64,000 nucleotides of DNA from an uncultured Eubacteriales bacterium (lineage in GTDB: Bacteria; Bacillota; Clostridia; Lachnospirales; Lachnospiraceae), in the NCBI GenBank assembly GCA_951800645.1, contig CATOIK010000001.1, positions 248,001-312,000 of the forward strand, in the 5' to 3' direction. Positions 1 to 64,000 of this stretch are shown one piece after another. Both the position numbers and the translations under genes were made by a program. The notes below the pieces were generated by a model. The model ran no database searches. It worked only from the letters and a program-made list of their open reading frames with translations, and had not been told where the DNA came from. The stretch's first letter is position 1. Each line of letters opens with the position of its first letter.

Positions 1-118
1 CGTCTAAATTCCGCACCCAGCCTGTAAGTCCCAGGCTCCGGGCCAGTCTGGCAGACTGATACCGGAATCCCACTTCCTGAACCCGGCCGGAAAAATAAAA
101 ATGCTTTCTCACTTTCAT
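1..118 (-). CDS. acyP: Acylphosphatase, partial (3' end outside window)
   Basis: Reading leftward from an ATG at 118, the first 39 residues are visible and the gene runs off the window edge. They contain GRVQEVGFRYQSAR, matching the acylphosphatase signature G-x-V-Q-G-V-G-x-R, in which the Arg binds phosphate, followed by GLTGWVRN. Acylphosphatases are small (about 90 residues) cytoplasmic enzymes that hydrolyse acyl phosphates. The usual Gly in VQG is Glu here. It starts 3 bases after the stop of the upstream MATE gene, so the two are probably co-transcribed. Confidence 0.85.
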   Translation of the reverse strand, partial: MKVRKHFYFSGRVQEVGFRYQSARLARSLGLTGWVRNLD

Positions 119-121
119 AGG

Positions 122-1492
122 CTATGCAGCCTCCTTTCCCATATCTGGATTTCCCACAATCCGGCGGAACAATAAAAAAAAGGCGATCACAGAAACCAGT
201 GTACCCAGAAAATCCGACAATGGCTCTGTGTAGAACACATTGGTAATGCCAAAATATCTGGGAATCAGAAATACGCCGCTTAAAAACACCAGCTTCCGCC
301 AGGCAGACAGGCTCATGGCTACGATGGAAATTCCCATGCCGGTAAATCCGTCTACAATCGTATACTGAATTGCCAACGGAATTACTCCCAGAGTATAAAC
401 CCGGATGGCCCAGACGCTTAAATCCACATATTCCTGGTTCTGGGTAAAGAGCCGCACAAACAGCTCCGGCACCGTCTGGGCAATGAGAAACATGATAGTG
501 GTAAACAGAAGGCTGATGCCTCCAATCCATTTTTCCGCCTGCCAGATACGGTCTGGCCGCCTGGCTCCGTAATTGTACCCCAGCACGGTCTGGGTGCCTC
601 CGGTAATTCCGCCAAGGGGCATGGTTACCATCAGCATAAAGCTCTGGACAATGGTGGTACAGGTCAAAAGCATATCTCCCTGGCCCGGTCCGCCCATCCG
701 CTGAATCACTGTGTTCAGGGAAATAATCAGCACATTGTCCATAAAAATAATGATAAACGGCGTCATGCCGATGAACGCCACCCGATACATAATATGCCAG
801 TCATAGCCCTGGAAGGTAATCTTCACAGGCACCCGCTTTCCAAAGAGGAACGCCAGGGCATAGGCGCAGGACGCCATCTGGGAGATCACTGTAGCAATGG
901 CCGCTCCCTGGACGCCCATATCAAACACAAAGATAAAAACCGGATCCAGCACAATGTTTGTGACAGCCCCCAGCACCACCGACTTCATGCCGATTTTGGC
1001 AAAGCCCTGACAGATGATAAACTGGTTCATGCCGATGGTCATCAGGGCAAACACGGTTCCCATCAGGTAAATGGCAATGTACTGCCGGGCATAGAGAAAG
1101 GTCCCTTCTCCTGCGCCGAACCACCAAAGCAGCTTATCTTTTAAAATCAGAAAAACTGCCGTCAAGATTACCGCCAAAACCGACAGCATCAAAAAGCAGT
1201 TGGCTAAAATCTGGCTGGCTGCCCGCTCATTTTTTTCTCCCAGCCGGATGCTCATCAGGGGGGCGCCGCCTACGCCTACTAAAAATGCAAAAGAGGACAC
1301 CAGCGTTACAATAGGGCCGCAGACGCCTACGCCTGCCAACGCCGCCTCTCCGATCTTTGGAATGTTTCCGATGTACATCCGGTCCACAATACTATAGAAC
1401 ACACTGACAAACTGGGCCAGCATGGAGGGAATTGCAAGTCTCCACACCAGCCCCCGAATGTCGTCTGTGTCCAGATTATTTTCCAGTTTCAT
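122..1492 (-). CDS. MATE family multidrug/toxin efflux transporter
   Basis: This 456-residue polytopic membrane protein has the length and about 12 hydrophobic segments typical of the MATE family, which exports cationic or polyaromatic compounds in exchange for Na+ or H+. The N-terminal half carries LAIPSMLAQFVSVFYSIVD, a typical MATE first helix, and the second half repeats the pattern, with GGTQTVLGYNYGARRPDR matching the conserved central loop. Its start overlaps the 3' end of the ferredoxin gene by 17 bases, implying translational coupling, and acylphosphatase follows 3 bases downstream. Substrate cannot be inferred. This is the first of five MATE genes in the window. Confidence 0.9.
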   Translation of the reverse strand: MKLENNLDTDDIRGLVWRLAIPSMLAQFVSVFYSIVDRMYIGNIPKIGEAALAGVGVCGPIVTLVSSFAFLVGVGGAPLMSIRLGEKNERAASQILANCFLMLSVLAVILTAVFLILKDKLLWWFGAGEGTFLYARQYIAIYLMGTVFALMTIGMNQFIICQGFAKIGMKSVVLGAVTNIVLDPVFIFVFDMGVQGAAIATVISQMASCAYALAFLFGKRVPVKITFQGYDWHIMYRVAFIGMTPFIIIFMDNVLIISLNTVIQRMGGPGQGDMLLTCTTIVQSFMLMVTMPLGGITGGTQTVLGYNYGARRPDRIWQAEKWIGGISLLFTTIMFLIAQTVPELFVRLFTQNQEYVDLSVWAIRVYTLGVIPLAIQYTIVDGFTGMGISIVAMSLSAWRKLVFLSGVFLIPRYFGITNVFYTEPLSDFLGTLVSVIAFFLLFRRIVGNPDMGKEAA

Positions 1493-2267
1493 AGAAAAAC
1501 TCCGGTTCCTTTCTCTCTGCGCAGACTTTTTTCAGCTTCTGGCGCACAGCCAGCTTCATCAGCGTTCCCATGCTGCGGCTGTGGTTGGGACACAGGCTGA
1601 CGCAGCGCATACAGCCGATGCAGCAGGTCTCGTCTGTCACCTTGGGATCTGTCCGGGAAATAGCCTGTACCGGACAGTTTTTCACGCAGATACCGCAGCC
1701 AGTACAGTCAGAACCAGCCTTTAATTTCACAGAAAAAGTACCGTAAGGCCGGTAAGGATGATTTCCCTTTACTTTTAATTCTCCGATTTCATGGCTGCTG
1801 TAGGTCTTTTCTAAAATCTCCGCTGCCTTTCGGCCAAACTCCCTGATCTTTTCCCGGTCCTTCTCATCCGGCCGTCCTTCTGCAAAGTGGGCAATGTTGT
1901 GCTCCACAGATACGGCCGCGCCAGCTACCGGACGAAATCCCTGCTCCGTTAAAATATCCTTCAGCTCCAAAAGGGCGTCCTCGTAATCCCGGTTTCCGTA
2001 GGTTACCGCCAGCACTGCCGGAGTATCTTTTCCATGAAGCTTTTTAAGCCGCTTTACTGCCACATCCGGAACTCGGCCGCCGTACACCGGAACTCCTACA
2101 ATGACTGCTTCGTTTTCTATAAATCCATAGTCAGGCCGATTGACATTCCAGTCTGTCAAATCCACAAAAGCGCCGCTTCCCGGAATCTCTGCTCTGATCA
2201 TCTCTACTGCCTGCCGGCTCTGGCCGGTAGGACTGAACCAGACGCTGGTAACCTGTTTTAAATTCAT
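1476..2267 (-). CDS. EFR1-type flavodoxin-like/4Fe-4S ferredoxin fusion
   Basis: This 263-residue protein has an N-terminal flavodoxin-like fold with an FMN phosphate loop SPTGQSRQA at residues 12-20 and a second flavin-loop region near 58-65. Two 4Fe-4S ferredoxin motifs follow: CTGCGICVKNCP at 188-199 and CIGCMRCVSLCP at 216-227. This is the architecture of the EFR1 family, presumed cytoplasmic electron carriers of anaerobes. No signal peptide or membrane segment is seen. A GGAGGATAAG ribosome binding site precedes the ATG. The gene overlaps the MATE start, but a functional link between them is not evident. Confidence 0.85.
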   Translation of the reverse strand: MNLKQVTSVWFSPTGQSRQAVEMIRAEIPGSGAFVDLTDWNVNRPDYGFIENEAVIVGVPVYGGRVPDVAVKRLKKLHGKDTPAVLAVTYGNRDYEDALLELKDILTEQGFRPVAGAAVSVEHNIAHFAEGRPDEKDREKIREFGRKAAEILEKTYSSHEIGELKVKGNHPYRPYGTFSVKLKAGSDCTGCGICVKNCPVQAISRTDPKVTDETCCIGCMRCVSLCPNHSRSMGTLMKLAVRQKLKKVCAERKEPEFFYETGK

Positions 2268-2300
2268 ATTCTTATCCTCCTGTATATAAACAAATGAACC

Positions 2301-2585
2301 TTAAAAATGGCCGGCTTCATGCTCCTCATTCAGCCAGTCTACAGCCGCCCACAGCCCGTCTATGTCAAAGGGGAAATCCCGGCTGTGTTTTTGCTCATCC
2401 GGCGTCACCTCAAAATTATAGGGCTCCGGCCAGATAACAGCCCGGATAACTGTCTCTGTCTGAGGCTCCGGCCCGGTCATCTCCCGCTCCGCCTTCTCCA
2501 GTTGATAGCGCATTCCCAGATAGCTGCCGGTAAAGCGGCTTTTTTTCAAAAACGGAATGGAGATGTCCCCGTGTAAATCTATCAT
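2301..2585 (-). CDS. Small hypothetical protein
   Basis: This is a 94-residue protein of unknown function. The start at 2585 (MIDLHGDISIPFL) is preferred over an upstream in-frame ATG at 2621 because a GGAGG sits about 8 bases before it, and no site precedes the longer form. The sequence is soluble and acidic, with no signal peptide or membrane segment, and ends in a Trp- and Glu-rich tail (DWLNEEHEAGHF). It lies between the LysR gene and the EFR1 ferredoxin, all on the minus strand. I recognise no family with confidence. Confidence 0.6.
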   Translation of the reverse strand: MIDLHGDISIPFLKKSRFTGSYLGMRYQLEKAEREMTGPEPQTETVIRAVIWPEPYNFEVTPDEQKHSRDFPFDIDGLWAAVDWLNEEHEAGHF

Positions 2586-2759
2586 GTTTCTGTTTCCTCC
2601 ATAATTCCAGGCGGCTCTCATTTTGCTTGGCTTATAAGCAAGCTTAACGCCTGTTTCAACCTCTGAGTTCCCACCGTCCTGAACTGCTACTTTCTAATAT
2701 AGAATTTTTAAGAGCGTTTGTCCACCACAATTTAACCGTTTTGTTCCCCTTTTCCTGCC

Positions 2760-3638
2760 TTATGGCCGTCCCAGGCACTCCATCACTGCCTGCATCTCCG
2801 GAGACACCCATTTGTCCCGGTGATATAAAAGCTGCTTCCACACCTCCACCTGCAGCCTGGGAGTATTCAGCCGCACAACCTGACCTGCCTCCACAGCCTC
2901 CTGGGTAACAAAATCCGGCAGGAAGCCACAGCCCAGCCCCTGACTTACCAACTGGGTAATAAGAATCGTATCTCCCAGTTCCAGAAACGGTTCCAGTTCC
3001 AGGGACATACTGGCTAACCTTTCTTCCAGCATTTTCCGGTAGCTGACATTTTTCTCCGTAAAAATCATAGGCTTATCCAGCAGCTCCTCCGGCTCCACCT
3101 TCGGTTTTCCTGCCAGCGGACTGGCCGGCGATACAATAAAATGAGTCTCCACAGGCTCCTCGTAGGCCGTCACATAGCTGCGGTCGTAAATATGATTGTC
3201 CAGAGTGTAAACCAGGTCTACCTGGTTCTCGTTCAGCATCTGAAACATCTCCTCCGTAATCCCCGTAAGAATGGTCAGGCGAATATCCGGGTAACGGTTT
3301 ACAAACTCCCGAAATTCCTCCTTCAAAAGCCAGCCGCACAAAGAGTCTGCCATAGCGATACGGACTGTGCCCCGCAAATTCTTATTCTCTCCTGCCGCCC
3401 GCCTCATATCCTCTGCCGTCTGCACCATCTGATGGGCCAGCTTTAACACTTCCCGCCCCTGGGCCGTCAGCCGCACCGTATGGCGAATCCGCTCAAACAG
3501 CGGGGTTTCCAGTTCAGTCTCTAACTGGCGGATTTGAAAGGATATGGTGGACTGAGTGTAACCCAGCCGTCTGGCTGCACGGGTAAAGCTGCCTAATTCT
3601 GCCACCTGGATAAAGCTTTCCAGGTTCTTTAATTCCAT
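2760..3638 (-). CDS. LysR family transcriptional regulator
   Basis: The 292-residue protein starts with a classic LysR winged helix-turn-helix (residues 1-60; LGSFTRAARRLGYTQSTISF, then IRQLETELETPLFER). A periplasmic-binding-protein-like effector domain fills about 90-290. LysR proteins usually control a divergently transcribed neighbour, and here the AGCS amino-acid symporter starts 138 bases away on the opposite strand. The inference is that it regulates amino-acid uptake through that symporter. The ATG has a GGAGG site upstream. The effector ligand is unknown. Confidence 0.92.
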   Translation of the reverse strand: MELKNLESFIQVAELGSFTRAARRLGYTQSTISFQIRQLETELETPLFERIRHTVRLTAQGREVLKLAHQMVQTAEDMRRAAGENKNLRGTVRIAMADSLCGWLLKEEFREFVNRYPDIRLTILTGITEEMFQMLNENQVDLVYTLDNHIYDRSYVTAYEEPVETHFIVSPASPLAGKPKVEPEELLDKPMIFTEKNVSYRKMLEERLASMSLELEPFLELGDTILITQLVSQGLGCGFLPDFVTQEAVEAGQVVRLNTPRLQVEVWKQLLYHRDKWVSPEMQAVMECLGRP

Positions 3639-3696
3639 AAAAATCCTCCTTCCCTTATAATCAATTTTTTCAATGATTATCAGTCATACAATCAAT

Positions 3697-3725
3697 TTTA
3701 CAAATACATAAACTCATTATATACT
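3697..3725 (+). promoter_or_regulatory. Predicted sigma-A promoter of the AGCS symporter
   Basis: TTTACA at 3697-3702 and TATACT at 3720-3725 are separated by 17 bases, pointing at the symporter gene whose AGGAGGT site starts near 3760. The surrounding 138-base region is AT-rich with TCAAT/ATTGA-type partial dyads that could hold the LysR site. The operator itself is not defined. Confidence 0.6.
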
Positions 3726-3776
3726 ATTAACTATGGCTGTCAACAGACAGAATTTTTCAGGAGGTATCCACCAATT

Positions 3777-5204
3777 ATGACTGACGCAATTATCGCACTG
3801 ATCGGAGCCGTTTACCAGTTCCTCTGGGGAGATCTGATTACCCTGCCGTTGCCGGGCGGCCAAAGCCTGGGGCTTTCTCTTTTAGTGATTCTGCTAATTC
3901 CAACCGGCATTTATTTCACCATCAAAACCCGCTTCCTTCCCATCCGCATGTTTCCGGACATGCTCCGGGCTACTCTGGAAAAGAATGGAAAAGAAAGCAA
4001 TTCCCTCACTTCCTTCCAGTCTCTGGTAGTGTCTACTGCTACGCGGGTAGGCATGGGAAATTTGGTCGGAGTAGTAGCAGCCATCTCCGTAGGCGGCGCC
4101 GGCGCCGTATTCTGGATGTGGGTCACCGCCATCATCGGCTCCTCCACTGCATTTGTGGAAGCAACTCTGGCGCAGCTTTATAAAGAAAAAGACCCCCTGT
4201 ATGGAGGTCACAGAGGCGGCCCGGCCTATTACATTCACAAATATGTAGAGCGGAAGCGAGGCAAAAAGCCCATGCGCTATTCTGTTTTAGCAGTGCTGTT
4301 TGCAATCTCCGGCCTGATTTGCTGGTGCGGCATCAGCCAGGTGATCAGCAACTCCGTTACCTCCGCTTTCCAGAACGCCTTCCACATTCCGCCCATCGTC
4401 TCCACTGTTATTTTAGTGACGCTGGCTGCCGTGATTGTGCTGCGGAAACACGCCACAGTCAAGGTGCTGGATGTGCTGGTGCCCATTATGGCCGGATGCT
4501 ATTTCTTTATGACTATTATACTGATTTTCATGAATCTGGACCAGATGCCTGTCGTATTCTCCCGCATCTTCTCAGAAGCCTTCGGTCTGCGCCAGGTAGC
4601 TGCCGGCGGCTTCGGCGCTGTGCTGATGAACGGCGTAAAAAGAGGCCTCTTTTCCAATGAGGCCGGCTCCGGTTCCGCTCCCTGTTCTGCCGCTGCCGCA
4701 GAAAGCTCTCAGCCTGCTGCTGTAGGACTGGTTCAGGCTCTGGGCGTGTTTATCGATACCATCGTTATCTGCAGCTGCACTGCCTTCATCATCCTGCTGG
4801 TTCCGGAGGAAATAATCTCCGGGCTTCAGGGTATGGATTTGATGCAGGCAGCCATGAACTACCACCTGGGAACCTTCGGCGTCATCTTCATCGCCGTGAT
4901 CCTGTGGCTGTTCAGCTTTTCCACCTTTATCGGCATCCTGTTCTACGCCCGGTCCAATGTGGCTTACCTGTTTGGCGACAACTGGTTCTCCCAGACTGCC
5001 TACAAGGTGCTGGCTCTGGTGATGCTGTTTATCGGCGGCCTGGCTGCCTACACCTTTGTGTGGGACCTGGGCGATGTAGGCGTAGGCCTGATGACTGTAT
5101 TCAACATTGCGATCCTCTATCCCCTGTCCGGGGAAGCCTTAAAGGCGCTGAGGGAATTTGAAGCCAGTCGATCGTATCAGAAATCACAGGAATCACGCTT
5201 CTGA
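3777..5204 (+). CDS. Alanine/glycine:cation symporter (AGCS) family protein
   Basis: The 475-residue integral membrane protein has around 10-11 hydrophobic segments. Family hallmarks include GMGNLVGVVAAISVGG near residues 93-108, a motif conserved in Na+- or H+-coupled alanine/glycine symporters, and the block NEAGSGSAPCSAAAAESSQP near residue 300. It probably imports D- or L-alanine or glycine. It is transcribed alone, divergently from a LysR gene, from a predicted promoter at 3697-3725. Its 3' end overlaps the convergent endonuclease-Q-like gene by 12 bases. The exact amino acid transported cannot be read from the sequence. Confidence 0.92.
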   Translation: MTDAIIALIGAVYQFLWGDLITLPLPGGQSLGLSLLVILLIPTGIYFTIKTRFLPIRMFPDMLRATLEKNGKESNSLTSFQSLVVSTATRVGMGNLVGVVAAISVGGAGAVFWMWVTAIIGSSTAFVEATLAQLYKEKDPLYGGHRGGPAYYIHKYVERKRGKKPMRYSVLAVLFAISGLICWCGISQVISNSVTSAFQNAFHIPPIVSTVILVTLAAVIVLRKHATVKVLDVLVPIMAGCYFFMTIILIFMNLDQMPVVFSRIFSEAFGLRQVAAGGFGAVLMNGVKRGLFSNEAGSGSAPCSAAAAESSQPAAVGLVQALGVFIDTIVICSCTAFIILLVPEEIISGLQGMDLMQAAMNYHLGTFGVIFIAVILWLFSFSTFIGILFYARSNVAYLFGDNWFSQTAYKVLALVMLFIGGLAAYTFVWDLGDVGVGLMTVFNIAILYPLSGEALKALREFEASRSYQKSQESRF

Positions 5205-6428
5205 ATCAAATAATTGAATGGTTCCGTAAACGCCGTCAAATCCTGGCTGCCGTTTCACCTGGCCTTCCCGGATTTTTTGCACGGCTTCAGCCAATCGGTT
5301 TCCTCCCTGCCGCCGGATATTTTCCGGCGGCAGTTCTCTTAAGATAGAAAATTCACTTCCCAGAGTTTCCAAAAGCTGCATATAGGTTTGCTGTACCCGC
5401 TTAGAGGCGGTGGAATAACCCATGGAGGCGGCAATCACTTCCTTAAGAGGCACCAGACTTTCATAAGGTCTGGCATGCTCCGGCACAAAGCCTAAGGGCC
5501 GGTCTGCCAACTGGCGAATCCGATGAGCCACTCCCATAGTCAGCCGTTTTCCGCAGACCGGACAGTTTCCATCCTGGCTGATAGCCTCCTTCGGGCTGAA
5601 GCAGACGCTGCATTTCCGGTGGCCGTCAAAGTAGTATTTTCCTTCTTCCGGGAAAAACTCAATGGTTCCCTCTAATCCTGTTCCGGTAGTCAAGGCCTGT
5701 TTTAATCCTTCATAGGACAGCTCCCCGCTCATCAGATTGGCTTCCCGCCCCAGCTTGGAAGGAGAATGGGCATCGGAATTGGAAATCAGCTGGAACCTGT
5801 CTAAGGCCGACAACTGCCAGTTCATAAGCGGGTCAGACGACAGGCCGGTTTCCACTGCATGAATATAGGGCGTCAAATCTCCAAAACATGCTTCCACCTT
5901 ATCAAAGCCGGAGCAGGCGCCGAACAGGGAAAAGTGAGGAGTCCAGATATGGGCCGGAATGAACATCCCTTCCGGACATACCTCCAGCAAAATTTCCAGA
6001 AGGTCATGGCAGGACAGGCCCAAAATCGGCCGTCCGTCAGAATGAATATTTCCGATGGCTTCCAGCCGGGCAGCCATCTTATCTGCTGCTTCCAGCCCAG
6101 GCAGCAAAATCAGACTGTGCACCTTCCTCGTCCTTTTGTCCTGCTTATAGATGGAACTGATCTCTCCAGACACTACAAAACGGGTTCTCTCCATTCCGTA
6201 GCTTTTTTCCGGCTCAAGCACATATTCCTCCCGCAGCCGGTAAAGCCCATCCTCTGCAGGCGTCAGCTTTTCCTTCAGCTCCTTCCGCCATGCAGGATGG
6301 GTAAAATCTCCTGTTCCCAAAAGCCGGATTCCCTTCTGTCTGGCGCTAAGATCCAACTGCTCCGGTGTTAGATCCCGGCTGGTCGCCATGGAATACCGTG
6401 AGTGAATGTGCAAATCTGCAATATACAT
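5193..6428 (-). CDS. Endonuclease Q-like PHP-domain protein
   Basis: This 411-residue protein begins with a PHP phosphoesterase domain: DLHIHSRYS supplies metal ligands H7 and H9, GTGDFTHP lies at 38-45 and SNSDAHSP at 216-223. A Cys4 zinc finger follows (C273, C276, C289, C292), then a helical C-terminal part. This order matches endonuclease Q, which nicks DNA 5' of deaminated bases in archaea and some bacteria. A repair role is inferred from the family, not shown here. It is convergent with the symporter gene and sits downstream of spoVAE. Confidence 0.85.
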   Translation of the reverse strand: MYIADLHIHSRYSMATSRDLTPEQLDLSARQKGIRLLGTGDFTHPAWRKELKEKLTPAEDGLYRLREEYVLEPEKSYGMERTRFVVSGEISSIYKQDKRTRKVHSLILLPGLEAADKMAARLEAIGNIHSDGRPILGLSCHDLLEILLEVCPEGMFIPAHIWTPHFSLFGACSGFDKVEACFGDLTPYIHAVETGLSSDPLMNWQLSALDRFQLISNSDAHSPSKLGREANLMSGELSYEGLKQALTTGTGLEGTIEFFPEEGKYYFDGHRKCSVCFSPKEAISQDGNCPVCGKRLTMGVAHRIRQLADRPLGFVPEHARPYESLVPLKEVIAASMGYSTASKRVQQTYMQLLETLGSEFSILRELPPENIRRQGGNRLAEAVQKIREGQVKRQPGFDGVYGTIQLFDSEA

Positions 6429-6469
6429 AAAACCGGTTCCTTCCCTTTTCTTCTTTTGTTATTCTTTCT

Positions 6470-6829
6470 TTACTCTTTCATTTTCGGTTTAAAAATAAGA
6501 GCACCCAGATACCCAAAAATAATGGCTCCGGCAATCCCGGCAGAGGTGGCTGTCAGGCCTCCCTTAAAGATTCCCAAAAAGCCTTCCTCTCCCAAGCTTT
6601 TTACCACCCCTTTCCAGAGGCTGTTTCCAAAGCCCAGAAGTGGTACGCCGGCTCCTGCGCCTGCCCACTCCAAAAATGGCTCATAGATTCCCAAAAATCC
6701 CAGAATAGCTCCGCTTACCACCAAAAGCACCATGATCCGCCCCGGCATCAGCTTCGTCCGGTCCAGCAGAATCTGTACCACTGCACAAATCAGTCCCCCT
6801 ACCAGAAATGCTTTTACAACCTCCATCAT
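6470..6829 (-). CDS. spoVAE: Stage V sporulation protein AE
   Basis: The 119-residue hydrophobic protein has three to four membrane segments and the family patterns FLVGGLICAVVQ near the N-terminus and GGLTATSAGIAGAIIFGYL near the C-terminus. SpoVA proteins form the spore inner-membrane channel that loads dipicolinic acid into the forespore and releases it at germination. Its start overlaps the spoVAD stop by 4 bases, so the two are translationally coupled. Confidence 0.95.
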   Translation of the reverse strand: MMEVVKAFLVGGLICAVVQILLDRTKLMPGRIMVLLVVSGAILGFLGIYEPFLEWAGAGAGVPLLGFGNSLWKGVVKSLGEEGFLGIFKGGLTATSAGIAGAIIFGYLGALIFKPKMKE

Positions 6830-7890
6830 CGTGCTGCCCCTCCTTTCGCTTCTGTTTCCTGGCCGTCACATCGCTCCAAAATCACGCCATGGGCAATGCC
6901 GGGAATGCTCTGGCCTTCATTATAGCTGACTGTAGAAAGCAATGCTCCTGTAGGCACAAACAGCACCCGCTTCCACTTTTTAGCCTGCATCATAGGCAGA
7001 ATATGGGCGCAGAGCGTTACGGCAGCACAGCCGCAGCCGCTTCCGCCGGAATGCGTGTCCTGCAGATGATTATCGTAAATCGTAAGGCCGCAGTCCATAT
7101 GCTTCTCTGTAAGGTCGCAGCCCTCATGCTTCATAAAATCCAGAAGAACCTTTCTTCCCACCTGTCCCAGGTCTCCGGTGATAATCTTATCATAGTAGGA
7201 AGAATCTATGCCGAAGTCCTTGAAGTTCTGGGAGATAGTGTCCCAGGCTGACGGCGCCATGGCTGCCCCCATGTTCATGGAGTCCTTGGTTCCCATGTCC
7301 ACCATCTTTCCGGTTGTAATGCCTTTTACACGAATGGCCGGCGTCAATGTGCCCGGACAGCTTTTATCCTTGGAAAGCACCACGGCTCCGCAGCCTGTCA
7401 CCGTCCAGGTGGCGCTCTGAGGCCGCTGGTTTCCGTATCCTAAGGGGAAACGAAACTGCTTCTCTGCCGTAGCGTAATGACTGGATGCAAGAGACAATAC
7501 CTTGTCTGCATGACCGGCGTCCACGCACATGGCCCCAAGGCTGATAGCTTCTCCCATGGTGGAACAGGCGCCGTAAAGCCCAAACAGCGGAATCTCCAAA
7601 TCTACCGTTCCGAAAGAGGTGGCAATCAGTTGTCCCAGCAAATCCCCGGCAAACAGATACCGCACATCCTTTCTGTGAATCCCAGCCTTTTCAAGGGCCA
7701 GGTCTGCAGCCTGCTTCTGCATGGCGCTCTCTGCCTGCTCCCAGTTTTCCGTTCCAAACATGGGGTCCTGCTCCACCACATCAATGCTGCCGCCTATGGG
7801 CCCTTCCCCCTCCTTCTTTCCCGCCACCGACGCCATACCGGCGATATACACGGGATTATCAAACAAGATACTGGCTTTTCCCTTCTGCAT
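6826..7890 (-). CDS. spoVAD: Stage V sporulation protein AD
   Basis: This 354-residue thiolase-fold protein matches SpoVAD, the cytosolic component of the SpoVA channel that binds dipicolinic acid. Recognisable blocks are AGDLLGQLIATSFG, YGACSTMGEAISLGA, and GSGCGCAAVTLCAHILP near the C-terminus. A GGAGG site lies 9 bases upstream of the ATG. The usual upstream partner spoVAC is not present in the 219 bases before it or elsewhere in the window, so this looks like a split spoVA operon. A forespore sigma-G promoter is expected but was not identified with confidence. Confidence 0.95.
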   Translation of the reverse strand: MQKGKASILFDNPVYIAGMASVAGKKEGEGPIGGSIDVVEQDPMFGTENWEQAESAMQKQAADLALEKAGIHRKDVRYLFAGDLLGQLIATSFGTVDLEIPLFGLYGACSTMGEAISLGAMCVDAGHADKVLSLASSHYATAEKQFRFPLGYGNQRPQSATWTVTGCGAVVLSKDKSCPGTLTPAIRVKGITTGKMVDMGTKDSMNMGAAMAPSAWDTISQNFKDFGIDSSYYDKIITGDLGQVGRKVLLDFMKHEGCDLTEKHMDCGLTIYDNHLQDTHSGGSGCGCAAVTLCAHILPMMQAKKWKRVLFVPTGALLSTVSYNEGQSIPGIAHGVILERCDGQETEAKGGAAR

Positions 7891-7970
7891 CCGTCATTCC
7901 TCCTGTCTCAAATAACATATCTATGTGTTATTTTTGCCGGATAGGGGAAAAGTATGCAGAACCTTTACAA

Positions 7971-8016
7971 AAGGCCTCCTTCTGTCCATCAGTTATAACA
8001 CACAGAAAGAGGCCAT
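7971..8016 (-). terminator. Possible secondary terminator downstream of yebC
   Basis: Inverted arms GGCCTC+TCTGT and ACAGA+GAGGCC, separated by small symmetric mismatches, form a stem that on the minus strand is followed by TTTT. It lies about 100 bases past the yebC stop, beyond a first hairpin at 8083-8112. The T-tract is short. Confidence 0.35.
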
Positions 8017-8082
8017 TATACACTTATTTATCTTTCATCCGTACCCTGCCCGCTGCCTTACAGGCCTCGTTCAGGTTCCTCT

Positions 8083-8112
8083 GAAAATACTGCTGCAAGC
8101 AGCGTATTTTTA
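8083..8112 (-). terminator. Likely intrinsic terminator of yebC
   Basis: Directly after the yebC stop codon the minus strand reads AAAATAC-GCTG-(4-base loop)-CAGC-A-GTATTTT. The stem has 11 pairs and one bulged A and ends in a T-run that doubles as the stem's 3' arm. Confidence 0.5.
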
Positions 8113-8838
8113 TTCGTCCCAGTTATGGTACACATTCTGCACATCATCATCCTCATCCAGCAGATCCAGAAGCTTATTCATTCTCTTAATATCTTCCTCA
8201 TCGGAAAGCTCTACCCAGGTCTGGGGAATCATGGTGACATCGGCTTCCAGCATGGGGATGCCTGCAGTTTCTAAAGCTTCGCGGACAGCGGAGAAATCCT
8301 CCGGGGCGGTAATTACCTCGAAGCTGTCTTCCTCCTCGGCAAAATCCTCTGCGCCTGCGTCCAGCGCCAGCATCATCAGCTCGTCAGCGTCCATCTCGCA
8401 TTCTTCCTTGTCGATGATGATCTGACCCTTCTTATCAAACATGAAGGAAACGCTGCCCTGTGTGCCGATGTTTCCGTTGCCCTTGGTGAATGCACTTCTT
8501 ACATTGGCTGCAGTACGGTTCTTGTTGTCGGTCAGCGTGTCCACGATAATAGCCACGCCGTTGGGGCCGTAGCCTTCGTAGGTCAGCACTTCGTAGTTTA
8601 CGGAGTTGGCGTCTCCTGCTGCCTTCTTGATGCCCCGGTCGATGGTATCGTTAGGCATGTTGTTGGCTTTTGCCTTTGCGATAACATCACGCAGCTTGCT
8701 GTTATTAGCCGGGTCCGGGCCGCCCTCTTTTACTGCTACGGCAATCTCACGGCCGATAACAGTAAAGATTTTACCCTTTGCGGCGTCGTTCTTCTCTTTT
8801 TTGTGCTTGATATTGGCGAACTTGGAATGTCCTGACAT
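8110..8838 (-). CDS. yebC: YebC/PmpR family protein
   Basis: This is a 242-residue protein starting at 8838 with [16 protein letters not shown], the signature N-terminus of YebC. The start was chosen over an upstream in-frame ATG at 8925 because AGGAG sits about 10 bases before it and the family begins here. Blocks such as [10 protein letters not shown] and the acidic C-terminal region are present. YebC proteins were described as DNA-binding regulators; more recent work on the family links some members to relief of ribosome stalling on proline-rich stretches. The role here is not determined by context. Confidence 0.95.
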
Positions 8839-8886
8839 AAATCCTGCTCCTTCTCTTTTTCTTATCTCTTTTCGTCCTTCATTATC

Positions 8887-8944
8887 TTCCGCCGGGCGGC
8901 GGAAATACCTCAACCATTCTAGCACTAAATGTGCCGGATGGCAA
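8887..8944 (-). promoter_or_regulatory. yebC promoter and leader hairpin
   Basis: On the minus strand TTGCCA (8939-8944) and TAGAAT (8916-8921) are 17 bases apart. About 12 bases after the predicted start, a strong hairpin with arms TTCCGCC and GGCGGAA (8887-8904, 4-base loop) lies in the 5' leader. Whether the hairpin is regulatory is unknown. Confidence 0.55.
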
Positions 8945-9015
8945 GTATTCCTGCTGATTTTGCCTTTTTTAAATTACTGTTTAAATTACTGTTCAGCAGG
9001 CATTTAACGCCTGTT

Positions 9016-10413
9016 CTATAAATTTTGCTTGGCTCTGCACAGTTCCACATTCAAATTCCGAAGCCACCGCTTCTGCCGGTAGCGCCCATAGCCAATCACC
9101 ATTTTGTAGACCTCCTCAAACATTACCATGGCATAGACTACATAGATGGGCTGCTTGAAATACAGGCCGCCCAGAAAAGCCATGGGTACGCCGATCAGCC
9201 AGACGCCGCTGGTATCGATAAACAGACAGACCTTTGTGTCTCCGCCGCTTCGCAGCACCCCCACAATATTCACAAAATTAAAGGACTTGGCCGGAAGGTA
9301 CAGAATAAATACCAGCAGGCAAAGATTCACATCTGCCGCCACTTCCGGCGTAATGCTGTACATGCCGATGATAACGCCCCGGATGGAGAAGCAGACTGCC
9401 ATGGCAAAAAGGGAAGCCATAAACTGGAGAATAAAGAAGTTCGTGGCGTACTTTTCTGCCCGCCTGATTTTTCCGCCTCCCAGCTCATGGCCCAGCACCA
9501 CTGCCGTAGCTGCGGAAAGCCCCTGGAACAGCACCACCACAATATCCTGGATGGTGGTGGCGATGGTAATGGCCGCAACTGCATTGTCCCCCATCCGGCC
9601 ATATGCTAAGGAATACATGGTAGTGCCCAGCCCCCACATAAACTCGTTGGCGATTACCGGGCCGGTGGTAGACGCAAACTGACGAAGGAAAGCTCTGCTG
9701 TAGCCAAACAGCTCTTTTACATGGCAGGCCAGCGGCGATCTTGTATAATAGGTCACCGCCAAGATAGCCAGACACTCCACAATCCGGGCAATCAGAGTAG
9801 CCAGCGCCGCACCGGGCGCTCCCATGGCCGGCGCCCCAAAATGGCCGAAAATAAAAGTATAGTTAAAACAGATATTCACACAGATGGTCATACAGCTAAT
9901 TACCACCGGCGCCTTTACACGGCCCACGGAACGAAGAAGGGCCACATAGGTATTGGTAATTGCCGTAAAAGGGTAGGAAAAAGCCACGATCACCAGATAG
10001 GTAATGCCTACCAAAACAGCGCCCTCACTGGTGGTAAAAATCCGCATTACTGCCTCCGGACAGACCACAGCAGGAATCAAAAAGCCCATGGCCCCTGTCA
10101 CAGAAATAATCAGGGCCAACCCCAGCACCTTCCGGATATTTTTTACATCCCGGTTGCCCCAATACTGGGCCGCCAGCACGCCGGAGCCGCTGGCTACGCC
10201 GAATACCAGAAGGGAAAACACAAAGAACACCTTGTTAGCCAGCCCCACCGCTGCGATGGTGGTTTCACCCAAGGTGCCGATCATCATAGTATCTACCAGG
10301 TTTACAATGGTATTTAACATGCCCTGCAAAGCCACCGGCAGCGCAATGGTTATGGCTTTGCTCAAAAAGGACTTATCCTTCAGCATCTCCCCGGTTGTTT
10401 TCAATAACTGCAT
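9016..10413 (-). CDS. MATE family efflux transporter
   Basis: A 465-residue, 12-segment MATE protein. It has the N-terminal helix pattern ALPVALQGMLNTIVNLVDTMM and the inter-domain region where LGHELGGGKIRRAEKYA matches the conserved G-x-x-x-G/A-R-type loop. It is probably transcribed on its own: the terminator of the rex operon (10451-10483) lies upstream and the yebC promoter lies downstream. The substrate is unknown. The closest-looking group is the NorM/DinF-type bacterial MATE pumps. Confidence 0.9.
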   Translation of the reverse strand: MQLLKTTGEMLKDKSFLSKAITIALPVALQGMLNTIVNLVDTMMIGTLGETTIAAVGLANKVFFVFSLLVFGVASGSGVLAAQYWGNRDVKNIRKVLGLALIISVTGAMGFLIPAVVCPEAVMRIFTTSEGAVLVGITYLVIVAFSYPFTAITNTYVALLRSVGRVKAPVVISCMTICVNICFNYTFIFGHFGAPAMGAPGAALATLIARIVECLAILAVTYYTRSPLACHVKELFGYSRAFLRQFASTTGPVIANEFMWGLGTTMYSLAYGRMGDNAVAAITIATTIQDIVVVLFQGLSAATAVVLGHELGGGKIRRAEKYATNFFILQFMASLFAMAVCFSIRGVIIGMYSITPEVAADVNLCLLVFILYLPAKSFNFVNIVGVLRSGGDTKVCLFIDTSGVWLIGVPMAFLGGLYFKQPIYVVYAMVMFEEVYKMVIGYGRYRQKRWLRNLNVELCRAKQNL

Positions 10414-10450
10414 CGCTTACACTCTCCTCATCCTGTGCACAAAGTATGCG

Positions 10451-10484
10451 TAAAAAGAGACGCCCGGAAAATTCCAGAGCGTCC
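10451..10484 (-). terminator. Intrinsic terminator of the rex-nnr-alr-endoA operon
   Basis: On the minus strand, just past the CBS-domain protein stop, a stem with arms GACGCTC and GGGCGTC (one G-T pair), extended inside by GGAA/TTCC, is followed by TCTTTTT. With the promoter at 15553-15581 it brackets a five-gene operon. Confidence 0.75.
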
Positions 10485-10514
10485 GTATTCTTGTATTTCC
10501 AAAGCAGGGAAACC

Positions 10515-11450
10515 CTAATCTTCCTTTTCTTCCTCTGCCTTATCCTCCTTAAGCTCCTCCTGAGGGATTTGGGTTACCCGCACAGAGCTTATCATCTTGT
10601 TTTCTACATTTTCCACCTCAAACAGGAAGCCCTGATACCGCACCTCCGGCTGTTCCCCTTCTTTGGGAATGCGGCCCAACTGAGAAATCAAAAGTCCGTT
10701 TATGGTGTCAAAGTTGTCCAGATCCTCCTCTGGAAACTGGATTCCCAGCTCTTCCTGGGCGTCTTCCAGACGAGTCATGCCGTTCATGGTGAAAGCACCG
10801 TCCTGGCCCTTTTCAATAAACTGCTCATCCTCATCGTACTCATCCAGAATATTGCCTACAATTTCCTCCAGAATGTCCTCCATGGTGACGATGCCGGCAG
10901 TCTGGCCGTACTCATCTATTACGATTTCCATATGGATCTTCTGGGACTGCATCTCCTTAAAGAGAGAATTGATGTTGCGGGTCTCCGGAATAAAGCAGGC
11001 AGGCCGCAAAAGTCCCGGAACCTGAGAAAGGGCCATATCTGCCTCCTGCTCGTTTTCTCCGCGGTTCAACACATCCCGCATATGTACGGTTCCCAGAATA
11101 TCGTCTAAATCTTCTCCAAATACCGGGAACCGGGAGTTCTTTCCTTCCTTTAAAACAAACCGGGCTGCCTCCCGAAGGCTTTTAGAGCCATCCAAGGCCA
11201 CAATGTTTTTTCTGTGGGTCATAATGTCCCCGGCCTGCTTGTCATCGAACTCGAAGATGTTGGTAATCATCTCCGCCTCGCTGGATTCTAAAACTCCCTG
11301 CTCATGACCTTCGTTTACCATGGTCATGATGTCTTCTTCCGTCACATTTTCCTCTTTGGATTTTTTATACTTCCACAGCAGATACCCGGCGGCTGCAAGC
11401 ACCGCTAAAACTCCAAGGATTAAGCCCATACTGGCATACCCATCGTCCAT
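10515..11450 (-). CDS. CBS-domain protein of the HlyC/CorC family, without the DUF21 membrane domain
   Basis: The 311-residue protein has one N-terminal membrane segment (about residues 7-27) followed by KYKKSK. A CBS pair spans about 70-190, and a CorC/HlyC-type C-terminal domain runs from about 205 to 290 (LDNFDTINGLLISQLGRIP), ending in an acidic tail. Full-length family members carry a DUF21 domain of about four helices; here only a single anchor is present. Family members are implicated in Mg2+ or Co2+ handling, and the 'hemolysin' name is historical. It is the last gene of the rex operon, ahead of a strong terminator. Confidence 0.85.
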   Translation of the reverse strand: MDDGYASMGLILGVLAVLAAAGYLLWKYKKSKEENVTEEDIMTMVNEGHEQGVLESSEAEMITNIFEFDDKQAGDIMTHRKNIVALDGSKSLREAARFVLKEGKNSRFPVFGEDLDDILGTVHMRDVLNRGENEQEADMALSQVPGLLRPACFIPETRNINSLFKEMQSQKIHMEIVIDEYGQTAGIVTMEDILEEIVGNILDEYDEDEQFIEKGQDGAFTMNGMTRLEDAQEELGIQFPEEDLDNFDTINGLLISQLGRIPKEGEQPEVRYQGFLFEVENVENKMISSVRVTQIPQEELKEDKAEEEKED

Positions 11451-11545
11451 AATCGTTTTAATGGTCTCCTTTTCTCATTTGAAATTGTCTGATTCTTTCC
11501 CCATTATACTAAACTTCCCGTTTTTCGTCAATGGCGAACTAAAGT

Positions 11546-11893
11546 CTATGTAGGCAGATCCAGGCTTACCATCAGTGCCCGGTCCACCTTGCTCTGCAGT
11601 TCGTCATCGATGCGGCATATCCGCTCTTTTAACCGCTGCTTGTCAATGGTTCTAAGCTGCTCTAAAAGAATAACTGAATCCTTGATGATGTCACATCTGC
11701 GGGTATCCAGCTCAATGTGGGTTGGCAGCTTTGCCTTGTTCATCCGTGATGTAATCGCAGCCACGATCACCGTAGGGCTGTGCTTGTTGCCCACATCGTT
11801 TTGTATAATCAGCACCGGGCGGACGCCGCCCTGCTCCGAGCCCACCACCGGGCGCAGATCTGCATAATAGATGTCACCTCGTCTGATAATCAC
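11546..11893 (-). CDS. ndoA: EndoA/MazF-type mRNA interferase toxin
   Basis: This is a 115-residue PemK/MazF-fold protein beginning [20 protein letters not shown] and containing [20 protein letters not shown], closely patterned on Bacillus EndoA (116 residues). The GTG start at 11893 is chosen because GGAG lies 9 bases upstream and the length then matches the family; another GTG at 11911 would add six residues. EndoA is a sequence-specific ribonuclease. It sits just after alanine racemase, the order known from Bacillus, but the 128 bases between them hold no antitoxin gene. Confidence 0.92.
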
Positions 11894-12021
11894 AGTTTCA
11901 CACTCCGTCACTCATTTTCAAAGGTAGTATTGCCTTCCTTTGAGCTCTGTATACATGGTTCTGTGATTATTTTATGCCTCAGACAGGCTGCAGGTTCCCC
12001 GCCGGTTTTCCCTCAAAGACC

Positions 12022-13206
12022 TCAGTCTGTAAAACCCTCGTAGACATCATCGAAATAGTCCTTGGTGCCTGCCACCTGTCCGTTTCGGTAATAAACCCTG
12101 GGAATCCGCTTTCCAATGTCGCAGATAATCTCATAATGAAAGCCGCCGCAAAGCCCGGCCAGCTCCTCTACCGTAATTTCCAGTTCTTTGTCCCGGCCAA
12201 TCAATGTAACGCCGCATCCTGCCTTTACCCCAGGAATTCCGGTTACATCCACCATAAACTGATCCATGCAGACCCGGCCCAGGATGGGAGCCTTCTGATC
12301 GGAAATCAGCACATATCCCCTTCCAGACAAGTTCCTGGGGTAACCGTCGCCGTAGCCAACCGGCACCGTAGCAATCGTCATAGGCCGGCTTGCTGTAAAG
12401 GTACCGCCGTAGCTGACCGGCTGACCGGCTTTAATTTCCTTTACATAGGTAACAAAGCTTTTCAGTCCCATGGCCGGCTTTAAATCCATGGCAGTTTTGT
12501 TCACCTCATCGGACGGATAAAGACCGTAGATGGCAATGCCTGCCCGCATCATATCCAGTCCCATCTGAGGCAAATCCACGATGGCAGCGCTGTTGCCGCA
12601 GTGCTTCACCGGAACTTCCAGTCCCCGCTCTTTCAGCAGCTTTACAAAATTCAGATACAGCTCAAACTGCTTCTCTGTAGCTGCCTTGTCAGTCTCATCT
12701 GCCCGGGCAAAGTGAGTAAACAGGCCTTCTACTGTGATGCCCGGCAAGGCTGCTATTCTGACGGCCAGATCTGCTCCTGCCTCGTCTGCATCCAGCCCGA
12801 TCCGGCTCATACCAGTGTCTACCGCTAAATGGATTTTCGCAGAAACGCCCCGGCTTACTGCCAGCTCTGATAAAGGCCGTGCCTGCTCCATGGTAAAAAT
12901 AGTAGGATAGATCTCTGCGTCCAGCATGGCCTCATAATGGGCCGGAGCCGTTACTCCCAGAATCAGAATCCATTTTTTTACTCCGTGGCGGCGCAGGGTC
13001 AGAGCTTCCTCTAAAGTGGCGGCTGCATACCCTTCCACATAAGGCTCAATGGTTTTTGCCACCGGCACACAGCCATGGCCGTAGCCGTCTGCCTTTACCA
13101 CTCCGATGATGCCGGTTTCCGGCAAAAGATTGGCCTTCATGGACTCCATATTATATACTACTGCGTCCAGGTCAATGGGCGCGTAAACTCGCGTGTAATG
13201 CTCCAT
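12022..13206 (-). CDS. alr: Alanine racemase
   Basis: This 394-residue fold-type III PLP enzyme interconverts L- and D-alanine for peptidoglycan. The PLP lysine lies in VVKADGYGHG (residue 38 from the chosen start), AVDTGMSRIG is typical of the barrel, and VGYGDGYPRNLS carries the second catalytic tyrosine region. The ATG at 13206 is favoured over the one at 13212 because the GGAG is only one base from the latter. It follows the NAD(P)HX repair gene by 11 bases and is part of the rex operon. D-alanine may also act as a spore germination signal in this group. Confidence 0.95.
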   Translation of the reverse strand: MEHYTRVYAPIDLDAVVYNMESMKANLLPETGIIGVVKADGYGHGCVPVAKTIEPYVEGYAAATLEEALTLRRHGVKKWILILGVTAPAHYEAMLDAEIYPTIFTMEQARPLSELAVSRGVSAKIHLAVDTGMSRIGLDADEAGADLAVRIAALPGITVEGLFTHFARADETDKAATEKQFELYLNFVKLLKERGLEVPVKHCGNSAAIVDLPQMGLDMMRAGIAIYGLYPSDEVNKTAMDLKPAMGLKSFVTYVKEIKAGQPVSYGGTFTASRPMTIATVPVGYGDGYPRNLSGRGYVLISDQKAPILGRVCMDQFMVDVTGIPGVKAGCGVTLIGRDKELEITVEELAGLCGGFHYEIICDIGKRIPRVYYRNGQVAGTKDYFDDVYEGFTD

Positions 13207-13217
13207 TTTCATTCTCC

Positions 13218-14750
13218 TTAAACTTCCAGACAGTCTGCCAGATTGCGGGCCAGCACGCTCTGGTTTCCCCAGATTCCGGCTGCCTTTTCACCAGCCAGAC
13301 CATGGACATAAACGCCCAGCCAGGCCGCCTCATTGCAGTCCATTCCCCTGGCTGATAGACCGGCAATCACGCCGGTCAGCACATCTCCGGATCCGCCCTT
13401 TGCCATGGCGCTGCAGCCGCTTCCGTTTAACCAGGCATTGCCGTCCTTATCTGCCGTCACCGTCACTGCATCCTTCAGTACACAGACTGCGCCGTAACGG
13501 CTGCTGTAAGCTTTTGCTGCCTGCACCGGACTGGCCTTTAGCTCCTCCACACTGCAGCCGCAAAGCCTTGCCATCTCTCCCATGTGGGGCGTAATAATGA
13601 TATTTTCCGTAAAATAGCGGGTCAGATAAGGGTGCTTTGCCACTGTATTAAGGCCGTCTGCGTCTAACACAATCGGCACATAGGCATAGGACAGCACCAC
13701 CTCCGCCAGATACCCTACATAAGGCTCGCTGCCCAACCCCGGCCCCAGCACAATGGCGTCTGCCCAGTCGCACTGGCGCTCTACAAAAGCCTTGAACACC
13801 CCTGCGTCCGGTTCCTCCGGTTCATAAGTTTCCACAATCACCTCCGGAATCAGGGCCTGCAAAGCAATCCGGTTTTCCGGCACAGTCAGCACCTTTACCA
13901 GGCCTGCGCCTGTCCGGTAGGCAGCCAGGGCGCTTAAATAGGCAGCTCCGCACATACCTCTGCTTCCGGCAATAATAAGCACCTTTCCGAAAGTTCCCTT
14001 GTTGCCGTCCGGTCTCCGCTCCGGCAGCAAAGCCAAATCCGACTGTTCCGGCAAAAGCGCCTCCCAGTCGGTTTCCTTCAGACTGATTTCAGAAAATCCG
14101 ATGTCTGCAAGTTTTACCTGGCCTGCATATTCTTTTCCCGGATAAAGGGCCAGGCCGGTCTTTAAAAATCCGAAGGTTACAGTCACATCTGCCGCCAGGG
14201 CCGTTCCCATGACGGCTCCCGTGTCTGCCTGGATACCAGAGGGAATGTCCACTGCAATCACCTTTGTTTTCTCTGTCTCCCGCTTTTCTTTCAGCAGCTC
14301 TATCAGTTGCCGGTACTCTCCTTCCACAGGCCGGGTCAGTCCGATGCCGAACAGGGCGTCTACTGCGACATGACAGGAACCGGGTAAATAATCGACAGCT
14401 TCTACCATGGTTACTGCCAGATTTTCTGCAATCTGCCGCTGAAGCTGATGTTCTCTGGAGGCGTGCTCCAGGTTTCCGGCCAACACCACAGTCACAGAAT
14501 AGCCCCGGCCTTTTAAAATCCTGCCTGCGGCAATCCCATCCGCCCCGTTGTTTCCGGTGCCGCAGGCAACCAGAATCTGGATTTTCTCTTTAGGCAGGCT
14601 CCGGTTAAGCCACGAATCTGCCAGTTCTTCCGCTGCGTCTGCCACAGAAAGAGCCGCCCGCTCCATTAAAACCAGAGACGGAATCCCGATTTTTTCTATC
14701 GTGTAGGAATCTACCGCCTTCATCTGAGAACCTGTCAAAATGTATTTCAC
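13218..14750 (-). CDS. nnr: Bifunctional NAD(P)HX epimerase / ADP-dependent NAD(P)HX dehydratase
   Basis: The 510-residue protein fuses an N-terminal YjeF/NnrE epimerase domain (about 1-215; ACGTGNNGADGIAAGR) and a C-terminal NnrD ribokinase-like dehydratase domain (about 225-505; GSRGMCGAAYLSA, GPGLGSEPY, GSGDVLTGVIAGL). Together they repair hydrated NADH and NADPH. The GTG start at 14750 (VKYILTGSQMKAVD) is preferred because AGGTGG lies about 9 bases upstream and this is where the family begins; an upstream ATG at 14852 would overlap rex with low-complexity sequence. Its position just after rex, the NADH sensor, fits redox-cofactor maintenance. Confidence 0.93.
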   Translation of the reverse strand: MKYILTGSQMKAVDSYTIEKIGIPSLVLMERAALSVADAAEELADSWLNRSLPKEKIQILVACGTGNNGADGIAAGRILKGRGYSVTVVLAGNLEHASREHQLQRQIAENLAVTMVEAVDYLPGSCHVAVDALFGIGLTRPVEGEYRQLIELLKEKRETEKTKVIAVDIPSGIQADTGAVMGTALAADVTVTFGFLKTGLALYPGKEYAGQVKLADIGFSEISLKETDWEALLPEQSDLALLPERRPDGNKGTFGKVLIIAGSRGMCGAAYLSALAAYRTGAGLVKVLTVPENRIALQALIPEVIVETYEPEEPDAGVFKAFVERQCDWADAIVLGPGLGSEPYVGYLAEVVLSYAYVPIVLDADGLNTVAKHPYLTRYFTENIIITPHMGEMARLCGCSVEELKASPVQAAKAYSSRYGAVCVLKDAVTVTADKDGNAWLNGSGCSAMAKGGSGDVLTGVIAGLSARGMDCNEAAWLGVYVHGLAGEKAAGIWGNQSVLARNLADCLEV

Positions 14751-14829
14751 CTGCCGCACCACCTTTCCTATCGCATGACAGGCGCAGGATACGCTGTACG
14801 AATCCTGCGCCCGCCGGCAGCTAAGTTCT

Positions 14830-15480
14830 TTATTCTTTTCCGTTTTCCTCATCCTGCATACTGCACAGCCGATAGGACAGCTTCATCAGGCTTTCAGACA
14901 GGTGAACATTTTCCACCACTACATCCTCCGGCACATTTAAGTCTACATGGGCAAAATTCCAGATTGCCTTGATTCCTGCATTTACCAGCCGTTCAGCAAT
15001 TTCCGGCGCCTTTGTTTTGGGAATGGTAAGGGCAGCCATCTGCACATGGTTCTCCTGGATAAACTGCTCCAAGTCGTCCACTCCGCGGATTTCAATGCCC
15101 CGGATTACCAGGCCGATAAGCCTGGGGTTAATATCGAACATGCCCTTGATGATAAAGCCCCGCTTTTCAAAGTTGGCATAGTTGGCAATGGCCTGCCCCA
15201 GGTTGCCTGCTCCAATGATGATCAGGGGATGCTGACGGTCCAGTCCCAGGATTTTTCCGATTTCCGTATAAAGATATTTTACATTATAGCCATAGCCCTG
15301 CTGGCCAAAACCTCCGAAATTATTAAGATCCTGCCGAATCTGAGACGCAGTTACCTTCATCCGGATGCTCAGCTCATTGGATGAAATACGCTCCACGCCT
15401 AGCTCCAGCAGCTCACCCAGATAACGGTAATATCTGGGAAGCCGCGATATTACTGCTTTTGAAATTGTTCTGTTTTCCAT
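14830..15480 (-). CDS. rex: Redox-sensing transcriptional repressor Rex
   Basis: The 216-residue Rex protein has an N-terminal winged helix (about 1-80; RLPRYYRYLGELLELG, then VTASQIRQDLNNFGGFGQQG) and a Rossmann NADH-binding domain with GAGNLGQAIANY near residue 90. The C-terminal helix participates in domain swapping. Rex senses NADH/NAD+ and represses fermentation and respiration genes when NADH is low. It is first in a five-gene operon with a near-perfect promoter (15553-15581). No clear Rex operator was seen at its own promoter. Confidence 0.96.
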   Translation of the reverse strand: MENRTISKAVISRLPRYYRYLGELLELGVERISSNELSIRMKVTASQIRQDLNNFGGFGQQGYGYNVKYLYTEIGKILGLDRQHPLIIIGAGNLGQAIANYANFEKRGFIIKGMFDINPRLIGLVIRGIEIRGVDDLEQFIQENHVQMAALTIPKTKAPEIAERLVNAGIKAIWNFAHVDLNVPEDVVVENVHLSESLMKLSYRLCSMQDEENGKE

Positions 15481-15552
15481 AAGTAACTCTTCTCCATTTT
15501 ACCTGTCCCTGAAGGCACCGCCTGGGACAGTCACACTCATATTCCGTTTTCC

Positions 15553-15581
15553 ATTATAGCAATTTGATATTTTTCTGTCAA
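15553..15581 (-). promoter_or_regulatory. Sigma-A promoter of the rex operon
   Basis: The minus strand reads TTGACA (15576-15581), 17 bases, then TATAAT (15553-15558): a perfect match to consensus. The start lies about 65 bases before the rex ATG. Confidence 0.85.
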
Positions 15582-15621
15582 ACATGTTTTCCCTTTACAG
15601 CTATACAGAGTCGAATATACC

Positions 15622-15662
15622 ACAATTCTTTCACTCCGTAAATACCAGAGTGAAAGAATTGT
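15622..15662. repeat. 15-bp perfect inverted repeat upstream of the ABC-F promoter
   Basis: The arms ACAATTCTTTCACTC (15622-15636) and GAGTGAAAGAATTGT (15648-15662) are exact reverse complements separated by 11 bases. No T-tract follows on either strand, so a terminator is unlikely. The right arm abuts the -35 box of the ABC-F promoter at 15662-15667, which suggests a protein binding site. Confidence 0.8.
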
Positions 15663-15690
15663 TGAAAAAAGTTGTCTCCTATATTATACT
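15662..15690 (+). promoter_or_regulatory. Predicted promoter of the ABC-F gene
   Basis: TTGAAA (15662-15667), 17 bases, TATACT (15685-15690), with transcription expected near 15697, about 40 bases before the ATG at 15737. The short leader leaves no room for the upstream peptide-type attenuator found before some inducible ABC-F genes. Confidence 0.65.
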
Positions 15691-15736
15691 TGCATCAGTA
15701 CATTTTGCATTGAAGCAACAGAAACGGAGCAGATTT

Positions 15737-17650
15737 ATGATTTTATCATGTAACCATATCAGCAAAGCCTTCGGAACAGACCAGATTTTGTCCGATATTT
15801 CTTTTCATATAGAAGACCAGGAGAAAGCCGCCATCGTAGGCATCAACGGCGCAGGAAAATCCACCCTTTTAAAGATTATTGTAGGGGAATTGGCCGCAGA
15901 TGCCGGAGAAGTCACCCTTTCCAAGGGAAAAACCCTTGGGTATCTGGCCCAGCATCAGGATTTGGACAGCAGCCGCACGATCTATGAAGAACTTAAGGAA
16001 GTGAAGATGCCCATTATTGAGATGGAGCAGCAAATCCGCAGCCTGGAGGTGCAGATGCAGTCCGCCTCCGGGGAGGAATTAGAGCAGATGTTATCGGCCT
16101 ACAGCCGTTTAAACCACACCTTTGAACTGGAAAACGGCTATGCCTGGCAAAGTGAAATTACCGGCGTGTTAAAGGGACTGGGCTTTTCCGAGGAGGAATT
16201 TGGGAAGACCGTTTCTACCCTGTCCGGCGGCCAGAAAACCCGCGTCTCCTTAGGAAAGCTGCTTCTCTCCCATCCGGACATCATTCTTCTGGACGAGCCG
16301 ACCAACCATCTGGATATGGAATCCATTGCATGGCTGGAAACCTATCTTTTGAATTATAACGGAGCAGTCATCATCGTAGCCCACGACCGGTATTTCTTAA
16401 ACCGGGTAGTAACCAAAATTGTGGAGCTGGAATTTGGCAAGGGTTCCGTTTATCTGGGCAACTACACCGCCTACAGCGAAAAAAAGGCCATGATCCGGGC
16501 GGCCCAGATGAAGGCCTATTTAAACCAGCAGCAGGAAATCCGTCACCAGGAGGAGGTTATCGCCAAATTAAAATCCTTTAACCGGGAGAAGTCCATTAAA
16601 CGGGCGGAAAGCCGGGAAAAAATGCTGTCCAAGATTCAGGTTCTGGATAAGCCTATGGAAGTCAACGATGAGATGCACATCTCCTTAGAGCCGAACATCA
16701 CCAGCGGAAACGATGTGCTGACTATCCGGGATTTAAGCAAAGCCTTTGGCGCCCAGAAGCTGTTCGGCCACATTGACATGGATGTGAAACGAGGGGAGCG
16801 GGTAGCCATTATCGGCAACAACGGCACTGGAAAAACCACCCTCTTAAAGCTGATTAACGGTATGCTGCCTGCAGACGCCGGCACCATTACCCTGGGTTCC
16901 AAAGTTCACATCGGCTACTATGACCAGGAACACCATGTGCTCCATATGGAAAAGACCGTGTTTGAGGAAGTGCAGGACGCCTATCCTAATTTGACCAACA
17001 CCCAGGTCCGCAACATACTGGCTGCGTTTCTGTTTACAGGAGACGATGTATTCAAGCGGATCTCCGATTTAAGCGGCGGCGAACGGGGCCGGGTGTCCTT
17101 AGCCAAGCTGATGCTTTCCGAAGCCAACTTCCTGATCCTGGACGAGCCGACCAACCACCTGGACATTACCTCCAAGGAAATTCTGGAGGACGCCTTAAAA
17201 CACTATACCGGCACAGTGCTCTATGTGTCTCACGACCGGTATTTTATCAACCAGACTGCTACCCGGATCCTGGAGCTGACCGGCCAGACCTTCTTAAACT
17301 ACATTGGAAACTATGACTACTACCTGGAAAAGCGGGAGCTGATGAACCAGCTTTACACCCCGCCGGCAGCCTCTGAGACTGCTGACCGGCCTGCCGCCAG
17401 CGAAAGCCAGATGGACTGGAAAGCCCAGAAGGAGGAACAGGCCCGTATCCGCAAGCGGCAGAATGATTTAAAAAAAACAGAGGAAGAAATTCATCGTCTG
17501 GAAGCAAGGGATGCTGAAATTGATGAACTTCTGGGACAGGAAGACATCTACACAGATGTGGCAAAGCTGATGGAGCTGAACAAAGAAAAAGAGGCTATCC
17601 AGGCATCCCTGGAAGAACTCTATGAAAAATGGGAGGAGCTGGCAGAGTAA
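15737..17650 (+). CDS. ABC-F family ATPase (YdiF/Uup-like)
   Basis: This 637-residue soluble ABC-F protein has two ATPase domains. The first has Walker A GINGAGKST (35-43), signature LSGGQ and Walker B ILLDEPTNHLD; the second has GNNGTGKTT, LSGGERGR and LILDEPTNHLD. A charged linker lies between them and a C-terminal coiled coil occupies about 545-637. ABC-F proteins act on the ribosomal E site as translation factors or antibiotic-protection factors. The start at 15737 is supported by GGAG 9 bases upstream and by the family N-terminus; an open frame extends to 15584 but looks non-coding. The length and C-terminal coiled coil favour a housekeeping YdiF-type role over dedicated resistance. Confidence 0.93.
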   Translation: MILSCNHISKAFGTDQILSDISFHIEDQEKAAIVGINGAGKSTLLKIIVGELAADAGEVTLSKGKTLGYLAQHQDLDSSRTIYEELKEVKMPIIEMEQQIRSLEVQMQSASGEELEQMLSAYSRLNHTFELENGYAWQSEITGVLKGLGFSEEEFGKTVSTLSGGQKTRVSLGKLLLSHPDIILLDEPTNHLDMESIAWLETYLLNYNGAVIIVAHDRYFLNRVVTKIVELEFGKGSVYLGNYTAYSEKKAMIRAAQMKAYLNQQQEIRHQEEVIAKLKSFNREKSIKRAESREKMLSKIQVLDKPMEVNDEMHISLEPNITSGNDVLTIRDLSKAFGAQKLFGHIDMDVKRGERVAIIGNNGTGKTTLLKLINGMLPADAGTITLGSKVHIGYYDQEHHVLHMEKTVFEEVQDAYPNLTNTQVRNILAAFLFTGDDVFKRISDLSGGERGRVSLAKLMLSEANFLILDEPTNHLDITSKEILEDALKHYTGTVLYVSHDRYFINQTATRILELTGQTFLNYIGNYDYYLEKRELMNQLYTPPAASETADRPAASESQMDWKAQKEEQARIRKRQNDLKKTEEEIHRLEARDAEIDELLGQEDIYTDVAKLMELNKEKEAIQASLEELYEKWEELAE

Positions 17651-17666
17651 TCTGCCGGCTCTTTTT
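17636..17666 (+). terminator. Intrinsic terminator overlapping the ABC-F stop codon
   Basis: Arms GAGCTGGCAGA and TCTGCCGGCTC pair over 11 positions (one G-T) around a GTAA loop that contains part of the stop codon, followed by TTTTT. The hairpin lies partly inside the coding sequence. Confidence 0.85.
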
Positions 17667-17710
17667 CTGGCTTGATTGTTCCGTCCGCTGCTTCAGAAAG
17701 CATGGAATAA

Positions 17711-17750
17711 AAAAGAACTGTCAGCATCTCTGCCAACAGTTCTTTTTTAT
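17711..17750. terminator. Bidirectional terminator between ABC-F and rnpB
   Basis: Arms AAGAACTGT (17713-17721) and ACAGTTCTT (17736-17744) are flanked by an A-run on the left and a T-run on the right, so the hairpin can end transcription on either strand. It sits a few bases beyond the 3' end of RNase P RNA. Confidence 0.75.
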
Positions 17751-17753
17751 GAG

Positions 17754-18094
17754 CAAAACGATAAGCCGGGTTATGTCGTTGGATGGCCATCTATCTAGGC
17801 CAGATGTCGCCATCTGGCTCAAGCGACCTACCCGAAAGCAGACGGGCCGCCTTATGCTTTCTGTTCGGTCTTGCTTCGAGTGGGGTTTACATGTGCCCCG
17901 TCTGTTACCAGACGGGCGGTAGTCTCTTACACTGCCCTTCCACCCTTACCGGTCTTACGCCGGCGGTACATTTCTGTTGCACTGTCCCTGGAGTCGCCTC
18001 CGCCAGATGTTATCTGGCACCCTGCCCTGTGAAGCCCGGACTTTCCTCTCCCGCCGCCTTTCGGCCGTGCGGCAGCGACCATCTGTCTTACTCG
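17754..18094 (-). ncRNA. rnpB: RNase P RNA (class A)
   Basis: The minus strand carries the universally conserved RNase P RNA blocks: GAGGAAAGTCCGGGCTTC near the 5' end, CAGGGCAGGGTGCCAG, AGTGCAACAGAAA, GTAAACCCC, and the 3' block AACCCGGCTTAT. The RNA is about 340 nt and is the catalytic subunit for tRNA 5' maturation. A consensus promoter is at 18102-18130 and a terminator at 17711-17750. The layout looks like the bacterial A type, judged from order and length. Ends are approximate to a few bases. Confidence 0.96.
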
Positions 18095-18101
18095 AATATT
18101 T

Positions 18102-18130
18102 ACTATAGCATTGTTTATCCCCTGTGTCAA
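18102..18130 (-). promoter_or_regulatory. Sigma-A promoter of rnpB
   Basis: TTGACA (18125-18130), 17 bases, TATAGT (18102-18107) on the minus strand, with the start about 8 bases on, at the 5' end of RNase P RNA. It lies in the 66-base gap after the YgfJ-TrmH stop. Confidence 0.88.
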
Positions 18131-18160
18131 CTTCCAGTCATTGCTTTCTCGGCTCCACAG

Positions 18161-19558
18161 TCACCGCTTTCCCAACTCCCAGAAGGCAATTCCAGCCGCC
18201 ACCGAAGCATTTAAAGAATCTGCGCCCCAGCCCATAGGAATCTTCACCGTAAAGTCACAGTCTGCAATGGTCTCCTCCGCCAGTCCGTCCCCTTCCGTTC
18301 CGATGACAATCGCCAGCTTTTCCTCCTGTTTTAAAACCGGGTCATCCAAAGCGATCGAATCCTCCTTAAGGGCCATAGCCACTGTCTTAAAGCCCAGCTC
18401 CTTCAGTATGGATACGCCCTGGGACGGCCACGGCTCCCGAATGCTGTCAAAATAAGTCCAGGGAATCTGGAATACAGTTCCCATGCTGACCCGGCTGCTT
18501 CGCCGGTACAGCGGATCGCTGCATCCAGTCGTCAAAAGCACCGCGTCTAAATTTAACGCCGCTGCAGAGCGGAAAACAGAGCCTACATTGGTAGGATTCA
18601 TCACATTTTCCAACACTGCAATCCGGGACGCTCCTGCCAACAGCTCTTTTGCCGCAGGCAAAGGCTTCCGCCTCATGGCGCACAGCACGCCTCTGGTAAG
18701 GGGAAATCCAGTTAGCTGCTTCAACACCTCAAACTCTGCCGTGTAGACCGGAATATTGCCGCACCGACTGATAATCTCTTTCGCTTCTCCCTGAATATGC
18801 TTTGTCTCCACCAAAAGAGAAACAGGCTCGTATCCTGCATTCAGAGCACGCTCTACCACCTTGGGACTTTCTGCAATGAAAAGCCCGGCGTCCGGCTCAT
18901 GAAACCTCAGCAACTGCACCTCAGAAAACCGGGCGTACACATCCAGCTCCGGCATAAAAAAATCCGTGATGGCTCTTACATCCACATCTTCCAATTCCTG
19001 CCCGTTTGCCACCTCATGCCGGTATACATCTGATGGGTGGCTTCGCAGCACTCCCCGGCCTCCCCGGTCTCCGGTAATGGCCTTCAGCTCCGGAAAATAC
19101 TCCCTGGAAAAAATGGCGGGATTTCCATCCTTCCCCTGACAGCTTAAAGAAGCCAGTCCCAGCCCGCTTTCCTGCCAGCCTTCTACTAAGGCTTTTATGG
19201 TCTCTCCTTTCAGCCAGGGCTGATCGCAGACAGAAAAGCAGACGGCCTCTGCGCCGGTTTCTTCTGCTGCCGCCAGTCCCAAATGCATGGAATGAGAAAT
19301 GCCCAGATGGCTTTCCCGGTTTTCCACAGCCGTAAAGCCCAGCTCTGCAGCGCAGTCAAGAATAGGCCGATACTGACTGACCAAAATCTTTTTACAGAAA
19401 AAATTCTCCGGCAAAGCCAGCACCTCATCCACCACATGGCGGTACATGAGGCGCCCATCCACTTCATCCAGCAGCTTGTTGCCGCCGTAGCGCCTGCTGT
19501 CTCCTGCTGCTAAAAGCACCAGGGCTATCGTTCGGTTCTTACTTTGTTCTGCATGCAT
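18161..19558 (-). CDS. Fusion of a YgfJ/MocA-like nucleotidyltransferase with a TrmH-family (SpoU) RNA methyltransferase
   Basis: This 465-residue protein has two recognisable enzymes in one frame. Residues about 8-195 are a MobA/MocA-type nucleotidyltransferase (LAAGDSRRYGGNKLL; VCDQPWLKG), like the YgfJ accessory family of molybdenum hydroxylases. Residues about 200-465 are a SpoU-type SAM-dependent 2'-O-methyltransferase with motif 1 NPTNVGSVFRSA, motif 2 VIGTEGDGLAEE and motif 3 DSLNASVAAGIA. GGAGG lies about 7 bases before the ATG. Its 5' end overlaps yqeB by 34 bases. The junction lies next to a run of seven T's (18956-18962 as A's on the plus strand), so a sequencing indel or recent gene fusion should be considered. 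The frame stays open throughout and both domains look intact. Confidence 0.85.
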   Translation of the reverse strand: MHAEQSKNRTIALVLLAAGDSRRYGGNKLLDEVDGRLMYRHVVDEVLALPENFFCKKILVSQYRPILDCAAELGFTAVENRESHLGISHSMHLGLAAAEETGAEAVCFSVCDQPWLKGETIKALVEGWQESGLGLASLSCQGKDGNPAIFSREYFPELKAITGDRGGRGVLRSHPSDVYRHEVANGQELEDVDVRAITDFFMPELDVYARFSEVQLLRFHEPDAGLFIAESPKVVERALNAGYEPVSLLVETKHIQGEAKEIISRCGNIPVYTAEFEVLKQLTGFPLTRGVLCAMRRKPLPAAKELLAGASRIAVLENVMNPTNVGSVFRSAAALNLDAVLLTTGCSDPLYRRSSRVSMGTVFQIPWTYFDSIREPWPSQGVSILKELGFKTVAMALKEDSIALDDPVLKQEEKLAIVIGTEGDGLAEETIADCDFTVKIPMGWGADSLNASVAAGIAFWELGKR

Positions 19559-20334
19559 AAGATTGCCTCCAACACCCCTCCGCCAATGGAAGACGCTTTA
19601 TCTGACACAGTAAAGCAGTGTTTTTTCTCACATCTGGGGTCTACATCTCCTGATTTCATCCCGGCAGTTACCGGCACATCATCCTGCAAAAGCCCTCGTA
19701 CAACGCCGTCAATCTGGGCATAAATGGGATGCTCTCCGGCATAGCCTACCAACTGCCCGGCCTTTACCTCATCACCAATTTCCACAACTCCCTTAAACAG
19801 ACCGTCTCCAGTTGCCCGAATCAGCCGTTCCAGACCATAGCCTCCAATCAGCCCCGGCACGCCGGTATTGGGGATGGCGCTGCCCTCCCAGATGCACCGG
19901 CCCAGATAATGCCCCCGTTTGGTTTCTACTACACAATGGCAGTCTGCTCCGGCGGTAAAGCCCGGTCCTACGCCAATGACAACCGGCGCATCGGTAATTT
20001 CCGTCCCCAGATTACGCTTTGCCAGAATAGCATCCACAACCACATCCGGCTTTATTTTTTCTATAATATCAGCGTCTTCATCCACTACAACAGCGATATT
20101 TCCATTTTTTAGTGTATTTTCTACCACTTCCAAGCAATCACACCGCACGCCAGCCACATCTTCCACCTGCATCTGCCCCAGATACACCGCCGGAGAAAAG
20201 GCCACTGTCCGCCGCACCGTAGTAGGTATCGAAATCTCTGTCATCACCACCTGAAAGCCGCTGCGAAAAAGCCGCAGTGCAATGCCGGTAGCCAAATCTC
20301 CGGCCCCCTTGATCACAACTCGTCCCATATTCAT
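19525..20334 (-). CDS. yqeB: YqeB-family selenium-dependent molybdenum hydroxylase accessory protein
   Basis: The 269-residue protein begins with a dinucleotide-binding-like segment (VVIKGAGDLATGIALRLFRSGF) and contains the YqeB blocks GVGPGFTAGADCH, VVETKRGHYLGR and DVDPRCEKKHCFTVSDKASSIGGG. YqeB was defined by comparative genomics as a marker of selenium-dependent molybdenum hydroxylases, alongside YqeC, XdhC, YgfJ and SelD. Its biochemical role is not settled. GGGAGG precedes the ATG by 9 bases. It lies between the YqeC-XdhC fusion (upstream) and the YgfJ-TrmH fusion (overlapping), so the three are one transcription unit. Confidence 0.92.
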   Translation of the reverse strand: MNMGRVVIKGAGDLATGIALRLFRSGFQVVMTEISIPTTVRRTVAFSPAVYLGQMQVEDVAGVRCDCLEVVENTLKNGNIAVVVDEDADIIEKIKPDVVVDAILAKRNLGTEITDAPVVIGVGPGFTAGADCHCVVETKRGHYLGRCIWEGSAIPNTGVPGLIGGYGLERLIRATGDGLFKGVVEIGDEVKAGQLVGYAGEHPIYAQIDGVVRGLLQDDVPVTAGMKSGDVDPRCEKKHCFTVSDKASSIGGGVLEAILCMQNKVRTER

Positions 20335-20353
20335 GTTTCCATACCTCCCTGTA

Positions 20354-22603
20354 TCACTGCTCTCCCAGTTTCTCCATCCGAATGTCCACAGCGCCGCCGC
20401 ACCACATGCCCAGGGCTGCCGCTGTGCTGTGGTTTACCTCATAGGTTTTTTCCAGAACCTGGCCTGCTGTTTCCTGGTTTAAAAATTCCCAGGCATCCGC
20501 CGATGCCGCCGCTTCCATAAGACCGCCGCCAATGGTTCCAATCAGCTTCTTTCCACTTCCATCCTCTGCCGGACACACTACCATCCGTGCTCCGACGCCT
20601 CTGGGAGCAGACCCCCGCTTTCCGGTAATAGTCAGCAGCACCCCTTTTTTACCGGCTCTTAAAAACCGGGCCACTGCCGGATCCAAACGGCTTAAGGTTT
20701 GATTTTGATTCTGCACCTGAATCAGCTCCGCCACAATGCTGACAGCAATCTCCTTAGGCGTCTGCCCCCCCAGCTTCAGTCCGATGGGAGCGTGAATCTG
20801 GCTTAACACTTCCTCTGAAAATCCCTTTTCCTTCAGCACCTCCATGGTCTTTGCCACCTTGGCCTTGCTTCCGATCATGCCCACATAGCCAAAGGGCTTT
20901 GCAAGCACCTGCTCCAGACATTCTAAATCTGCCTCATGCCCCCTGGTAACAATAATGTAGCAGGCATTGGAAGAAAATCTCTCTTTTTTAAGAAGCTCCG
21001 GCATCGCTCCGCAAAGACACTGCTTTGCCCCCGGAAACCGGTTCCTGCTGCAGAATTCCTGCCGGTCGTCCATGATTGTATAGCTGTATTCCATAAAATC
21101 TGCTAATTTAGAAAGCTCCAGAGAAATATGACCGCCGCCGCAGATTACCAGCTGGCTTTCTTCCTGGATGTCAAGGGTCTCTGGCTGCCAGACTTCCGCC
21201 CCAGTCATTTCCCGGGCTGCCGCCTCCTGCAGATCTGCCTTAATCTGCGCGTCTTCTTCAATCCGGTAAGCTGTAACTGCGCACCCCTCCTGCATGGGAA
21301 ACGGCAGCAGCTTCGCCGCCGCCTCTGCAGCCATCTGTTTTTCTTCTCCATCTGCCTGGTTTAACACCACCCGGTAATACCGGCCGTCTACTGCCTTGTG
21401 GCTGCCCCGCTCATCCATCAGAATAAGGGCTAAATCTGCCGGTTCCACCTTATCCTCTGCGCTTCTTCTAAGCCATGCCCCCTGTGTGTCAAACCGGAAG
21501 CAAACCTCTCCAAAGGGGCGGCCCAGGGCAGACAGCCCAACGCAGCCGATCACCAGTCCGGTCTGAGGCAGAATTACCGGTTCATAGGTTTCCGGCACCT
21601 TTATGGGAAGACACCTGGCTCCGTCTGCCTCTACCAAAATTACATCTGCCAGTTCCAAAAGGCGGGAAAGCTCTGCCTCTTCAGAAAGGCCATCCGGCAT
21701 GGCAAGCTTTTTCCCCACCGGTTTTCCGGCTGTCAGGATCAGGCCGTGCCAGGAGTCTTCGGTAATCTCACGGACATGGCTTACTGCTGCAGTCTGTTCT
21801 TCACAGACAGGCCGCCGGATATGCGTGCTGGTGGTCACTAAAACCCGCTTTCCCTGCTCTGCCAGCTCGTCTGCCAACTGGTACATGGTAGAAGTTTTTC
21901 CTCCGCCTCCTACCAAAGAGACAATGGAGGGAATCTCATGACCCGGACCAAATCCCAGCGCAGAAAGCAGGGTCTGGGCCGGCTTCATGGCGCCTGCAGA
22001 AGCGTCCCAGGTCTTTACCAGTGTCATCCGCTGATTCCTGTTCCAAAGGCTTACATGCTTTTTCCTGCCTTCCTGGCCCAGCATCATGGTGTAAATCTGA
22101 TCCAGCTCTGCGTCTGCCTGACAGGCTTTCTCCTTCAGCGGCAGATATAGAATATCAAACTCTACCCCAAACAAGATCTCCTTTGTCCGGGTTACATAAC
22201 AGCCGTTTTTCTCGTAAAAATGAATCCGGCGATGCCGCATCTGCCATTCTTCTTCATCAACCGCTGCCCGCTCCGACTCGCATTCTAAAAAAATCCCCTT
22301 TTCTTCCCCATAATACTGCCCTAAAAGCCGCAGGAAATGACTGCCGTAGCCGCCTCCCCGCACTTCCCTGCAGACAGCCAGAAAATCCAATAAAAGATAA
22401 CCACTCTGCCGGTTCCGGATCAGGTGACCGTAAGCCCGCAGCTTACCATCCTCATAAAGTCCCAGACAGTCATAAAAGCCCCGGTCCACCCGGTCTTTTA
22501 AAACCTTAAGAGGCGGCAGCTCGCTTTTGGGAAAGTCCTTTATCATATAGCTTTTGTACACTTCTTCCAGTTGAGCCAGACTTAGTAATTTTAATTCCAC
22601 CAT
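20354..22603 (-). CDS. Three-part fusion: GNAT acetyltransferase - YqeC - XdhC
   Basis: In this 749-residue protein, residues about 1-160 are a GNAT domain with the acetyl-CoA loop RGGGYG (83-88). Residues about 195-460 are YqeC-like: P-loop VGGGGKTST (231-239), TTSTHI, VEADGARCLPIK (324-335). Residues about 484-635 are the XdhC Rossmann domain: VICGGGHISLEL, a DDR motif at 512-514, IVTRGHEAD, YVGMIGSKAK. Residues about 645-746 are the small XdhC/CoxI domain: GSAPRGVGARM, GTIGGGLMEA. The Rossmann domain precedes the small domain, reversed from classical XdhC. XdhC proteins insert and mature the cofactor of molybdenum hydroxylases; YqeC is tied to the selenium-dependent type. No frame break is visible. 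The fusion implies the GNAT part works in the same maturation pathway, but its substrate is unknown. Confidence 0.88.
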   Translation of the reverse strand: MVELKLLSLAQLEEVYKSYMIKDFPKSELPPLKVLKDRVDRGFYDCLGLYEDGKLRAYGHLIRNRQSGYLLLDFLAVCREVRGGGYGSHFLRLLGQYYGEEKGIFLECESERAAVDEEEWQMRHRRIHFYEKNGCYVTRTKEILFGVEFDILYLPLKEKACQADAELDQIYTMMLGQEGRKKHVSLWNRNQRMTLVKTWDASAGAMKPAQTLLSALGFGPGHEIPSIVSLVGGGGKTSTMYQLADELAEQGKRVLVTTSTHIRRPVCEEQTAAVSHVREITEDSWHGLILTAGKPVGKKLAMPDGLSEEAELSRLLELADVILVEADGARCLPIKVPETYEPVILPQTGLVIGCVGLSALGRPFGEVCFRFDTQGAWLRRSAEDKVEPADLALILMDERGSHKAVDGRYYRVVLNQADGEEKQMAAEAAAKLLPFPMQEGCAVTAYRIEEDAQIKADLQEAAAREMTGAEVWQPETLDIQEESQLVICGGGHISLELSKLADFMEYSYTIMDDRQEFCSRNRFPGAKQCLCGAMPELLKKERFSSNACYIIVTRGHEADLECLEQVLAKPFGYVGMIGSKAKVAKTMEVLKEKGFSEEVLSQIHAPIGLKLGGQTPKEIAVSIVAELIQVQNQNQTLSRLDPAVARFLRAGKKGVLLTITGKRGSAPRGVGARMVVCPAEDGSGKKLIGTIGGGLMEAAASADAWEFLNQETAGQVLEKTYEVNHSTAAALGMWCGGAVDIRMEKLGEQ

Positions 22604-22682
22604 TTTCCATCCTCCATATTAAGAAAGGGATGCCCAGGGTTCTTCTTGAACCGCATCCCCAAAATTTTGATTTCTGCCCCTT

Positions 22683-24050
22683 TTATTTCTGCCGTTTTTT
22701 TGCCATGGCTCTCCGCACCAGAATGTAGCAGATAATATGTACCAGAAAAGTCAGGGTCCAGGACACCGGATAGGAAAGGTACAAGGTCTGCAGGGTCCGG
22801 TTGGCTGCAAAAATCGTAAAAATCCACAGCACCCGGAAGGCGCAGGCTCCAGTCAGGGACACAAACATAGGAAGCAGGGAACAGCCAATGCCCCGCAAGG
22901 CTCCCACCATGACATCCATAATTCCGCACAGGAAATAGGGTGCGCTGATAATCCACAGCCGGTTGATTCCAAACTGGATTACCTGCGGGTCTGAGGAATA
23001 AATGCTGATCAGCTGACGGCCCAGACAGGCAGCTCCAAGCCCCATCAACAGGCCGACGCCGATAACGATTCCCTGACAGTACAAAAGAATCTTTGTCATC
23101 CGCTTATAATTTCCGGCTCCATAGTTCTGGCTGGTAAAGCTTAAGGCAGTCTGGTACACCGCATTCATAGAAGTGTAAACAAAGCCTTCCACATTGGCTG
23201 ACGCCGTATTGCCTGCCATAGCTACAGAACCAAAGGAGTTTACCGACGACTGGATCAGCACATTGGAAATAGAGAAAATTGCGCCCTGCAGACCAGCCGG
23301 AAGACCAATCCGGGCGATGACTGCCATTTTATGTCTGTTTAAATGCAGCTTATCCCGCCGCAGCCGGTAAGGGGCATCGGAGCGAGCCAGACACTGGACG
23401 ATCAGCGCTGCGGAAATACACTGGGAAATGGTGGTAGCCAATGCCACCCCCGCTACGCCCATGGAGAATCGGATTACAAAAATCAGGTTCAGAATTACAT
23501 TGACAATGCCTGCAGTCAGAAGAAAATACAAAGGCCTTCTGGTATCTCCCGCAGCTCTTAAAATGGCGCTGCCAAAATTATATATCAAAGTGGCCGGCAT
23601 GCCGATAAAGTAAATTTTCATATAGAGAGCCGCCAGGGACAGAACATCCTCCGGCGTTCCCATTAAAGTCAGCATAGGATCTGCCAAAAGCACGCCCGTA
23701 GCAATTAAAACCACGCCGCCTACCCCTGCAATCAGCATGGCGGTGTGAACCGTTTCTTCCAAATCCTTCCACCTCTGGGCGCCGTAATACTGAGCTGCCG
23801 CCACATTAGCGCCTACTGACAAGCCGATAAACAGATTGACGATCAGGTTGATCAGCGATGAGGTAGAGCCTACGGCAGCCAGGGACTGGCTTCCGGCAAA
23901 CCGGCCCACCACAATAATGTCCGCCGCATTAAAAAGCAGCTGCAGCACGCCGGACAGCATCAGCGGCACCGCAAATACAATCAGCTTGGAAAACAGGGGG
24001 CCGCTGCACATATCTAACTCGTAATTTCTTACACTTTTTCTGCCAAACAT
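22683..24050 (-). CDS. MATE family efflux transporter
   Basis: A 455-residue MATE protein with about 12 membrane segments. It has the characteristic N-terminus (LIVFAVPLMLSGVLQLLFNAADIIVVGRF) and the second-half loop SFTSQNYGAGNYKRM. It starts with MFGRKSVRNYELDMCSG, a pattern common in Clostridia MATE proteins. It lies directly downstream of a DUF6472 gene and a second MATE gene and 79 bases upstream of the GNAT-YqeC-XdhC gene, so all could share a transcript. The transported compound is unknown. Confidence 0.9.
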   Translation of the reverse strand: MFGRKSVRNYELDMCSGPLFSKLIVFAVPLMLSGVLQLLFNAADIIVVGRFAGSQSLAAVGSTSSLINLIVNLFIGLSVGANVAAAQYYGAQRWKDLEETVHTAMLIAGVGGVVLIATGVLLADPMLTLMGTPEDVLSLAALYMKIYFIGMPATLIYNFGSAILRAAGDTRRPLYFLLTAGIVNVILNLIFVIRFSMGVAGVALATTISQCISAALIVQCLARSDAPYRLRRDKLHLNRHKMAVIARIGLPAGLQGAIFSISNVLIQSSVNSFGSVAMAGNTASANVEGFVYTSMNAVYQTALSFTSQNYGAGNYKRMTKILLYCQGIVIGVGLLMGLGAACLGRQLISIYSSDPQVIQFGINRLWIISAPYFLCGIMDVMVGALRGIGCSLLPMFVSLTGACAFRVLWIFTIFAANRTLQTLYLSYPVSWTLTFLVHIICYILVRRAMAKKRQK

Positions 24051-24093
24051 TGTAAAGCCTTCTTTCTCATATCATCCTCGGAGATTCCTGCTC

Positions 24094-24285
24094 CTACATC
24101 TGGTGCCGCACAATGGCGTACTCGTCTCCCAGACGATAGTAGGGACAGTTGTAAAACTTATCTTCCATAAACCGGGCCATCTCGTCCTCGTCTAAATTGA
24201 CAGCGCAGACATAGCACTCATAATCTTCATCGTATTCATAATACATGCAACTGTCGCAGCTGGATTGTCTCGTTTTCTTATTCAT
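24094..24285 (-). CDS. DUF6472 family small cysteine-rich protein
   Basis: The 63-residue acidic protein has cysteine pattern CDSCMYY ... YECYVCAVN ... YNCPYYR, suggestive of a metal-binding knuckle, and matches DUF6472, seen in Clostridia. Two ATGs are adjacent; the second (24285) is preferred because GGGAGG is only 2 bases from the first. It sits between two MATE genes, 12 bases from the stop of the upstream one. Function is unknown; a metal- or redox-sensing accessory role is only a guess. Confidence 0.8.
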   Translation of the reverse strand: MNKKTRQSSCDSCMYYEYDEDYECYVCAVNLDEDEMARFMEDKFYNCPYYRLGDEYAIVRHQM

Positions 24286-24296
24286 CATTTCCTCCC

Positions 24297-25649
24297 TTAT
24301 GACCTGGAGAATTTCTGTTCCAGTCGTTTTACCACTGCCCGGTTATAATACAGGGACAGAACCGTTCCCACAATCCATCCGATGGGCCAGGACAGCCACA
24401 CACCGATAACGCCGCCTAACGCCTTTGCCAGCACAAAGGCCAGAACTACCCGCAGAATCAGATCTGAGAAAGTAGCAACCATAAATTCCTTCATAGAGCC
24501 GGAGCCGCGGAGCATCCCATCAGAAGCCAGCTTCATGGCAATAATCACATAGAAGGGGGCCACAATCCGCAGAAATTCCACGCCGGTGTCCATAGCCAGG
24601 CCGCCGCCATCCTCCATAAAGAGAGACATCATCTGGCTGCTGAAGCCGAAATAAGCAATGAGGAAAGGCACAGCCAGCATCAGGCCCAGCTTCATGCCGC
24701 TTTTTGCCCCGGCCTTTACCCGATGGATTTTTCTGGCGCCCAGGTTCTGGGCTGTAAAGTTGGAGATGCCGTTTCCCAGAGTAGTAAAGCTGGTAATGGC
24801 AAAGGTATTTAACTTTACTGCAGCCGAATATCCGGCAATAACAGAGGAACCGAAGGAGTTAATCAGTCCCTGGACAAATATATTTCCGATGGAAATAAAG
24901 CTTTGCTGCAGAATACTGGGCACCGCAATGACGCTGATACGCTTTAACATATCCCAGGAAAACAGCTCCGCCTTTTCCGATTCATCGTTCTCAACAGACT
25001 TCAGCCGGACTGCCATGGTAATAAGCGCCAGCACACAGGCAATTCCCTGGGCAATAAAGGTAGCCCAGGCCACACCGGCCACGCCCCAGTTAAACCCGGC
25101 CACAAACCAGTAGTCCAGCAGGATATTTCCCAGAGAAGAACCAATCAAAAAATACAGCGGTGTTTTAGAGTCTCCCAGGGATGTAAAAATTCCGGTGGCT
25201 GCATTGTAAAGGAACAAAAACAGAAATCCTCCGATGTAAATCCGCAGATACAAATCTCCGTCTGCAAAAATATTCTCTGGAGTCTGAATCATCCTCATCA
25301 GCCCCTGGCTTCCCAAAAGGCCAGCCGCCGTCAGCACCAGAGAAAGCGCTGTGGCTGCAAGAAAGGTAGTAGAAACCGCTGTCTTCATCTGGCTGTACCG
25401 CTTGGCTCCGAAAAGCTGGGAAATCACCACCGAACAGCCGATATTGCTGCCTATAGCGATGGCCATAAAAATCATTGTAATGGGGTATGAGGCTCCCACT
25501 GCCGCCAGGGCGTCCTCTCCCGCAAATTTTCCTGCAATTACACTGTCTGCTATGTTGTATAGCTGCTGAAAAATCACACTGATAAACATGGGCAGTGTAA
25601 ACCGCCAAAGCAGACTTTGAGGTTCTCCTTCTGTCAAATCACGCATCAT
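24297..25649 (-). CDS. MATE family efflux transporter
   Basis: A 450-residue MATE protein beginning MMRDLTEGEPQSLLWRFTLP, a start common in Clostridia MATE proteins. It is supported by AGGA about 8 bases upstream; an upstream ATG at 25727 would add 26 non-family residues. The paired halves show ISVIFQQLYNIADSVIAGKF and FTAQNLGARKIHRVK. It is the first gene of a likely unit with DUF6472, another MATE gene and the molybdenum hydroxylase accessory genes. Substrate unknown. Confidence 0.9.
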   Translation of the reverse strand: MMRDLTEGEPQSLLWRFTLPMFISVIFQQLYNIADSVIAGKFAGEDALAAVGASYPITMIFMAIAIGSNIGCSVVISQLFGAKRYSQMKTAVSTTFLAATALSLVLTAAGLLGSQGLMRMIQTPENIFADGDLYLRIYIGGFLFLFLYNAATGIFTSLGDSKTPLYFLIGSSLGNILLDYWFVAGFNWGVAGVAWATFIAQGIACVLALITMAVRLKSVENDESEKAELFSWDMLKRISVIAVPSILQQSFISIGNIFVQGLINSFGSSVIAGYSAAVKLNTFAITSFTTLGNGISNFTAQNLGARKIHRVKAGAKSGMKLGLMLAVPFLIAYFGFSSQMMSLFMEDGGGLAMDTGVEFLRIVAPFYVIIAMKLASDGMLRGSGSMKEFMVATFSDLILRVVLAFVLAKALGGVIGVWLSWPIGWIVGTVLSLYYNRAVVKRLEQKFSRS

Positions 25650-25751
25650 GTCACTTATCCTCACATTCTTTTGTTTATCTGTGTCTGTCAGCTTTCCCGT
25701 CAGGCACTTTACACAGTATACCACCATCCTATCAAAGTTGGAATAGTTGTT

Positions 25752-28700
25752 TTAACAGGAAATTGCCTGTCCAAAGGTCACAGAATATATCAATTTTTCC
25801 TTCACTTTCTTTCCTGTCATCTGAGTCAGAGCCCGCTCATAGTAATCCAGTTGGGTCTTGTAATGGTTTACCAAAGCTTCCGGACGGCTTACCCGGTCTG
25901 TCTTGTAATCCATGATTACCAGACCGTCTTCCTCCTCAAAGTAAGCGTCGATAATACCCTGGATCACCACCAGCTCATCCGAATCTCCGGCGCCCATCTC
26001 CCTGGCCGGTATCCCCATTACAAACTGCTGCTCCTTGTAAAGCCGTCCCTCTGCCTCTGCACGGGTCATCCGTCTTCCCAGGTCTGAGGTAAGAAAGGCC
26101 CAAATCTGTCCGCAGTCCAGCAGCTCATAACTTTCTCTGGTAAACTGATTCCTGGACACCATCTGTTCCAGACAGGCTTCCACATCTTCCTTATCTTTCA
26201 TCTGTCCAAAGGGCAAAAGCTCCATGGCCCGGTGGAAAGCAGTACCCCTGGCTGTGCCGCTGCCTCCGTCTGCAGGAGGAACCTCTGGCCGCCAGGTTTC
26301 CCGGCTGACGCTTAAAGGCCTGGCTCTGTCTCCATCCTCTCCCAGAGGCCCCTGCATCTGCTCGCTTTCCGCCTCGTCCGTCAACTGTCCCTGCTTTTTC
26401 AGCTCAGACACCGACATCTTGGTGTGGAGCCCGATGTCTGCCTGATGAGGATAGCTGTAATCCAGCCCCTGCACCAAAGCTTTCTGGTAAGCTTCATCAA
26501 ACGATGCAGACCGGTCCAGATGTTCCAGGTAAGATCTGGCAGCCTGAGCCGTTACCTGCCGCTTCATCTCTCTGCCAACCAGCTCCGTTAAAGGCACCTG
26601 GGTAAATTTGATGCCGACCGGCCGCCCCCCAAGGCACATAAACATCCAGTCTAAATAAGAACCGGCGCCTGCCAGAACCGTATAGGGGATCTGATCCCCC
26701 CTTACAGGCGTCTGACGATACTTTTCCATGGTATTTTCCAGGTACTTGTCGGTGCCGGTCATAATCAGTTGTTCTCTGGCCCTGGTCATGGCAACATATA
26801 AAATTCGCAGCTCCTCTCCCAAATTGTCCAGCTCCATCTTGCGGCGCAGTACATTCTTTTTCAGGGTAGTAGCCTTTACCCGATGCTCCAAATCCAGATA
26901 ATCCGTTGCGATGCCCAGCTCCGGGTCAATCAACAGCTTGCTGTAAACATCCTGCTTGTTGAATTTCTTTCCCATTCCAGCCAGAAACACAATAGGGAAC
27001 TCCAGACCCTTGCTCTTGTGGATACTCATAATCCGCACCGTATTGTCTTCTTCTCCGGAGGTGGCTGCCTCACCGAAATCCGTGTGATATTTCTTCAGAT
27101 TTTCAATGTACCGCACAAAGTGGAACAGTCCCTTGTAGCTGGTCCGCTCGTACTCCACCGCCTTCTCCACCAGCATATCCAGATTTGCCTTTCTTGTCTC
27201 TCCCGCAGGCATGGCCGATACCAGATGGTAGTAACCGGTCTCCTCGTAAATCTGATAAATCAGCTGATGGATGGGAAGATAGAGGCTTCGGCTGCGGAAG
27301 GATTCCATCAATGTAAAAAACCGCCGAAGCTTCCAAAAAAGCTCCCCTTCCGGCTTTTCCGAATCTTCTGCATCTTCTAAATTTTGATTCCGGCTTAGAT
27401 ACAGCTCCATAGCTCCATAAATCCCTCGGTTCTGGCCCTTATCCGCTTCCCCCCGATACCAGCCCATCAGCCGTGCCAGTTCTTCGTCTGTCAGACCTCC
27501 AATCCAGGATTTTAAGGAAGCTGCCAGCGGAATGTCCTGCATAGGGTTGTCAATCACAGCCAGAAAGCTTAAGACTGTCCCCACTTCCAGCGTATTGAAG
27601 TATCCGGTTCTGGACTCTGCGTAGGCCGGAATCCCTTCATTCATCAGAACTTCCATAAAGGCCTCCGTCCATCCGCTGGTGCTGCGAAGAAGAATTACTA
27701 TATCCCGGTACTGGGCAGGCCGGTAGTCTCCCGCCTTTTTATCCCACACCATCATGCCGCAGGATGGGTCTGTTATCTGCCGGATTCTGGAGACAATCAT
27801 CTTGGCCTCAATCTCTCTGGCTGTAAAATCTGCTGCGTCTGCATCCAGGTTATCCAGCGCCCCGCCAGTGTCTGCCGCCAGAAGTTCCGGAATCCCGGCA
27901 AGATGGCGGCCCTTTAACTCCTCATCTGACAATCGGGCATACTCTGCTCCCGGATACAGCGCCGCTTCTTTTGTATAGCGGATATTTCCCAGATTTTCTG
28001 TCATAATCTGGTAGAACACATCGTTTACTCCGGAAAGTACCTCCGGGCGGCTTCGGAAATTCTGATGCAGCTCAATTTTCTTTTCCCCGCTCTCCCCCTT
28101 GTCATAAGGCTCATAGGTTTCATATTTTTCCAGAAACAGCTCCGGACGGGCCAGACGAAATTTGTAAATGCTCTGCTTTACATCTCCCACCATAAACACA
28201 TTATTCTGGCCAAACCGCTCCCTGGAAACTGCATGAAGCAATGCTTCCTGCACCAGGTTGCTGTCCTGATACTCGTCTACCAGCACCTCTGCAAACTGGC
28301 GGGAAAGCTCGTTTGCCGCCTCCGTGTAAACGGTTCTCCCATCCTCAAACCGGATCAATACCTTTAAGGCCTGGTGTTCCAGGTCGTTAAAATCCACCAG
28401 GTTCCGATCCCTTTTCTTTTCCTGGAACCGCCTATCAAAAGCCTCTGCCAAATCCAGAAGAACCGCCGCGGACTCTCCGGTGCCTTCCATGTCCTGAAGC
28501 AGCTCTTTAGGGGGCGCATAACAGTAAAGCTCCTGTATTTTCGCCACTGCCTTTTTCATCCTGTCCCGGTATCCAGTCACATAGGATTTCCGCACCGGAT
28601 CCACCTCCTTGCTGCGGACGGTAGCCAGCCGTTCCCAGGAAATGGAGGTCAGCCGCTTATAAAGTTCTTCAAAATCCTCCGCTGCCTCTGCATGCTTAAG

Positions 28701-29468
28701 CTGCCCCACATCGTTTGCAAACATAGGCTCATAGGCACATAAATATTCGTCCTCCCGGCACAGAGAAAGGCTTTCCTCCATTTGCTCCCTAAGCTCCTTA
28801 AGCTGCAGCCGGGCATCCTTTAAAAGAAACTGCATCCACCGGGTTTCCTGGAATTGCTCCCTGGCTTCCAGCTCCCGTCTGCACTGGGCAATCCACTGGT
28901 CCGGATAAGGATTGCTCTGGGAAAACTGATACACCTTAAGAATATATTCCTCAATCCCTGCATCGCTTTTGCCCTGGCCGAAGATTTCCACAAACCGTTC
29001 AAACCGCGCTCCCCACTCTGCGTAGGCGTCCTCTAAAAGCTCCGCCATCACATCCTGGCGCAAAAGCATCAGCTCTCCCTCGTCTCCAATCCGGAAAGAC
29101 GGGTCTAAATCCAGCAGATTAAAATGCTCCCGGATTACATTAAGGCAAAAGCTGTCAATGGTGGTAATCTGGGCATGATGAACCAGAGCCGACTGAATCT
29201 GCAGATGCTCATTGTCCGGCTCCTTTAAAAGCCTGGCCTCAATGGCAGCGCCAATCCGCTCCCGCATCTCCGCAGCCGCTGCATTAGTAAAGGTCATTAC
29301 CAGCAGCTTATCAATGTCCAGAGGATGCTCTCCCTCTGTCACCATGCGGATGATACGCTCTACCAAAACCGCCGTTTTTCCGCTTCCTGCAGCAGCGCTG
29401 ACTAAAAGATTGGTTCCCCGGCTTTCAATTACCTGCTGCTGCCTGTCGGTCCATTTTACTGTTGACAT
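25752..29468 (-). CDS. addA: AddA subunit of the AddAB helicase-nuclease
   Basis: This 1238-residue UvrD-type helicase fused to a RecB-family nuclease processes double-strand breaks to Chi-like sites for RecA loading. Visible motifs are Walker A AAAGSGKTAVLVERI near the N-terminus, VDEYQDSNLVQEAL (motif II), RIMSIHKSKGLEFP and YVAMTRAREQL in the helicase, and the nuclease core GIIDAYFEEEDGLVIMDYKTD near the C-terminus. The ATG at 29468 has GGGAGG 5 bases upstream. The start overlaps the addB stop by 13 bases, the conserved addB-addA order of Firmicutes. Confidence 0.96.
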   Translation of the reverse strand: MSTVKWTDRQQQVIESRGTNLLVSAAAGSGKTAVLVERIIRMVTEGEHPLDIDKLLVMTFTNAAAAEMRERIGAAIEARLLKEPDNEHLQIQSALVHHAQITTIDSFCLNVIREHFNLLDLDPSFRIGDEGELMLLRQDVMAELLEDAYAEWGARFERFVEIFGQGKSDAGIEEYILKVYQFSQSNPYPDQWIAQCRRELEAREQFQETRWMQFLLKDARLQLKELREQMEESLSLCREDEYLCAYEPMFANDVGQLKHAEAAEDFEELYKRLTSISWERLATVRSKEVDPVRKSYVTGYRDRMKKAVAKIQELYCYAPPKELLQDMEGTGESAAVLLDLAEAFDRRFQEKKRDRNLVDFNDLEHQALKVLIRFEDGRTVYTEAANELSRQFAEVLVDEYQDSNLVQEALLHAVSRERFGQNNVFMVGDVKQSIYKFRLARPELFLEKYETYEPYDKGESGEKKIELHQNFRSRPEVLSGVNDVFYQIMTENLGNIRYTKEAALYPGAEYARLSDEELKGRHLAGIPELLAADTGGALDNLDADAADFTAREIEAKMIVSRIRQITDPSCGMMVWDKKAGDYRPAQYRDIVILLRSTSGWTEAFMEVLMNEGIPAYAESRTGYFNTLEVGTVLSFLAVIDNPMQDIPLAASLKSWIGGLTDEELARLMGWYRGEADKGQNRGIYGAMELYLSRNQNLEDAEDSEKPEGELFWKLRRFFTLMESFRSRSLYLPIHQLIYQIYEETGYYHLVSAMPAGETRKANLDMLVEKAVEYERTSYKGLFHFVRYIENLKKYHTDFGEAATSGEEDNTVRIMSIHKSKGLEFPIVFLAGMGKKFNKQDVYSKLLIDPELGIATDYLDLEHRVKATTLKKNVLRRKMELDNLGEELRILYVAMTRAREQLIMTGTDKYLENTMEKYRQTPVRGDQIPYTVLAGAGSYLDWMFMCLGGRPVGIKFTQVPLTELVGREMKRQVTAQAARSYLEHLDRSASFDEAYQKALVQGLDYSYPHQADIGLHTKMSVSELKKQGQLTDEAESEQMQGPLGEDGDRARPLSVSRETWRPEVPPADGGSGTARGTAFHRAMELLPFGQMKDKEDVEACLEQMVSRNQFTRESYELLDCGQIWAFLTSDLGRRMTRAEAEGRLYKEQQFVMGIPAREMGAGDSDELVVIQGIIDAYFEEEDGLVIMDYKTDRVSRPEALVNHYKTQLDYYERALTQMTGKKVKEKLIYSVTFGQAISC

Positions 29469-32400
29469 ATTTCCTCCCAGATTTCCTCTGACTTTTTGTT
29501 TTTCCACCGTTTAAACCCAAAGCCGGAAGTCTTTTTATCAAATCCGCACACTGCATGGTAAGGGCAGTAATCGCAGGCTGTCCTGGCTCCGTTTTTATAT
29601 GGCTCTGCCCCGATCTCTCCGTCCAGGATTTCCCGGCCTGCTGCCTTTAATTTCTCATGGACAAACTGCCGCAGCACCTCAAACCGGTCTCTGCTTGCTA
29701 CGGAAGACCTGCCGTCCTGCACCGCTCCGTCCTTTAACACCACCGGTATGATGTCTGATTCCTTCACAATGCTGTTGTCCAGATGGCGAATCACTTCCAG
29801 CTCACTGTTGATCAGACCGTTCATCTTCAGCTTTTTTAAAATCTCCTGGTCGATGGTTTCCGGATTCGGCTCTCCTGCCTTAGACGCAAAGGGGTCTGCA
29901 ATGTTGTAATACAGAATTCCTGCAGGCACCACATCCCGGTCCGGAAAGCTGCGCCTGGTCATCTCCAGCACAGCGTCCATGTAAACCACCAACTGCAGCT
30001 GAAGGCCGTAGTACAAGGCCAGCAAATCAAAGGAGGTGCTGCCGGATTTATAATCGATAATCTTCACATACACCTGCTCTCCGTCCTGACACAGATCCAG
30101 ACGGTCAATCCGCCCCCGCAGATGAAGGGCTTCCTCCTCAGACAGGGCAATTTTCATAGCGTCTAAATCGTCTGCCGCTGAAAAAGACACCTCAAATCCG
30201 GCAGGCACAAAATCCCCCTTTAAGAGCTGCTGCTGCAGGGCCCATACGGTCCGCTGGGTAATCTGCTCTACCCGCCGGGCCAGATAAGCATTGCGGGAAG
30301 AACTGCCTAAAATGGCAGCGCCGTACTCCGCCGTCACTTCCTCCACACAGCGGTGAACCAGACCGGTTCTGTCATCCTCCGAAAGCGTTCTCCAGTCCAG
30401 CCCCTGCTCCTTCACGATCTGGAAGCATTTATCAATAGAGTCATGAAACAAATTTCCAATATCCGACGCTGCCAGTTCATACCGCTTCCGCTCCAAAAGC
30501 TCCAGGCCGTACCGCAGAAAATGGCCGTAAGCGCAGGCTGCGTACTGCTCCAGTCTGGTAACACTTCCGCTTACGATATTGCCGTAAAGGGCGTTTGCCA
30601 CTGCATGGCCGATCCCTTTCTTTTCATAGGTGTAAAAGGCGGCGTCCAGCAGCTTTTTCGCCTCTTTCTTATAGTCCTCTGACTGAGAAAACCACCGAAA
30701 CAGTTCCAAAAATTCTCCTTCTGCCTGCTCATCCAAATCACCGTCCCGGAAACGGCGCAAGCCGTCTGTTAAACAGACCCTGGCTTCTTCTATAGAGTAG
30801 ATCTGCCGGCTTTCTGCTGCCTGGTCCGCTTCCCTGCACACCAGAGCCGGAAACATTTTCTGCAGCTCTCCCACAAGGAATGAGGGCCTCCGCCCTTTTC
30901 CGTCTCCTCCTACAGTAGCGTAGGAAAGTATCAGCTTCTGGGACGGCTTTGTCATCATCAGATATAAATAAAACCGCTGGCGGAAGCTGTCTTCCCTGGC
31001 TGTAGGCGCCAGCTCCATATCCTGCTCTGCAAAAAACTCTCGCTCCCGGTCTGATAAAAGGCTCCCCGTCTCCTTTCTGGAGGGAACGATGCCGTCGTTG
31101 ACACCTACAAAAAACAGCACCTTCACATGCGCCAGCCTTGTTCTGGTAATATCACCCACAACCACCCGGTCTACAGATGCAGGGATCGCCCCTACGGAGA
31201 TTTCTCCGAATCCGGCGTCCAGAATTTCCATAAAAGATTTCCGGCTTATGGCTTCCTCTCCCAAAAGCTCCTCTAACCGGCCTAACAGTTCTTCTACCAG
31301 CCGATACACCTGGCCATATTCCCTTGCCAGCCGGTACTCCTTCCTGGCCATAAAATAGTCCTGCCACATGGAAAGCTGTTCCTCCGCCCGGCAGGAAATC
31401 AGCAGCTCCCTCACTGCCTCCACCATAACTTTTATGGTTCCGTCACCTTCCCGGAACCTGTCCTGCATGGCAAAGAGAGGCGCCATTACCTCATCCTTAA
31501 ACTGATTTAACTCCGCCAGATTTATATTCCCAGCACCTCTGTAAGTCCGCTCCCAGGTTTCCCGAAAGCGCTTCCCTCCCCGGATTCCCAAAGCCAGCAC
31601 ATAGTTTTCCATCCGGTCTGTCAGTTCCCGCTTCTCTGTTGCCAGACCGCAGCGCAGATACCGGAACACCGCCTCATAGTCAAAATCCCGCCGCACGGCG
31701 TCTAATGCTGAACGAATCAGCTCCACCATGGGATTGTCCATAATGGTCTTTTTATCGTCCATAAAATAGGGAATGTGATTTAACTCAAACTGATGGGCTA
31801 TCTCCTTGCTGTAACCGGCCAGATCCCCGGTAATTACCGCCATATCCCGGTAACGAAGCTTATGTGTTCTCATAAGCTCTCCCATCCGATGAATAACCTG
31901 ACTGATCTCTGCGGAAGGACTGACGGCCTTAAAAAGCTCCAGACTGTTTTTATTTTCCCCGCTGTAGGTTTTTCCCAGGTAGCGGAATAAATTCTGCTCC
32001 AAAAAAGCCAGCTCCGGGCTTTCTAAAAACCTGGGGCCTGGGCTTTCAAGCACCACATTTTTCAACTGCTTTACCTGATTTTTCTCTGCCAGCCCAGTTA
32101 AACGGCGAACCATCTGCCCACTCATATAAAACAGGTTATGAATCCCCATGGGCTTCATCAGATCCATGGATGGCTCTGCAGTTACGGTCACTGCCACCTG
32201 CTTTGCATAGACCATAAAAAGCTCTGCCAGCCGGTACTGTACCGGGGTAAAACCGGTGTAGCCGTCTAAAACCACCACGCTGTTTTTTAAAAGCTCTGAC
32301 CTGGGCAGTACCCTGCAAAGCACATCCAGCACTTCCTCAGTTGTGATGTAATGATTGGAAAGATAGTCCTTAAAGGCCTCAAATACCAAGGCAAAATCCT

Positions 32401-32866
32401 CCAGCTTCTGACGAAGAAGGGGCGTCCTTGCCTTTTCTGCCATCTCTCTTAACATTTCCGGGCTGACGCCGTACTGGTAAAACTCCGACAGCATGGATTT
32501 TAACTGATTGACAAACCCAGTCTGGTTTAAATGCCCCCGAAACAGCACCAGTTCACGGCCCTTCTGGGCCGCTACCTTTCTAAGCACCATGGATTTTCCC
32601 ATATCGTCCAGCACTGCCAGATTTTCCACTGCCAGCTCCTCAAAAATCCGGTAAGCCAGCCGGTTAAAGCTGACAATGTCAATGTTCATGGTGCCGTGTC
32701 TGGGATGGCGTGTAACAATATCTTTCTGGGCCTGCATGGTAAACTGCTCCGGCACAATCACAAAATACTGCTGCCCGGGACACTCCATAGAAGCGCGGAT
32801 CACCGCATCATATAAATATGTGGTCTTCCCGGAACCGGAACCACCTATAATCAACTGCAGGGACAT
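29456..32866 (-). CDS. addB: AddB subunit of the AddAB helicase-nuclease
   Basis: This 1136-residue partner of AddA starts with IIGGSGSGKTTYLYD, the degenerate Walker A site of AddB. It ends with a RecB-type nuclease domain (VKIIDYKSG) and the four-cysteine iron-sulfur staple: one Cys in EQYAACAYGHFL and three in TACDYCPYHAVCG. AddB holds the Chi-recognition site in Bacillus. AGGAG lies 8 bases before the ATG. It is the first gene of the addBA operon; the 176 bases upstream hold no obvious consensus promoter. Confidence 0.96.
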   Translation of the reverse strand: MSLQLIIGGSGSGKTTYLYDAVIRASMECPGQQYFVIVPEQFTMQAQKDIVTRHPRHGTMNIDIVSFNRLAYRIFEELAVENLAVLDDMGKSMVLRKVAAQKGRELVLFRGHLNQTGFVNQLKSMLSEFYQYGVSPEMLREMAEKARTPLLRQKLEDFALVFEAFKDYLSNHYITTEEVLDVLCRVLPRSELLKNSVVVLDGYTGFTPVQYRLAELFMVYAKQVAVTVTAEPSMDLMKPMGIHNLFYMSGQMVRRLTGLAEKNQVKQLKNVVLESPGPRFLESPELAFLEQNLFRYLGKTYSGENKNSLELFKAVSPSAEISQVIHRMGELMRTHKLRYRDMAVITGDLAGYSKEIAHQFELNHIPYFMDDKKTIMDNPMVELIRSALDAVRRDFDYEAVFRYLRCGLATEKRELTDRMENYVLALGIRGGKRFRETWERTYRGAGNINLAELNQFKDEVMAPLFAMQDRFREGDGTIKVMVEAVRELLISCRAEEQLSMWQDYFMARKEYRLAREYGQVYRLVEELLGRLEELLGEEAISRKSFMEILDAGFGEISVGAIPASVDRVVVGDITRTRLAHVKVLFFVGVNDGIVPSRKETGSLLSDREREFFAEQDMELAPTAREDSFRQRFYLYLMMTKPSQKLILSYATVGGDGKGRRPSFLVGELQKMFPALVCREADQAAESRQIYSIEEARVCLTDGLRRFRDGDLDEQAEGEFLELFRWFSQSEDYKKEAKKLLDAAFYTYEKKGIGHAVANALYGNIVSGSVTRLEQYAACAYGHFLRYGLELLERKRYELAASDIGNLFHDSIDKCFQIVKEQGLDWRTLSEDDRTGLVHRCVEEVTAEYGAAILGSSSRNAYLARRVEQITQRTVWALQQQLLKGDFVPAGFEVSFSAADDLDAMKIALSEEEALHLRGRIDRLDLCQDGEQVYVKIIDYKSGSTSFDLLALYYGLQLQLVVYMDAVLEMTRRSFPDRDVVPAGILYYNIADPFASKAGEPNPETIDQEILKKLKMNGLINSELEVIRHLDNSIVKESDIIPVVLKDGAVQDGRSSVASRDRFEVLRQFVHEKLKAAGREILDGEIGAEPYKNGARTACDYCPYHAVCGFDKKTSGFGFKRWKNKKSEEIWEEICQQ

Positions 32867-33042
32867 ACATGCTGCTCCTTCCTTTGCCTGAGGATGCTGC
32901 AGACTGCAGGCAGCCTATTTCTGCCGCCACATGCTCGTCCATCCTCTTTGTAAAAAGTATATCACACTTTCCACCTGAAATCCACGGCATATCCGCCCGC
33001 CTGACCGAATACACTGTATCAAACAATTCCGGAGGCCTCTCC

Positions 33043-33480
33043 ATGAGTTCCAAAACAAAAATCGTTGTACTGCGCATGAAAGAGATTATATACACGGCCA
33101 TCTTTGTAGGCTTCGGCATCTTGCTGATACTGCTGCTTTTTATTATGTTCCGCCCAAAAGAGGAAGGGCTGGCTGCCTCAGCCGACGCCGCCCGCTACAT
33201 CCCCGGCATCTACTCTGCCTCCCTTACCTTAGGCACCCAGGAAGTCAATGTAGAAGTGGCGGTGGACTCTGACAAGATCACCTCCATTTCCATGGTTCCC
33301 TTAAGCGATGCAGTAGCCACCATGTACCCTCTCGTCCAGCCATCCCTTGACAGTCTGACGAAACAGATCTGTACCACCCAATCCTTTGAAAATCTTACAT
33401 ATTCCGAGGATACCCGCTACACTTCCCAGGTGCTTTTAAAGGCCATTGAAACGGCGGTGGAAAAAGCGAAGATAAAATAA
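33043..33480 (+). CDS. Membrane-anchored FMN-binding-domain-like protein
   Basis: The 145-residue protein has one N-terminal membrane segment (about residues 16-36, TAIFVGFGILLILLLFIMF) and an outside domain reading YIPGIYSASLTLGTQEVNVEVAVDSDKITSI ... TRYTSQVLLKAIETAVEKAK when followed in short pieces. This resembles the extracytoplasmic FMN-binding domain of RnfG/NqrC, but the SGAT flavinylation motif is replaced by TRYTS, so covalent flavin attachment is uncertain. The start at 33043 has GGAGG 7 bases upstream; the frame is open further upstream to 32869 without a better site. It diverges from addB. Confidence 0.65.
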   Translation: MSSKTKIVVLRMKEIIYTAIFVGFGILLILLLFIMFRPKEEGLAASADAARYIPGIYSASLTLGTQEVNVEVAVDSDKITSISMVPLSDAVATMYPLVQPSLDSLTKQICTTQSFENLTYSEDTRYTSQVLLKAIETAVEKAKIK

Positions 33481-33495
33481 AACTTCTGAAAAAAG

Positions 33496-33536
33496 CAGAA
33501 GCCCTGCAGGCTTGCTCGTCTGCAGGGCTTACTGTT
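33496..33536. terminator. Hairpin terminator between the FMN-binding-like gene and the kinase remnant
   Basis: Arms AAGCCCTGCAG (33499-33509) and CTGCAGGGCTT (33520-33530) are perfect complements. On the minus strand a T6 run follows within 6 bases; on the plus strand the T content is weaker. It lies just beyond the truncated 3' end of the histidine kinase. Confidence 0.55.
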
Positions 33537-33543
33537 ATTCCTT

Positions 33544-34805
33544 CTAAATTTTTACAGCCACCGTTCCGCCGTTTTCCCGCTTTAAGATTCCATGCTTGAT
33601 ACTGTTTTCAATCAAAGGCTGAAGGGTAAAGGGCGGAATGTGGTACTGATCCAGATCTACATCGGCCCGCAGAACATACTGGAGCCGGTCTCCAAATCGC
33701 TGCTTCTCAATAAATATGTAATTTTTAATGACCGTCAGTTCCTGGGACAAATTCACAAACTCTGCGCTGTTATCCAGATTATAGCGAAAAATTCTGGCAA
33801 GGCAGAGAATCAATTCGTGTGTGACGGATGCCTTTTCCATATGCGTCATACCGGAAATCACATTCAAGGTATTAAACAGGAAATGGGGATTGATCTGGGA
33901 CGACAGATAAGAAAAGCGGGCCTGCTCCATCAGGCGTTCGCTATTGGTTATGCGGATTTCCTGCTCATGAAGCGCCTCGCTGAGCCGCTGCTTTTCCTTC
34001 AACTCGCTGATGATCAGCTTCATCCTCTTTTTTAACCGGTTAAATGCCTGGTTTAAATATCCCACCTCATTCAGCGCCTGAACCGGAAGATCCGGAATGT
34101 CAAACTGCTCCTCCTCAATCTTCTTGGCCGCAGAGGAAAGATCCTTAATAGGGTTAAGCAGGTTCTCATTCACAAATGAGCCAAACACCGCCGAAATTAC
34201 CACCACCCCGATCATCAGATTAACGGATAAGGAGCGGCTGGCAGTAATGTCCTGTGCAACCCCGTGATAAATATCAAAGCCGTAGTTTAAACTGTTTTGG
34301 AGCAGTTCCCGGTTTTTCTCATCGATCAGGCCGGAAACCTGGTATACCTTCTCCATCTGTTCTGCGTCCTGGCCTATCGGCTCCCAGATAATGTGACTGT
34401 AGGTGTCATACAGATTTTTGATAGACTGAACCAGAAGATAATCGGACAGCGGCAGATTCTGAGCCTCCTGAATCATATCTTTCAAAAGATTCCTCACCAG
34501 GATGTCATTGCCCATATAATCGCTCCAGTTACCCTCGGTCTTGTCGTTTAAATACCGTTCATAAAGGATTATGTCATTGGAATAAGCCATCATAAAACGA
34601 TTGATGGTATAATACTGGGTCAGAACCTTATCAAAGCTTTCCTCATAGGTTTTTCCCGGTAAATGGAATAAATATTGGACAAAAGAAACAGGGATACCAT
34701 TAAGCCCAGAAACAAAAGCACCTTTGTTTTCACGGACAAATTTTTTTCCTTCATCCTGATGTTGTACCACAGCTCTGCTGCAGAAATCTGTCTGCTTTCT
34801 CCCAT
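33544..34805 (-). pseudogene. Broken LytS/YesM-type sensor histidine kinase
   Basis: Two frames together make one kinase. From ATG 34805 (AGGA 7 bases upstream) the first frame encodes MGESRQISAAELWYNI and a membrane helix (VLLFLGLMVSLFLLSNIY), then breaks at an AAAAA run near 34651-34660. One extra base would continue it as TYEESFDKVLTQYY in the next frame. That frame carries a sensor region, a second membrane helix, a HAMP-like linker, a coiled coil and the His box SSQINPHFLFNTLNVISG. It stops at GGTVAVKI just after the N box (PLIENSIKHGI), so the G1/G2 ATP-binding boxes are missing. No partner response regulator is adjacent. The frameshift could be a sequencing error, but the 3' truncation is not explained that way. 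Confidence 0.8.
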
Positions 34806-34840
34806 GCCCTGTTCCTTCCCTTCTTTTCTTTCCATTTCAA

Positions 34841-34873
34841 AAACCCGGTGCCAGATATTACTCTGGCACCAGG
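34841..34873 (-). terminator. Intrinsic terminator of ftsH
   Basis: Arms GGTGCCAGA and TCTGGCACC with a 6-base loop, followed on the minus strand by GGGTTTTTG, starting a few bases past the ftsH stop codon. Confidence 0.7.
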
Positions 34874-34876
34874 TTC

Positions 34877-36793
34877 TTAATCCTGCTGCTCTGCGCAGTT
34901 TTCCCCGTTTTTCTGTTCTTCCGCTGCTTCCGGTTTCTCCTCCGGCTCCGGCAGCCCCTTGCACTTCCGGAAAATCTCCATAAACTCTTTTCCGGTAATG
35001 GTTTCTTTTTCAATCAGAAATTCTGCAATCTGATCCATCACATCCCGGTTCTCACTTAAGAGCCGCTTCGCCTCCTCATAGGAGCGTTTCAGAATCCCCA
35101 TTACCTCATCGTCCACCGCTGCTGCAGTGGCCTCGCCGCAGTTCATCACTGTGCGGCCGCTTAAATAACGATCCTGCTCCGTAGCCAAGCCCATCAGGCC
35201 GAACTTCTCTGACATACCGTACTGAGTTACCATGGCGCGGGCCAGACGGGTAGCCTGCTCAATATCGTTGGCTGCGCCGGTAGTCACCGTGTCAAACACG
35301 ATTTCCTCTGCAGCACGGCCAGCCAAAAAGCCTACCAGCATCGCTTCCAGTTCTTTTTTATTGTTCAGGAACTTTTCTTCCTCCGGCACATGCATTACAT
35401 AGCCTAAAGCGCCCATGGTGCGAGGCACAATGGTAATCTTCTGCACAGGCTCTGCATCCTTCTGCAGGGCGCTTACCAGGGCGTGGCCTACCTCGTGGTA
35501 GGAGACGATCCGCCGTTCTTCCTTGCTTAAAATGCGGTCCTTCTTCTCCTTGCCTACCAGCACCACTTCCACTGCCTCAAACAAATCCTTCTGGCTGACA
35601 GCGTTCCGGCCATTTTTTACTGCCAGAATAGCCGCCTCGTTAATCATGTTTGCCAGGTCAGAGCCTACGGCTCCGGAGGTAGCTAATGCGATGGCGTCTA
35701 AATCTACGGACTCATCCAAAGACACATTCTTTGCATGTACCTTTAAAATTTCCACCCGGCCTTTTAAGTCCGGCTTATCCACAATCACCCGGCGGTCAAA
35801 CCGGCCTGGACGAAGCAGGGCCGGATCCAGCACCTCCGGCCGGTTGGTAGCAGCCAGAATCAAAAGACCTTTTGAGGAATCCATGCCGTCCATCTCCGAC
35901 AGAAGCTGGTTTAAGGTCTGCTGCTGCTCTGAATCTCCGCCGCCGCCAAAATTACTTCTGCTGCGGCCAATGGAATCAATCTCATCAATAAAAATAATGC
36001 CGGGAGCAGTCTGCTGCGCCTGCTTAAACAAAGAGCGGACGCGGGACGCGCCTACGCCTACATAAAGCTCCATAAAATCCGAACCGGACAAAAAGTAAAA
36101 GGGCACCTGGGCCTCTCCTGCCACTGCCTTGGCAAGCAAAGTCTTACCGGTTCCGGGCGGTCCTACAAGAAGCGCTCCCTTGGGAAGCTTGGCGCCGATA
36201 TGGGTATATTTCCCCGGATTGTGAAGGAAATCCACCAGCTCCACCAAAGACTCCTTAGCCTCGTCCTGACCTGCCACATCGGCAAAGGTGACGCCGGTTT
36301 CCTTCTGCATATAAACCTTGGCGTTGCTCTTTCCTACGCCTCCCATCCGCTTCATCATGAAATTCATAAAAATCACAAGAATCACAAAGGGAAGCACCAT
36401 GCCGATAATAGACTCAATCAGCGCAGCCGTATCCTGCTGCTCCTCCTTGATCTTTATTCCCTGCTCCAACAGACGGTCTGCCAGCTTAAAATCTCCGGCC
36501 AGACGAACGGTGTAATACTGAAGCACCGGATTGAATTTCTCCGAATCTTCCTTGTACTGAATCTTGATGACATTTCCCCGAATCACAACAGATTCCACAT
36601 CTCCAGATTCCACATCCGCCACAAACTGGTCGTAGGTCAGCTCCTCCTGGGTTTTATCACTCATGTAGGACCGCATCATACTGGCCGCAAACATGGTAAT
36701 CAGAGCAGCCACCAGCATAATGAGAAGCTGGCTTTTGGGAAACTTTCCTCCGTTCCCATTCTCCTGGTGCTGCTTGTTCTGGTTTTCTTCCAT
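34877..36793 (-). CDS. ftsH: ATP-dependent zinc metalloprotease FtsH
   Basis: This 638-residue membrane AAA+ protease degrades membrane and regulatory proteins. Two membrane helices (about 21-40 and 124-146) flank an extracytoplasmic domain. The AAA domain has Walker A GPPGTGKT (211-218), Walker B IIFIDEIDSIG and an SRH region (NRPEVLDPALLRPGRFDR). The zinc site is HEVGH near residue 430, where many homologues have HEAGH. The C-terminus is Glu-rich. A predicted promoter (36876-36904) and a perfect inverted repeat lie upstream. It is unlinked here from tilS/hpt, its common neighbours in Firmicutes. Confidence 0.97.
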   Translation of the reverse strand: MEENQNKQHQENGNGGKFPKSQLLIMLVAALITMFAASMMRSYMSDKTQEELTYDQFVADVESGDVESVVIRGNVIKIQYKEDSEKFNPVLQYYTVRLAGDFKLADRLLEQGIKIKEEQQDTAALIESIIGMVLPFVILVIFMNFMMKRMGGVGKSNAKVYMQKETGVTFADVAGQDEAKESLVELVDFLHNPGKYTHIGAKLPKGALLVGPPGTGKTLLAKAVAGEAQVPFYFLSGSDFMELYVGVGASRVRSLFKQAQQTAPGIIFIDEIDSIGRSRSNFGGGGDSEQQQTLNQLLSEMDGMDSSKGLLILAATNRPEVLDPALLRPGRFDRRVIVDKPDLKGRVEILKVHAKNVSLDESVDLDAIALATSGAVGSDLANMINEAAILAVKNGRNAVSQKDLFEAVEVVLVGKEKKDRILSKEERRIVSYHEVGHALVSALQKDAEPVQKITIVPRTMGALGYVMHVPEEEKFLNNKKELEAMLVGFLAGRAAEEIVFDTVTTGAANDIEQATRLARAMVTQYGMSEKFGLMGLATEQDRYLSGRTVMNCGEATAAAVDDEVMGILKRSYEEAKRLLSENRDVMDQIAEFLIEKETITGKEFMEIFRKCKGLPEPEEKPEAAEEQKNGENCAEQQD

Positions 36794-36831
36794 ACTCTGT
36801 TATTTCTCCTGTTCCTGTCGTATCTTATAGT

Positions 36832-36866
36832 TTGTGCAAAACGGTTCCATAGTTACCTTTGCACAA
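36832..36866. repeat. Inverted repeat at the ftsH transcription start
   Basis: TTGTGCAAA (36832-36840) and TTTGCACAA (36858-36866) are exact complements 17 bases apart, and the right arm begins about 3 bases downstream of the predicted start. It is not a CIRCE or CtsR element by sequence. It may be an operator or an mRNA 5' hairpin. Confidence 0.7.
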
Positions 36867-36875
36867 CTAATCCAT

Positions 36876-36904
36876 ATTATACTGGCTGAAGCAGGAGAAA
36901 TCAA
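36876..36904 (-). promoter_or_regulatory. Predicted sigma-A promoter of ftsH
   Basis: TTGATT (36899-36904), 17 bases, TATAAT (36876-36881) on the minus strand, about 85 bases before the ftsH ATG. Confidence 0.7.
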
Positions 36905-36914
36905 GAAATTTCAT

Positions 36915-37718
36915 TTATTTAACTTCTGCGTAGGCCTTTGCCAGATCTCCCAGTTCCGAAAGCGACATTTCCCGGTCTGTAAGCATCATATAACAAAGTC
37001 CGTCTTCTTCCCATGAAATGTTCCGAAATACCATGCGTTCTTCTTTTTCCGTACCATAACTGATAAAAAGTTCCCCAGCCTCAGCCAAGGCCTCATCCTC
37101 CTTACTGGGTTTTGCCTCCGGTGGAAGGAACAGATAGTTGTTTTCTGTACCGGTAAAACAAATCTCCCCTACGGTCTCCTGGTAATCTGCCGCCTTATTT
37201 TCCCCTTCGTCTGCCGGAATCTGATCCTCCTTCCTCATTACACTTAAGGTAATATCTCCATACCGGGCCGTCAGTTCCTGGTAGGACGATACTTTATTCA
37301 TCCCTTCGTCCACTCCCTGTACCTCGACTATCTGGCCCTCATCAAACGATGTCCCATCTGCCAGCTTTTCCTCAAGCACCAGCTCATCTCCCAGTATTGA
37401 AACAGCCTGCTGTTTCAGCTCTGCCGCAGAATGGACTGCTTTTCTTAAATCTGTGGAGCTGTAAAGTCCAACGATCTTCCCTGCCCCAATAGCCGTAATC
37501 GTCCCGGTTACCATCATGGCTGCCGCCACTGCAATTACCATCCGTTTTCCATGAAATCTCATATTTCTTCTCCTCTCCTCAATTACCCTGTGAATCTGTC
37601 TTAAATTTTCCTGTTCCTGGATCTCTGTAAAGGAAATGCGATCCATATCCGCCGGAAGCTGCTGTCTCAGCAAATCCCTTTTTCCCTGTTTTTCTCTTTC
37701 ATCCCAGCTTTTCTTCAT
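36915..37718 (-). CDS. Putative membrane-anchored anti-sigma factor
   Basis: The 267-residue protein has a charged cytoplasmic N-terminus (residues 1-58), one membrane helix (about 60-80, MVIAVAAAMMVTGTITAIGAG) and an extracytoplasmic C-terminal domain of about 185 residues, the topology of ECF anti-sigma factors. Its start overlaps the sigma factor gene by 20 bases, so the two are translationally coupled. No zinc-binding ASD motif is seen in the cytoplasmic part. The role is inferred from topology and linkage. Confidence 0.7.
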   Translation of the reverse strand: MKKSWDEREKQGKRDLLRQQLPADMDRISFTEIQEQENLRQIHRVIEERRRNMRFHGKRMVIAVAAAMMVTGTITAIGAGKIVGLYSSTDLRKAVHSAAELKQQAVSILGDELVLEEKLADGTSFDEGQIVEVQGVDEGMNKVSSYQELTARYGDITLSVMRKEDQIPADEGENKAADYQETVGEICFTGTENNYLFLPPEAKPSKEDEALAEAGELFISYGTEKEERMVFRNISWEEDGLCYMMLTDREMSLSELGDLAKAYAEVK

Positions 37719-38304
37719 GGCGCATCCCCCTTTCCATTTCTTCCCGTCCTTCTAGCTGTTTTCGCAGAAGCTTCCTGGCCTTATAAAGCCTGGACTTTAC
37801 CGTTCCCTCCAAGGTTCCGGTAATCCTGGCAATGTCCCCGGTACTGAACTCATTATAATAATACAGCACCACCACCGTCCGATACTTAACATCCAGTTTT
37901 CCAACCAGCGTTAAAAGTTCCCCGGAAGTTTCCCGGTCCATTAAAAACTCCAGCGGCCCGGCAGACGGATCCCGGCAGATCCCCGCCGCCTGCTGCCCCT
38001 GTTCTGGATCCTCCAAAAGGCTTTCCAGGGACATCTCCCGCCGTTTCTTAGAAACTTTCCATGCTGTCCGCACCAGAATCCGGCAAAGCCAGGCTTCAAA
38101 CCGTTCCGGGTCCTTTAACTTTGCCCGGTTCAGATAACACTTTACAAAAGTCTCCTGCAGCACATCCTCACTGTCACTTTTATTTCCTGTAATTGCATAA
38201 GCCATACGGTACAGCTTTCCGGAATAGGAACGGTACAGCTCATCAAATGCCGGCTCATCACCCTGTATCATCTTTTCTACATAAGCCCTGGTTTTCTCGT
38301 CCAT
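37699..38304 (-). CDS. ECF RNA polymerase sigma factor (sigma-70 family)
   Basis: The 201-residue protein has region 2 (AFDELYRSYSGKLYRMAYAITGNKSDSEDVLQETF read in two pieces, about residues 18-55), which binds core polymerase and the -10 element, and region 4 (about 130-185; VVLYYYNEFSTGDIARITG then TVKSRLYKARKLLRK), which binds -35. The start at 38304 has AAGGA 8 bases upstream and is preferred over an ATG at 38334. It is followed by the overlapping putative anti-sigma gene. Target genes are unknown; a possible self-recognised promoter is at 38343-38371. Confidence 0.92.
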   Translation of the reverse strand: MDEKTRAYVEKMIQGDEPAFDELYRSYSGKLYRMAYAITGNKSDSEDVLQETFVKCYLNRAKLKDPERFEAWLCRILVRTAWKVSKKRREMSLESLLEDPEQGQQAAGICRDPSAGPLEFLMDRETSGELLTLVGKLDVKYRTVVVLYYYNEFSTGDIARITGTLEGTVKSRLYKARKLLRKQLEGREEMERGMRHEEKLG

Positions 38305-38342
38305 ATCCTGATTCCTTTCCGTAATTCGATGCATCTGTTATA

Positions 38343-38371
38343 TAAGAGCAGCTTCCCCGTCCTTTGGTTCA
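38343..38371 (-). promoter_or_regulatory. Possible autoregulated ECF promoter
   Basis: The minus strand has TGAACC (38366-38371), 17 bases, CTCTTA (38343-38348). The -35 resembles ECF boxes (TGAAAC) and the spacing fits, but the -10 core is weaker than the common CGTC/CGTA. Confidence 0.35.
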
Positions 38372-38454
38372 CACTTTCTCAAAATTTTTTCAAATTTTCT
38401 CCACTTATATCTTCTTTCTTTGAATCCATACTAACAGTAAGGTGGTGATAAAAT

Positions 38455-38724
38455 ATGAAACCGTTCCATTCTAAAAAACATGGTATCGACGACACAGCTC
38501 TTTTAAATTTAAGCGCCTTCACAGAACCTCCTGCCCCGCCGGAAAAAGCTCCTGTGGAGGAACCCAACGATCCTTACGGTCACGATGACCCCAATGGCCT
38601 GAATGTGCGGGCCTGCTCTGCCATGGAATGTACCGGCCTGATTCCGTCCCTTCCGGTCTCGGATTCGGAGCTGGAATCCTATGCGGAAGTGTATCATTAT
38701 CCGGCAGATATTTTTAAGGACTGA
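38455..38724 (+). CDS. Small proline-rich hypothetical protein
   Basis: This 89-residue protein is unrecognised. It has a basic start (MKPFHSKKHG), a Pro/Glu-rich middle (TEPPAPPEKAPVEEPNDPYG) and Cys at CSAMECTG, with no membrane segment. AGGTGG lies about 10 bases before the ATG, and a strong terminator (38739-38791) follows immediately, both supporting a real gene. It diverges from the sigma factor. Confidence 0.65.
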   Translation: MKPFHSKKHGIDDTALLNLSAFTEPPAPPEKAPVEEPNDPYGHDDPNGLNVRACSAMECTGLIPSLPVSDSELESYAEVYHYPADIFKD

Positions 38725-38738
38725 TGGAAAAATTTTAG

Positions 38739-38791
38739 AAAAAGAGACAGTTGGGACATGTACTGCCACATTGTCCAACTGTCTCTTTTTC
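38739..38791. terminator. Strong bidirectional terminator
   Basis: Near-perfect 19-base arms begin AAAAAGAGACAGTTGG (38739) and end CCAACTGTCTCTTTTT (38790), with A- and T-runs at opposite ends. It separates the convergent 89-residue protein gene and the DUF5662 gene. Confidence 0.88.
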
Positions 38792-38797
38792 TGAGAT

Positions 38798-39346
38798 TTA
38801 ATAAATTCCCTGTTTCAATAGCTTCCGCAGATAAGCAAAGGCAGCCTTCTCTCCTTTATCCCGCAGAAGCTTTAAAATTTTCTCTAACTGGGCCTTCGTC
38901 TCCGGGTGCATGGCTCCGTCAATGTAAGGCTGCTCCCGCAGATAATACTCCCAGGCCGATGCATCGGTGTAATTCCTTCCCTGATACACCTTCGAGGCCG
39001 CAATCCGGTCCATAATCATCTCTGCCAGATAATTCGCCGGCATCTTAGCCCCGGTCAGCCCCATCCCAGTCTTGGAAAAATCAATCCAGTATTCAAAATG
39101 ATGCTTGTTGCGTCCCTTGTGATGCAGCCAGGCCAGGGAATACCCTTTTTCCTCCCGCTCCACCGCATTGGGGCTGCGGATTCCCTGATAATAATGAACC
39201 CCAGTCATAAATTCCGCAGGGCTGTATTTGGATAAATCGTGCAGCAGCCCCTGCCGTATCAGCCCTACACGAAAGCAGTTTTTCATCACCTGCAGCTTAT
39301 GTTCCGTTATCGTGCAAAAATGACGCCATGCTTTGGCTTTGAACAT
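38798..39346 (-). CDS. DUF5662 family protein
   Basis: The 182-residue soluble protein has many His, Trp and Tyr residues: HKLQVMKNCFRVGLIRQGLL, HDLSKYSP, LAWLHHKGRNKHHFEYW when read in sections. The HDLSKYSP and HHKGRNKHH patterns hint at an HD-like metal-binding fold. This fits DUF5662, common in Firmicutes and phages and uncharacterised. GGAGG precedes the ATG. It lies downstream of deoB but 80 bases apart, so co-transcription is possible. Confidence 0.8.
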   Translation of the reverse strand: MFKAKAWRHFCTITEHKLQVMKNCFRVGLIRQGLLHDLSKYSPAEFMTGVHYYQGIRSPNAVEREEKGYSLAWLHHKGRNKHHFEYWIDFSKTGMGLTGAKMPANYLAEMIMDRIAASKVYQGRNYTDASAWEYYLREQPYIDGAMHPETKAQLEKILKLLRDKGEKAAFAYLRKLLKQGIY

Positions 39347-39426
39347 GTTTTACTCCCCTCCGCCCTGTTCCAACACTCATTTCTCGGTCAAAATCAAAGA
39401 TGGTTTTCTGAGTTTTATGATTTCAA

Positions 39427-40623
39427 CTATCTCATTTTCCCCAGCAGCGATTCCCCGATCGCCCCTTTTGGCATCTCTATCCCAAAATTCTCTGCCACAG
39501 TGGCTCCTACTGCTCCGAAGGTATCGGTCTCCGGCAATAAGCCGCCTTCCTTAAAGGATCTGGAATAAGCCAGAAACGGCACTTTCTCCCTGGTATGATC
39601 AGTGCCTGTATAGGTAGGATCGTTTCCATGGTCTGCAGTGATGATCAGCAGATCTTCTTCCTGTAAAAGAGGCAGCAGTTCTCCCAATTTTTCATCAAAC
39701 CGCTCCAGCTCCTTCCCATAGCCGATGGGATCTCTCCGATGGCCCCACAGGGCGTCAAAATCCACCAGATTTACAAAACAGAGGCCTGTAAAATCCTTTG
39801 CTGCCTGCTGGATCGTCTGCTCCATGCCGTGAACAGAGCTGTTGGAATGATAAGCTTCCGTAATGCCGCAGCCAGAGAAAATATCCTGAATCTTTCCGAT
39901 GGAAATCACATCCAGTCCCTGCTCTTTTAAGGCGTCCAGTACCGTCTTTCCAAAGGGCGGCACTGCATAATCATGGCGGTTGCTGGTTCGCTTAAATTCA
40001 CCTTTTTTCCGGCCCAGATACGGCCTTGCAATGACCCGTCCCACCTTCCACTCATCCCGCATGGTCAGCTCTCTGGCAATCTCACAGCACCGGTAAAGCT
40101 CTGCCAGGTCAAAGGTTTCTTCGTTTCCGCAAATCTGCAGCACAGAGTCTGCAGAAGTATAGACGATCATATGGCCGGTGGCAATTTCTTCCTCCGCCAG
40201 CTCATCCAGAATTTCTGTGCCGCTGGCGCTCTTATTCCCAATTACTTTGTGTCCAGTACGCCGCTCCAATTCCTCTATCAGCTCTGGTGGAAACCCGGTC
40301 TCTGTAAAGGTAATAAACGGTTTTTCTGTCTTAAGCCCCATAAACTCCCAATGTCCGGTCATGGTGTCCTTGCCCCGGCTCCGCTCGTTCATTTTCGTGT
40401 ACCAGCCAAGGGGCTGCTCCACTGGCGCCACCTGCTTTAAGGAATGAAGATTTGCCATTCCCAGCCGCTGCAGATTAGGAATCTCAAACCGGCCCATTTT
40501 CTGGGAAATATGGCCCAGAGTGTCCGCTCCGGCATCCCCATAATCTGCCGCATCCTCTGCGGCGCCCACACCTAAAGAATCCACTACAATCACAAAAATT
40601 CTTTTAAACCTCTGTTCTGTCAT
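39427..40623 (-). CDS. deoB: Phosphopentomutase
   Basis: This 398-residue alkaline-phosphatase-superfamily enzyme interconverts (deoxy)ribose 1- and 5-phosphate in nucleoside salvage. Metal-site motifs are [18 protein letters not shown] at the N-terminus and [18 protein letters not shown] near the C-terminus. The start at 40623 ([10 protein letters not shown]) has AGGAG 8 bases upstream; an ATG at 40704 lies inside cdd in another frame. It directly follows cdd, a natural pairing since cytidine deaminase and nucleoside phosphorolysis feed pentose phosphates. Confidence 0.95.
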
Positions 40624-40681
40624 ATCTATCTGCACTCCTTTCCTGCCGGCAGCCATCTCGCTCCCTTTCTCCGTTCTCAAG

Positions 40682-41092
40682 TTACGCCAGATTTCCTGGC
40701 CCAAATCCCTCCGGCAGCAGTTCCTTTAAACGATATTCCCGCCAGTCAGACTCACTTCTGGCCAGAATAATCTGAAATGTTTCCGGATCGCAAAACTCCA
40801 TCATCACCTGCCGGCACACGCCGCAGGGAGCTGTAAAACCAGTCAGCACACCATCTTTCCCGCCTGCAATGCAGATGGCCTCAAACTCCCGCTCTCCTTC
40901 GCTGACTGCCTTAAAAAAGGCAGTTCGCTCTGCACAGTTGGTTGGGGTGTAAGCTGCATTTTCAATATTACAGCCCTGATAGATCTGACCGGATTTTCCT
41001 AAAAGCGCCGCCCCTACCCGAAATCCAGAGTAAGGGGAATAAGACCGCTCCATCGCCTGAATGGCAAGACGAATCAGCTTCTTTTTTTCCAT
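40682..41092 (-). CDS. cdd: Cytidine deaminase
   Basis: This 136-residue tetrameric-type enzyme deaminates (deoxy)cytidine to (deoxy)uridine. Zinc ligands and the catalytic Glu are in [13 protein letters not shown] and [13 protein letters not shown], three cysteines as in the Bacillus type. It lies between hslO (21-base gap) and deoB in the methyltransferase-hslO-cdd-deoB run. The length equals the family norm. Confidence 0.96.
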
Positions 41093-41113
41093 CAGTAATC
41101 CCCCTTCCGGTTC

Positions 41114-41992
41114 CTATTTTGCCTGTTGAAGCAACTGCTTCAATTCCTCCACAGTCACCGGATAATGCTTATTGCAGAAATGGCAGTTGACCTCAATGGT
41201 CTTTCCATCGTCAATCATATCCTGCAGCTCCTTCCTGCCTACGCTGATCAGCGCCTTCTCAATCCGCTCTTTAGAGCAGTTGCAGGAAAAGGCAGCAGGC
41301 AGCTTATCCAGAATCTCCAGGCCAAAATCCCCCAGCACATGGTCTAAGATCATCTCCGGCGTGCTGCCTGCGTCCAATAAGGCAGTAATGGACGTAATCT
41401 CCGCCAGCTTCTTCTCCAGTCCAGAAATCACTTCCTCCGAAGCCCCCGGAAGCAACTGCAAAATAAAGCCGCCTGCCTGCCGCACAGTGTTGTCCTTGTT
41501 CATCAGTACCCCAAGGGCTACGCTGGAGGGCGTCTGCTCCGATGTAGCAAAATAGTAGGTTAAATCCTCTGCAATTTCTCCGGTAATCAGCTCCGTCTGC
41601 CCCACATAAGGATCCTTCAGTCCAATGTCTTTGATAATACTTAACACGCCGATTCCCAGCGCTCCGCCTACATCCAGTTTTCCCTGGGCATTTGGCGGCA
41701 GCATTACCTGGGGATTGAAGGCATAGCCCTTCACATTTCCCCTGGAATCTGCAGTCACAGTCAGGCCTTCAATGGGGCCGCTTCCCTGGATCTTAATGGT
41801 AAGAAGGTCTTTCTCTCCCTTCATCATCACTCCCATCATGGCGCCTGCCGTAAGAAGACGGCCCAAAGCCGCCGTAGCCACCGGGCTGGTGTTGTGGGCT
41901 GCTCTGGCAAATTCCACCAGTTCTCTTGTAGTGGCTGCAAAAGCACGAATCTGTCCCTCTGCTGCCGTAGCTCGAATCATATAATCTGACAT
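41114..41992 (-). CDS. hslO: Hsp33 redox-regulated chaperonin
   Basis: The 292-residue protein ends with the redox switch CNCSKERIE ... CHFCNKHYPVT, in which four cysteines bind zinc when reduced. Oxidation releases zinc and activates the holdase. The N-terminal body (MIRATAAEGQIRAFAATT) is typical. GGAGG lies 8 bases before the ATG. The gene starts 3 bases after the upstream methyltransferase stop, implying coupling. Confidence 0.96.
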   Translation of the reverse strand: MSDYMIRATAAEGQIRAFAATTRELVEFARAAHNTSPVATAALGRLLTAGAMMGVMMKGEKDLLTIKIQGSGPIEGLTVTADSRGNVKGYAFNPQVMLPPNAQGKLDVGGALGIGVLSIIKDIGLKDPYVGQTELITGEIAEDLTYYFATSEQTPSSVALGVLMNKDNTVRQAGGFILQLLPGASEEVISGLEKKLAEITSITALLDAGSTPEMILDHVLGDFGLEILDKLPAAFSCNCSKERIEKALISVGRKELQDMIDDGKTIEVNCHFCNKHYPVTVEELKQLLQQAK

Positions 41993-41995
41993 GAT

Positions 41996-42757
41996 CTATT
42001 CCTCCTTCTTTCCCCTCTCCCGGGCTACAAAATACACTCGCTCGCTGTCCGCTCCGGGCGGCTCCTTTGTAAACGCATCGTACACCGTTACCAGCTCCAT
42101 GCCTGCCTCAAAAATAGCCTGTTTCACGGTCTCCAGCTCGTAGGCACGCTGATAATGGGTTTCCTCGTACCTGGAGAAACGGCCGTCCTCCTCCCGGATA
42201 AACAGGGTAAGGTCGTACTCATTTACCATTTCTTCCTCATCAAAGTAGTTTTCCCAGATAAAGCTGCCTTCCTCCCGGTTTTCTGCAATGGTCTGCTCTC
42301 CCAGAATCTCCCGGTATTTATAAAGAGTGTTCAGATCAAAAATAAACACTCCGCCCGGATCCAGGTAATTATTAGCCAGCCGAAGCACCTGCACCAAATC
42401 CTGGTAATTTGTCACATAGTTCATAGAATCACAAATACTGACGATGGCCCGTACCGTGCCGTACAGCTCAAACTCCCGCATATCCTGCAGAAGATAAAGG
42501 ATTCTGTCCGGCTGCTCTGCCTGATACTCCATGGCAATCTCCAGCATCTCATCCGAAATATCTACTCCGATCATATCGTAGCCCTGGGCTGCCAAAAGCC
42601 TGGTCAGGGTTCCGGTGCCGCATCCCAGCTCCAGCACCAGTCCATCCTCCACACCATATTCTTTCAAAAGTCCGGTCAGATATTCGCACCACTCCTCATA
42701 GGGAATGTTGTCCATAAACATATCATAAACCGCTGCAAATCCGGTATATGCGTCCAT
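41996..42757 (-). CDS. Class I SAM-dependent methyltransferase
   Basis: The 253-residue protein has motif I LVLELGCGTGTLTRLLA (about 40-56), MIGVDISDEMLEIA (motif II) and CDSMNYVTNYQDL, a Rossmann-type methyltransferase of the small-molecule group. The substrate is unknown. It has AGGAG before the ATG and is immediately upstream of hslO. The family is broad, so nothing more specific is justified. Confidence 0.88.
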   Translation of the reverse strand: MDAYTGFAAVYDMFMDNIPYEEWCEYLTGLLKEYGVEDGLVLELGCGTGTLTRLLAAQGYDMIGVDISDEMLEIAMEYQAEQPDRILYLLQDMREFELYGTVRAIVSICDSMNYVTNYQDLVQVLRLANNYLDPGGVFIFDLNTLYKYREILGEQTIAENREEGSFIWENYFDEEEMVNEYDLTLFIREEDGRFSRYEETHYQRAYELETVKQAIFEAGMELVTVYDAFTKEPPGADSERVYFVARERGKKEE

Positions 42758-42899
42758 CTTGGAAACTCCTTTCTTTGCAATGGCGGCGGCTGCAGCACTC
42801 AGCTATACACAGTTCTGCAGTCCCATATCTGCAATCACCATAAATGAGAAGCAGGCACACCTGGATTACCGGATGCCCCTGCTTTCTTCTGACTTTCTC

Positions 42900-43409
42900 T
42901 TATATATTCCGTCCGCAGCACTTTTTGTACTTCTTGCCGCTTCCGCACGGACACGGATCATTCGGGAATACTTTCTTTTCCTTGCGGATGGTACCGGAAG
43001 CCTTCTGCTGCTTGTACAGCTCTTTTCTCCGCTCCTCCGTCAGGATGGAATCCCACTGAGGCAGACTGTACAGCCACTCAGCCTTTGCCTCCACCATATT
43101 GTAGTAAAGCTTCTCCGGATCGATCTCAATCTTCACCTGAGTATCTTCCTCCATGGTGTCAATCGGGTTTTCATAACCTTTTAAGCTTTCGTTAATGCCG
43201 TCCAGAAAACCGGTCATGATCAGCACTTCCGTGTTATACTTCTCAGCCAGCTCCTTTACAGTTCCGGTAATCACCTGAGTCGGCTCAGCCAGAATCTGCT
43301 CATAAATGCCCTTCTCAATGGTGAAGTAGCCATTCCAAAGATTTTCTCTTTCTTTATCATTCAAGCCGTTGCCGTACGCAAGGTTTCTCCATGTCTCTAA
43401 TAATGCCAT
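42900..43409 (-). CDS. SEC-C metal-binding motif protein
   Basis: The 169-residue protein ends in the zinc-binding SEC-C motif [18 protein letters not shown], as at the C-terminus of SecA. The first 140 residues are helical and acidic with no other recognised domain. Such stand-alone SEC-C proteins are of uncertain function. A predicted promoter lies at 43474-43502. A weak hairpin in the 142 bases downstream (about 42855-42890) may end the transcript, but it lacks a T-tract. Confidence 0.82.
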
Positions 43410-43473
43410 GATAAGTACCCTTCCTTTTCTATGTTTATCCTGCGCATTCTATCCATTACGCATATTCCTATGT

Positions 43474-43502
43474 AGTATATAACAATTCCAGAAAATTTGC
43501 AA
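43474..43502 (-). promoter_or_regulatory. Predicted promoter of the SEC-C protein gene
   Basis: TTGCAA (43497-43502), 17 bases, TATACT (43474-43479) on the minus strand, about 65 bases before the ATG. Confidence 0.65.
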
Positions 43503-43516
43503 ATGCTTTCTTTCCA

Positions 43517-44848
43517 TCAATAATACTGATACTTTTTCCGATTTGCCGCAAACAACATCACGGTTACGATCAGCGTTACGCCCTCAGCCGCCACAATGGA
43601 GAACCAGATGCCGTCCAGCCCCCAAAACACCGGAAGGATCAGCACGGCTGCCACCTGTATCACCAGAGTCCTCAAAAAAGAAATCAGGGCAGACACCAAG
43701 CCATTGTTCAGTCCGGTGAAAAATGCAGAGGCAAAAATATTAAATCCGTTCATTAAGAAAGAAATACCGTAAATCTTCATACCCCGGATAGTCATTTCAC
43801 AAAGCTCTGCATCGTAGCCCACATAGATGCGGGAAATCGGATCAGCCAGGGTCTCTGCCAGCACCATCATCAAAAGCCCTGCTCCGCCGGTTAAAATCAG
43901 GCTTTTCTTCAGCAGGCTCTTTAACTCATCCTTATTGCCCGCTCCGTAATGATACCCTACCACCGGATTTCCGCCGATGGCATAGCCAAAATGAAAGGCT
44001 GTAAACACGAAGGACACATACATGATGGCTCCATAGGCCGCTACCCCATTTTCTCCTGCAATCTTAAGCAACTGCAGATTGTAAAGCAGGCTCACTACTG
44101 CTCCGGAAAGATTCGTCATCATCTCCGAAGAACCATTTAAACAGGATTTTGCCAAAGCCGGAATATCCATTGCAAACTTCATAAACCGCAGACTGCTGCT
44201 GTTCTTTCGCATAAAGTAAATGGTAGGCGCCAGGCCGCCCACTACCTGACTGATGGCCGTAGCCAGACCGGCTCCCCAGATGCCTAAAGGGAATACATAT
44301 ACCAGCATAAAGTCCAGCACTGCATTCGTCACCCCGGCCAGAATGGAAAGCCCCAGTCCCAGCCTGGGTTTCTCTGCCGTCACCAGAAAGCTCTGATAAG
44401 CGCACTGCATCATGAAAAAGGTATTGGAGCAAATCAAAATCCGGCCGTAAAGGACGCAGTCTGCCAACAAGGTCTCGTCTGCTCCCAGCATTACTGCAAT
44501 CTGAGGCATAAACACAAAGCCTGCCACGGAAATGGCTGCGCCCGCTGCAGCCAGCACCGCCATCAGCATGGTAAAAATCTGGTTGGCCTTTTTCTCAGCG
44601 CCGGTACCCAGAGTGTAGGCCACCAGGGCACTGCCTCCGGAACCGAACATAAAACCTGCCGCACTTACCAGCTGCAGAAAGGGCCAGATAATATTTACCG
44701 CTGCAAACGCCTGTTTTCCCGCAAAGTTGGATACGAAAAATCCGTCAATAACCGTATACAGCGAGGTTACCACCATCATAATGATGCTGGGAAATACAAA
44801 CCGCAATAGTTTTCCATATGTAAAATGATCTGATAATTTAATCTGCAT
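43517..44848 (-). CDS. MATE family efflux transporter under MarR control
   Basis: A 443-residue MATE protein (FVFPSIIMMVVTSLYTVIDG; NPVVGYHYGAGNKDELK). The start at 44848 (MQIKLSDHF) has GGAGG about 10 bases upstream and overlaps the marR stop by 11 bases, so marR and the pump form one translationally coupled operon driven by the promoter at 45448-45476. This is the window's best candidate for an inducible drug or toxin pump. The inducer and substrate are unknown. Confidence 0.92.
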   Translation of the reverse strand: MQIKLSDHFTYGKLLRFVFPSIIMMVVTSLYTVIDGFFVSNFAGKQAFAAVNIIWPFLQLVSAAGFMFGSGGSALVAYTLGTGAEKKANQIFTMLMAVLAAAGAAISVAGFVFMPQIAVMLGADETLLADCVLYGRILICSNTFFMMQCAYQSFLVTAEKPRLGLGLSILAGVTNAVLDFMLVYVFPLGIWGAGLATAISQVVGGLAPTIYFMRKNSSSLRFMKFAMDIPALAKSCLNGSSEMMTNLSGAVVSLLYNLQLLKIAGENGVAAYGAIMYVSFVFTAFHFGYAIGGNPVVGYHYGAGNKDELKSLLKKSLILTGGAGLLMMVLAETLADPISRIYVGYDAELCEMTIRGMKIYGISFLMNGFNIFASAFFTGLNNGLVSALISFLRTLVIQVAAVLILPVFWGLDGIWFSIVAAEGVTLIVTVMLFAANRKKYQYY

Positions 44849-45317
44849 GCCGCTCTTTTCCTCCAAACCCGTCAATCCGGTTTTTCAGCGCGTCCAACTG
44901 GCGCTGCATCAAAGATAACAAAATTTCCACTTCTTCATCTGTAAAACTAACAAAGGCGTCCTGCTCTGCCTCAATCAAAGGAACAATTTCCGCTTGGCAA
45001 TAAGCCTTTCCTGTTTCTGTCAATACCAGAATTTTCCGGTTTCCATTTCCTCTATCTGCCATCAGCCGGATAAATCCCATCTTTTCCAGCCGCTTTACTG
45101 CAGAGTTGACCGTTTGCTTGGAATAGTAAAATTCCCGGCAGATCTCGCTTTGAGTCCAGGACTTTTCTGAATCACAGATGCCAAACAGGATCCAGAAAGC
45201 CGCCTCAGAAAGATTTGCCTTGGCTGCCGCCTGATAATAGAAATAGTCCTGTTCCTTAAAAATCCGGTTAAATATCATCCGCTGTTCCGCAATTTTTTCA
45301 TCAACTGCTGTTTCCAT
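44838..45317 (-). CDS. MarR family transcriptional regulator
   Basis: The 159-residue protein has a MarR winged helix (about residues 45-115: WTQSEICREFYYSKQTVNSAV, then KRLEKMGFIRLM, wing DRGNGNRKILVLT) and flanking dimerisation helices. The ATG at 45317 has AGGAGG 11 bases upstream; a GTG at 45353 is possible but its site is too close. It is the first gene of a two-gene operon with a MATE pump and has an obvious dyad operator in its promoter, so autorepression relieved by a ligand is likely. Confidence 0.93.
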   Translation of the reverse strand: METAVDEKIAEQRMIFNRIFKEQDYFYYQAAAKANLSEAAFWILFGICDSEKSWTQSEICREFYYSKQTVNSAVKRLEKMGFIRLMADRGNGNRKILVLTETGKAYCQAEIVPLIEAEQDAFVSFTDEEVEILLSLMQRQLDALKNRIDGFGGKERHAD

Positions 45318-45424
45318 AAAACTGACTTCCTCCTGATTTTTAAAAAAGCTCACCTCCGCCAGCTCTTGCGCAGCCTGCGGAGCGTTTTTATGTCATAGGA
45401 TACACTTTCCCATCATTAAAAAGA

Positions 45425-45470
45425 ATATCCGAAATCGGACTCGCATCAGTATAAGTCCAATTTCGGATAT
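45425..45470. promoter_or_regulatory. Predicted MarR operator (17-bp arms)
   Basis: The arms ATATCCGAAATCGGACT (45425-45441) and AGTCCAATTTCGGATAT (45454-45470) are complementary at 16 of 17 positions with a 12-base spacer. The right arm exactly fills the -35/-10 spacer of the promoter and the left arm covers the start-site region. Each arm is itself close to a dyad (TCCGAAATCGGA), so two regulator dimers may bind. Confidence 0.85.
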
Positions 45471-45476
45471 TGTCAA
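45448..45476 (-). promoter_or_regulatory. Sigma-A promoter of the marR-MATE operon
   Basis: TTGACA (45471-45476), 17 bases, TATACT (45448-45453) on the minus strand, about 130 bases before the marR ATG and interleaved with the operator. Confidence 0.85.
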
Positions 45477-45519
45477 CTGCTTTTTGTTTCCTGCTCTGAA
45501 CAGGAATCCTTTTTGTAAA

Positions 45520-45897
45520 CTACTTGGCCGCCGCAAACTGAGCAGCCTCCTTTATCCAGTCCATCAGTTCCCCATCGATCTCCTCCAGGCCGGATAGCAT
45601 CACATGATGCGTCCATCGGTTAGGATAAGGCTCTGTCGCTACATCGATGCGGGGCGACTCTGCCTTCCGGCACAGGCCAAAGGTCACCACCAAATAAACC
45701 GGCGGCCGCTCCTTGGCCTTCCGCACCTTGGCAAAAGACACGCAGGCAAACAGATGCCTGTTATAAAAGGAAATCTGCGTCTTCTGCACCCGGATTTCCA
45801 CATCATCAATTTCTTCCAGCACACGGCGCTCAAATTCTTCATAGAGAGGCAGCGCCGCCGGCTGACATTCAAAAAACTGAAGTATATCCGGGGTCAT
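45520..45897 (-). CDS. DUF5655 family protein
   Basis: The 125-residue soluble protein fits DUF5655 (blocks FYNRHLFACVSFAKVR, YLVVTFGL, WTHHVMLS), an uncharacterised family sometimes labelled 'predicted transport protein'. The start at 45897 has GGAGG 6 bases upstream; longer reading to 46098 overlaps the phosphofructokinase gene. It starts 20 bases after the phosphofructokinase stop, so co-transcription is likely. No role is known. Confidence 0.8.
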   Translation of the reverse strand: MTPDILQFFECQPAALPLYEEFERRVLEEIDDVEIRVQKTQISFYNRHLFACVSFAKVRKAKERPPVYLVVTFGLCRKAESPRIDVATEPYPNRWTHHVMLSGLEEIDGELMDWIKEAAQFAAAK

Positions 45898-45917
45898 AAG
45901 ACGCCTCCATTCTGGTT

Positions 45918-47141
45918 TTACTTCCGATACAAATATTTGGGCAGCCCGTCTTCCATCACCCGCTGCGGCTCGCCCTGAATCAGCGGTCTTGCGTACTGAA
46001 TAAAAGCGTCGGAAATATCGTTGCTGTCCCCGGTAATCCATTCCATGGGAACCGGCTTTTCCTGGTTGCATACCTGATTCACATCTACGGTGCGGCACTC
46101 CATCCGGTAATCCCCGTCCTCGGCCGATACCCGCACAAAGGCAATCATCTTTCCGGTCTCACCTGCCAGAGCCGCCTGAACGCCGCAGCTTCCTGCCTGA
46201 GCCGCTTCCTCCACATCCACTGCAGACACTGCCATACCAGAGCAGCGCTGGCTTACATTCAGCTCCACGGAGCGTACCTTCACCCCAAACCGGTTCCGTA
46301 CAAAATTCTCCAGCACCTTGCCGCAGCCGGTCAGCATCTTATGCCCAAAACTGTCTACCAGAGCTTCATCGCCATATTCACAGATAAAGGTGCCTTTGCT
46401 GTCGGAAATTCCTTCAGAGACGCAGACAATCACGCAGTTCTGCTTTTTCAGCGCTGCTTCCAGGTCTCTGGCAAAATGTTCCATCTCAAAATCCGCCTCC
46501 GGCAGATAAATCAGCACCGGGTTGTCCCCTTCATGCTTTCGTGCCAGCACGCTGGCCGCCGTCAGCCATCCTGCATGTCGGCCCATCAGCTCAATGATGG
46601 TTACCGCTTTCTGCTGGTACACCGATGCGTCCAGCACAATTTCCCGCACTGTGGAAGCCACATACTTGGCAGCGCTGGCGTAGCCCGGCGTATGATCCGT
46701 CAGGGTCAGGTCATTATCAATCGTCTTGGGAATGCCGATAAACCGAATATCACTTCCTGTTTGAGCGCCGTAGCGGGACAGCTTACTTACCGTATCCATG
46801 GAATCATTTCCGCCGATATAGAAGAAATACCCTATATTCAAAGCCTCAAACTTCTCAAAAATGGTTTTGTAAAAGGAAGCCGTCAAATCCTCCGGCAGCT
46901 TGAACCGGCAGGAACCTAAGTAGGCCGCAGGGGTCAGTTTTAAAAGTTCCAGCTCCTCCGCTGTCAGTTCTTCCCCCATATCCATATATTTGTCCTGCAA
47001 AAATCCTTCGATGCCGTGAATCATGCCGTACACATGGCCAATCTCCGCTCCATGGGACAGGGCCTCCTTTACCACACCGTACAGGCTCCCATTGATTACT
47101 GCGGTAGGTCCGCCGGACTGTCCTACGATTACATTCTTCAT
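45918..47141 (-). CDS. 6-phosphofructokinase, diphosphate-dependent type
   Basis: This 407-residue member of the PFK family begins MKNVIVGQSGGPTAVINGSLYG. The donor-specificity region reads GGNDSMDT, with Asp where ATP-dependent enzymes have Gly (GGDGS), and the active-site loop is PKTIDNDL with the Lys typical of PPi-dependent enzymes (ATP types have G-T-I-D-N-D). Both favour PPi as phosphoryl donor. ELMGRHAGWLTAASVLA is the F6P-binding region. Start codons at 47147 and 47141 are both in frame; the second has better spacing (8 bases) to GAGG. It allows reversible, PPi-saving glycolysis. Confidence 0.9.
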   Translation of the reverse strand: MKNVIVGQSGGPTAVINGSLYGVVKEALSHGAEIGHVYGMIHGIEGFLQDKYMDMGEELTAEELELLKLTPAAYLGSCRFKLPEDLTASFYKTIFEKFEALNIGYFFYIGGNDSMDTVSKLSRYGAQTGSDIRFIGIPKTIDNDLTLTDHTPGYASAAKYVASTVREIVLDASVYQQKAVTIIELMGRHAGWLTAASVLARKHEGDNPVLIYLPEADFEMEHFARDLEAALKKQNCVIVCVSEGISDSKGTFICEYGDEALVDSFGHKMLTGCGKVLENFVRNRFGVKVRSVELNVSQRCSGMAVSAVDVEEAAQAGSCGVQAALAGETGKMIAFVRVSAEDGDYRMECRTVDVNQVCNQEKPVPMEWITGDSNDISDAFIQYARPLIQGEPQRVMEDGLPKYLYRK

Positions 47142-47147
47142 CTGCAT

Positions 47148-47833
47148 ATCCTCATTTCTTTTTAAAAATTATTTTTTACAATGTGTATAAACTTCCACAA
47201 CAGGGAGATAATGTGAGTAGTACCAAAGAAAAAAGAAATACTTATCCTCCCCTTTTTAATCCCCTGTTTATTCGCCATGTGCGGGTGGGCGGGGGATATT
47301 TTTGTTTCATAGAAAAATTCGCTCTATAAAGCAAAAACGATTCTGCCCTTATTTTATCAGGGTTTGCGAGGGTATGCAAGGAGAAAATACTTGCCGGGAC
47401 ATCCGTTCTGACACAAAATTGACACAAAATGATTTCAGGAAATAAGATTGGGTTATTGATATATCCGGCAGAGGTATTTGTCGTTCTCTGAAAGAATGGC
47501 CACAAACCTGTCACAAAATCAGATTATTTCCGTTTAATATATAGAGGGCATGGTTTCCTAAATCTGCAACACTCTCAACGCTGAATACTTTCTAACACAG
47601 GTTACAGCCATCCAATCAATTTTCAACAGGGGGATTCCCAAAATCATTATCTACAAGAATACCACTGCCGTTTTCATTGCCATGCCCTTTTCTATTAGAA
47701 ATACTGATAGCCGGATTGTAACATAAAGGTCAAATGGGTTTTATTATCTGTAACAGGCAAAATGCTATATGCCTGCAAAGAATCACTGCACCATTTTCCA
47801 CTTTGATCAGATGTGAGCAGTCCTGCTATCTTT
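47148..47833. other. 686-base intergenic region without a gene
   Basis: AT-rich region between the Tct operon 3' end and the phosphofructokinase start. It holds a predicted phosphofructokinase promoter (47351-47379) and a leader of about 200 bases. The half next to tctA has short open stretches on the minus strand broken by stops, possibly a decayed gene, but nothing recognisable. No RNA gene was identified. Confidence 0.5.
47351..47379 (-). promoter_or_regulatory. Predicted promoter of the phosphofructokinase gene
   Basis: TTGCAT (47374-47379), 17 bases, TAAAAT (47351-47356) on the minus strand. It implies an unusually long leader of about 200 bases before the start codon. Confidence 0.5.
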
Positions 47834-49318
47834 TTATAAAGCATTTTTCTTAGAAGTTCTTTTAAGCAGTACAACTAATACAACTGTCAAAATAATAAAT
47901 GTTAAACAAATGGGTCTCTGTACAAAAATCATCCAGCTTCCATCCGATAAAGTCAAGGCATTTCTTAAATTGGATTCTGCAATCGGACCAAGTACCATAC
48001 CTAAAACGATCGGAACAGGAGGAAATCCGAATTTATTCATAAAATATGCCACCACTCCAAAAATCAACATAATATATACTTCAAAGACTGAATTTGCAAT
48101 GGCAAATGCACCTGCACAACATATAATCATCAGTAGTGCTGTTAAAAGCTGTTGTGGAATGTGTGTGATCTTGACAAAAACCGGCATTAAATACCGCCCC
48201 TGGAAATACATAACAATCTGAGCCACTATACTTCCAATCATGATTGCATAAACCAAATCGCCCGATGTCTGGAACAGCTTGGGCCCTACTACCAAACCAT
48301 GCATGGTGAAAGCCCCCATAAGCGTAGCTGCTACTGCGTCACCAGGAATTCCCAAAGTCAACAACGGTATCAGACAGGATGCGGTTGCTCCATTATTTCC
48401 TGATTCGGGAGCAGCAATTCCTTTTAACTCTCCCTCTCCAAACTTCTCTCCCGGCTTTGCACATCGTTTTGCTTCATTATAAGAGATATATGCTGCAATC
48501 GCACTTCCTGCACCAGGAATTGCACCAATGACAGAACCAATAATAGAAGATTTTGCCATTGTTGGCACAGTAGATACTGCTTCCTTCCAAGTAAGCCGGT
48601 CACTCTTACGATCTGTTCCAACTAAAGAACTGGCCTGTCCGCCGCCTTCAGTTCCGTTAACACGGCTAATCATCTGGTTGACTGCATATACTCCAAGTAA
48701 AACTGCAATCATTTGAATTCCATTATACATTTTAATGTTTCCGAATGTAAAACGGTTAATACCACTGATCTTATCAATTCCGACTGTAGCGAGAAGCATT
48801 CCCAAGGAACCACTAACCAAGCCCTTCATAATACTTTTTCCGCTGACAGACGCAATGATGGATAATCCAAACACTGCCAGTGCAAAGTATTCCGGTGCCC
48901 CAAAACTAAGAGCAACTTTACTGATCTGAGGTGAGAAAAACAAAAGTGTTAATGCGCTGACCAGACCGCCAAAGGTAGATGCTACTAACGACATATCCAA
49001 CGCCTTTAGCGGATGACCTTTTTTAGCCATAGGATACCCGTCCAGCAGCGTTGCGCACGCCCCATTCGTTCCCGGTGTATTTATTAAAATTGCACTGATT
49101 GAACCGCCAAAATTGGAACCGTAAAAAATCCCACATAAGAGAATCAATGCCGGTACAGTATCCATTGCAAAGGTAAACGGAAGAAATACAGTAACTCCAA
49201 GATTGCCGCTCATTCCTGGAATCGCACCAAAAATAATTCCGATAAATACGCCAAGAACCATAAACAGCAAACAATCAAAAGAAAATAATTCTCCTAACGC
49301 AGCCATGAGAACATCCAT
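47834..49318 (-). CDS. tctA: Tripartite tricarboxylate transporter large permease TctA
   Basis: The 494-residue membrane protein has about 10-12 helices. It carries the TctA hallmarks GAIPGMSGNLGVTVFLPFTF and, in the second half, GAIPGAGSAIAAYISYNEAK with TLGIPGDAVAATLMGAFTMHG. It is the main channel of a TTT system, a solute uptake system driven by an ion gradient with a separate binding protein. It is last in the LacI-sulfatase-TctCBA cluster. Citrate is the classic substrate, but TTT systems take many anions. Confidence 0.95.
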   Translation of the reverse strand: MDVLMAALGELFSFDCLLFMVLGVFIGIIFGAIPGMSGNLGVTVFLPFTFAMDTVPALILLCGIFYGSNFGGSISAILINTPGTNGACATLLDGYPMAKKGHPLKALDMSLVASTFGGLVSALTLLFFSPQISKVALSFGAPEYFALAVFGLSIIASVSGKSIMKGLVSGSLGMLLATVGIDKISGINRFTFGNIKMYNGIQMIAVLLGVYAVNQMISRVNGTEGGGQASSLVGTDRKSDRLTWKEAVSTVPTMAKSSIIGSVIGAIPGAGSAIAAYISYNEAKRCAKPGEKFGEGELKGIAAPESGNNGATASCLIPLLTLGIPGDAVAATLMGAFTMHGLVVGPKLFQTSGDLVYAIMIGSIVAQIVMYFQGRYLMPVFVKITHIPQQLLTALLMIICCAGAFAIANSVFEVYIMLIFGVVAYFMNKFGFPPVPIVLGMVLGPIAESNLRNALTLSDGSWMIFVQRPICLTFIILTVVLVVLLKRTSKKNAL

Positions 49319-49339
49319 ATTTTTCAGTCCTCCTTTCCC

Positions 49340-49786
49340 TTATGGTAAACGCACATGCAGCAGTTGAGTAAACATAAGGTAAATTACCGCAACTGCTACA
49401 ATGGAAATCACATAGTACCACGGCTTTTTACATTTGGTAAATGCCAATGTAGCAACTCCCAGTAAACTTGTAGCAATCAAAAAACTATGTTTTAATCCCA
49501 ATCCATATGCCAGAAGCACCAACATATAGAGAAGTCCTTTTGCTTCTTTTCTCAAATCCAGTTCTTTTACCTCATCCTTTTTCAGCACAAGACTTTGAAG
49601 GATCAGCCCCACTCCACATACTCCCGTCAAAACAGAAAGCGCATATGGCAATGTTCTGGACGAAATCCCATGTACAGAACTGGCTTCCGCAGCTACTTGT
49701 ACTGGAGTTATAAGAAACAGCAGAACTGCTGCGATTAGTGCAGCACAGCCAGCCGACAAATTCGAGCGATAATGCAACTTCATCAA
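49340..49786 (-). CDS. tctB: Tripartite tricarboxylate transporter small permease TctB
   Basis: This 148-residue protein with four hydrophobic segments lies directly upstream of tctA (21-base gap) and matches the size, topology and position of TctB. The sequence is poorly conserved in the family, so the call depends largely on context. Its start has a GGAGA site. Confidence 0.85.
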   Translation of the reverse strand: MMKLHYRSNLSAGCAALIAAVLLFLITPVQVAAEASSVHGISSRTLPYALSVLTGVCGVGLILQSLVLKKDEVKELDLRKEAKGLLYMLVLLAYGLGLKHSFLIATSLLGVATLAFTKCKKPWYYVISIVAVAVIYLMFTQLLHVRLP

Positions 49787-49816
49787 GGCGTCTCTCCTTT
49801 TACAAATCTCAGTCTT

Positions 49817-50857
49817 TTATTGATAATATTTATCAAAAATCTCCTTACTGTCTGCTGCGTATTTTTCAATCTCTGCCCGCAGTGTTTCTCCATCTGTATG
49901 ATCCGGCACATAACCAGCTGCCTCCGCTGCCTCTTTAAATGTTTCCGTTTCACGACAGGCTTCAATAGCATCATAAAATCCTTTCACTTCTGCGGCATCC
50001 ACGCCAGCCCTTGTAATCAGGAAATTATAGGACGGGATTGTAATATCATATCCAAAGCTGGGTACTGTCGGAACTTCATATCCTTCATAACCAGTATACA
50101 CATTATCAGAAAAGATTCCGATCGGAATCAAATCTCCGCTTTCCACATAGCTTTTAGCTAATGTTACCGTTGCACTGGTACAAATGGCGTCGCCAGACAT
50201 GACAGCTAAAATATCTTTATTACTTCCATCAGAGGTCAATGCTTCTGCATTCAGTCCGGCATCTCCAAACAAACCACATTGAACCACATGAGTTCCGCCT
50301 CCCGGTGCATTAGAAGCATAAATTATTTTATTATTCTTACCATACTCAACTAAATCTTCCCAACTCTTGATCCCGCTGTCTTTGGAAACTAAAAGCACAA
50401 ACTCATCTCGAATCAAAGAACCTACAAATTCATAGTTATCCATACTGACATTAAGATCCGGATTCATCAATGGGCTCATTGTAAACAGAGACATACTTAC
50501 AAGAGATAATTCATTGATTGATGGATCATAGCCATCCATGTCAGCAGCAGCAATCGCTCCATTTGCTCCTGTCAGATTATTGATAACCGGAGTAATCCCA
50601 TATGAATCCTGTAAACTCTGAGCTGTAATTCTTGTCACCATATCTGCCACGCCGCCTGCTGCTGCAAACACGCGAATATTAAAGGTTCCTTCTGGCACAT
50701 ATGCTTCTGCATCAGTTTCTGCCGCATCTTCTGCTTTTGTCTCCGTTGCTTCCGCTTTTACATTTTCTGCAGATTTCTCTTGATTACCACCACATGCCGC
50801 CAATGTAATTGCCAAAACCGCTGCCATCATTCCTGCCTTAAGATTCTTCTTCATCAT
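49817..50857 (-). CDS. tctC: Tripartite tricarboxylate transporter solute-binding lipoprotein TctC
   Basis: The 346-residue precursor has a lipoprotein signal peptide (AVLAITLAACGGNQ; lipid-modified Cys22) and an acidic Ala/Glu linker to about residue 50. A Bug/TctC-type binding domain follows (FNIRVFAAAGGVADMVTRI; NNLTGANGAIAA; APGGGTHVVQCGLF). It delivers the solute to TctAB. It lies between the sulfatase and tctB, so the ligand is probably a sulfated compound or its desulfated product. Two adjacent ATGs follow the GGAGG site; either may be used. Confidence 0.93.
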   Translation of the reverse strand: MMKKNLKAGMMAAVLAITLAACGGNQEKSAENVKAEATETKAEDAAETDAEAYVPEGTFNIRVFAAAGGVADMVTRITAQSLQDSYGITPVINNLTGANGAIAAADMDGYDPSINELSLVSMSLFTMSPLMNPDLNVSMDNYEFVGSLIRDEFVLLVSKDSGIKSWEDLVEYGKNNKIIYASNAPGGGTHVVQCGLFGDAGLNAEALTSDGSNKDILAVMSGDAICTSATVTLAKSYVESGDLIPIGIFSDNVYTGYEGYEVPTVPSFGYDITIPSYNFLITRAGVDAAEVKGFYDAIEACRETETFKEAAEAAGYVPDHTDGETLRAEIEKYAADSKEIFDKYYQ

Positions 50858-50912
50858 CTTTTATTCCTCCTTTTTGTTTATAAGAATATTTTTACAATAT
50901 TACTTTCATCAC

Positions 50913-52346
50913 CTAGAAACTCTTATTATAGATGGAATAGGATCCATTTTTTCTCTTTTCACCCGGACCTACAGGAGCAAATCTCATCAAATAATATTCT
51001 GCGTCTACCATAGCCGTATCATCCGTTTTCTTTATCTGCTCCCACATCAATCTGCAAAGTTCCTCTTTTTTCTCCTGATATGCCGGATGGGTATTTAAGT
51101 TCATCAGTTCATCTGGATCCTTGTTCAAGTCATAAAGCTCATCATTGTCAAACGCATTAAACACATACTTCAGGCCATTCTTCCAACAAATGCGCTGTGT
51201 ATATGCAAATCTCTGACCAAAAAATTCAGCAAAAGCAAAACGCGAATCTGTTTCTTTCCCTGTTATATAGGGAACAACGGATTGATTTACATACTCTCCT
51301 TTTAATGGCCGGCATCCGGCTAATTCCAACACTGTCGGCGCCACTTCGCAGGTTCCTACATAGAAACTCTTTTTTTCTCCTGCCTGCTTCTGTTTTGGCA
51401 GCTTCATAATCAGCGGAATATGATATATTTCTTCAAAAGACTCTACACTTTTCATCATCAATCCATGGGCGCCCATAAGGTCTCCATGATCAGACATGCA
51501 TACGATCAATGTATTATCATATAATTGGCTTTTTTTCAGATATGTAATCAGTTTACCAATTTGAATATCTACCAAAGTGCAATAGCTGTAGTAACACCGC
51601 TGAGCCATTTTAAAATCGTCTTCCGTCAAAGGACTAAGTGCTGACCTCATTCTCCGATAAATCACTGGTTTATCTTCCATTCCATCACCGAAACTGCGGG
51701 GCAGGCAAAGTTCTTTGTTCTCATACTGGTCGTATACCTCCCTTGGAACACAGTAGGGGTCGTGTGGTGCATATGTGGATATAAAGGTACAGAATGGTCT
51801 GTCGTCATTCCGGTGCTTTTCTATATCATCCATAGCTTTCTCATATACATAATGTTCCTCAGTATGATCTATCCCTTCTTCAAACACTCCACACACTACT
51901 TTGTCCGCATATTCAGGATTTTTTAATACAACTCGCTCCTGCATTGTTACATGCATGCCTGGAATATTTCTTTCCGTTATATAATCCTCGATACCGAATT
52001 TCCCTAATTCATGGGTCCGTTCAATATGCCATTTTCCGTAGTAAGAAACATGATACCCTTCGTCTCGAAGAGCGCGCGTAAATGTATCCAAATTTTCGTT
52101 ATATTCTGCTCTATATGAAGGTACTGTGTGCGTACAATCCACCATTCCATGTACATGAGGCAAAACCCCGGTCATCAAGGATGCCCTTGCAGGCGAACAA
52201 ATGGCATTACAGCTGTATGCCTGTTCAAACTCTACGCTGTCTTTCATCAATTCATGTAGATTTGGCATAATGCATCCGCTTTGTTCATGTAATACCTGCT
52301 GTTGCATCTGATCTTGGATCAAAAATACAATATTTGGTTTTTTCAT
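50913..52346 (-). CDS. Sulfatase (formylglycine type), no signal peptide
   Basis: This 477-residue alkaline-phosphatase-superfamily sulfatase has the maturation motif C-S-P-A-R (C50; ICSPARASLMTG), in which Cys is converted to formylglycine. The N-terminal metal ligand is in FLIQDQM, the other metal site is in MSDHGDLMGAHG, and YGKWHIERTHE resembles the usual GKWHLG block. No signal peptide or lipobox is present, so it should act in the cytoplasm. Maturation needs an anaerobic sulfatase-maturating enzyme, not encoded in this window. It lies between lacI and tctC, suggesting that a sulfated compound is imported and then desulfated. Confidence 0.92.
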   Translation of the reverse strand: MKKPNIVFLIQDQMQQQVLHEQSGCIMPNLHELMKDSVEFEQAYSCNAICSPARASLMTGVLPHVHGMVDCTHTVPSYRAEYNENLDTFTRALRDEGYHVSYYGKWHIERTHELGKFGIEDYITERNIPGMHVTMQERVVLKNPEYADKVVCGVFEEGIDHTEEHYVYEKAMDDIEKHRNDDRPFCTFISTYAPHDPYCVPREVYDQYENKELCLPRSFGDGMEDKPVIYRRMRSALSPLTEDDFKMAQRCYYSYCTLVDIQIGKLITYLKKSQLYDNTLIVCMSDHGDLMGAHGLMMKSVESFEEIYHIPLIMKLPKQKQAGEKKSFYVGTCEVAPTVLELAGCRPLKGEYVNQSVVPYITGKETDSRFAFAEFFGQRFAYTQRICWKNGLKYVFNAFDNDELYDLNKDPDELMNLNTHPAYQEKKEELCRLMWEQIKKTDDTAMVDAEYYLMRFAPVGPGEKRKNGSYSIYNKSF

Positions 52347-52378
52347 AATGCCTTTCTCCTTTTATAATGTGAATCAAC

Positions 52379-53377
52379 TTATTTTTCTGTACTTTGGCGA
52401 ATTACAAGGCCGCATGACAACATCACATTTTCCACTTTCTCTCGATTCAAAATATCGATCATCATCTGAGCCGCCATTTTTCCGCATTCAGCAATCTTGT
52501 TATCCACTGAAGTAAGAGGAGGATAACATACTGTTGCGCCATGAGCATTATTGAAACTGACTACTGCAATCTGTTCAGGAATCGGAATTCCAAGATCATT
52601 CAGCGCATGAACTCCTCCCACTGCCAGACATTCTCCTGAATAAATTATGGAATCTACATCTGAATACTGCTGCAGCAATCTATGAGTTGCTTCCGTTCCC
52701 GCCTGTTGAGATAATATATCAACTTCCAATATCCGACCGGCTTCTAATCCGCATTCTTCCATTCCTTTTATAAATCCAGTAATTTTCTTTTTATCGGAGT
52801 TTGATCTTTTCAGATATACAAAAGCAACTTTCTTTCTCCCAATGTGATGAAGGTACTTAACCGCATCCATCATTCCCTGCACATGATTCTGCAAAACCTC
52901 ACAAACATTCGGCAACGCCAGGTTTGCATTTACTGTAACAAAAGGAACTTCTGAATACCGTCGTTCAATGGCTACTCTGCATATATTTTTCTCAAATATA
53001 GATCCCATCAAGATAATTCCATTTACTCGCTGATGGATCAAAGAATCTACCTTCTCAACAAACTCTTGCTCCACATCATTTATGTTGCAGACAAGAGCGC
53101 TTACTTTCCAACTGTTAAGCTGTTGAATCATTGCATAAGCCAATTCCGACATATATGCATGTCGTATATCATCCAACATCAAGGCAACTGTATAGGATTT
53201 CATTCTGGTAAAATTTCTAGCCTTTTGTTTTGGCACATAACCATGCTCGTTAATAACTGCCTCCACTTTTGCCCGGGTTTCCGGATTCACGCTGTCGCTT
53301 CCATTCAGCACACGCGAAACTGTTGTAATTGAAACACCTGCTAATTGAGATATGTCATAGATCGTTAACTTCTGCAT
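52379..53377 (-). CDS. LacI family transcriptional regulator
   Basis: The 332-residue protein has an N-terminal LacI helix-turn-helix and hinge (TIYDISQLAGVSITTVSRVLNG, then SVNPETRAKVEAVINEHGYVP) and a periplasmic-binding-protein-like effector domain (about 62-330). The start at 53377 has AAGGAG about 9 bases upstream; the ATG at 53446 would add 23 residues unlike the family. It is first in the cluster with the sulfatase and Tct genes and likely senses their substrate or product. A dyad overlaps the -35 box of its promoter. Confidence 0.93.
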   Translation of the reverse strand: MQKLTIYDISQLAGVSITTVSRVLNGSDSVNPETRAKVEAVINEHGYVPKQKARNFTRMKSYTVALMLDDIRHAYMSELAYAMIQQLNSWKVSALVCNINDVEQEFVEKVDSLIHQRVNGIILMGSIFEKNICRVAIERRYSEVPFVTVNANLALPNVCEVLQNHVQGMMDAVKYLHHIGRKKVAFVYLKRSNSDKKKITGFIKGMEECGLEAGRILEVDILSQQAGTEATHRLLQQYSDVDSIIYSGECLAVGGVHALNDLGIPIPEQIAVVSFNNAHGATVCYPPLTSVDNKIAECGKMAAQMMIDILNREKVENVMLSCGLVIRQSTEK

Positions 53378-53398
53378 ATAACCTCTCCTTATGTAGTC

Positions 53399-53428
53399 AT
53401 TATATTGATATTCGCTTTCTGAAAGCAA
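53399..53428 (-). promoter_or_regulatory. Promoter and candidate operator of the lacI-sulfatase-tct cluster
   Basis: The minus strand has TTGCTT (53423-53428), 18 bases, TATAAT (53399-53404). Overlapping the -35 is a dyad TTCGCTTTC-T-GAAAGCAA (53411-53428), a plausible LacI-type operator for autoregulation. Confidence 0.6.
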
Positions 53429-53550
53429 CCAGCAATAAGCTTTCACATTCTAAAATAGAATCCTCTTTTTTTGTGCAAATTTTACAATTTTCATTTTTAT
53501 TTTCAGTTCTCTGGCAAATAACTGCCAAATTTCTTGGCTGCATATACGAT

Positions 53551-53593
53551 AAAAGGATTCCGCCTCCTGTCAGTAAAGCGAAATCCTTCTTTT
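53551..53593. terminator. Terminator downstream of the MFS gene
   Basis: Arms AAGGATTCCGC (53553-53563) and GCGAAATCCTT (53578-53588) pair over 11 positions with one G-T. T-runs follow on both strands (CTTTTT on plus, TTTT on minus). It separates the MFS gene from lacI. Confidence 0.65.
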
Positions 53594-53645
53594 TAAAGTA
53601 AAGATTGTTAATAGAAATTAAAAGAAAAAAACATAGGCCATTTCT

Positions 53646-54779
53646 CTATCTTCCTTCCATCTGTTTCACCGCCATACTAAACAGCAGCATACCTGCACAG
53701 GGAGCAATCACGCAGGCCATACCTGCGCCAATGCCGGCCTGCTCTGCCACCAGACCGATGATCCAGGGCATGATAATAGCGCCGCTGCTGGCTACCGGCA
53801 GCATGATGCCCATGCTGGTAACGCTGGTCATGCGGCCTGCGCTGGCCACTGCCGTAGGATTCATACCTGCCATGGCTGCCGCAAAAGCAAACAGCAGCAC
53901 AATGGCCATAGTCTGAGTCTGGGCCTGTATCATAAAGAAATAGAATGCGGTACAACCGACTCCCATGAAGATCATGGCGCGGGCCGGCCGTTTGATGGGG
54001 AATACAAACGCATACAACAGGCGCAAAATCAATGTAGCCGCCCACATCACGGTTACCGTATAAGTACTTAATGCTCCGCTTAAAATGCCGGTATCTTTAA
54101 AATAAGTTACCATCCAGCCAGTAACGCTGACTTCTACTGCATTTTGACAAAAAATCAATCCAGTTAATAACCAGAACAACTTACTCTTTAAAAAACTCCA
54201 GTCTGTCTTCTGCCGCTCCCCCTTTTTGTCCCCTTCCATAGGCGTCAGAAGAAACGCCAGCCACAAGGTGGCTCCAAGGACGCTTAACATCATCATGGGA
54301 AGCTGAGGGAAAACTCCTGCTGCCCAGGCAATCAAAAAGGGACAAAACAGGGCGCCTAAAGCATAACAGCTATGCATCAGATTCATGCCAACTGTCCGGT
54401 TAGGGCTGTTGTTTCCAATCAGGATGGTACAGGTGTTAATGGTACTGCCCTTTCCCAGTCCTGCCAGGAAAAAGGCGGCCATCAAAGCCGGAATAAAAGC
54501 GGATACTCCCATAATCAGGTAACCGATGCCGTAACCTGCAGTAAGAAGCACAACCGTCCGCTTCATGCCAATCTTTCCAGGAAGGGTTCCTGCGGCAAAT
54601 CCAGCCAGGAGATTTCCTATATTCATAAGCGCCAGTAAGGTTCCTGTAGTGCCGTAGTCAAATCCGGCCTGTTCCTGCAAAAGGCTTACCACAATCCCAC
54701 TGCTGATTGCACATATGCCGCTGATAAAAAAGGAATAAAAACCGGCGTTTCTCTGTTTCAAATTATACTGCTGTTCCAT
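53646..54779 (-). CDS. MFS transporter
   Basis: The 377-residue protein with about 11-12 hydrophobic segments has a major-facilitator loop (GTLPGKIGMKRTVVLL) between helices 2 and 3 and a paired half-structure. The overall look is of the FucP-like sugar or drug-type MFS group, but the substrate cannot be given. It starts 43 bases after the SpoIID/LytB gene and has AGGAG in the gap, so it may be the third gene of the AI-2E - SpoIID - MFS run. A terminator separates it from lacI. Confidence 0.85.
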   Translation of the reverse strand: MEQQYNLKQRNAGFYSFFISGICAISSGIVVSLLQEQAGFDYGTTGTLLALMNIGNLLAGFAAGTLPGKIGMKRTVVLLTAGYGIGYLIMGVSAFIPALMAAFFLAGLGKGSTINTCTILIGNNSPNRTVGMNLMHSCYALGALFCPFLIAWAAGVFPQLPMMMLSVLGATLWLAFLLTPMEGDKKGERQKTDWSFLKSKLFWLLTGLIFCQNAVEVSVTGWMVTYFKDTGILSGALSTYTVTVMWAATLILRLLYAFVFPIKRPARAMIFMGVGCTAFYFFMIQAQTQTMAIVLLFAFAAAMAGMNPTAVASAGRMTSVTSMGIMLPVASSGAIIMPWIIGLVAEQAGIGAGMACVIAPCAGMLLFSMAVKQMEGR

Positions 54780-54822
54780 GATACTTGTTTTGTCTCCTTT
54801 GTGATCTCATTTCTCCTTGTTT

Positions 54823-57084
54823 CTACCGAAGGACATCAACCGTCACTCCCTCGTAGAAAAACTTTAAAATTTCCTCACAGCCATAGCCGTCCTTCGCCAT
54901 ACCCTGGGCTCCGTTCTGGCTCATGCCTGCACCATGGCCGTAGCCGCCGCCGTAGATATGAAACTGCAAAATTCCGTTATCATCTTTACCCAGATTTTCA
55001 ATGCAGAGAAAACCACTGGGCAGAGAGCTCCAGCCGGTGGTGGTTTTTCCGTCCTTCCGATGAATGGTAAGGCTTTTATCCCCCAGCGCCGCCCGGATGG
55101 CATTCTGACCGTTTATGGCCTTTTCTCCTTCTGTTCCGGTTACCAGCAGGGTCTGGGCCACGCCGCCGGCTCCCCGCTCTGTAATGCGGATGTCTGTTAC
55201 CTGTCCTACGCCGCCGATATTGGCCGTTAAGATTTCTCCATTAGTAGTCACATTCCACCGATAATAAGGGTAGTCATCATCATAGGCCGGATAATCCTTC
55301 CGCTTGATAAAGCCAGAAAAATCCTCCTCTTTTTTCAGATTCAGCGTCTTTCTTCCCGGCTGCAAAGTCACGCTTTTTAAATAGGGAAGCTCCTCCGGCG
55401 CATTGCCCCAGAGAGACCCATCTGCCGTAACGCCGCAGGAGGTGGAAAAATAATATGCCGTAATCGGTCGTCCCTCATACAGCAGCATCTTTCCATAGGT
55501 GGACCGGACGGCCTCAGTGGTGCGCTCACTGGTTTCCACATTGTTATACACATGAAAGTTGGTGCTGTCGTCAATCTGGGCGCCGTACTGGCTGTATGTA
55601 TTGCTCCGCATCTGCACATAGGTGTAGGTTCTGGCGCAGACTGCCTGGGCTTTTAAGGCTTCCATATCATAACTGGGCGGCATCTCACTGGGAACCACCT
55701 TGGTCAGATAATCCTCCAGATAAAGCTCATTGATAAGCACCAGCCCTTCTTCCCCGGACACAATTTCCAGCCGTCCTGCATAGGATGGAGCTCCGTAGCC
55801 CCGCTCTAATGACCCAACCCCAATCTCTCCGCCGTCGTCTGCTTCAAAAATCATCCGTCCCTTTTCCAGCCTCTCATCTCCGAATCCTATGGAGAACGGC
55901 TCTCCTGCCTTGATTCGTGTCTTTTTCTCCTCCTGGAACATCGTCATATCCTGTGTACAGGACAGGGTAATTCCTTCGTGATAAATGCTCTGGAAATTGT
56001 TGTTCATCAGAAGCACCCGCACAAACTCCGGATTCAGCTCCCGCACAATCAGGACGCCGCAAATCTTTCCATGAGCCACCACAAATTCTTCCATACCTTC
56101 GCCTACTGCAACATCTGAAAGCTTCATCCTCTCCACATCGCCGTAGGTCTTTAATACCTTGTATTCTTCATCCAGAGGCACTGTCCCATACTCCTCTAAC
56201 TCGATGGCGTCCTCCTGGACGGACAGCACCTTGCCCCTTATGGTCTCCTCCTTCAGGAACACCTTCACAATCCTGCCGTCCTCCATCTTCAGATCCGCCA
56301 TGTGATGAAGCAGCTCCTCTGCCTTTTTGGACTTTTTCTGGAATGGAATCTTTCTCTGGATGTCTCCGATGTAAACCATCAGCTCCCGCTCATCGCCGTC
56401 TAAAATCCACACATTCCGGTAGATCGTCTCGCTGCCCCGATCCTCCAGCACATGAATCAGCTCTCCGTCCCGCACATAGGCAGTCAGCTCGTGATCCAGA
56501 TAAGCATCCAGTGCCAGACCGTAAAATGTCAGAGTCCCCAGGCTGGTATAAGCTGTCCAGGCAGGAACCCCCTGCATATTGTCCGGGGTGCCGTAAATCG
56601 CCACCCGCTCCGTCTTTACCTGACCTGATTTATCCATCCGCTTTAATACAGAATCGTAGAGAAGCCACCATCGTTCCTGGGGAAAGGGCTTTTCCCGGTT
56701 CTGGGGGCTGGCCTTTACCAAACTGCCAAGAGCCGGTTCTAACTGATTCAGCATGAATTCTGCTTCCTCAAATGTCAGCGGCCCTTCCGCGGTTTTCGCT
56801 TTTGCAGGCGTCATCGCCTCCGACAAAATCTCCTGCTCATACAGATAGTCCAGGTAGGGCACATACCACTCCTTCACAGACTCTGCCGGAAAATGAGACG
56901 CTCCGTACTCCTGTTTCCAATCTGCCAGTTCCTGAGGCGACAAAACAGCCAGGGCGACTGACTTTGCAGCCATCGCCCTGCTGATACCATCCCGCTCCGG
57001 TTCATGTCCTAAAATAATGAGAATCAGAATTCCGATTATAAACGGCACCCCAATAACCCATCCAATCAGCCTATGCCCCTTCAT
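54823..57084 (-). CDS. SpoIID/LytB domain protein with a long N-terminal extension
   Basis: This 753-residue protein has an N-terminal membrane anchor (about 7-27, IGWVIGVPFIIGILILIILG). An unassigned region runs to about residue 430, and a C-terminal SpoIID domain contains YLEDYLTKVVPSEMPPSYDMEALKAQAVCARTY in sections, YYFSTSCG and the signature GYGHGAGMSQNGAQGMA. SpoIID is a lytic transglycosylase acting on denuded peptidoglycan during engulfment and is usually about 340 residues, so this is a much longer relative with unknown extra function. It follows the AI-2E gene by 16 bases. Confidence 0.88.
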   Translation of the reverse strand: MKGHRLIGWVIGVPFIIGILILIILGHEPERDGISRAMAAKSVALAVLSPQELADWKQEYGASHFPAESVKEWYVPYLDYLYEQEILSEAMTPAKAKTAEGPLTFEEAEFMLNQLEPALGSLVKASPQNREKPFPQERWWLLYDSVLKRMDKSGQVKTERVAIYGTPDNMQGVPAWTAYTSLGTLTFYGLALDAYLDHELTAYVRDGELIHVLEDRGSETIYRNVWILDGDERELMVYIGDIQRKIPFQKKSKKAEELLHHMADLKMEDGRIVKVFLKEETIRGKVLSVQEDAIELEEYGTVPLDEEYKVLKTYGDVERMKLSDVAVGEGMEEFVVAHGKICGVLIVRELNPEFVRVLLMNNNFQSIYHEGITLSCTQDMTMFQEEKKTRIKAGEPFSIGFGDERLEKGRMIFEADDGGEIGVGSLERGYGAPSYAGRLEIVSGEEGLVLINELYLEDYLTKVVPSEMPPSYDMEALKAQAVCARTYTYVQMRSNTYSQYGAQIDDSTNFHVYNNVETSERTTEAVRSTYGKMLLYEGRPITAYYFSTSCGVTADGSLWGNAPEELPYLKSVTLQPGRKTLNLKKEEDFSGFIKRKDYPAYDDDYPYYRWNVTTNGEILTANIGGVGQVTDIRITERGAGGVAQTLLVTGTEGEKAINGQNAIRAALGDKSLTIHRKDGKTTTGWSSLPSGFLCIENLGKDDNGILQFHIYGGGYGHGAGMSQNGAQGMAKDGYGCEEILKFFYEGVTVDVLR

Positions 57085-57100
57085 GTTTACCTCTTACATT

Positions 57101-58336
57101 TTATTTTCTGATATAGGTCTTCTTTTCCTCGTCAATCCGTTCCAGATCCTCATACCGACTGATGTCCGCCGACAGATTCTTTTTTTCCAGCAAACTGGCG
57201 GTCACCTCTCTTGTCAGACGATAGATTACCGCAAAGGTTGGAACGCCGATAATCATACCTACAAAGCCGAACAGTCCGCCAAACAGCAGGATGGAAAACA
57301 ACACCCAGAAGCTGGAAAGTCCGGTGGAATCTCCCAAAATCTTCGGTCCTAAAATGTTGCCGTCAAACTGCTGCAGCAGGACAATAAAAATAATGAAATA
57401 CATGCACTGTCTCGGACTTACCAGCAAGATCAAAAAGGCGCTGGGAATGGCTCCGATAAACGGCCCGAAAAAGGGTATCACATTGGTTACGCCAATGATA
57501 ACACTGACTAATAGCACATACGGCATCTTCATAAAATTCAGAAGCACAAAGCTCATGATTCCGATAATCAGGGAATCCAGCAGTTTTCCAATGATAAAGC
57601 CGCCGAACACAAAATGCACATACCGGCACTCCTCGATGACTTTGTTGGCTGCTTTTAAAGGAAGCAATCCGTAAATAATCATCTTGGCCTGGGTCAAAAG
57701 GGTTCCCTTCATATTCAGCAGATACACCATAACGATGAGGCCGATCAGCAGATCCATCACCATATTGACTGCGCTCATAATTCCGCTGGAAAGACCGCTT
57801 AAAATATTATTCATATTGGGGATCAGATCATTGCTCACCCAGTTCCAGATCCATTCAACGCCCTGATTGTAATAGGTCATTACTGTGGCTTCCACTTCCG
57901 GATTATTAGCCAGCAGATGTCCCAGCCATGCCTTTAAATTGGCTACGCTGGACGGCAGTGCGTCAACGATACCCCGGATACTTTCAATCAGTTGAGGAAT
58001 CAGCATGGAAATCAAACCTGTAACCACTGCAATCAACACCGCCAGACTGACTACCGTTCCGGCAACGCGGCTCAGGCTATCTCTGTTTTTCTCCTGCAGC
58101 TTCATTCCGGCTGTCAGATCCCTTGTCTTATCATAGGCCCGGTTATAAATGGGGGTCAGCAGGTAAGCTAATACTGCTCCGTAAATAATGGGCGCCAGAA
58201 TTCCCTTCAGCAGGCTCATAATACCTTTTGCCTTTTCCCAGTTGATGATCAGAAAGATCAGGGCTACCAGAAGAGCCGACACCACAAATGCTGTCACGCC
58301 CCAGTAAATATATCTGTGATACTTTTCTCGATCCAT
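57101..58336 (-). CDS. AI-2E family transporter (DUF20)
   Basis: The 411-residue protein has about seven to eight hydrophobic segments, with the AI-2E family blocks IIYGAVLAYLLTPIYNRA near the N-terminus and GVTNVIPFFGPFIGAIPSAF plus GPKILGDSTGLSSFWVLFSI in the second half. Members have been linked to autoinducer-2 export or Na+/H+ antiport; the function of this one is open. The ATG at 58336 has GGAGGA directly upstream. It lies just downstream of the 6S RNA terminator. Confidence 0.9.
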   Translation of the reverse strand: MDREKYHRYIYWGVTAFVVSALLVALIFLIINWEKAKGIMSLLKGILAPIIYGAVLAYLLTPIYNRAYDKTRDLTAGMKLQEKNRDSLSRVAGTVVSLAVLIAVVTGLISMLIPQLIESIRGIVDALPSSVANLKAWLGHLLANNPEVEATVMTYYNQGVEWIWNWVSNDLIPNMNNILSGLSSGIMSAVNMVMDLLIGLIVMVYLLNMKGTLLTQAKMIIYGLLPLKAANKVIEECRYVHFVFGGFIIGKLLDSLIIGIMSFVLLNFMKMPYVLLVSVIIGVTNVIPFFGPFIGAIPSAFLILLVSPRQCMYFIIFIVLLQQFDGNILGPKILGDSTGLSSFWVLFSILLFGGLFGFVGMIIGVPTFAVIYRLTREVTASLLEKKNLSADISRYEDLERIDEEKKTYIRK

Positions 58337-58400
58337 GTGCTCCTCCGCCTGTTCATTGCCAAATTTTTCAATACTAGCATATAGCTTACCATAAAACTGC

Positions 58401-58435
58401 AAAAAGATAAAGCAGCGATTTCTCGCTGCTTTTCT
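58401..58435 (-). terminator. Intrinsic terminator of 6S RNA
   Basis: Minus-strand arms AAAGCAGCGA and TCGCTGCTTT around a GAAA tetraloop (58409-58432), followed by ATCTTTTTG. Confidence 0.88.
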
Positions 58436-58635
58436 CTTTCGTAATCCCAAAATGCCGGTCTTACTTATTGACGCCTAGCGATGCTAGGTGGGCAACCTCA
58501 CGCAAGTTTCTGTCTTCCACTGCTAAAAGGAGGCCTGACATCCGCTTACAAATATTGGAATCCCGGTGTCACAAATGTAGGTTCAAAATGGGTAAGGTAT
58601 CGAACATTCCAGGAATTACTTCTCTTAATTCTTAT
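58405..58635 (-). ncRNA. ssrS: 6S RNA (ssrS)
   Basis: No protein fits here. The minus strand has a consensus promoter (58642-58670), an RNA of about 230 nt and a terminator. The 5' region GTAATTCCTGGAATG (58605-58619) pairs with the 3' region CATTTTGGGATTAC (58441-58454) over 14 pairs with one bulge. The 5' arm continues as ATGTTCG and the 3' arm is preceded by CCGGCAT, matching the ends of the 6S closing stem (E. coli GAUGUUCG ... CGGCAUC). The segment CCCACCTAGC-ATC-GCTAGGCGTCAATA matches the CCCACC-hairpin-GGG-UCAA feature typical of 6S. The mature form is probably about 180 nt (58441-58619). 6S RNA binds sigma-A RNA polymerase in stationary phase. Confidence 0.8.
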
Positions 58636-58641
58636 GAACTG

Positions 58642-58670
58642 ATTATACACCACAGAACACTTCTTTTCAA
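58642..58670 (-). promoter_or_regulatory. Sigma-A promoter of 6S RNA
   Basis: TTGAAA (58665-58670), 17 bases, TATAAT (58642-58647) on the minus strand; transcription expected near 58635. Confidence 0.87.
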
Positions 58671-58698
58671 GTTCCTTTTCCTGCCATTGCAAAAGTTT

Positions 58699-59211
58699 TT
58701 ATGCTGTAAAAATCATCTGCACAAGAAACATATAAAAGGCTGTTCCTGCCCCGATGCTGAACAGAGAATTTCCTTTCCACCGATGTAAAATCACCACAGC
58801 AGTCACAGCCAGAAACTCCGGCGCCCCCCAGATGTTCTCTCATCCTTCCGTCCTCCGTTTCTTTATTTTATAAGCCATGCCCAGCACGCCGAAAATCAGA
58901 TAGGATTTCTTTACCTGACTGTACTTTCACAGCATGGAGATACCGTAAAACAGATGTCTGGCATTCAGCGTCAGAGACATGAAAAAGGCCGTTACCGGAC
59001 CCACTGCAGCCGTCAGCATGGTAACTCCCAGATACTGAAGGCTGCCTGCATACACCAAAAGGCTGATGGCTGCCGTTCAACCGATTCCATATCCGTTTTC
59101 ACTCATCAAAATTCCATAGGCTGCTCCCAGAAACAGATAACCTGCCATAACCGGCACTGTTTTGGGAAAAGCATACCGAAGGGCTGCTGCCTCCTCCTTT
59201 CCCAATCTCAC
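58699..59211 (-). pseudogene. Decayed azlC-azlD (branched-chain amino acid exporter) remnant
   Basis: From a GTG at 59211 (GGAG 7 bases upstream) the minus strand encodes an AzlC-like N-terminus: ALRYAFPKTVPVMAGYLFLG, a TGA at 59077-59079, LLVYAGSLQYLGVTMLTAA, then LNARHLFYGISML and a TGA at 58927-58929. The rest of AzlC is missing. After about 90 bases the AzlD C-terminal end appears, APEFLAVTAVVILHRWKGN and SIGAGTAFYMFLVQ, and stops at 58699. AzlCD exports branched-chain amino acids. Two nonsense codons plus a large internal deletion make this a dead locus. It lies between 6S RNA and the divergent radical SAM gene. Confidence 0.82.
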
Positions 59212-59230
59212 TTATGCTCCCCCATTTCTC

Positions 59231-59259
59231 TTGCAATCTTTTGTAATCTTTCGTATAAT
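59231..59259 (+). promoter_or_regulatory. Sigma-A promoter of the radical SAM gene
   Basis: TTGCAA (59231-59236), 17 bases, TATAAT (59254-59259), about 55 bases before the ATG at 59314. Confidence 0.8.
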
Positions 59260-59313
59260 GTTTTTTATTTTACTGTTCTATATTTCGTTTGTCAAAAATT
59301 GGGGGAAAGGCGC

Positions 59314-60267
59314 ATGATAGACTTATCAGAATTGTATTCCGAAGACGCCGGCTGCAGGCTCTGTCCCCGCCGCTGCGGCGTCCGGCGGCCTTCGCCGGAA
59401 ACTATGGATGGCTCTGGTCAGGCTGAAAAAGAAAAACCCGGCTACTGCGGCGCTCCTGCCGGAATCATGGCGGCCAGAGCGGCTTTGCATCACTGGGAGG
59501 AACCCTGCATCAGCGGTAAAAATGGAAGCGGTACTGTCTTTTTTACCGGCTGCACCTTAAAATGCCGCTTCTGCCAGAATTATAAGATCAGCCGGGACCA
59601 ATGGGGCAAAGAAATATCTTCTGACCGGCTGGCGGAAATTTTTCTGTCTCTCCAGGAACAGGGAGCACACAACATTAACCTGGTAACAGCCACGCATTAT
59701 CTTCCCTGGATTCTTCCTGCTTTGGAGCAGGCAAAGGACCGTCTCCGCGTTCCGGTAGTCTATAACTGCGGCGGCTATGAGCGGATGGAAACGGTAAAGG
59801 CTCTGAAAAACTATGTAGACATTTGGCTTCCGGACCTAAAATATTTTGACTCTGGCCTTTCTCGCCGATTGTCCCAGGCTCCTGATTACTTTTCTGCAGC
59901 TTCTGCTGCTATTCACCAGATGATTCACCAAACCGGTGCTCCCCAATTTGACGAGAATGGGCTTATGAAACGGGGCGTAATCATCCGCCACCTGGTGCTG
60001 CCCGGCCACAAGGACGACTCCATCCGTCTGCTGCACTGGATGGCAGAGACGCTCCCGAAGCAGGAGTTTTATATCAGCCTGTTAAGCCAGTACACACCCT
60101 GTCAGAAGGATTGGGACTATCCGGAGCTGAACCGGAGGATTACCCGCTATGAATATGAAAAGGTGGTGGAAACTGCCCTGGAATTGGGGTTAGAGCAGGG
60201 ATTTATGCAGAAAAAAAGCAGCGCCAGGAAGGAATATACGCCGTCCTTTGAGCTGCAGGGATTATAA
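59314..60267 (+). CDS. Radical SAM protein, PflX-like (COG1313 type)
   Basis: The 317-residue radical SAM enzyme has the 4Fe-4S/SAM motif GCTLKCRFCQNYKISR (CxxxCxxC) at about residues 77-92. Upstream cysteines in CRLCPRRCGVRR and GYCGAPAG may bind another cluster. The pattern fits the PflX group related to pyruvate formate-lyase activating enzymes, whose substrate is unknown. The start at 59314 has GGGGGAAAGG upstream; the open frame extends to 58954 but that part lies over the azlC remnant. It is a single-gene unit with its own promoter. Confidence 0.88.
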   Translation: MIDLSELYSEDAGCRLCPRRCGVRRPSPETMDGSGQAEKEKPGYCGAPAGIMAARAALHHWEEPCISGKNGSGTVFFTGCTLKCRFCQNYKISRDQWGKEISSDRLAEIFLSLQEQGAHNINLVTATHYLPWILPALEQAKDRLRVPVVYNCGGYERMETVKALKNYVDIWLPDLKYFDSGLSRRLSQAPDYFSAASAAIHQMIHQTGAPQFDENGLMKRGVIIRHLVLPGHKDDSIRLLHWMAETLPKQEFYISLLSQYTPCQKDWDYPELNRRITRYEYEKVVETALELGLEQGFMQKKSSARKEYTPSFELQGL

Positions 60268-60331
60268 GAGGGTGGATGACTGCAAAATGCAGATGTGCTC
60301 TTTTCTGCTTCCATGTTTATACACAATGAGT

Positions 60332-60367
60332 AGTGGCTACCAATGATTGACATCTTTGGTAGCCACT
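60332..60367. repeat. Perfect 11-bp inverted repeat
   Basis: AGTGGCTACCA (60332-60342) and TGGTAGCCACT (60357-60367) with a 14-base loop; no T-tract follows directly on either strand. Confidence 0.8.
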
Positions 60368-60759
60368 TCAATTCACTTCGTCCATGGGAGTGTACCTCTC
60401 TTTTTTTCTGTTGTGTTCTCGTCTTTTGACGATCTTTTGTGTCTTTATGTAAATTTTTTCTCTCTGCTGTTTCTTTTGTACCGTTTGTTCCTGTCATGAA
60501 TTTTATTTTTCTGTTATCCGGTTTTGAAATCTATCGTTCTCACTATACTTTCTCGTCATATAACAAAACCGATTCTTTTCAATTTTTGATAACCTTTTGA
60601 GTGGAATTGTCTTTGGTATGTTCTACAGCAGATTCGTTTTCCTTTGTTTCCATCTTTTCTATAATAAAGAAAGTGGAAACTTAACCAGCTACTTCGGTGG
60701 ACTGTACCTCCTTTTCTTAGATTTTTTTGATTGTTTTTTTCTTTTGTTTTGTTGTCTTT

Positions 60760-60788
60760 ATAATACCAGATATGTCTTATTTTGTCAA
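60760..60788 (-). promoter_or_regulatory. Orphan sigma-A promoter
   Basis: TTGACA (60783-60788), 17 bases, TATTAT (60760-60765) on the minus strand, pointing into the A-rich region with no recognisable gene downstream until antisense to the radical SAM gene. Confidence 0.65.
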
Positions 60789-60901
60789 TGCTTTTTTGAA
60801 AATATTTTTATATTATTTATCAATTGTTAAATTGTATATAACTATTCAAATAATTCAAACTATCAAACAAGGCTGAAAATACGCTCTGCCCGGTGCATAT
60901 G

Positions 60902-60942
60902 AAAAAACAGAGGCTGCAAGTTTCCACGCAGCCTCTGCTTTT
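60902..60942 (-). terminator. Intrinsic terminator of darA
   Basis: Minus-strand arms CAGAGGCTGC and GCAGCCTCTG (60908-60937, 10-base loop) followed by TTTTTTC, just past the darA stop. Confidence 0.88.
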
Positions 60943-60956
60943 TCATCATAACAAAT

Positions 60957-61292
60957 TTAAAACTTCTCAAACCGCTCCACATCCGTAACAAAGATGGTGG
61001 CGCCCCCCAGTTCTACGGTTACCGGCATCATCATATAACCGGCTGACATGGAGCCAATTCCAGGAGCCGGCATATCGCAGGTAATACGCTGACGCTTGCC
61101 GCAGGTATCCCGAATCAGGTCAATGGCCTCGTCTACCTGCTCCTCCTCTGTACCGATCATCAGGGTTGCATTGCCCTTTTTTAAGAAGCCGCCGGTAGTA
61201 GCCAGTCTGGTAACGCTGAAACGATGCTCTGTCAGCACATCAGTCACACGGTTTCCATCGTCAGAACTTACAATCGCATAGATAATTTTCAT
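60957..61292 (-). CDS. darA: Cyclic-di-AMP receptor (DarA/PstA family)
   Basis: The 111-residue PII-like protein reads MKIIYAIVSSDDGNRVTDVL, RLATTGGFLKKGNATLMIG and GGATIFVTDVERFEKF, matching DarA/PstA, which binds cyclic di-AMP as a trimer in Firmicutes. The downstream partner of the family is still unclear. The start at 61292 has GGAGG 9 bases upstream; an ATG at 61340 would add 16 residues. It has its own promoter and terminator. Confidence 0.94.
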   Translation of the reverse strand: MKIIYAIVSSDDGNRVTDVLTEHRFSVTRLATTGGFLKKGNATLMIGTEEEQVDEAIDLIRDTCGKRQRITCDMPAPGIGSMSAGYMMMPVTVELGGATIFVTDVERFEKF

Positions 61293-61346
61293 AAGCCGTT
61301 TCCTCCTCTTGGGAATGCCTGATTTCCAGGTTGAATTCATAAAGCC

Positions 61347-61375
61347 AGTATACCACCTTTATCAGGAAACTGCAA
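61347..61375 (-). promoter_or_regulatory. Predicted promoter of darA
   Basis: TTGCAG (61370-61375), 17 bases, TATACT (61347-61352) on the minus strand, about 55 bases before the ATG. Confidence 0.7.
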
Positions 61376-61400
61376 TGCCGCCAGCCCCTGTTAAGAAACC

Positions 61401-62564
61401 TTAATGGCTGGCCATTGCCTGCGCCAGAACCTTCATCTGCCCTACCGTATCTGCATGAACTGCAGAGCGAATCGTTACAATCTCCTCCGGCACTTCCACC
61501 TGCTTCATCGTCTCTAAAACAGCCCTCATCTGTTTGGCTGCCATAGGCGCCCAAGTGCCGTTTTCCATAAGGCCCACTTTGCGCTTCTGGAAATTCTTGG
61601 ATTTCAAATGCTGCAGGAATTCCTCCATGGAGGGGAACAGGCCGCCGTCATAGGTGGCGCAGGCCAGCACCATCCGGTCATAGTAAAAGGCTTTCCGCAC
61701 AGCCAGAGACATGTCCGTCCTGGACAGATCCAGAACTTCTACAGTCTCGCCCTGCTCTTTCAAAAGCTCTGCCAGTTGTTTCGCACCGTCAGCCGTGTTT
61801 CCGTGAATGGAGGCATAAGCCACCAGTACGCCTTTTTCTTCCGGCTCATAACTGCTCCAGGTCTGATATTTGCCAATGTAAAACTCCAGATTTTCTTTTA
61901 AAACAGGGCCGTGAAGAGGGCAGATCACGGAAATGTCCAGAGCCGCCGCCTTCTTAAGAAGGGCCTGTACCTGAACTCCGTATTTTCCTACGATATTTAA
62001 GTAATAGCGGGCGGCTTCCTCCGTCCACTCCTCCTCTGCGTCCATTGCTCCAAACTTGCCGAAGCCGTCTGCAGAAAACAGAATTTTTTCCTTCTGCTCG
62101 TAGGTTACCATTACCTCCGGCCAGTGCACCATAGGCGCCATGAAAAACTGCAGCGTGTGTTCTCCCAGCTCCAGGGTATCTCCCTCTTTCACCTCCACGG
62201 TTCTGCCTTCCAGATTTAATTCAAAAAACTGGCTGACCATTGAAAAGGTCTTAGCATTGCCCACAAGCTTTGCCAGCGGATAGCGCTCTGCAAACCGCTG
62301 GATATTGGCTCCGTGATCCGGCTCCATATGAGACACGATCAGGTAATCCGGGGAAACATCCCCCAAAACCTGTTCCAGATTCGTCATCCACTGGTCTGTG
62401 GCCCGGCCGTCTACGGTATCCATAACCGCCACCTTCTGATCCAGGATTACATAGGAATTATAGGTAACCCCATTTGGCACCTTGTACTGGCTCTCAAACA
62501 AATCCAGGGTTTTATCATTCACGCCTACATAGCGAACTGCATTTGAAATATAGGTATCGTTCAT
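61401..62564 (-). CDS. fprA: FprA-family A-type flavoprotein (flavodiiron protein)
   Basis: The 387-residue protein joins an N-terminal metallo-beta-lactamase-like diiron domain (ligand motif H79-x-E81-x-D83-H84 in SHMEPDHGANI; further His in CPLHGPVL) and a C-terminal flavodoxin domain from about residue 245 (VAYASIHGNTADGAKQ). Flavodiiron proteins reduce O2 to water or NO to N2O and protect anaerobes. No rubredoxin or reductase gene is adjacent. GGAGG precedes the ATG. Confidence 0.94.
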   Translation of the reverse strand: MNDTYISNAVRYVGVNDKTLDLFESQYKVPNGVTYNSYVILDQKVAVMDTVDGRATDQWMTNLEQVLGDVSPDYLIVSHMEPDHGANIQRFAERYPLAKLVGNAKTFSMVSQFFELNLEGRTVEVKEGDTLELGEHTLQFFMAPMVHWPEVMVTYEQKEKILFSADGFGKFGAMDAEEEWTEEAARYYLNIVGKYGVQVQALLKKAAALDISVICPLHGPVLKENLEFYIGKYQTWSSYEPEEKGVLVAYASIHGNTADGAKQLAELLKEQGETVEVLDLSRTDMSLAVRKAFYYDRMVLACATYDGGLFPSMEEFLQHLKSKNFQKRKVGLMENGTWAPMAAKQMRAVLETMKQVEVPEEIVTIRSAVHADTVGQMKVLAQAMASH

Positions 62565-62687
62565 ATCCGTTTCCTCCTGTCATTACTCTATTCATTTCCA
62601 CCAGATTATTCTAGCATACATGAAAAATGGACTCCACCGGAAGAATTGACAAAAATTTCTCAACATTTTTGCCCAATATTTCCATTT

Positions 62688-63086
62688 TCACTGTCCGGAC
62701 CTGATTTCCAGAGAACGGTTTCCCTTTCTGTAGTCCTCTACCACCCGGACAACGGACGCTCTGGTATAGGGCTTCTCCACAAACCCAAAGGCCTGAATCT
62801 TCCAGGCTTCCAGAGAAAATCCCGGAATGCTGGACATCAAAACCACTGCAGGCGGATCCGGCAGCTTGTGAAGCTCGGAAGCCAGACTGATACCGCTTAT
62901 ATCTGGCATTACAATATCGGTAAACACCATGTCTACCGGATTTTCCCTGACAAACTCCACTACTGCCACCGCTTCCTCAAACTGCCCCAACAGCCGTATT
63001 CCCTCCATATTGCAGAAAATTCCTTTCAGCTTATTAAGCAGCTCCGGATCATTGTCCACAATCACTACCTTCACTTCCTTACTCAT
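62688..63086 (-). CDS. Single-domain response regulator (CheY-like)
   Basis: This is a 132-residue receiver domain without output domain: acidic pocket D11/D13 (VIVDNDPELL), phosphoacceptor D57 (VFTDIVMPDISG), conserved Ser near 85 and K105 (FVEKPY). No histidine kinase is adjacent, so it is an orphan. The ATG is only 1 base after a GGGGA stretch, so the true start may be slightly different. The charged C-terminal tail (RKGNRSLEIRSGQ) is short. Confidence 0.88.
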   Translation of the reverse strand: MSKEVKVVIVDNDPELLNKLKGIFCNMEGIRLLGQFEEAVAVVEFVRENPVDMVFTDIVMPDISGISLASELHKLPDPPAVVLMSSIPGFSLEAWKIQAFGFVEKPYTRASVVRVVEDYRKGNRSLEIRSGQ

Positions 63087-63158
63087 TCCCCATTTGTACC
63101 TTTCCTATTTGTTACTGTTCAGAGCCAAGCAAAATGATATAAGACAGACATAAAATTT

Positions 63159-64000
63159 CTATTTTCCAAAACCGCCAAACACCGGTGGTTCTGCCAGAGG
63201 ACAGGTTTCAAACAATGTCTGCACTGCTCCCTGGTAATCCTCCATCCGCTGGGCTTTCTTGATTTTTTTCACCAGCCTGTCTCCATTGGCGAACCCAAAG
63301 GCCAGATAAGACCACAGCTCCTTCATCTTAAACAGCACATTTTTATCTCCCGGAATTACAGCCCGATACCCCAAAAGCAATTCATCGTGAAAAGCCAGCA
63401 TCTGTTTTCGCCTGTCGCAGGGCGTCTTTTGGGCCATCTCAAGAGCCAAAAAGGGATTTGTCAGCATCCCCCGGCCCATCATCACGAAATCCGTATCCGG
63501 AAACTGCTTCCGAAATTCATGGTAATCTGAAACAGAAAACAGATCTCCATTGTAGCCTACCGGATTTTTGCTTTCCTTTACAGCAAGAGCAAAGCTTTCC
63601 ATATGAGGATGATTTCCGTAAAAATCCATCCTTACTCTGGGATGGATAATCAACCGCTTCAATGGATAGCGGTTGTAGATCTGCAGCAAATCCGGAAACT
63701 CGTCGTAATCTGTCAGGCCGATACGGGTCTTAACAGAAAAATCCAATCCCAGTTCTTCCATTCCCAGACTTACCGTCTCCAGAAATTTATTCAAAGCGTC
63801 GGTCCGCTCCAAAAATCCGGCTCCCCGGTGCTTGGTTACTACAGTAGGGGACGGACATCCCAGATTTAAGTTTACTTCAGAATATCCCATCTGTCCCAGC
63901 TTATCTGCCGCCCACAAGAACCCATCTGCCTGGTTGGTAAGCACCTGAGGAACTACCGTAAGTCCCTGATTGTGCTCCGGCCTTACATCCTCTAACTCCC
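63159..64000 (-). CDS. dus: tRNA-dihydrouridine synthase, partial (5' end outside window)
   Basis: About 280 residues are visible; the frame continues past 64000 with ELEDVRPEHNQGLTVVPQVLTNQ, so the start is beyond the window. The FMN-dependent TIM barrel reduces uridines in tRNA D-loops. The catalytic Cys is in LGCPSPTVVTKHRGAGF, VKTRIGLTD holds the Lys/Arg pair and MMGRGMLTNPFL is the phosphate-binding loop. It belongs to the bacterial Dus group, but which tRNA position it modifies is not clear. Confidence 0.93.
   Translation of the reverse strand, partial: ELEDVRPEHNQGLTVVPQVLTNQADGFLWAADKLGQMGYSEVNLNLGCPSPTVVTKHRGAGFLERTDALNKFLETVSLGMEELGLDFSVKTRIGLTDYDEFPDLLQIYNRYPLKRLIIHPRVRMDFYGNHPHMESFALAVKESKNPVGYNGDLFSVSDYHEFRKQFPDTDFVMMGRGMLTNPFLALEMAQKTPCDRRKQMLAFHDELLLGYRAVIPGDKNVLFKMKELWSYLAFGFANGDRLVKKIKKAQRMEDYQGAVQTLFETCPLAEPPVFGGFGK

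Follow-up and report, generated by a model that had tools for sequence, protein, structure and literature searches.

The open reading frame at 20354..22603 (minus strand) of the window, by which we mean the whole 64-kb stretch of DNA analyzed here, joins a GNAT acetyltransferase to YqeC and XdhC domains and raises the question of whether acetylation is a step in the maturation of selenium-dependent molybdenum hydroxylases (SDMHs). The first-pass annotation had placed GNAT, by inference, in the maturation route of its fusion partners. The use of selenium signaled by YqeC and YqeB is poorly understood, and the available part of PMC11448449 ranks it as the least understood of the biological roles of this element; gene fusions offer one of the few hints of how these proteins cooperate. 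In the GNAT–YqeC case, inference from fusions alone would mislead: the protein probably arose by fusion of adjacent genes in one lineage, with GNAT as a passenger that keeps its own job and not a new pathway step, and YqeC–XdhC most plausibly forms a compact SDMH maturation unit.

Architecture and genomic setting of the fusion protein

The frame comprises 749 codons without an internal stop, starting at an ATG preceded by 7 bases by GGAGG (22611..22615, minus strand), a likely ribosome-binding site. It encodes, in order, GNAT, YqeC, an XdhC Rossmann domain, and a small CoxI/XdhC domain, as first annotated; the coordinates were also right, and the strand is the minus strand. Frame 1 of the plus strand over the same interval is crowded with stops.

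The GNAT domain (residues 1–190; 22034..22603, minus strand) matches Acetyltransf_1 (PF00583) at residues 12–114 with 24.5 bits, little above the Pfam cut-off of 20.7. Residues 1–200 are predicted, together with 39 relatives, to adopt a GNAT fold (mean pLDDT 95.3), and a PDB fold search with the predicted structure gave 602 matches at E ≤ 0.001, among them many GNAT structures. By the Pfam match over cut-off and the predicted fold, the domain is assigned to the GNAT superfamily; its RGGGYG is presumably the acetyl-CoA loop motif. The nearest GNATs by fold are RimI (5isv), 3ey5, and SpeG, which have the complete GNAT fold in common with it, and the 50 listed fold matches are 9–19% identical to it. 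NCBIfam gave no match to the domain in the window, and weak RimI matches were obtained for 8 of 40 relatives (best E-value 1.5e-7). PDB sequence and fold searches with the domain returned generic GNATs only, pointing to no substrate.

Behind a linker (residues 191–226; 21926..22033, minus strand) lies the YqeC domain (residues 227–433; 21305..21925, minus strand), a predicted P-loop protein with the motifs GGGGKT and VEADGAR. It reaches 180.5 bits with TIGR03172, well above the curated NCBIfam cut-off of 73.05, and the Pfam YqeC model matches residues 228–371 with 132.1 bits. Separate translation of YqeC from an ATG within the linker, the start codon considered, is unlikely, as the two linker methionines are poorly kept: the first is also present in genome G201 of the same genus and is isoleucine in G214 and G215, and the second is absent from G201.

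The XdhC part consists of an XdhC_C Rossmann domain (residues 485–627; 20723..21151, minus strand; PF13478, 141.6 bits) and an XdhC_CoxI small domain (residues 648–713; 20465..20662, minus strand; PF02625, 56.4 bits). Both score high and differ from the known XdhC system in having the Rossmann domain first and in standing behind YqeC. The whole-protein models TIGR02964 (137.5 bits, cut-off 161.6) and NF045664 (244.7 bits, cut-off 350) remain under cut-off with both domains present, and the fusion is therefore described only as carrying XdhC domains. By homology, these would bind molybdenum cofactor and pass it to the hydroxylase; XdhC of R. capsulatus has reportedly been studied for cofactor binding and insertion.

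YqeC (TIGR03172/PF19842) is a proposed SDMH accessory protein according to the consulted sections of Haft and Self (PMC2276186), and the full-length domain is present in the fusion protein as well. As in the YqeC system, the gene lies beside YqeB and a MocA-type gene, with selD in the genome; unlike plain YqeC, the protein has GNAT ahead and XdhC following. C. difficile encodes YqeC as a gene of its own; according to the available part of PMC11448449, deleting it had no obvious phenotype and yqeB was required, yet supplying yqeB to a double mutant restored it only in part. The sections of Haft and Self (2008) at hand also describe YqeB proteins fused to XdhC domains (PMC2276186), which likewise combine an SDMH accessory protein with XdhC, the partner there being YqeB and here YqeC. 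Those sections contain no occurrence of "acetyltransferase" and do not mention GNAT, and the accessible text of PMC5322559, on new selenium genes, has neither term. No literature with a GNAT–YqeC or GNAT–XdhC protein was found in a search covering few subscription journals, which lends the architecture a weakly supported claim to newness.

The neighborhood of the gene bears out the annotation of YqeC and XdhC as SDMH accessory-factor domains. Only 19 bases downstream lies yqeB (19525..20334, minus strand; TIGR03309, 360.3 bits against a cut-off of 220), which is overlapped by 34 bases by a frame of 465 aa (18161..19558, minus strand) encoding a MocA-type nucleotidyltransferase fused to a SpoU methylase (PF12804, 111.6 bits; PF00588, 106.5 bits). 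The MocA part scores 112.3 bits with TIGR03310, below the cut-off of 186. In G201, in contrast to this MocA–SpoU fusion, SpoU is a separate 282-aa gene immediately after YqeB–MocA.

In the host genome, selD is over cut-off (385.7 bits; G000:C2) and lies next to a gene for a YedE-type selenium transporter. The contig of the fusion gene also carries, about 71–76 kb away, a selenium-dependent xanthine dehydrogenase (TIGR03311, 1214 bits), with YgfK (1381 bits) and SsnA (TIGR03314, 616 bits) nearby. Two more XdhA-like hydroxylases are present, one above the XdhA cut-off. At the genus level, selD is over cut-off in 7 of 24 genomes and selA in none of the 24, with weak SelA matches in 4. Because SelA is over cut-off in no genome of the genus, the host selD resembles that of the orphan-selD species described in the consulted portion of Haft and Self (PMC2276186). 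Judged by these gene contents, the genus may be an orphan-selD lineage, with selenium use perhaps restricted to molybdenum hydroxylases. As a separate observation, a LysR regulator about 17 kb from the fusion (2760-3638, minus strand) has as its best NCBIfam match the selenium metabolism-associated LysR model, at 142 bits and under the model cut-off of 250.

GNAT and maturation genes within the genus

GNAT and YqeC share a frame in four of the 24 genus genomes, namely the window's genome, G201, G214, and G215. In G201, all four domains are in one frame, with 58.8% identity over residues 3–746, and G214 and G215 have GNAT–YqeC frames. The linker can be aligned across all four, its post-GNAT segment reading NRNQRM in the window, NRNRRM in G201, RRSRRI in G214, and NRSSRI in G215, which speaks for a single fusion event. 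The single locus obtained in a contig scan with the full fusion protein (L042) is most probably the G214 fusion contig itself. The host genome is an incomplete draft (2.42 Mb, 83% complete, 36 contigs), a state in which a frame error or misassembly could have joined separate genes. This explanation is highly improbable, however, and a frame error confined to the window's assembly, one of the two refuting conditions named in the first-pass annotation, is itself refuted by the recurrence of the fusion in three other genomes, which likewise speaks against a chance frame.

Within the closest pair, the window and G201, the domains are constrained and the linker less so. The GNAT domains are 64% identical with a dN of 0.27 (dS not measurable), and the YqeC domains are 68% identical with a dN of 0.23 and a dS of 1.67; dN and dS are 0.19 and 1.75 for the Rossmann domain, 0.40 and 1.62 for the small XdhC domain, and 0.50 and 1.00 for the linker. 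All four fused GNATs keep the residues that are invariant across an alignment of 40 GNATs. With fused GNAT present in four species and under purifying selection in the closest pair, a secondary role is possible. One alternative to the passenger reading is that the fused GNAT was recruited into SDMH maturation, where its acetylation target would be a maturation protein, the hydroxylase, or an intermediate of the cofactor, or where it would signal the acetyl-CoA level to YqeC–XdhC. The constraint on GNAT in the closest pair and the invariant residues and alignable linker kept in all four fusions are in its favor, as is the finding of no second GNAT of the same family in the window's genome, which held no second match to the fusion protein at E ≤ 0.001. 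We nevertheless consider recruitment unlikely, given the distribution of the unfused gene.

Most GNATs of this family in the genus are not fused to YqeC. Among the 18 genomes with GNAT, 4 have it fused to YqeC and 14 have it as a distinct, unfused gene, 13 of the latter with neither a YqeC match nor selD over cut-off. Relatives free of the selenium trait thus have, at the equivalent position, GNAT by itself. A distinct GNAT gene in close relatives, unlinked to yqeC/xdhC, is the other pattern that the first-pass annotation had named as refuting its proposal. The exception, G207, has a YqeC–MocA protein and an unfused GNAT elsewhere in the genome. YqeC, counted as matches of the fusion protein in the 24 genomes, occurs in 6, each of which belongs to the 7 that have selD over cut-off, and GNAT co-occurs neither with selD (p = 1.0) nor with YqeC (p = 1.0). 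The idea that GNAT marks the selenium trait was accordingly rejected.

Gene order suggests how the two halves came together. Downstream of the unfused GNAT, 8 of 14 loci have a gene for a conserved protein of ~210 aa and/or NfnA–NfnB, and one has DHFR as well. The maturation genes of G201 and G214 sit exactly between GNAT and the conserved ~210-aa gene, in the order GNAT–YqeC(–XdhC), YqeB–MocA, SpoU (in G201), ~210-aa gene, DHFR, NfnA, NfnB. In G213, a YqeC–YqeB–MocA protein in one frame precedes the ~210-aa gene, DHFR, NfnA, and NfnB, and the genome contains no GNAT match. At equivalent positions, GNAT may thus be by itself or joined to the maturation genes, or the latter may occur with no GNAT. 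Both G213 and G207 argue against recruitment, since their maturation genes are found without a GNAT match in the one case and with GNAT unfused elsewhere in the other.

The probable course of events is that the maturation genes came to lie directly behind a resident GNAT gene and that loss of the GNAT stop codon gave a single frame. One polypeptide would then carry the YqeC and XdhC maturation parts behind an acetyltransferase with its own unrelated substrate, the halves presumably working independently. Such a fusion may serve co-expression and, for YqeC–XdhC, possibly cofactor hand-over; the direction of events is deduced as well. A GNAT of the same family provides an illustration of how this gene may join onto whatever lies behind it: in G205 it is fused to a Nudix domain (L057:5490-6521, 343 aa), and in G209 its counterpart and a Nudix gene are two distinct genes with an 11-base overlap (L058:8276-9338).

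It could also be proposed that GNAT is functionally tied to its usual neighbors in the genus (the ~210-aa gene, NfnA–NfnB, and sometimes DHFR), folate or redox metabolism being examples of a shared function, and that the maturation genes merely landed in this cluster. The basis for this idea is the gene order at the 8 unfused loci described above, one of them with DHFR. It appears improbable to us: at 22 family GNAT loci outside the genus, no gene family adjoins most GNATs, and neither the ~210-aa gene, DHFR, nor NfnA–NfnB was recognized within the window's 64 kb. The ~210-aa protein itself (L043:4161-4811 in G201; L047:9031-9666 in G216) is found at 10 of the 18 genus loci L043–L060, and the G201 copy is without a Pfam or NCBIfam match.

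The trees group the four fused GNATs with the unfused GNAT of G216 (support 100/97), which pairs with the fused GNAT of G215 (95/80). Similarly, the five YqeC domains of the corresponding place form one group (100/99), with that of the GNAT-less G213 beside G201 (97/84). These placements of G216 and G213 would imply renewed separation of the halves. Downstream of the unfused G216 GNAT, a search for traces of YqeC yielded nothing above chance level. Because a single fused clade is not rejected (p-AU 0.0975 for GNAT and 0.29 for YqeC), the evidence for any later splitting or loss of GNAT is gene order and not the trees.

Some observations speak against the passenger reading. The fusion is kept in four species, and the closest pair has diverged to the 64% and 68% identity given above, which would be time enough for selection of a useful link. 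The fused GNATs fall into one small tree group, and this branch might have changed its job. Finally, the molybdenum hydroxylase domain PF20256 is present in 4 of 4 genomes with fused GNAT versus 5 of 14 with unfused GNAT, which would fit recruitment too. PF20256 occurs in 12 of the 24 genus genomes, including all 7 with selD, and its presence in every fused genome follows from the tracking of selD by YqeC.

Distribution in the family and the phylum

The wider surveys do not support the proposed role for GNAT in the maturation route. In a family sample of 200 genomes from 199 genera (GNAT profile cut-off E ≤ 1e-10), GNAT was found in 56 genomes and YqeC in 62, with an overlap of 17 (odds ratio 0.96, p = 1.0). 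For the 30 strong GNAT matches (E ≤ 1e-40), the overlap with YqeC in the 200 genomes was 7 (odds ratio 0.64, p = 0.40), leaving 23 without YqeC. Thus, GNAT does not co-occur with yqeC in the family, nor with yqeC or selD in the genus, as a component of the SDMH system should, and this lack of association in the family counts against recruitment. Apart from the window's, family GNAT frames are 99–251 aa long, plus one weak 429-aa match in G088, whose YqeC is a 233-aa frame on another contig.

In a phylum sample of 398 genomes (GNAT profile cut-off E ≤ 1e-15), GNAT was found in 24, and only the window's GNAT lies in a frame longer than 329 aa; the weak matches in G088 (429 aa) and G616 (329 aa) were left unopened in the family and phylum counts of long frames. 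The lack of a long frame with the same GNAT in the 397 other genomes sampled is a further point against recruitment. A more specific version of that proposal, in which GNAT would be an acetyl-CoA-dependent switch of selenium–molybdenum cofactor delivery through acetylation of the hydroxylase or a maturation partner, is unlikely; such a switch, if true, would tie purine hydroxylation to carbon state. No GNAT–YqeC frame was seen outside the genus in the family and phylum samples. A GNAT fusion seen in one genus only gives no ground for assigning an acetylation step to the pathway, and we return to the passenger reading as the probable one.

XdhC domain order and other fusions of YqeC

The reversed order of the XdhC domains, which had been singled out in the first-pass annotation, is real and yet usual. 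The Rossmann domain precedes the small domain in 31 of 33 distinct two-domain frames (35 versus 2 before removal of four repeats), a share that is biased upward as most of the loci were fetched by similarity to the fusion protein. The order was therefore rejected as a special feature among the frames examined. A YqeC–XdhC protein of 565 aa with the same order and without GNAT is encoded in G003 (L139).

YqeC fusions are common, and GNAT fusions are rare. YqeC is over cut-off in 114 of the 398 phylum genomes; rows under cut-off, which include many short matches within frames ~880–920 aa long, were left out. Among the 42 other YqeC frames of at least 340 aa over cut-off, 40 were opened (G235 and G482 were left out), and these comprised 35 YqeC–MocA proteins, 4 HTH–YqeC proteins, and 1 without a recognized partner. 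The GNAT profile, which would miss an unrelated GNAT, had no match in the open frames of those 40 loci, and a Pfam scan of the five long YqeC frames without MocA and of one MocA frame with a long N terminus found no GNAT.

The fusions that recur and are informative are YqeC–MocA, YqeB–MocA, YqeC–XdhC, and HTH–YqeC, the last being more informative than the GNAT fusion. The four HTH–YqeC genes, all on the minus strand, are located at L156:1891-3183 (G513), L157:1953-3134 (G244), L158:1929-3095 (G597), and L162:1979-3085 (G327). Their N-terminal HTH is of the LysR type (PF00126), above cut-off in 3 of 4, and we take it to resemble the HTH of ModE. A DNA-binding domain on YqeC suggests, from domain content, a regulator that would answer to molybdenum or selenium status.
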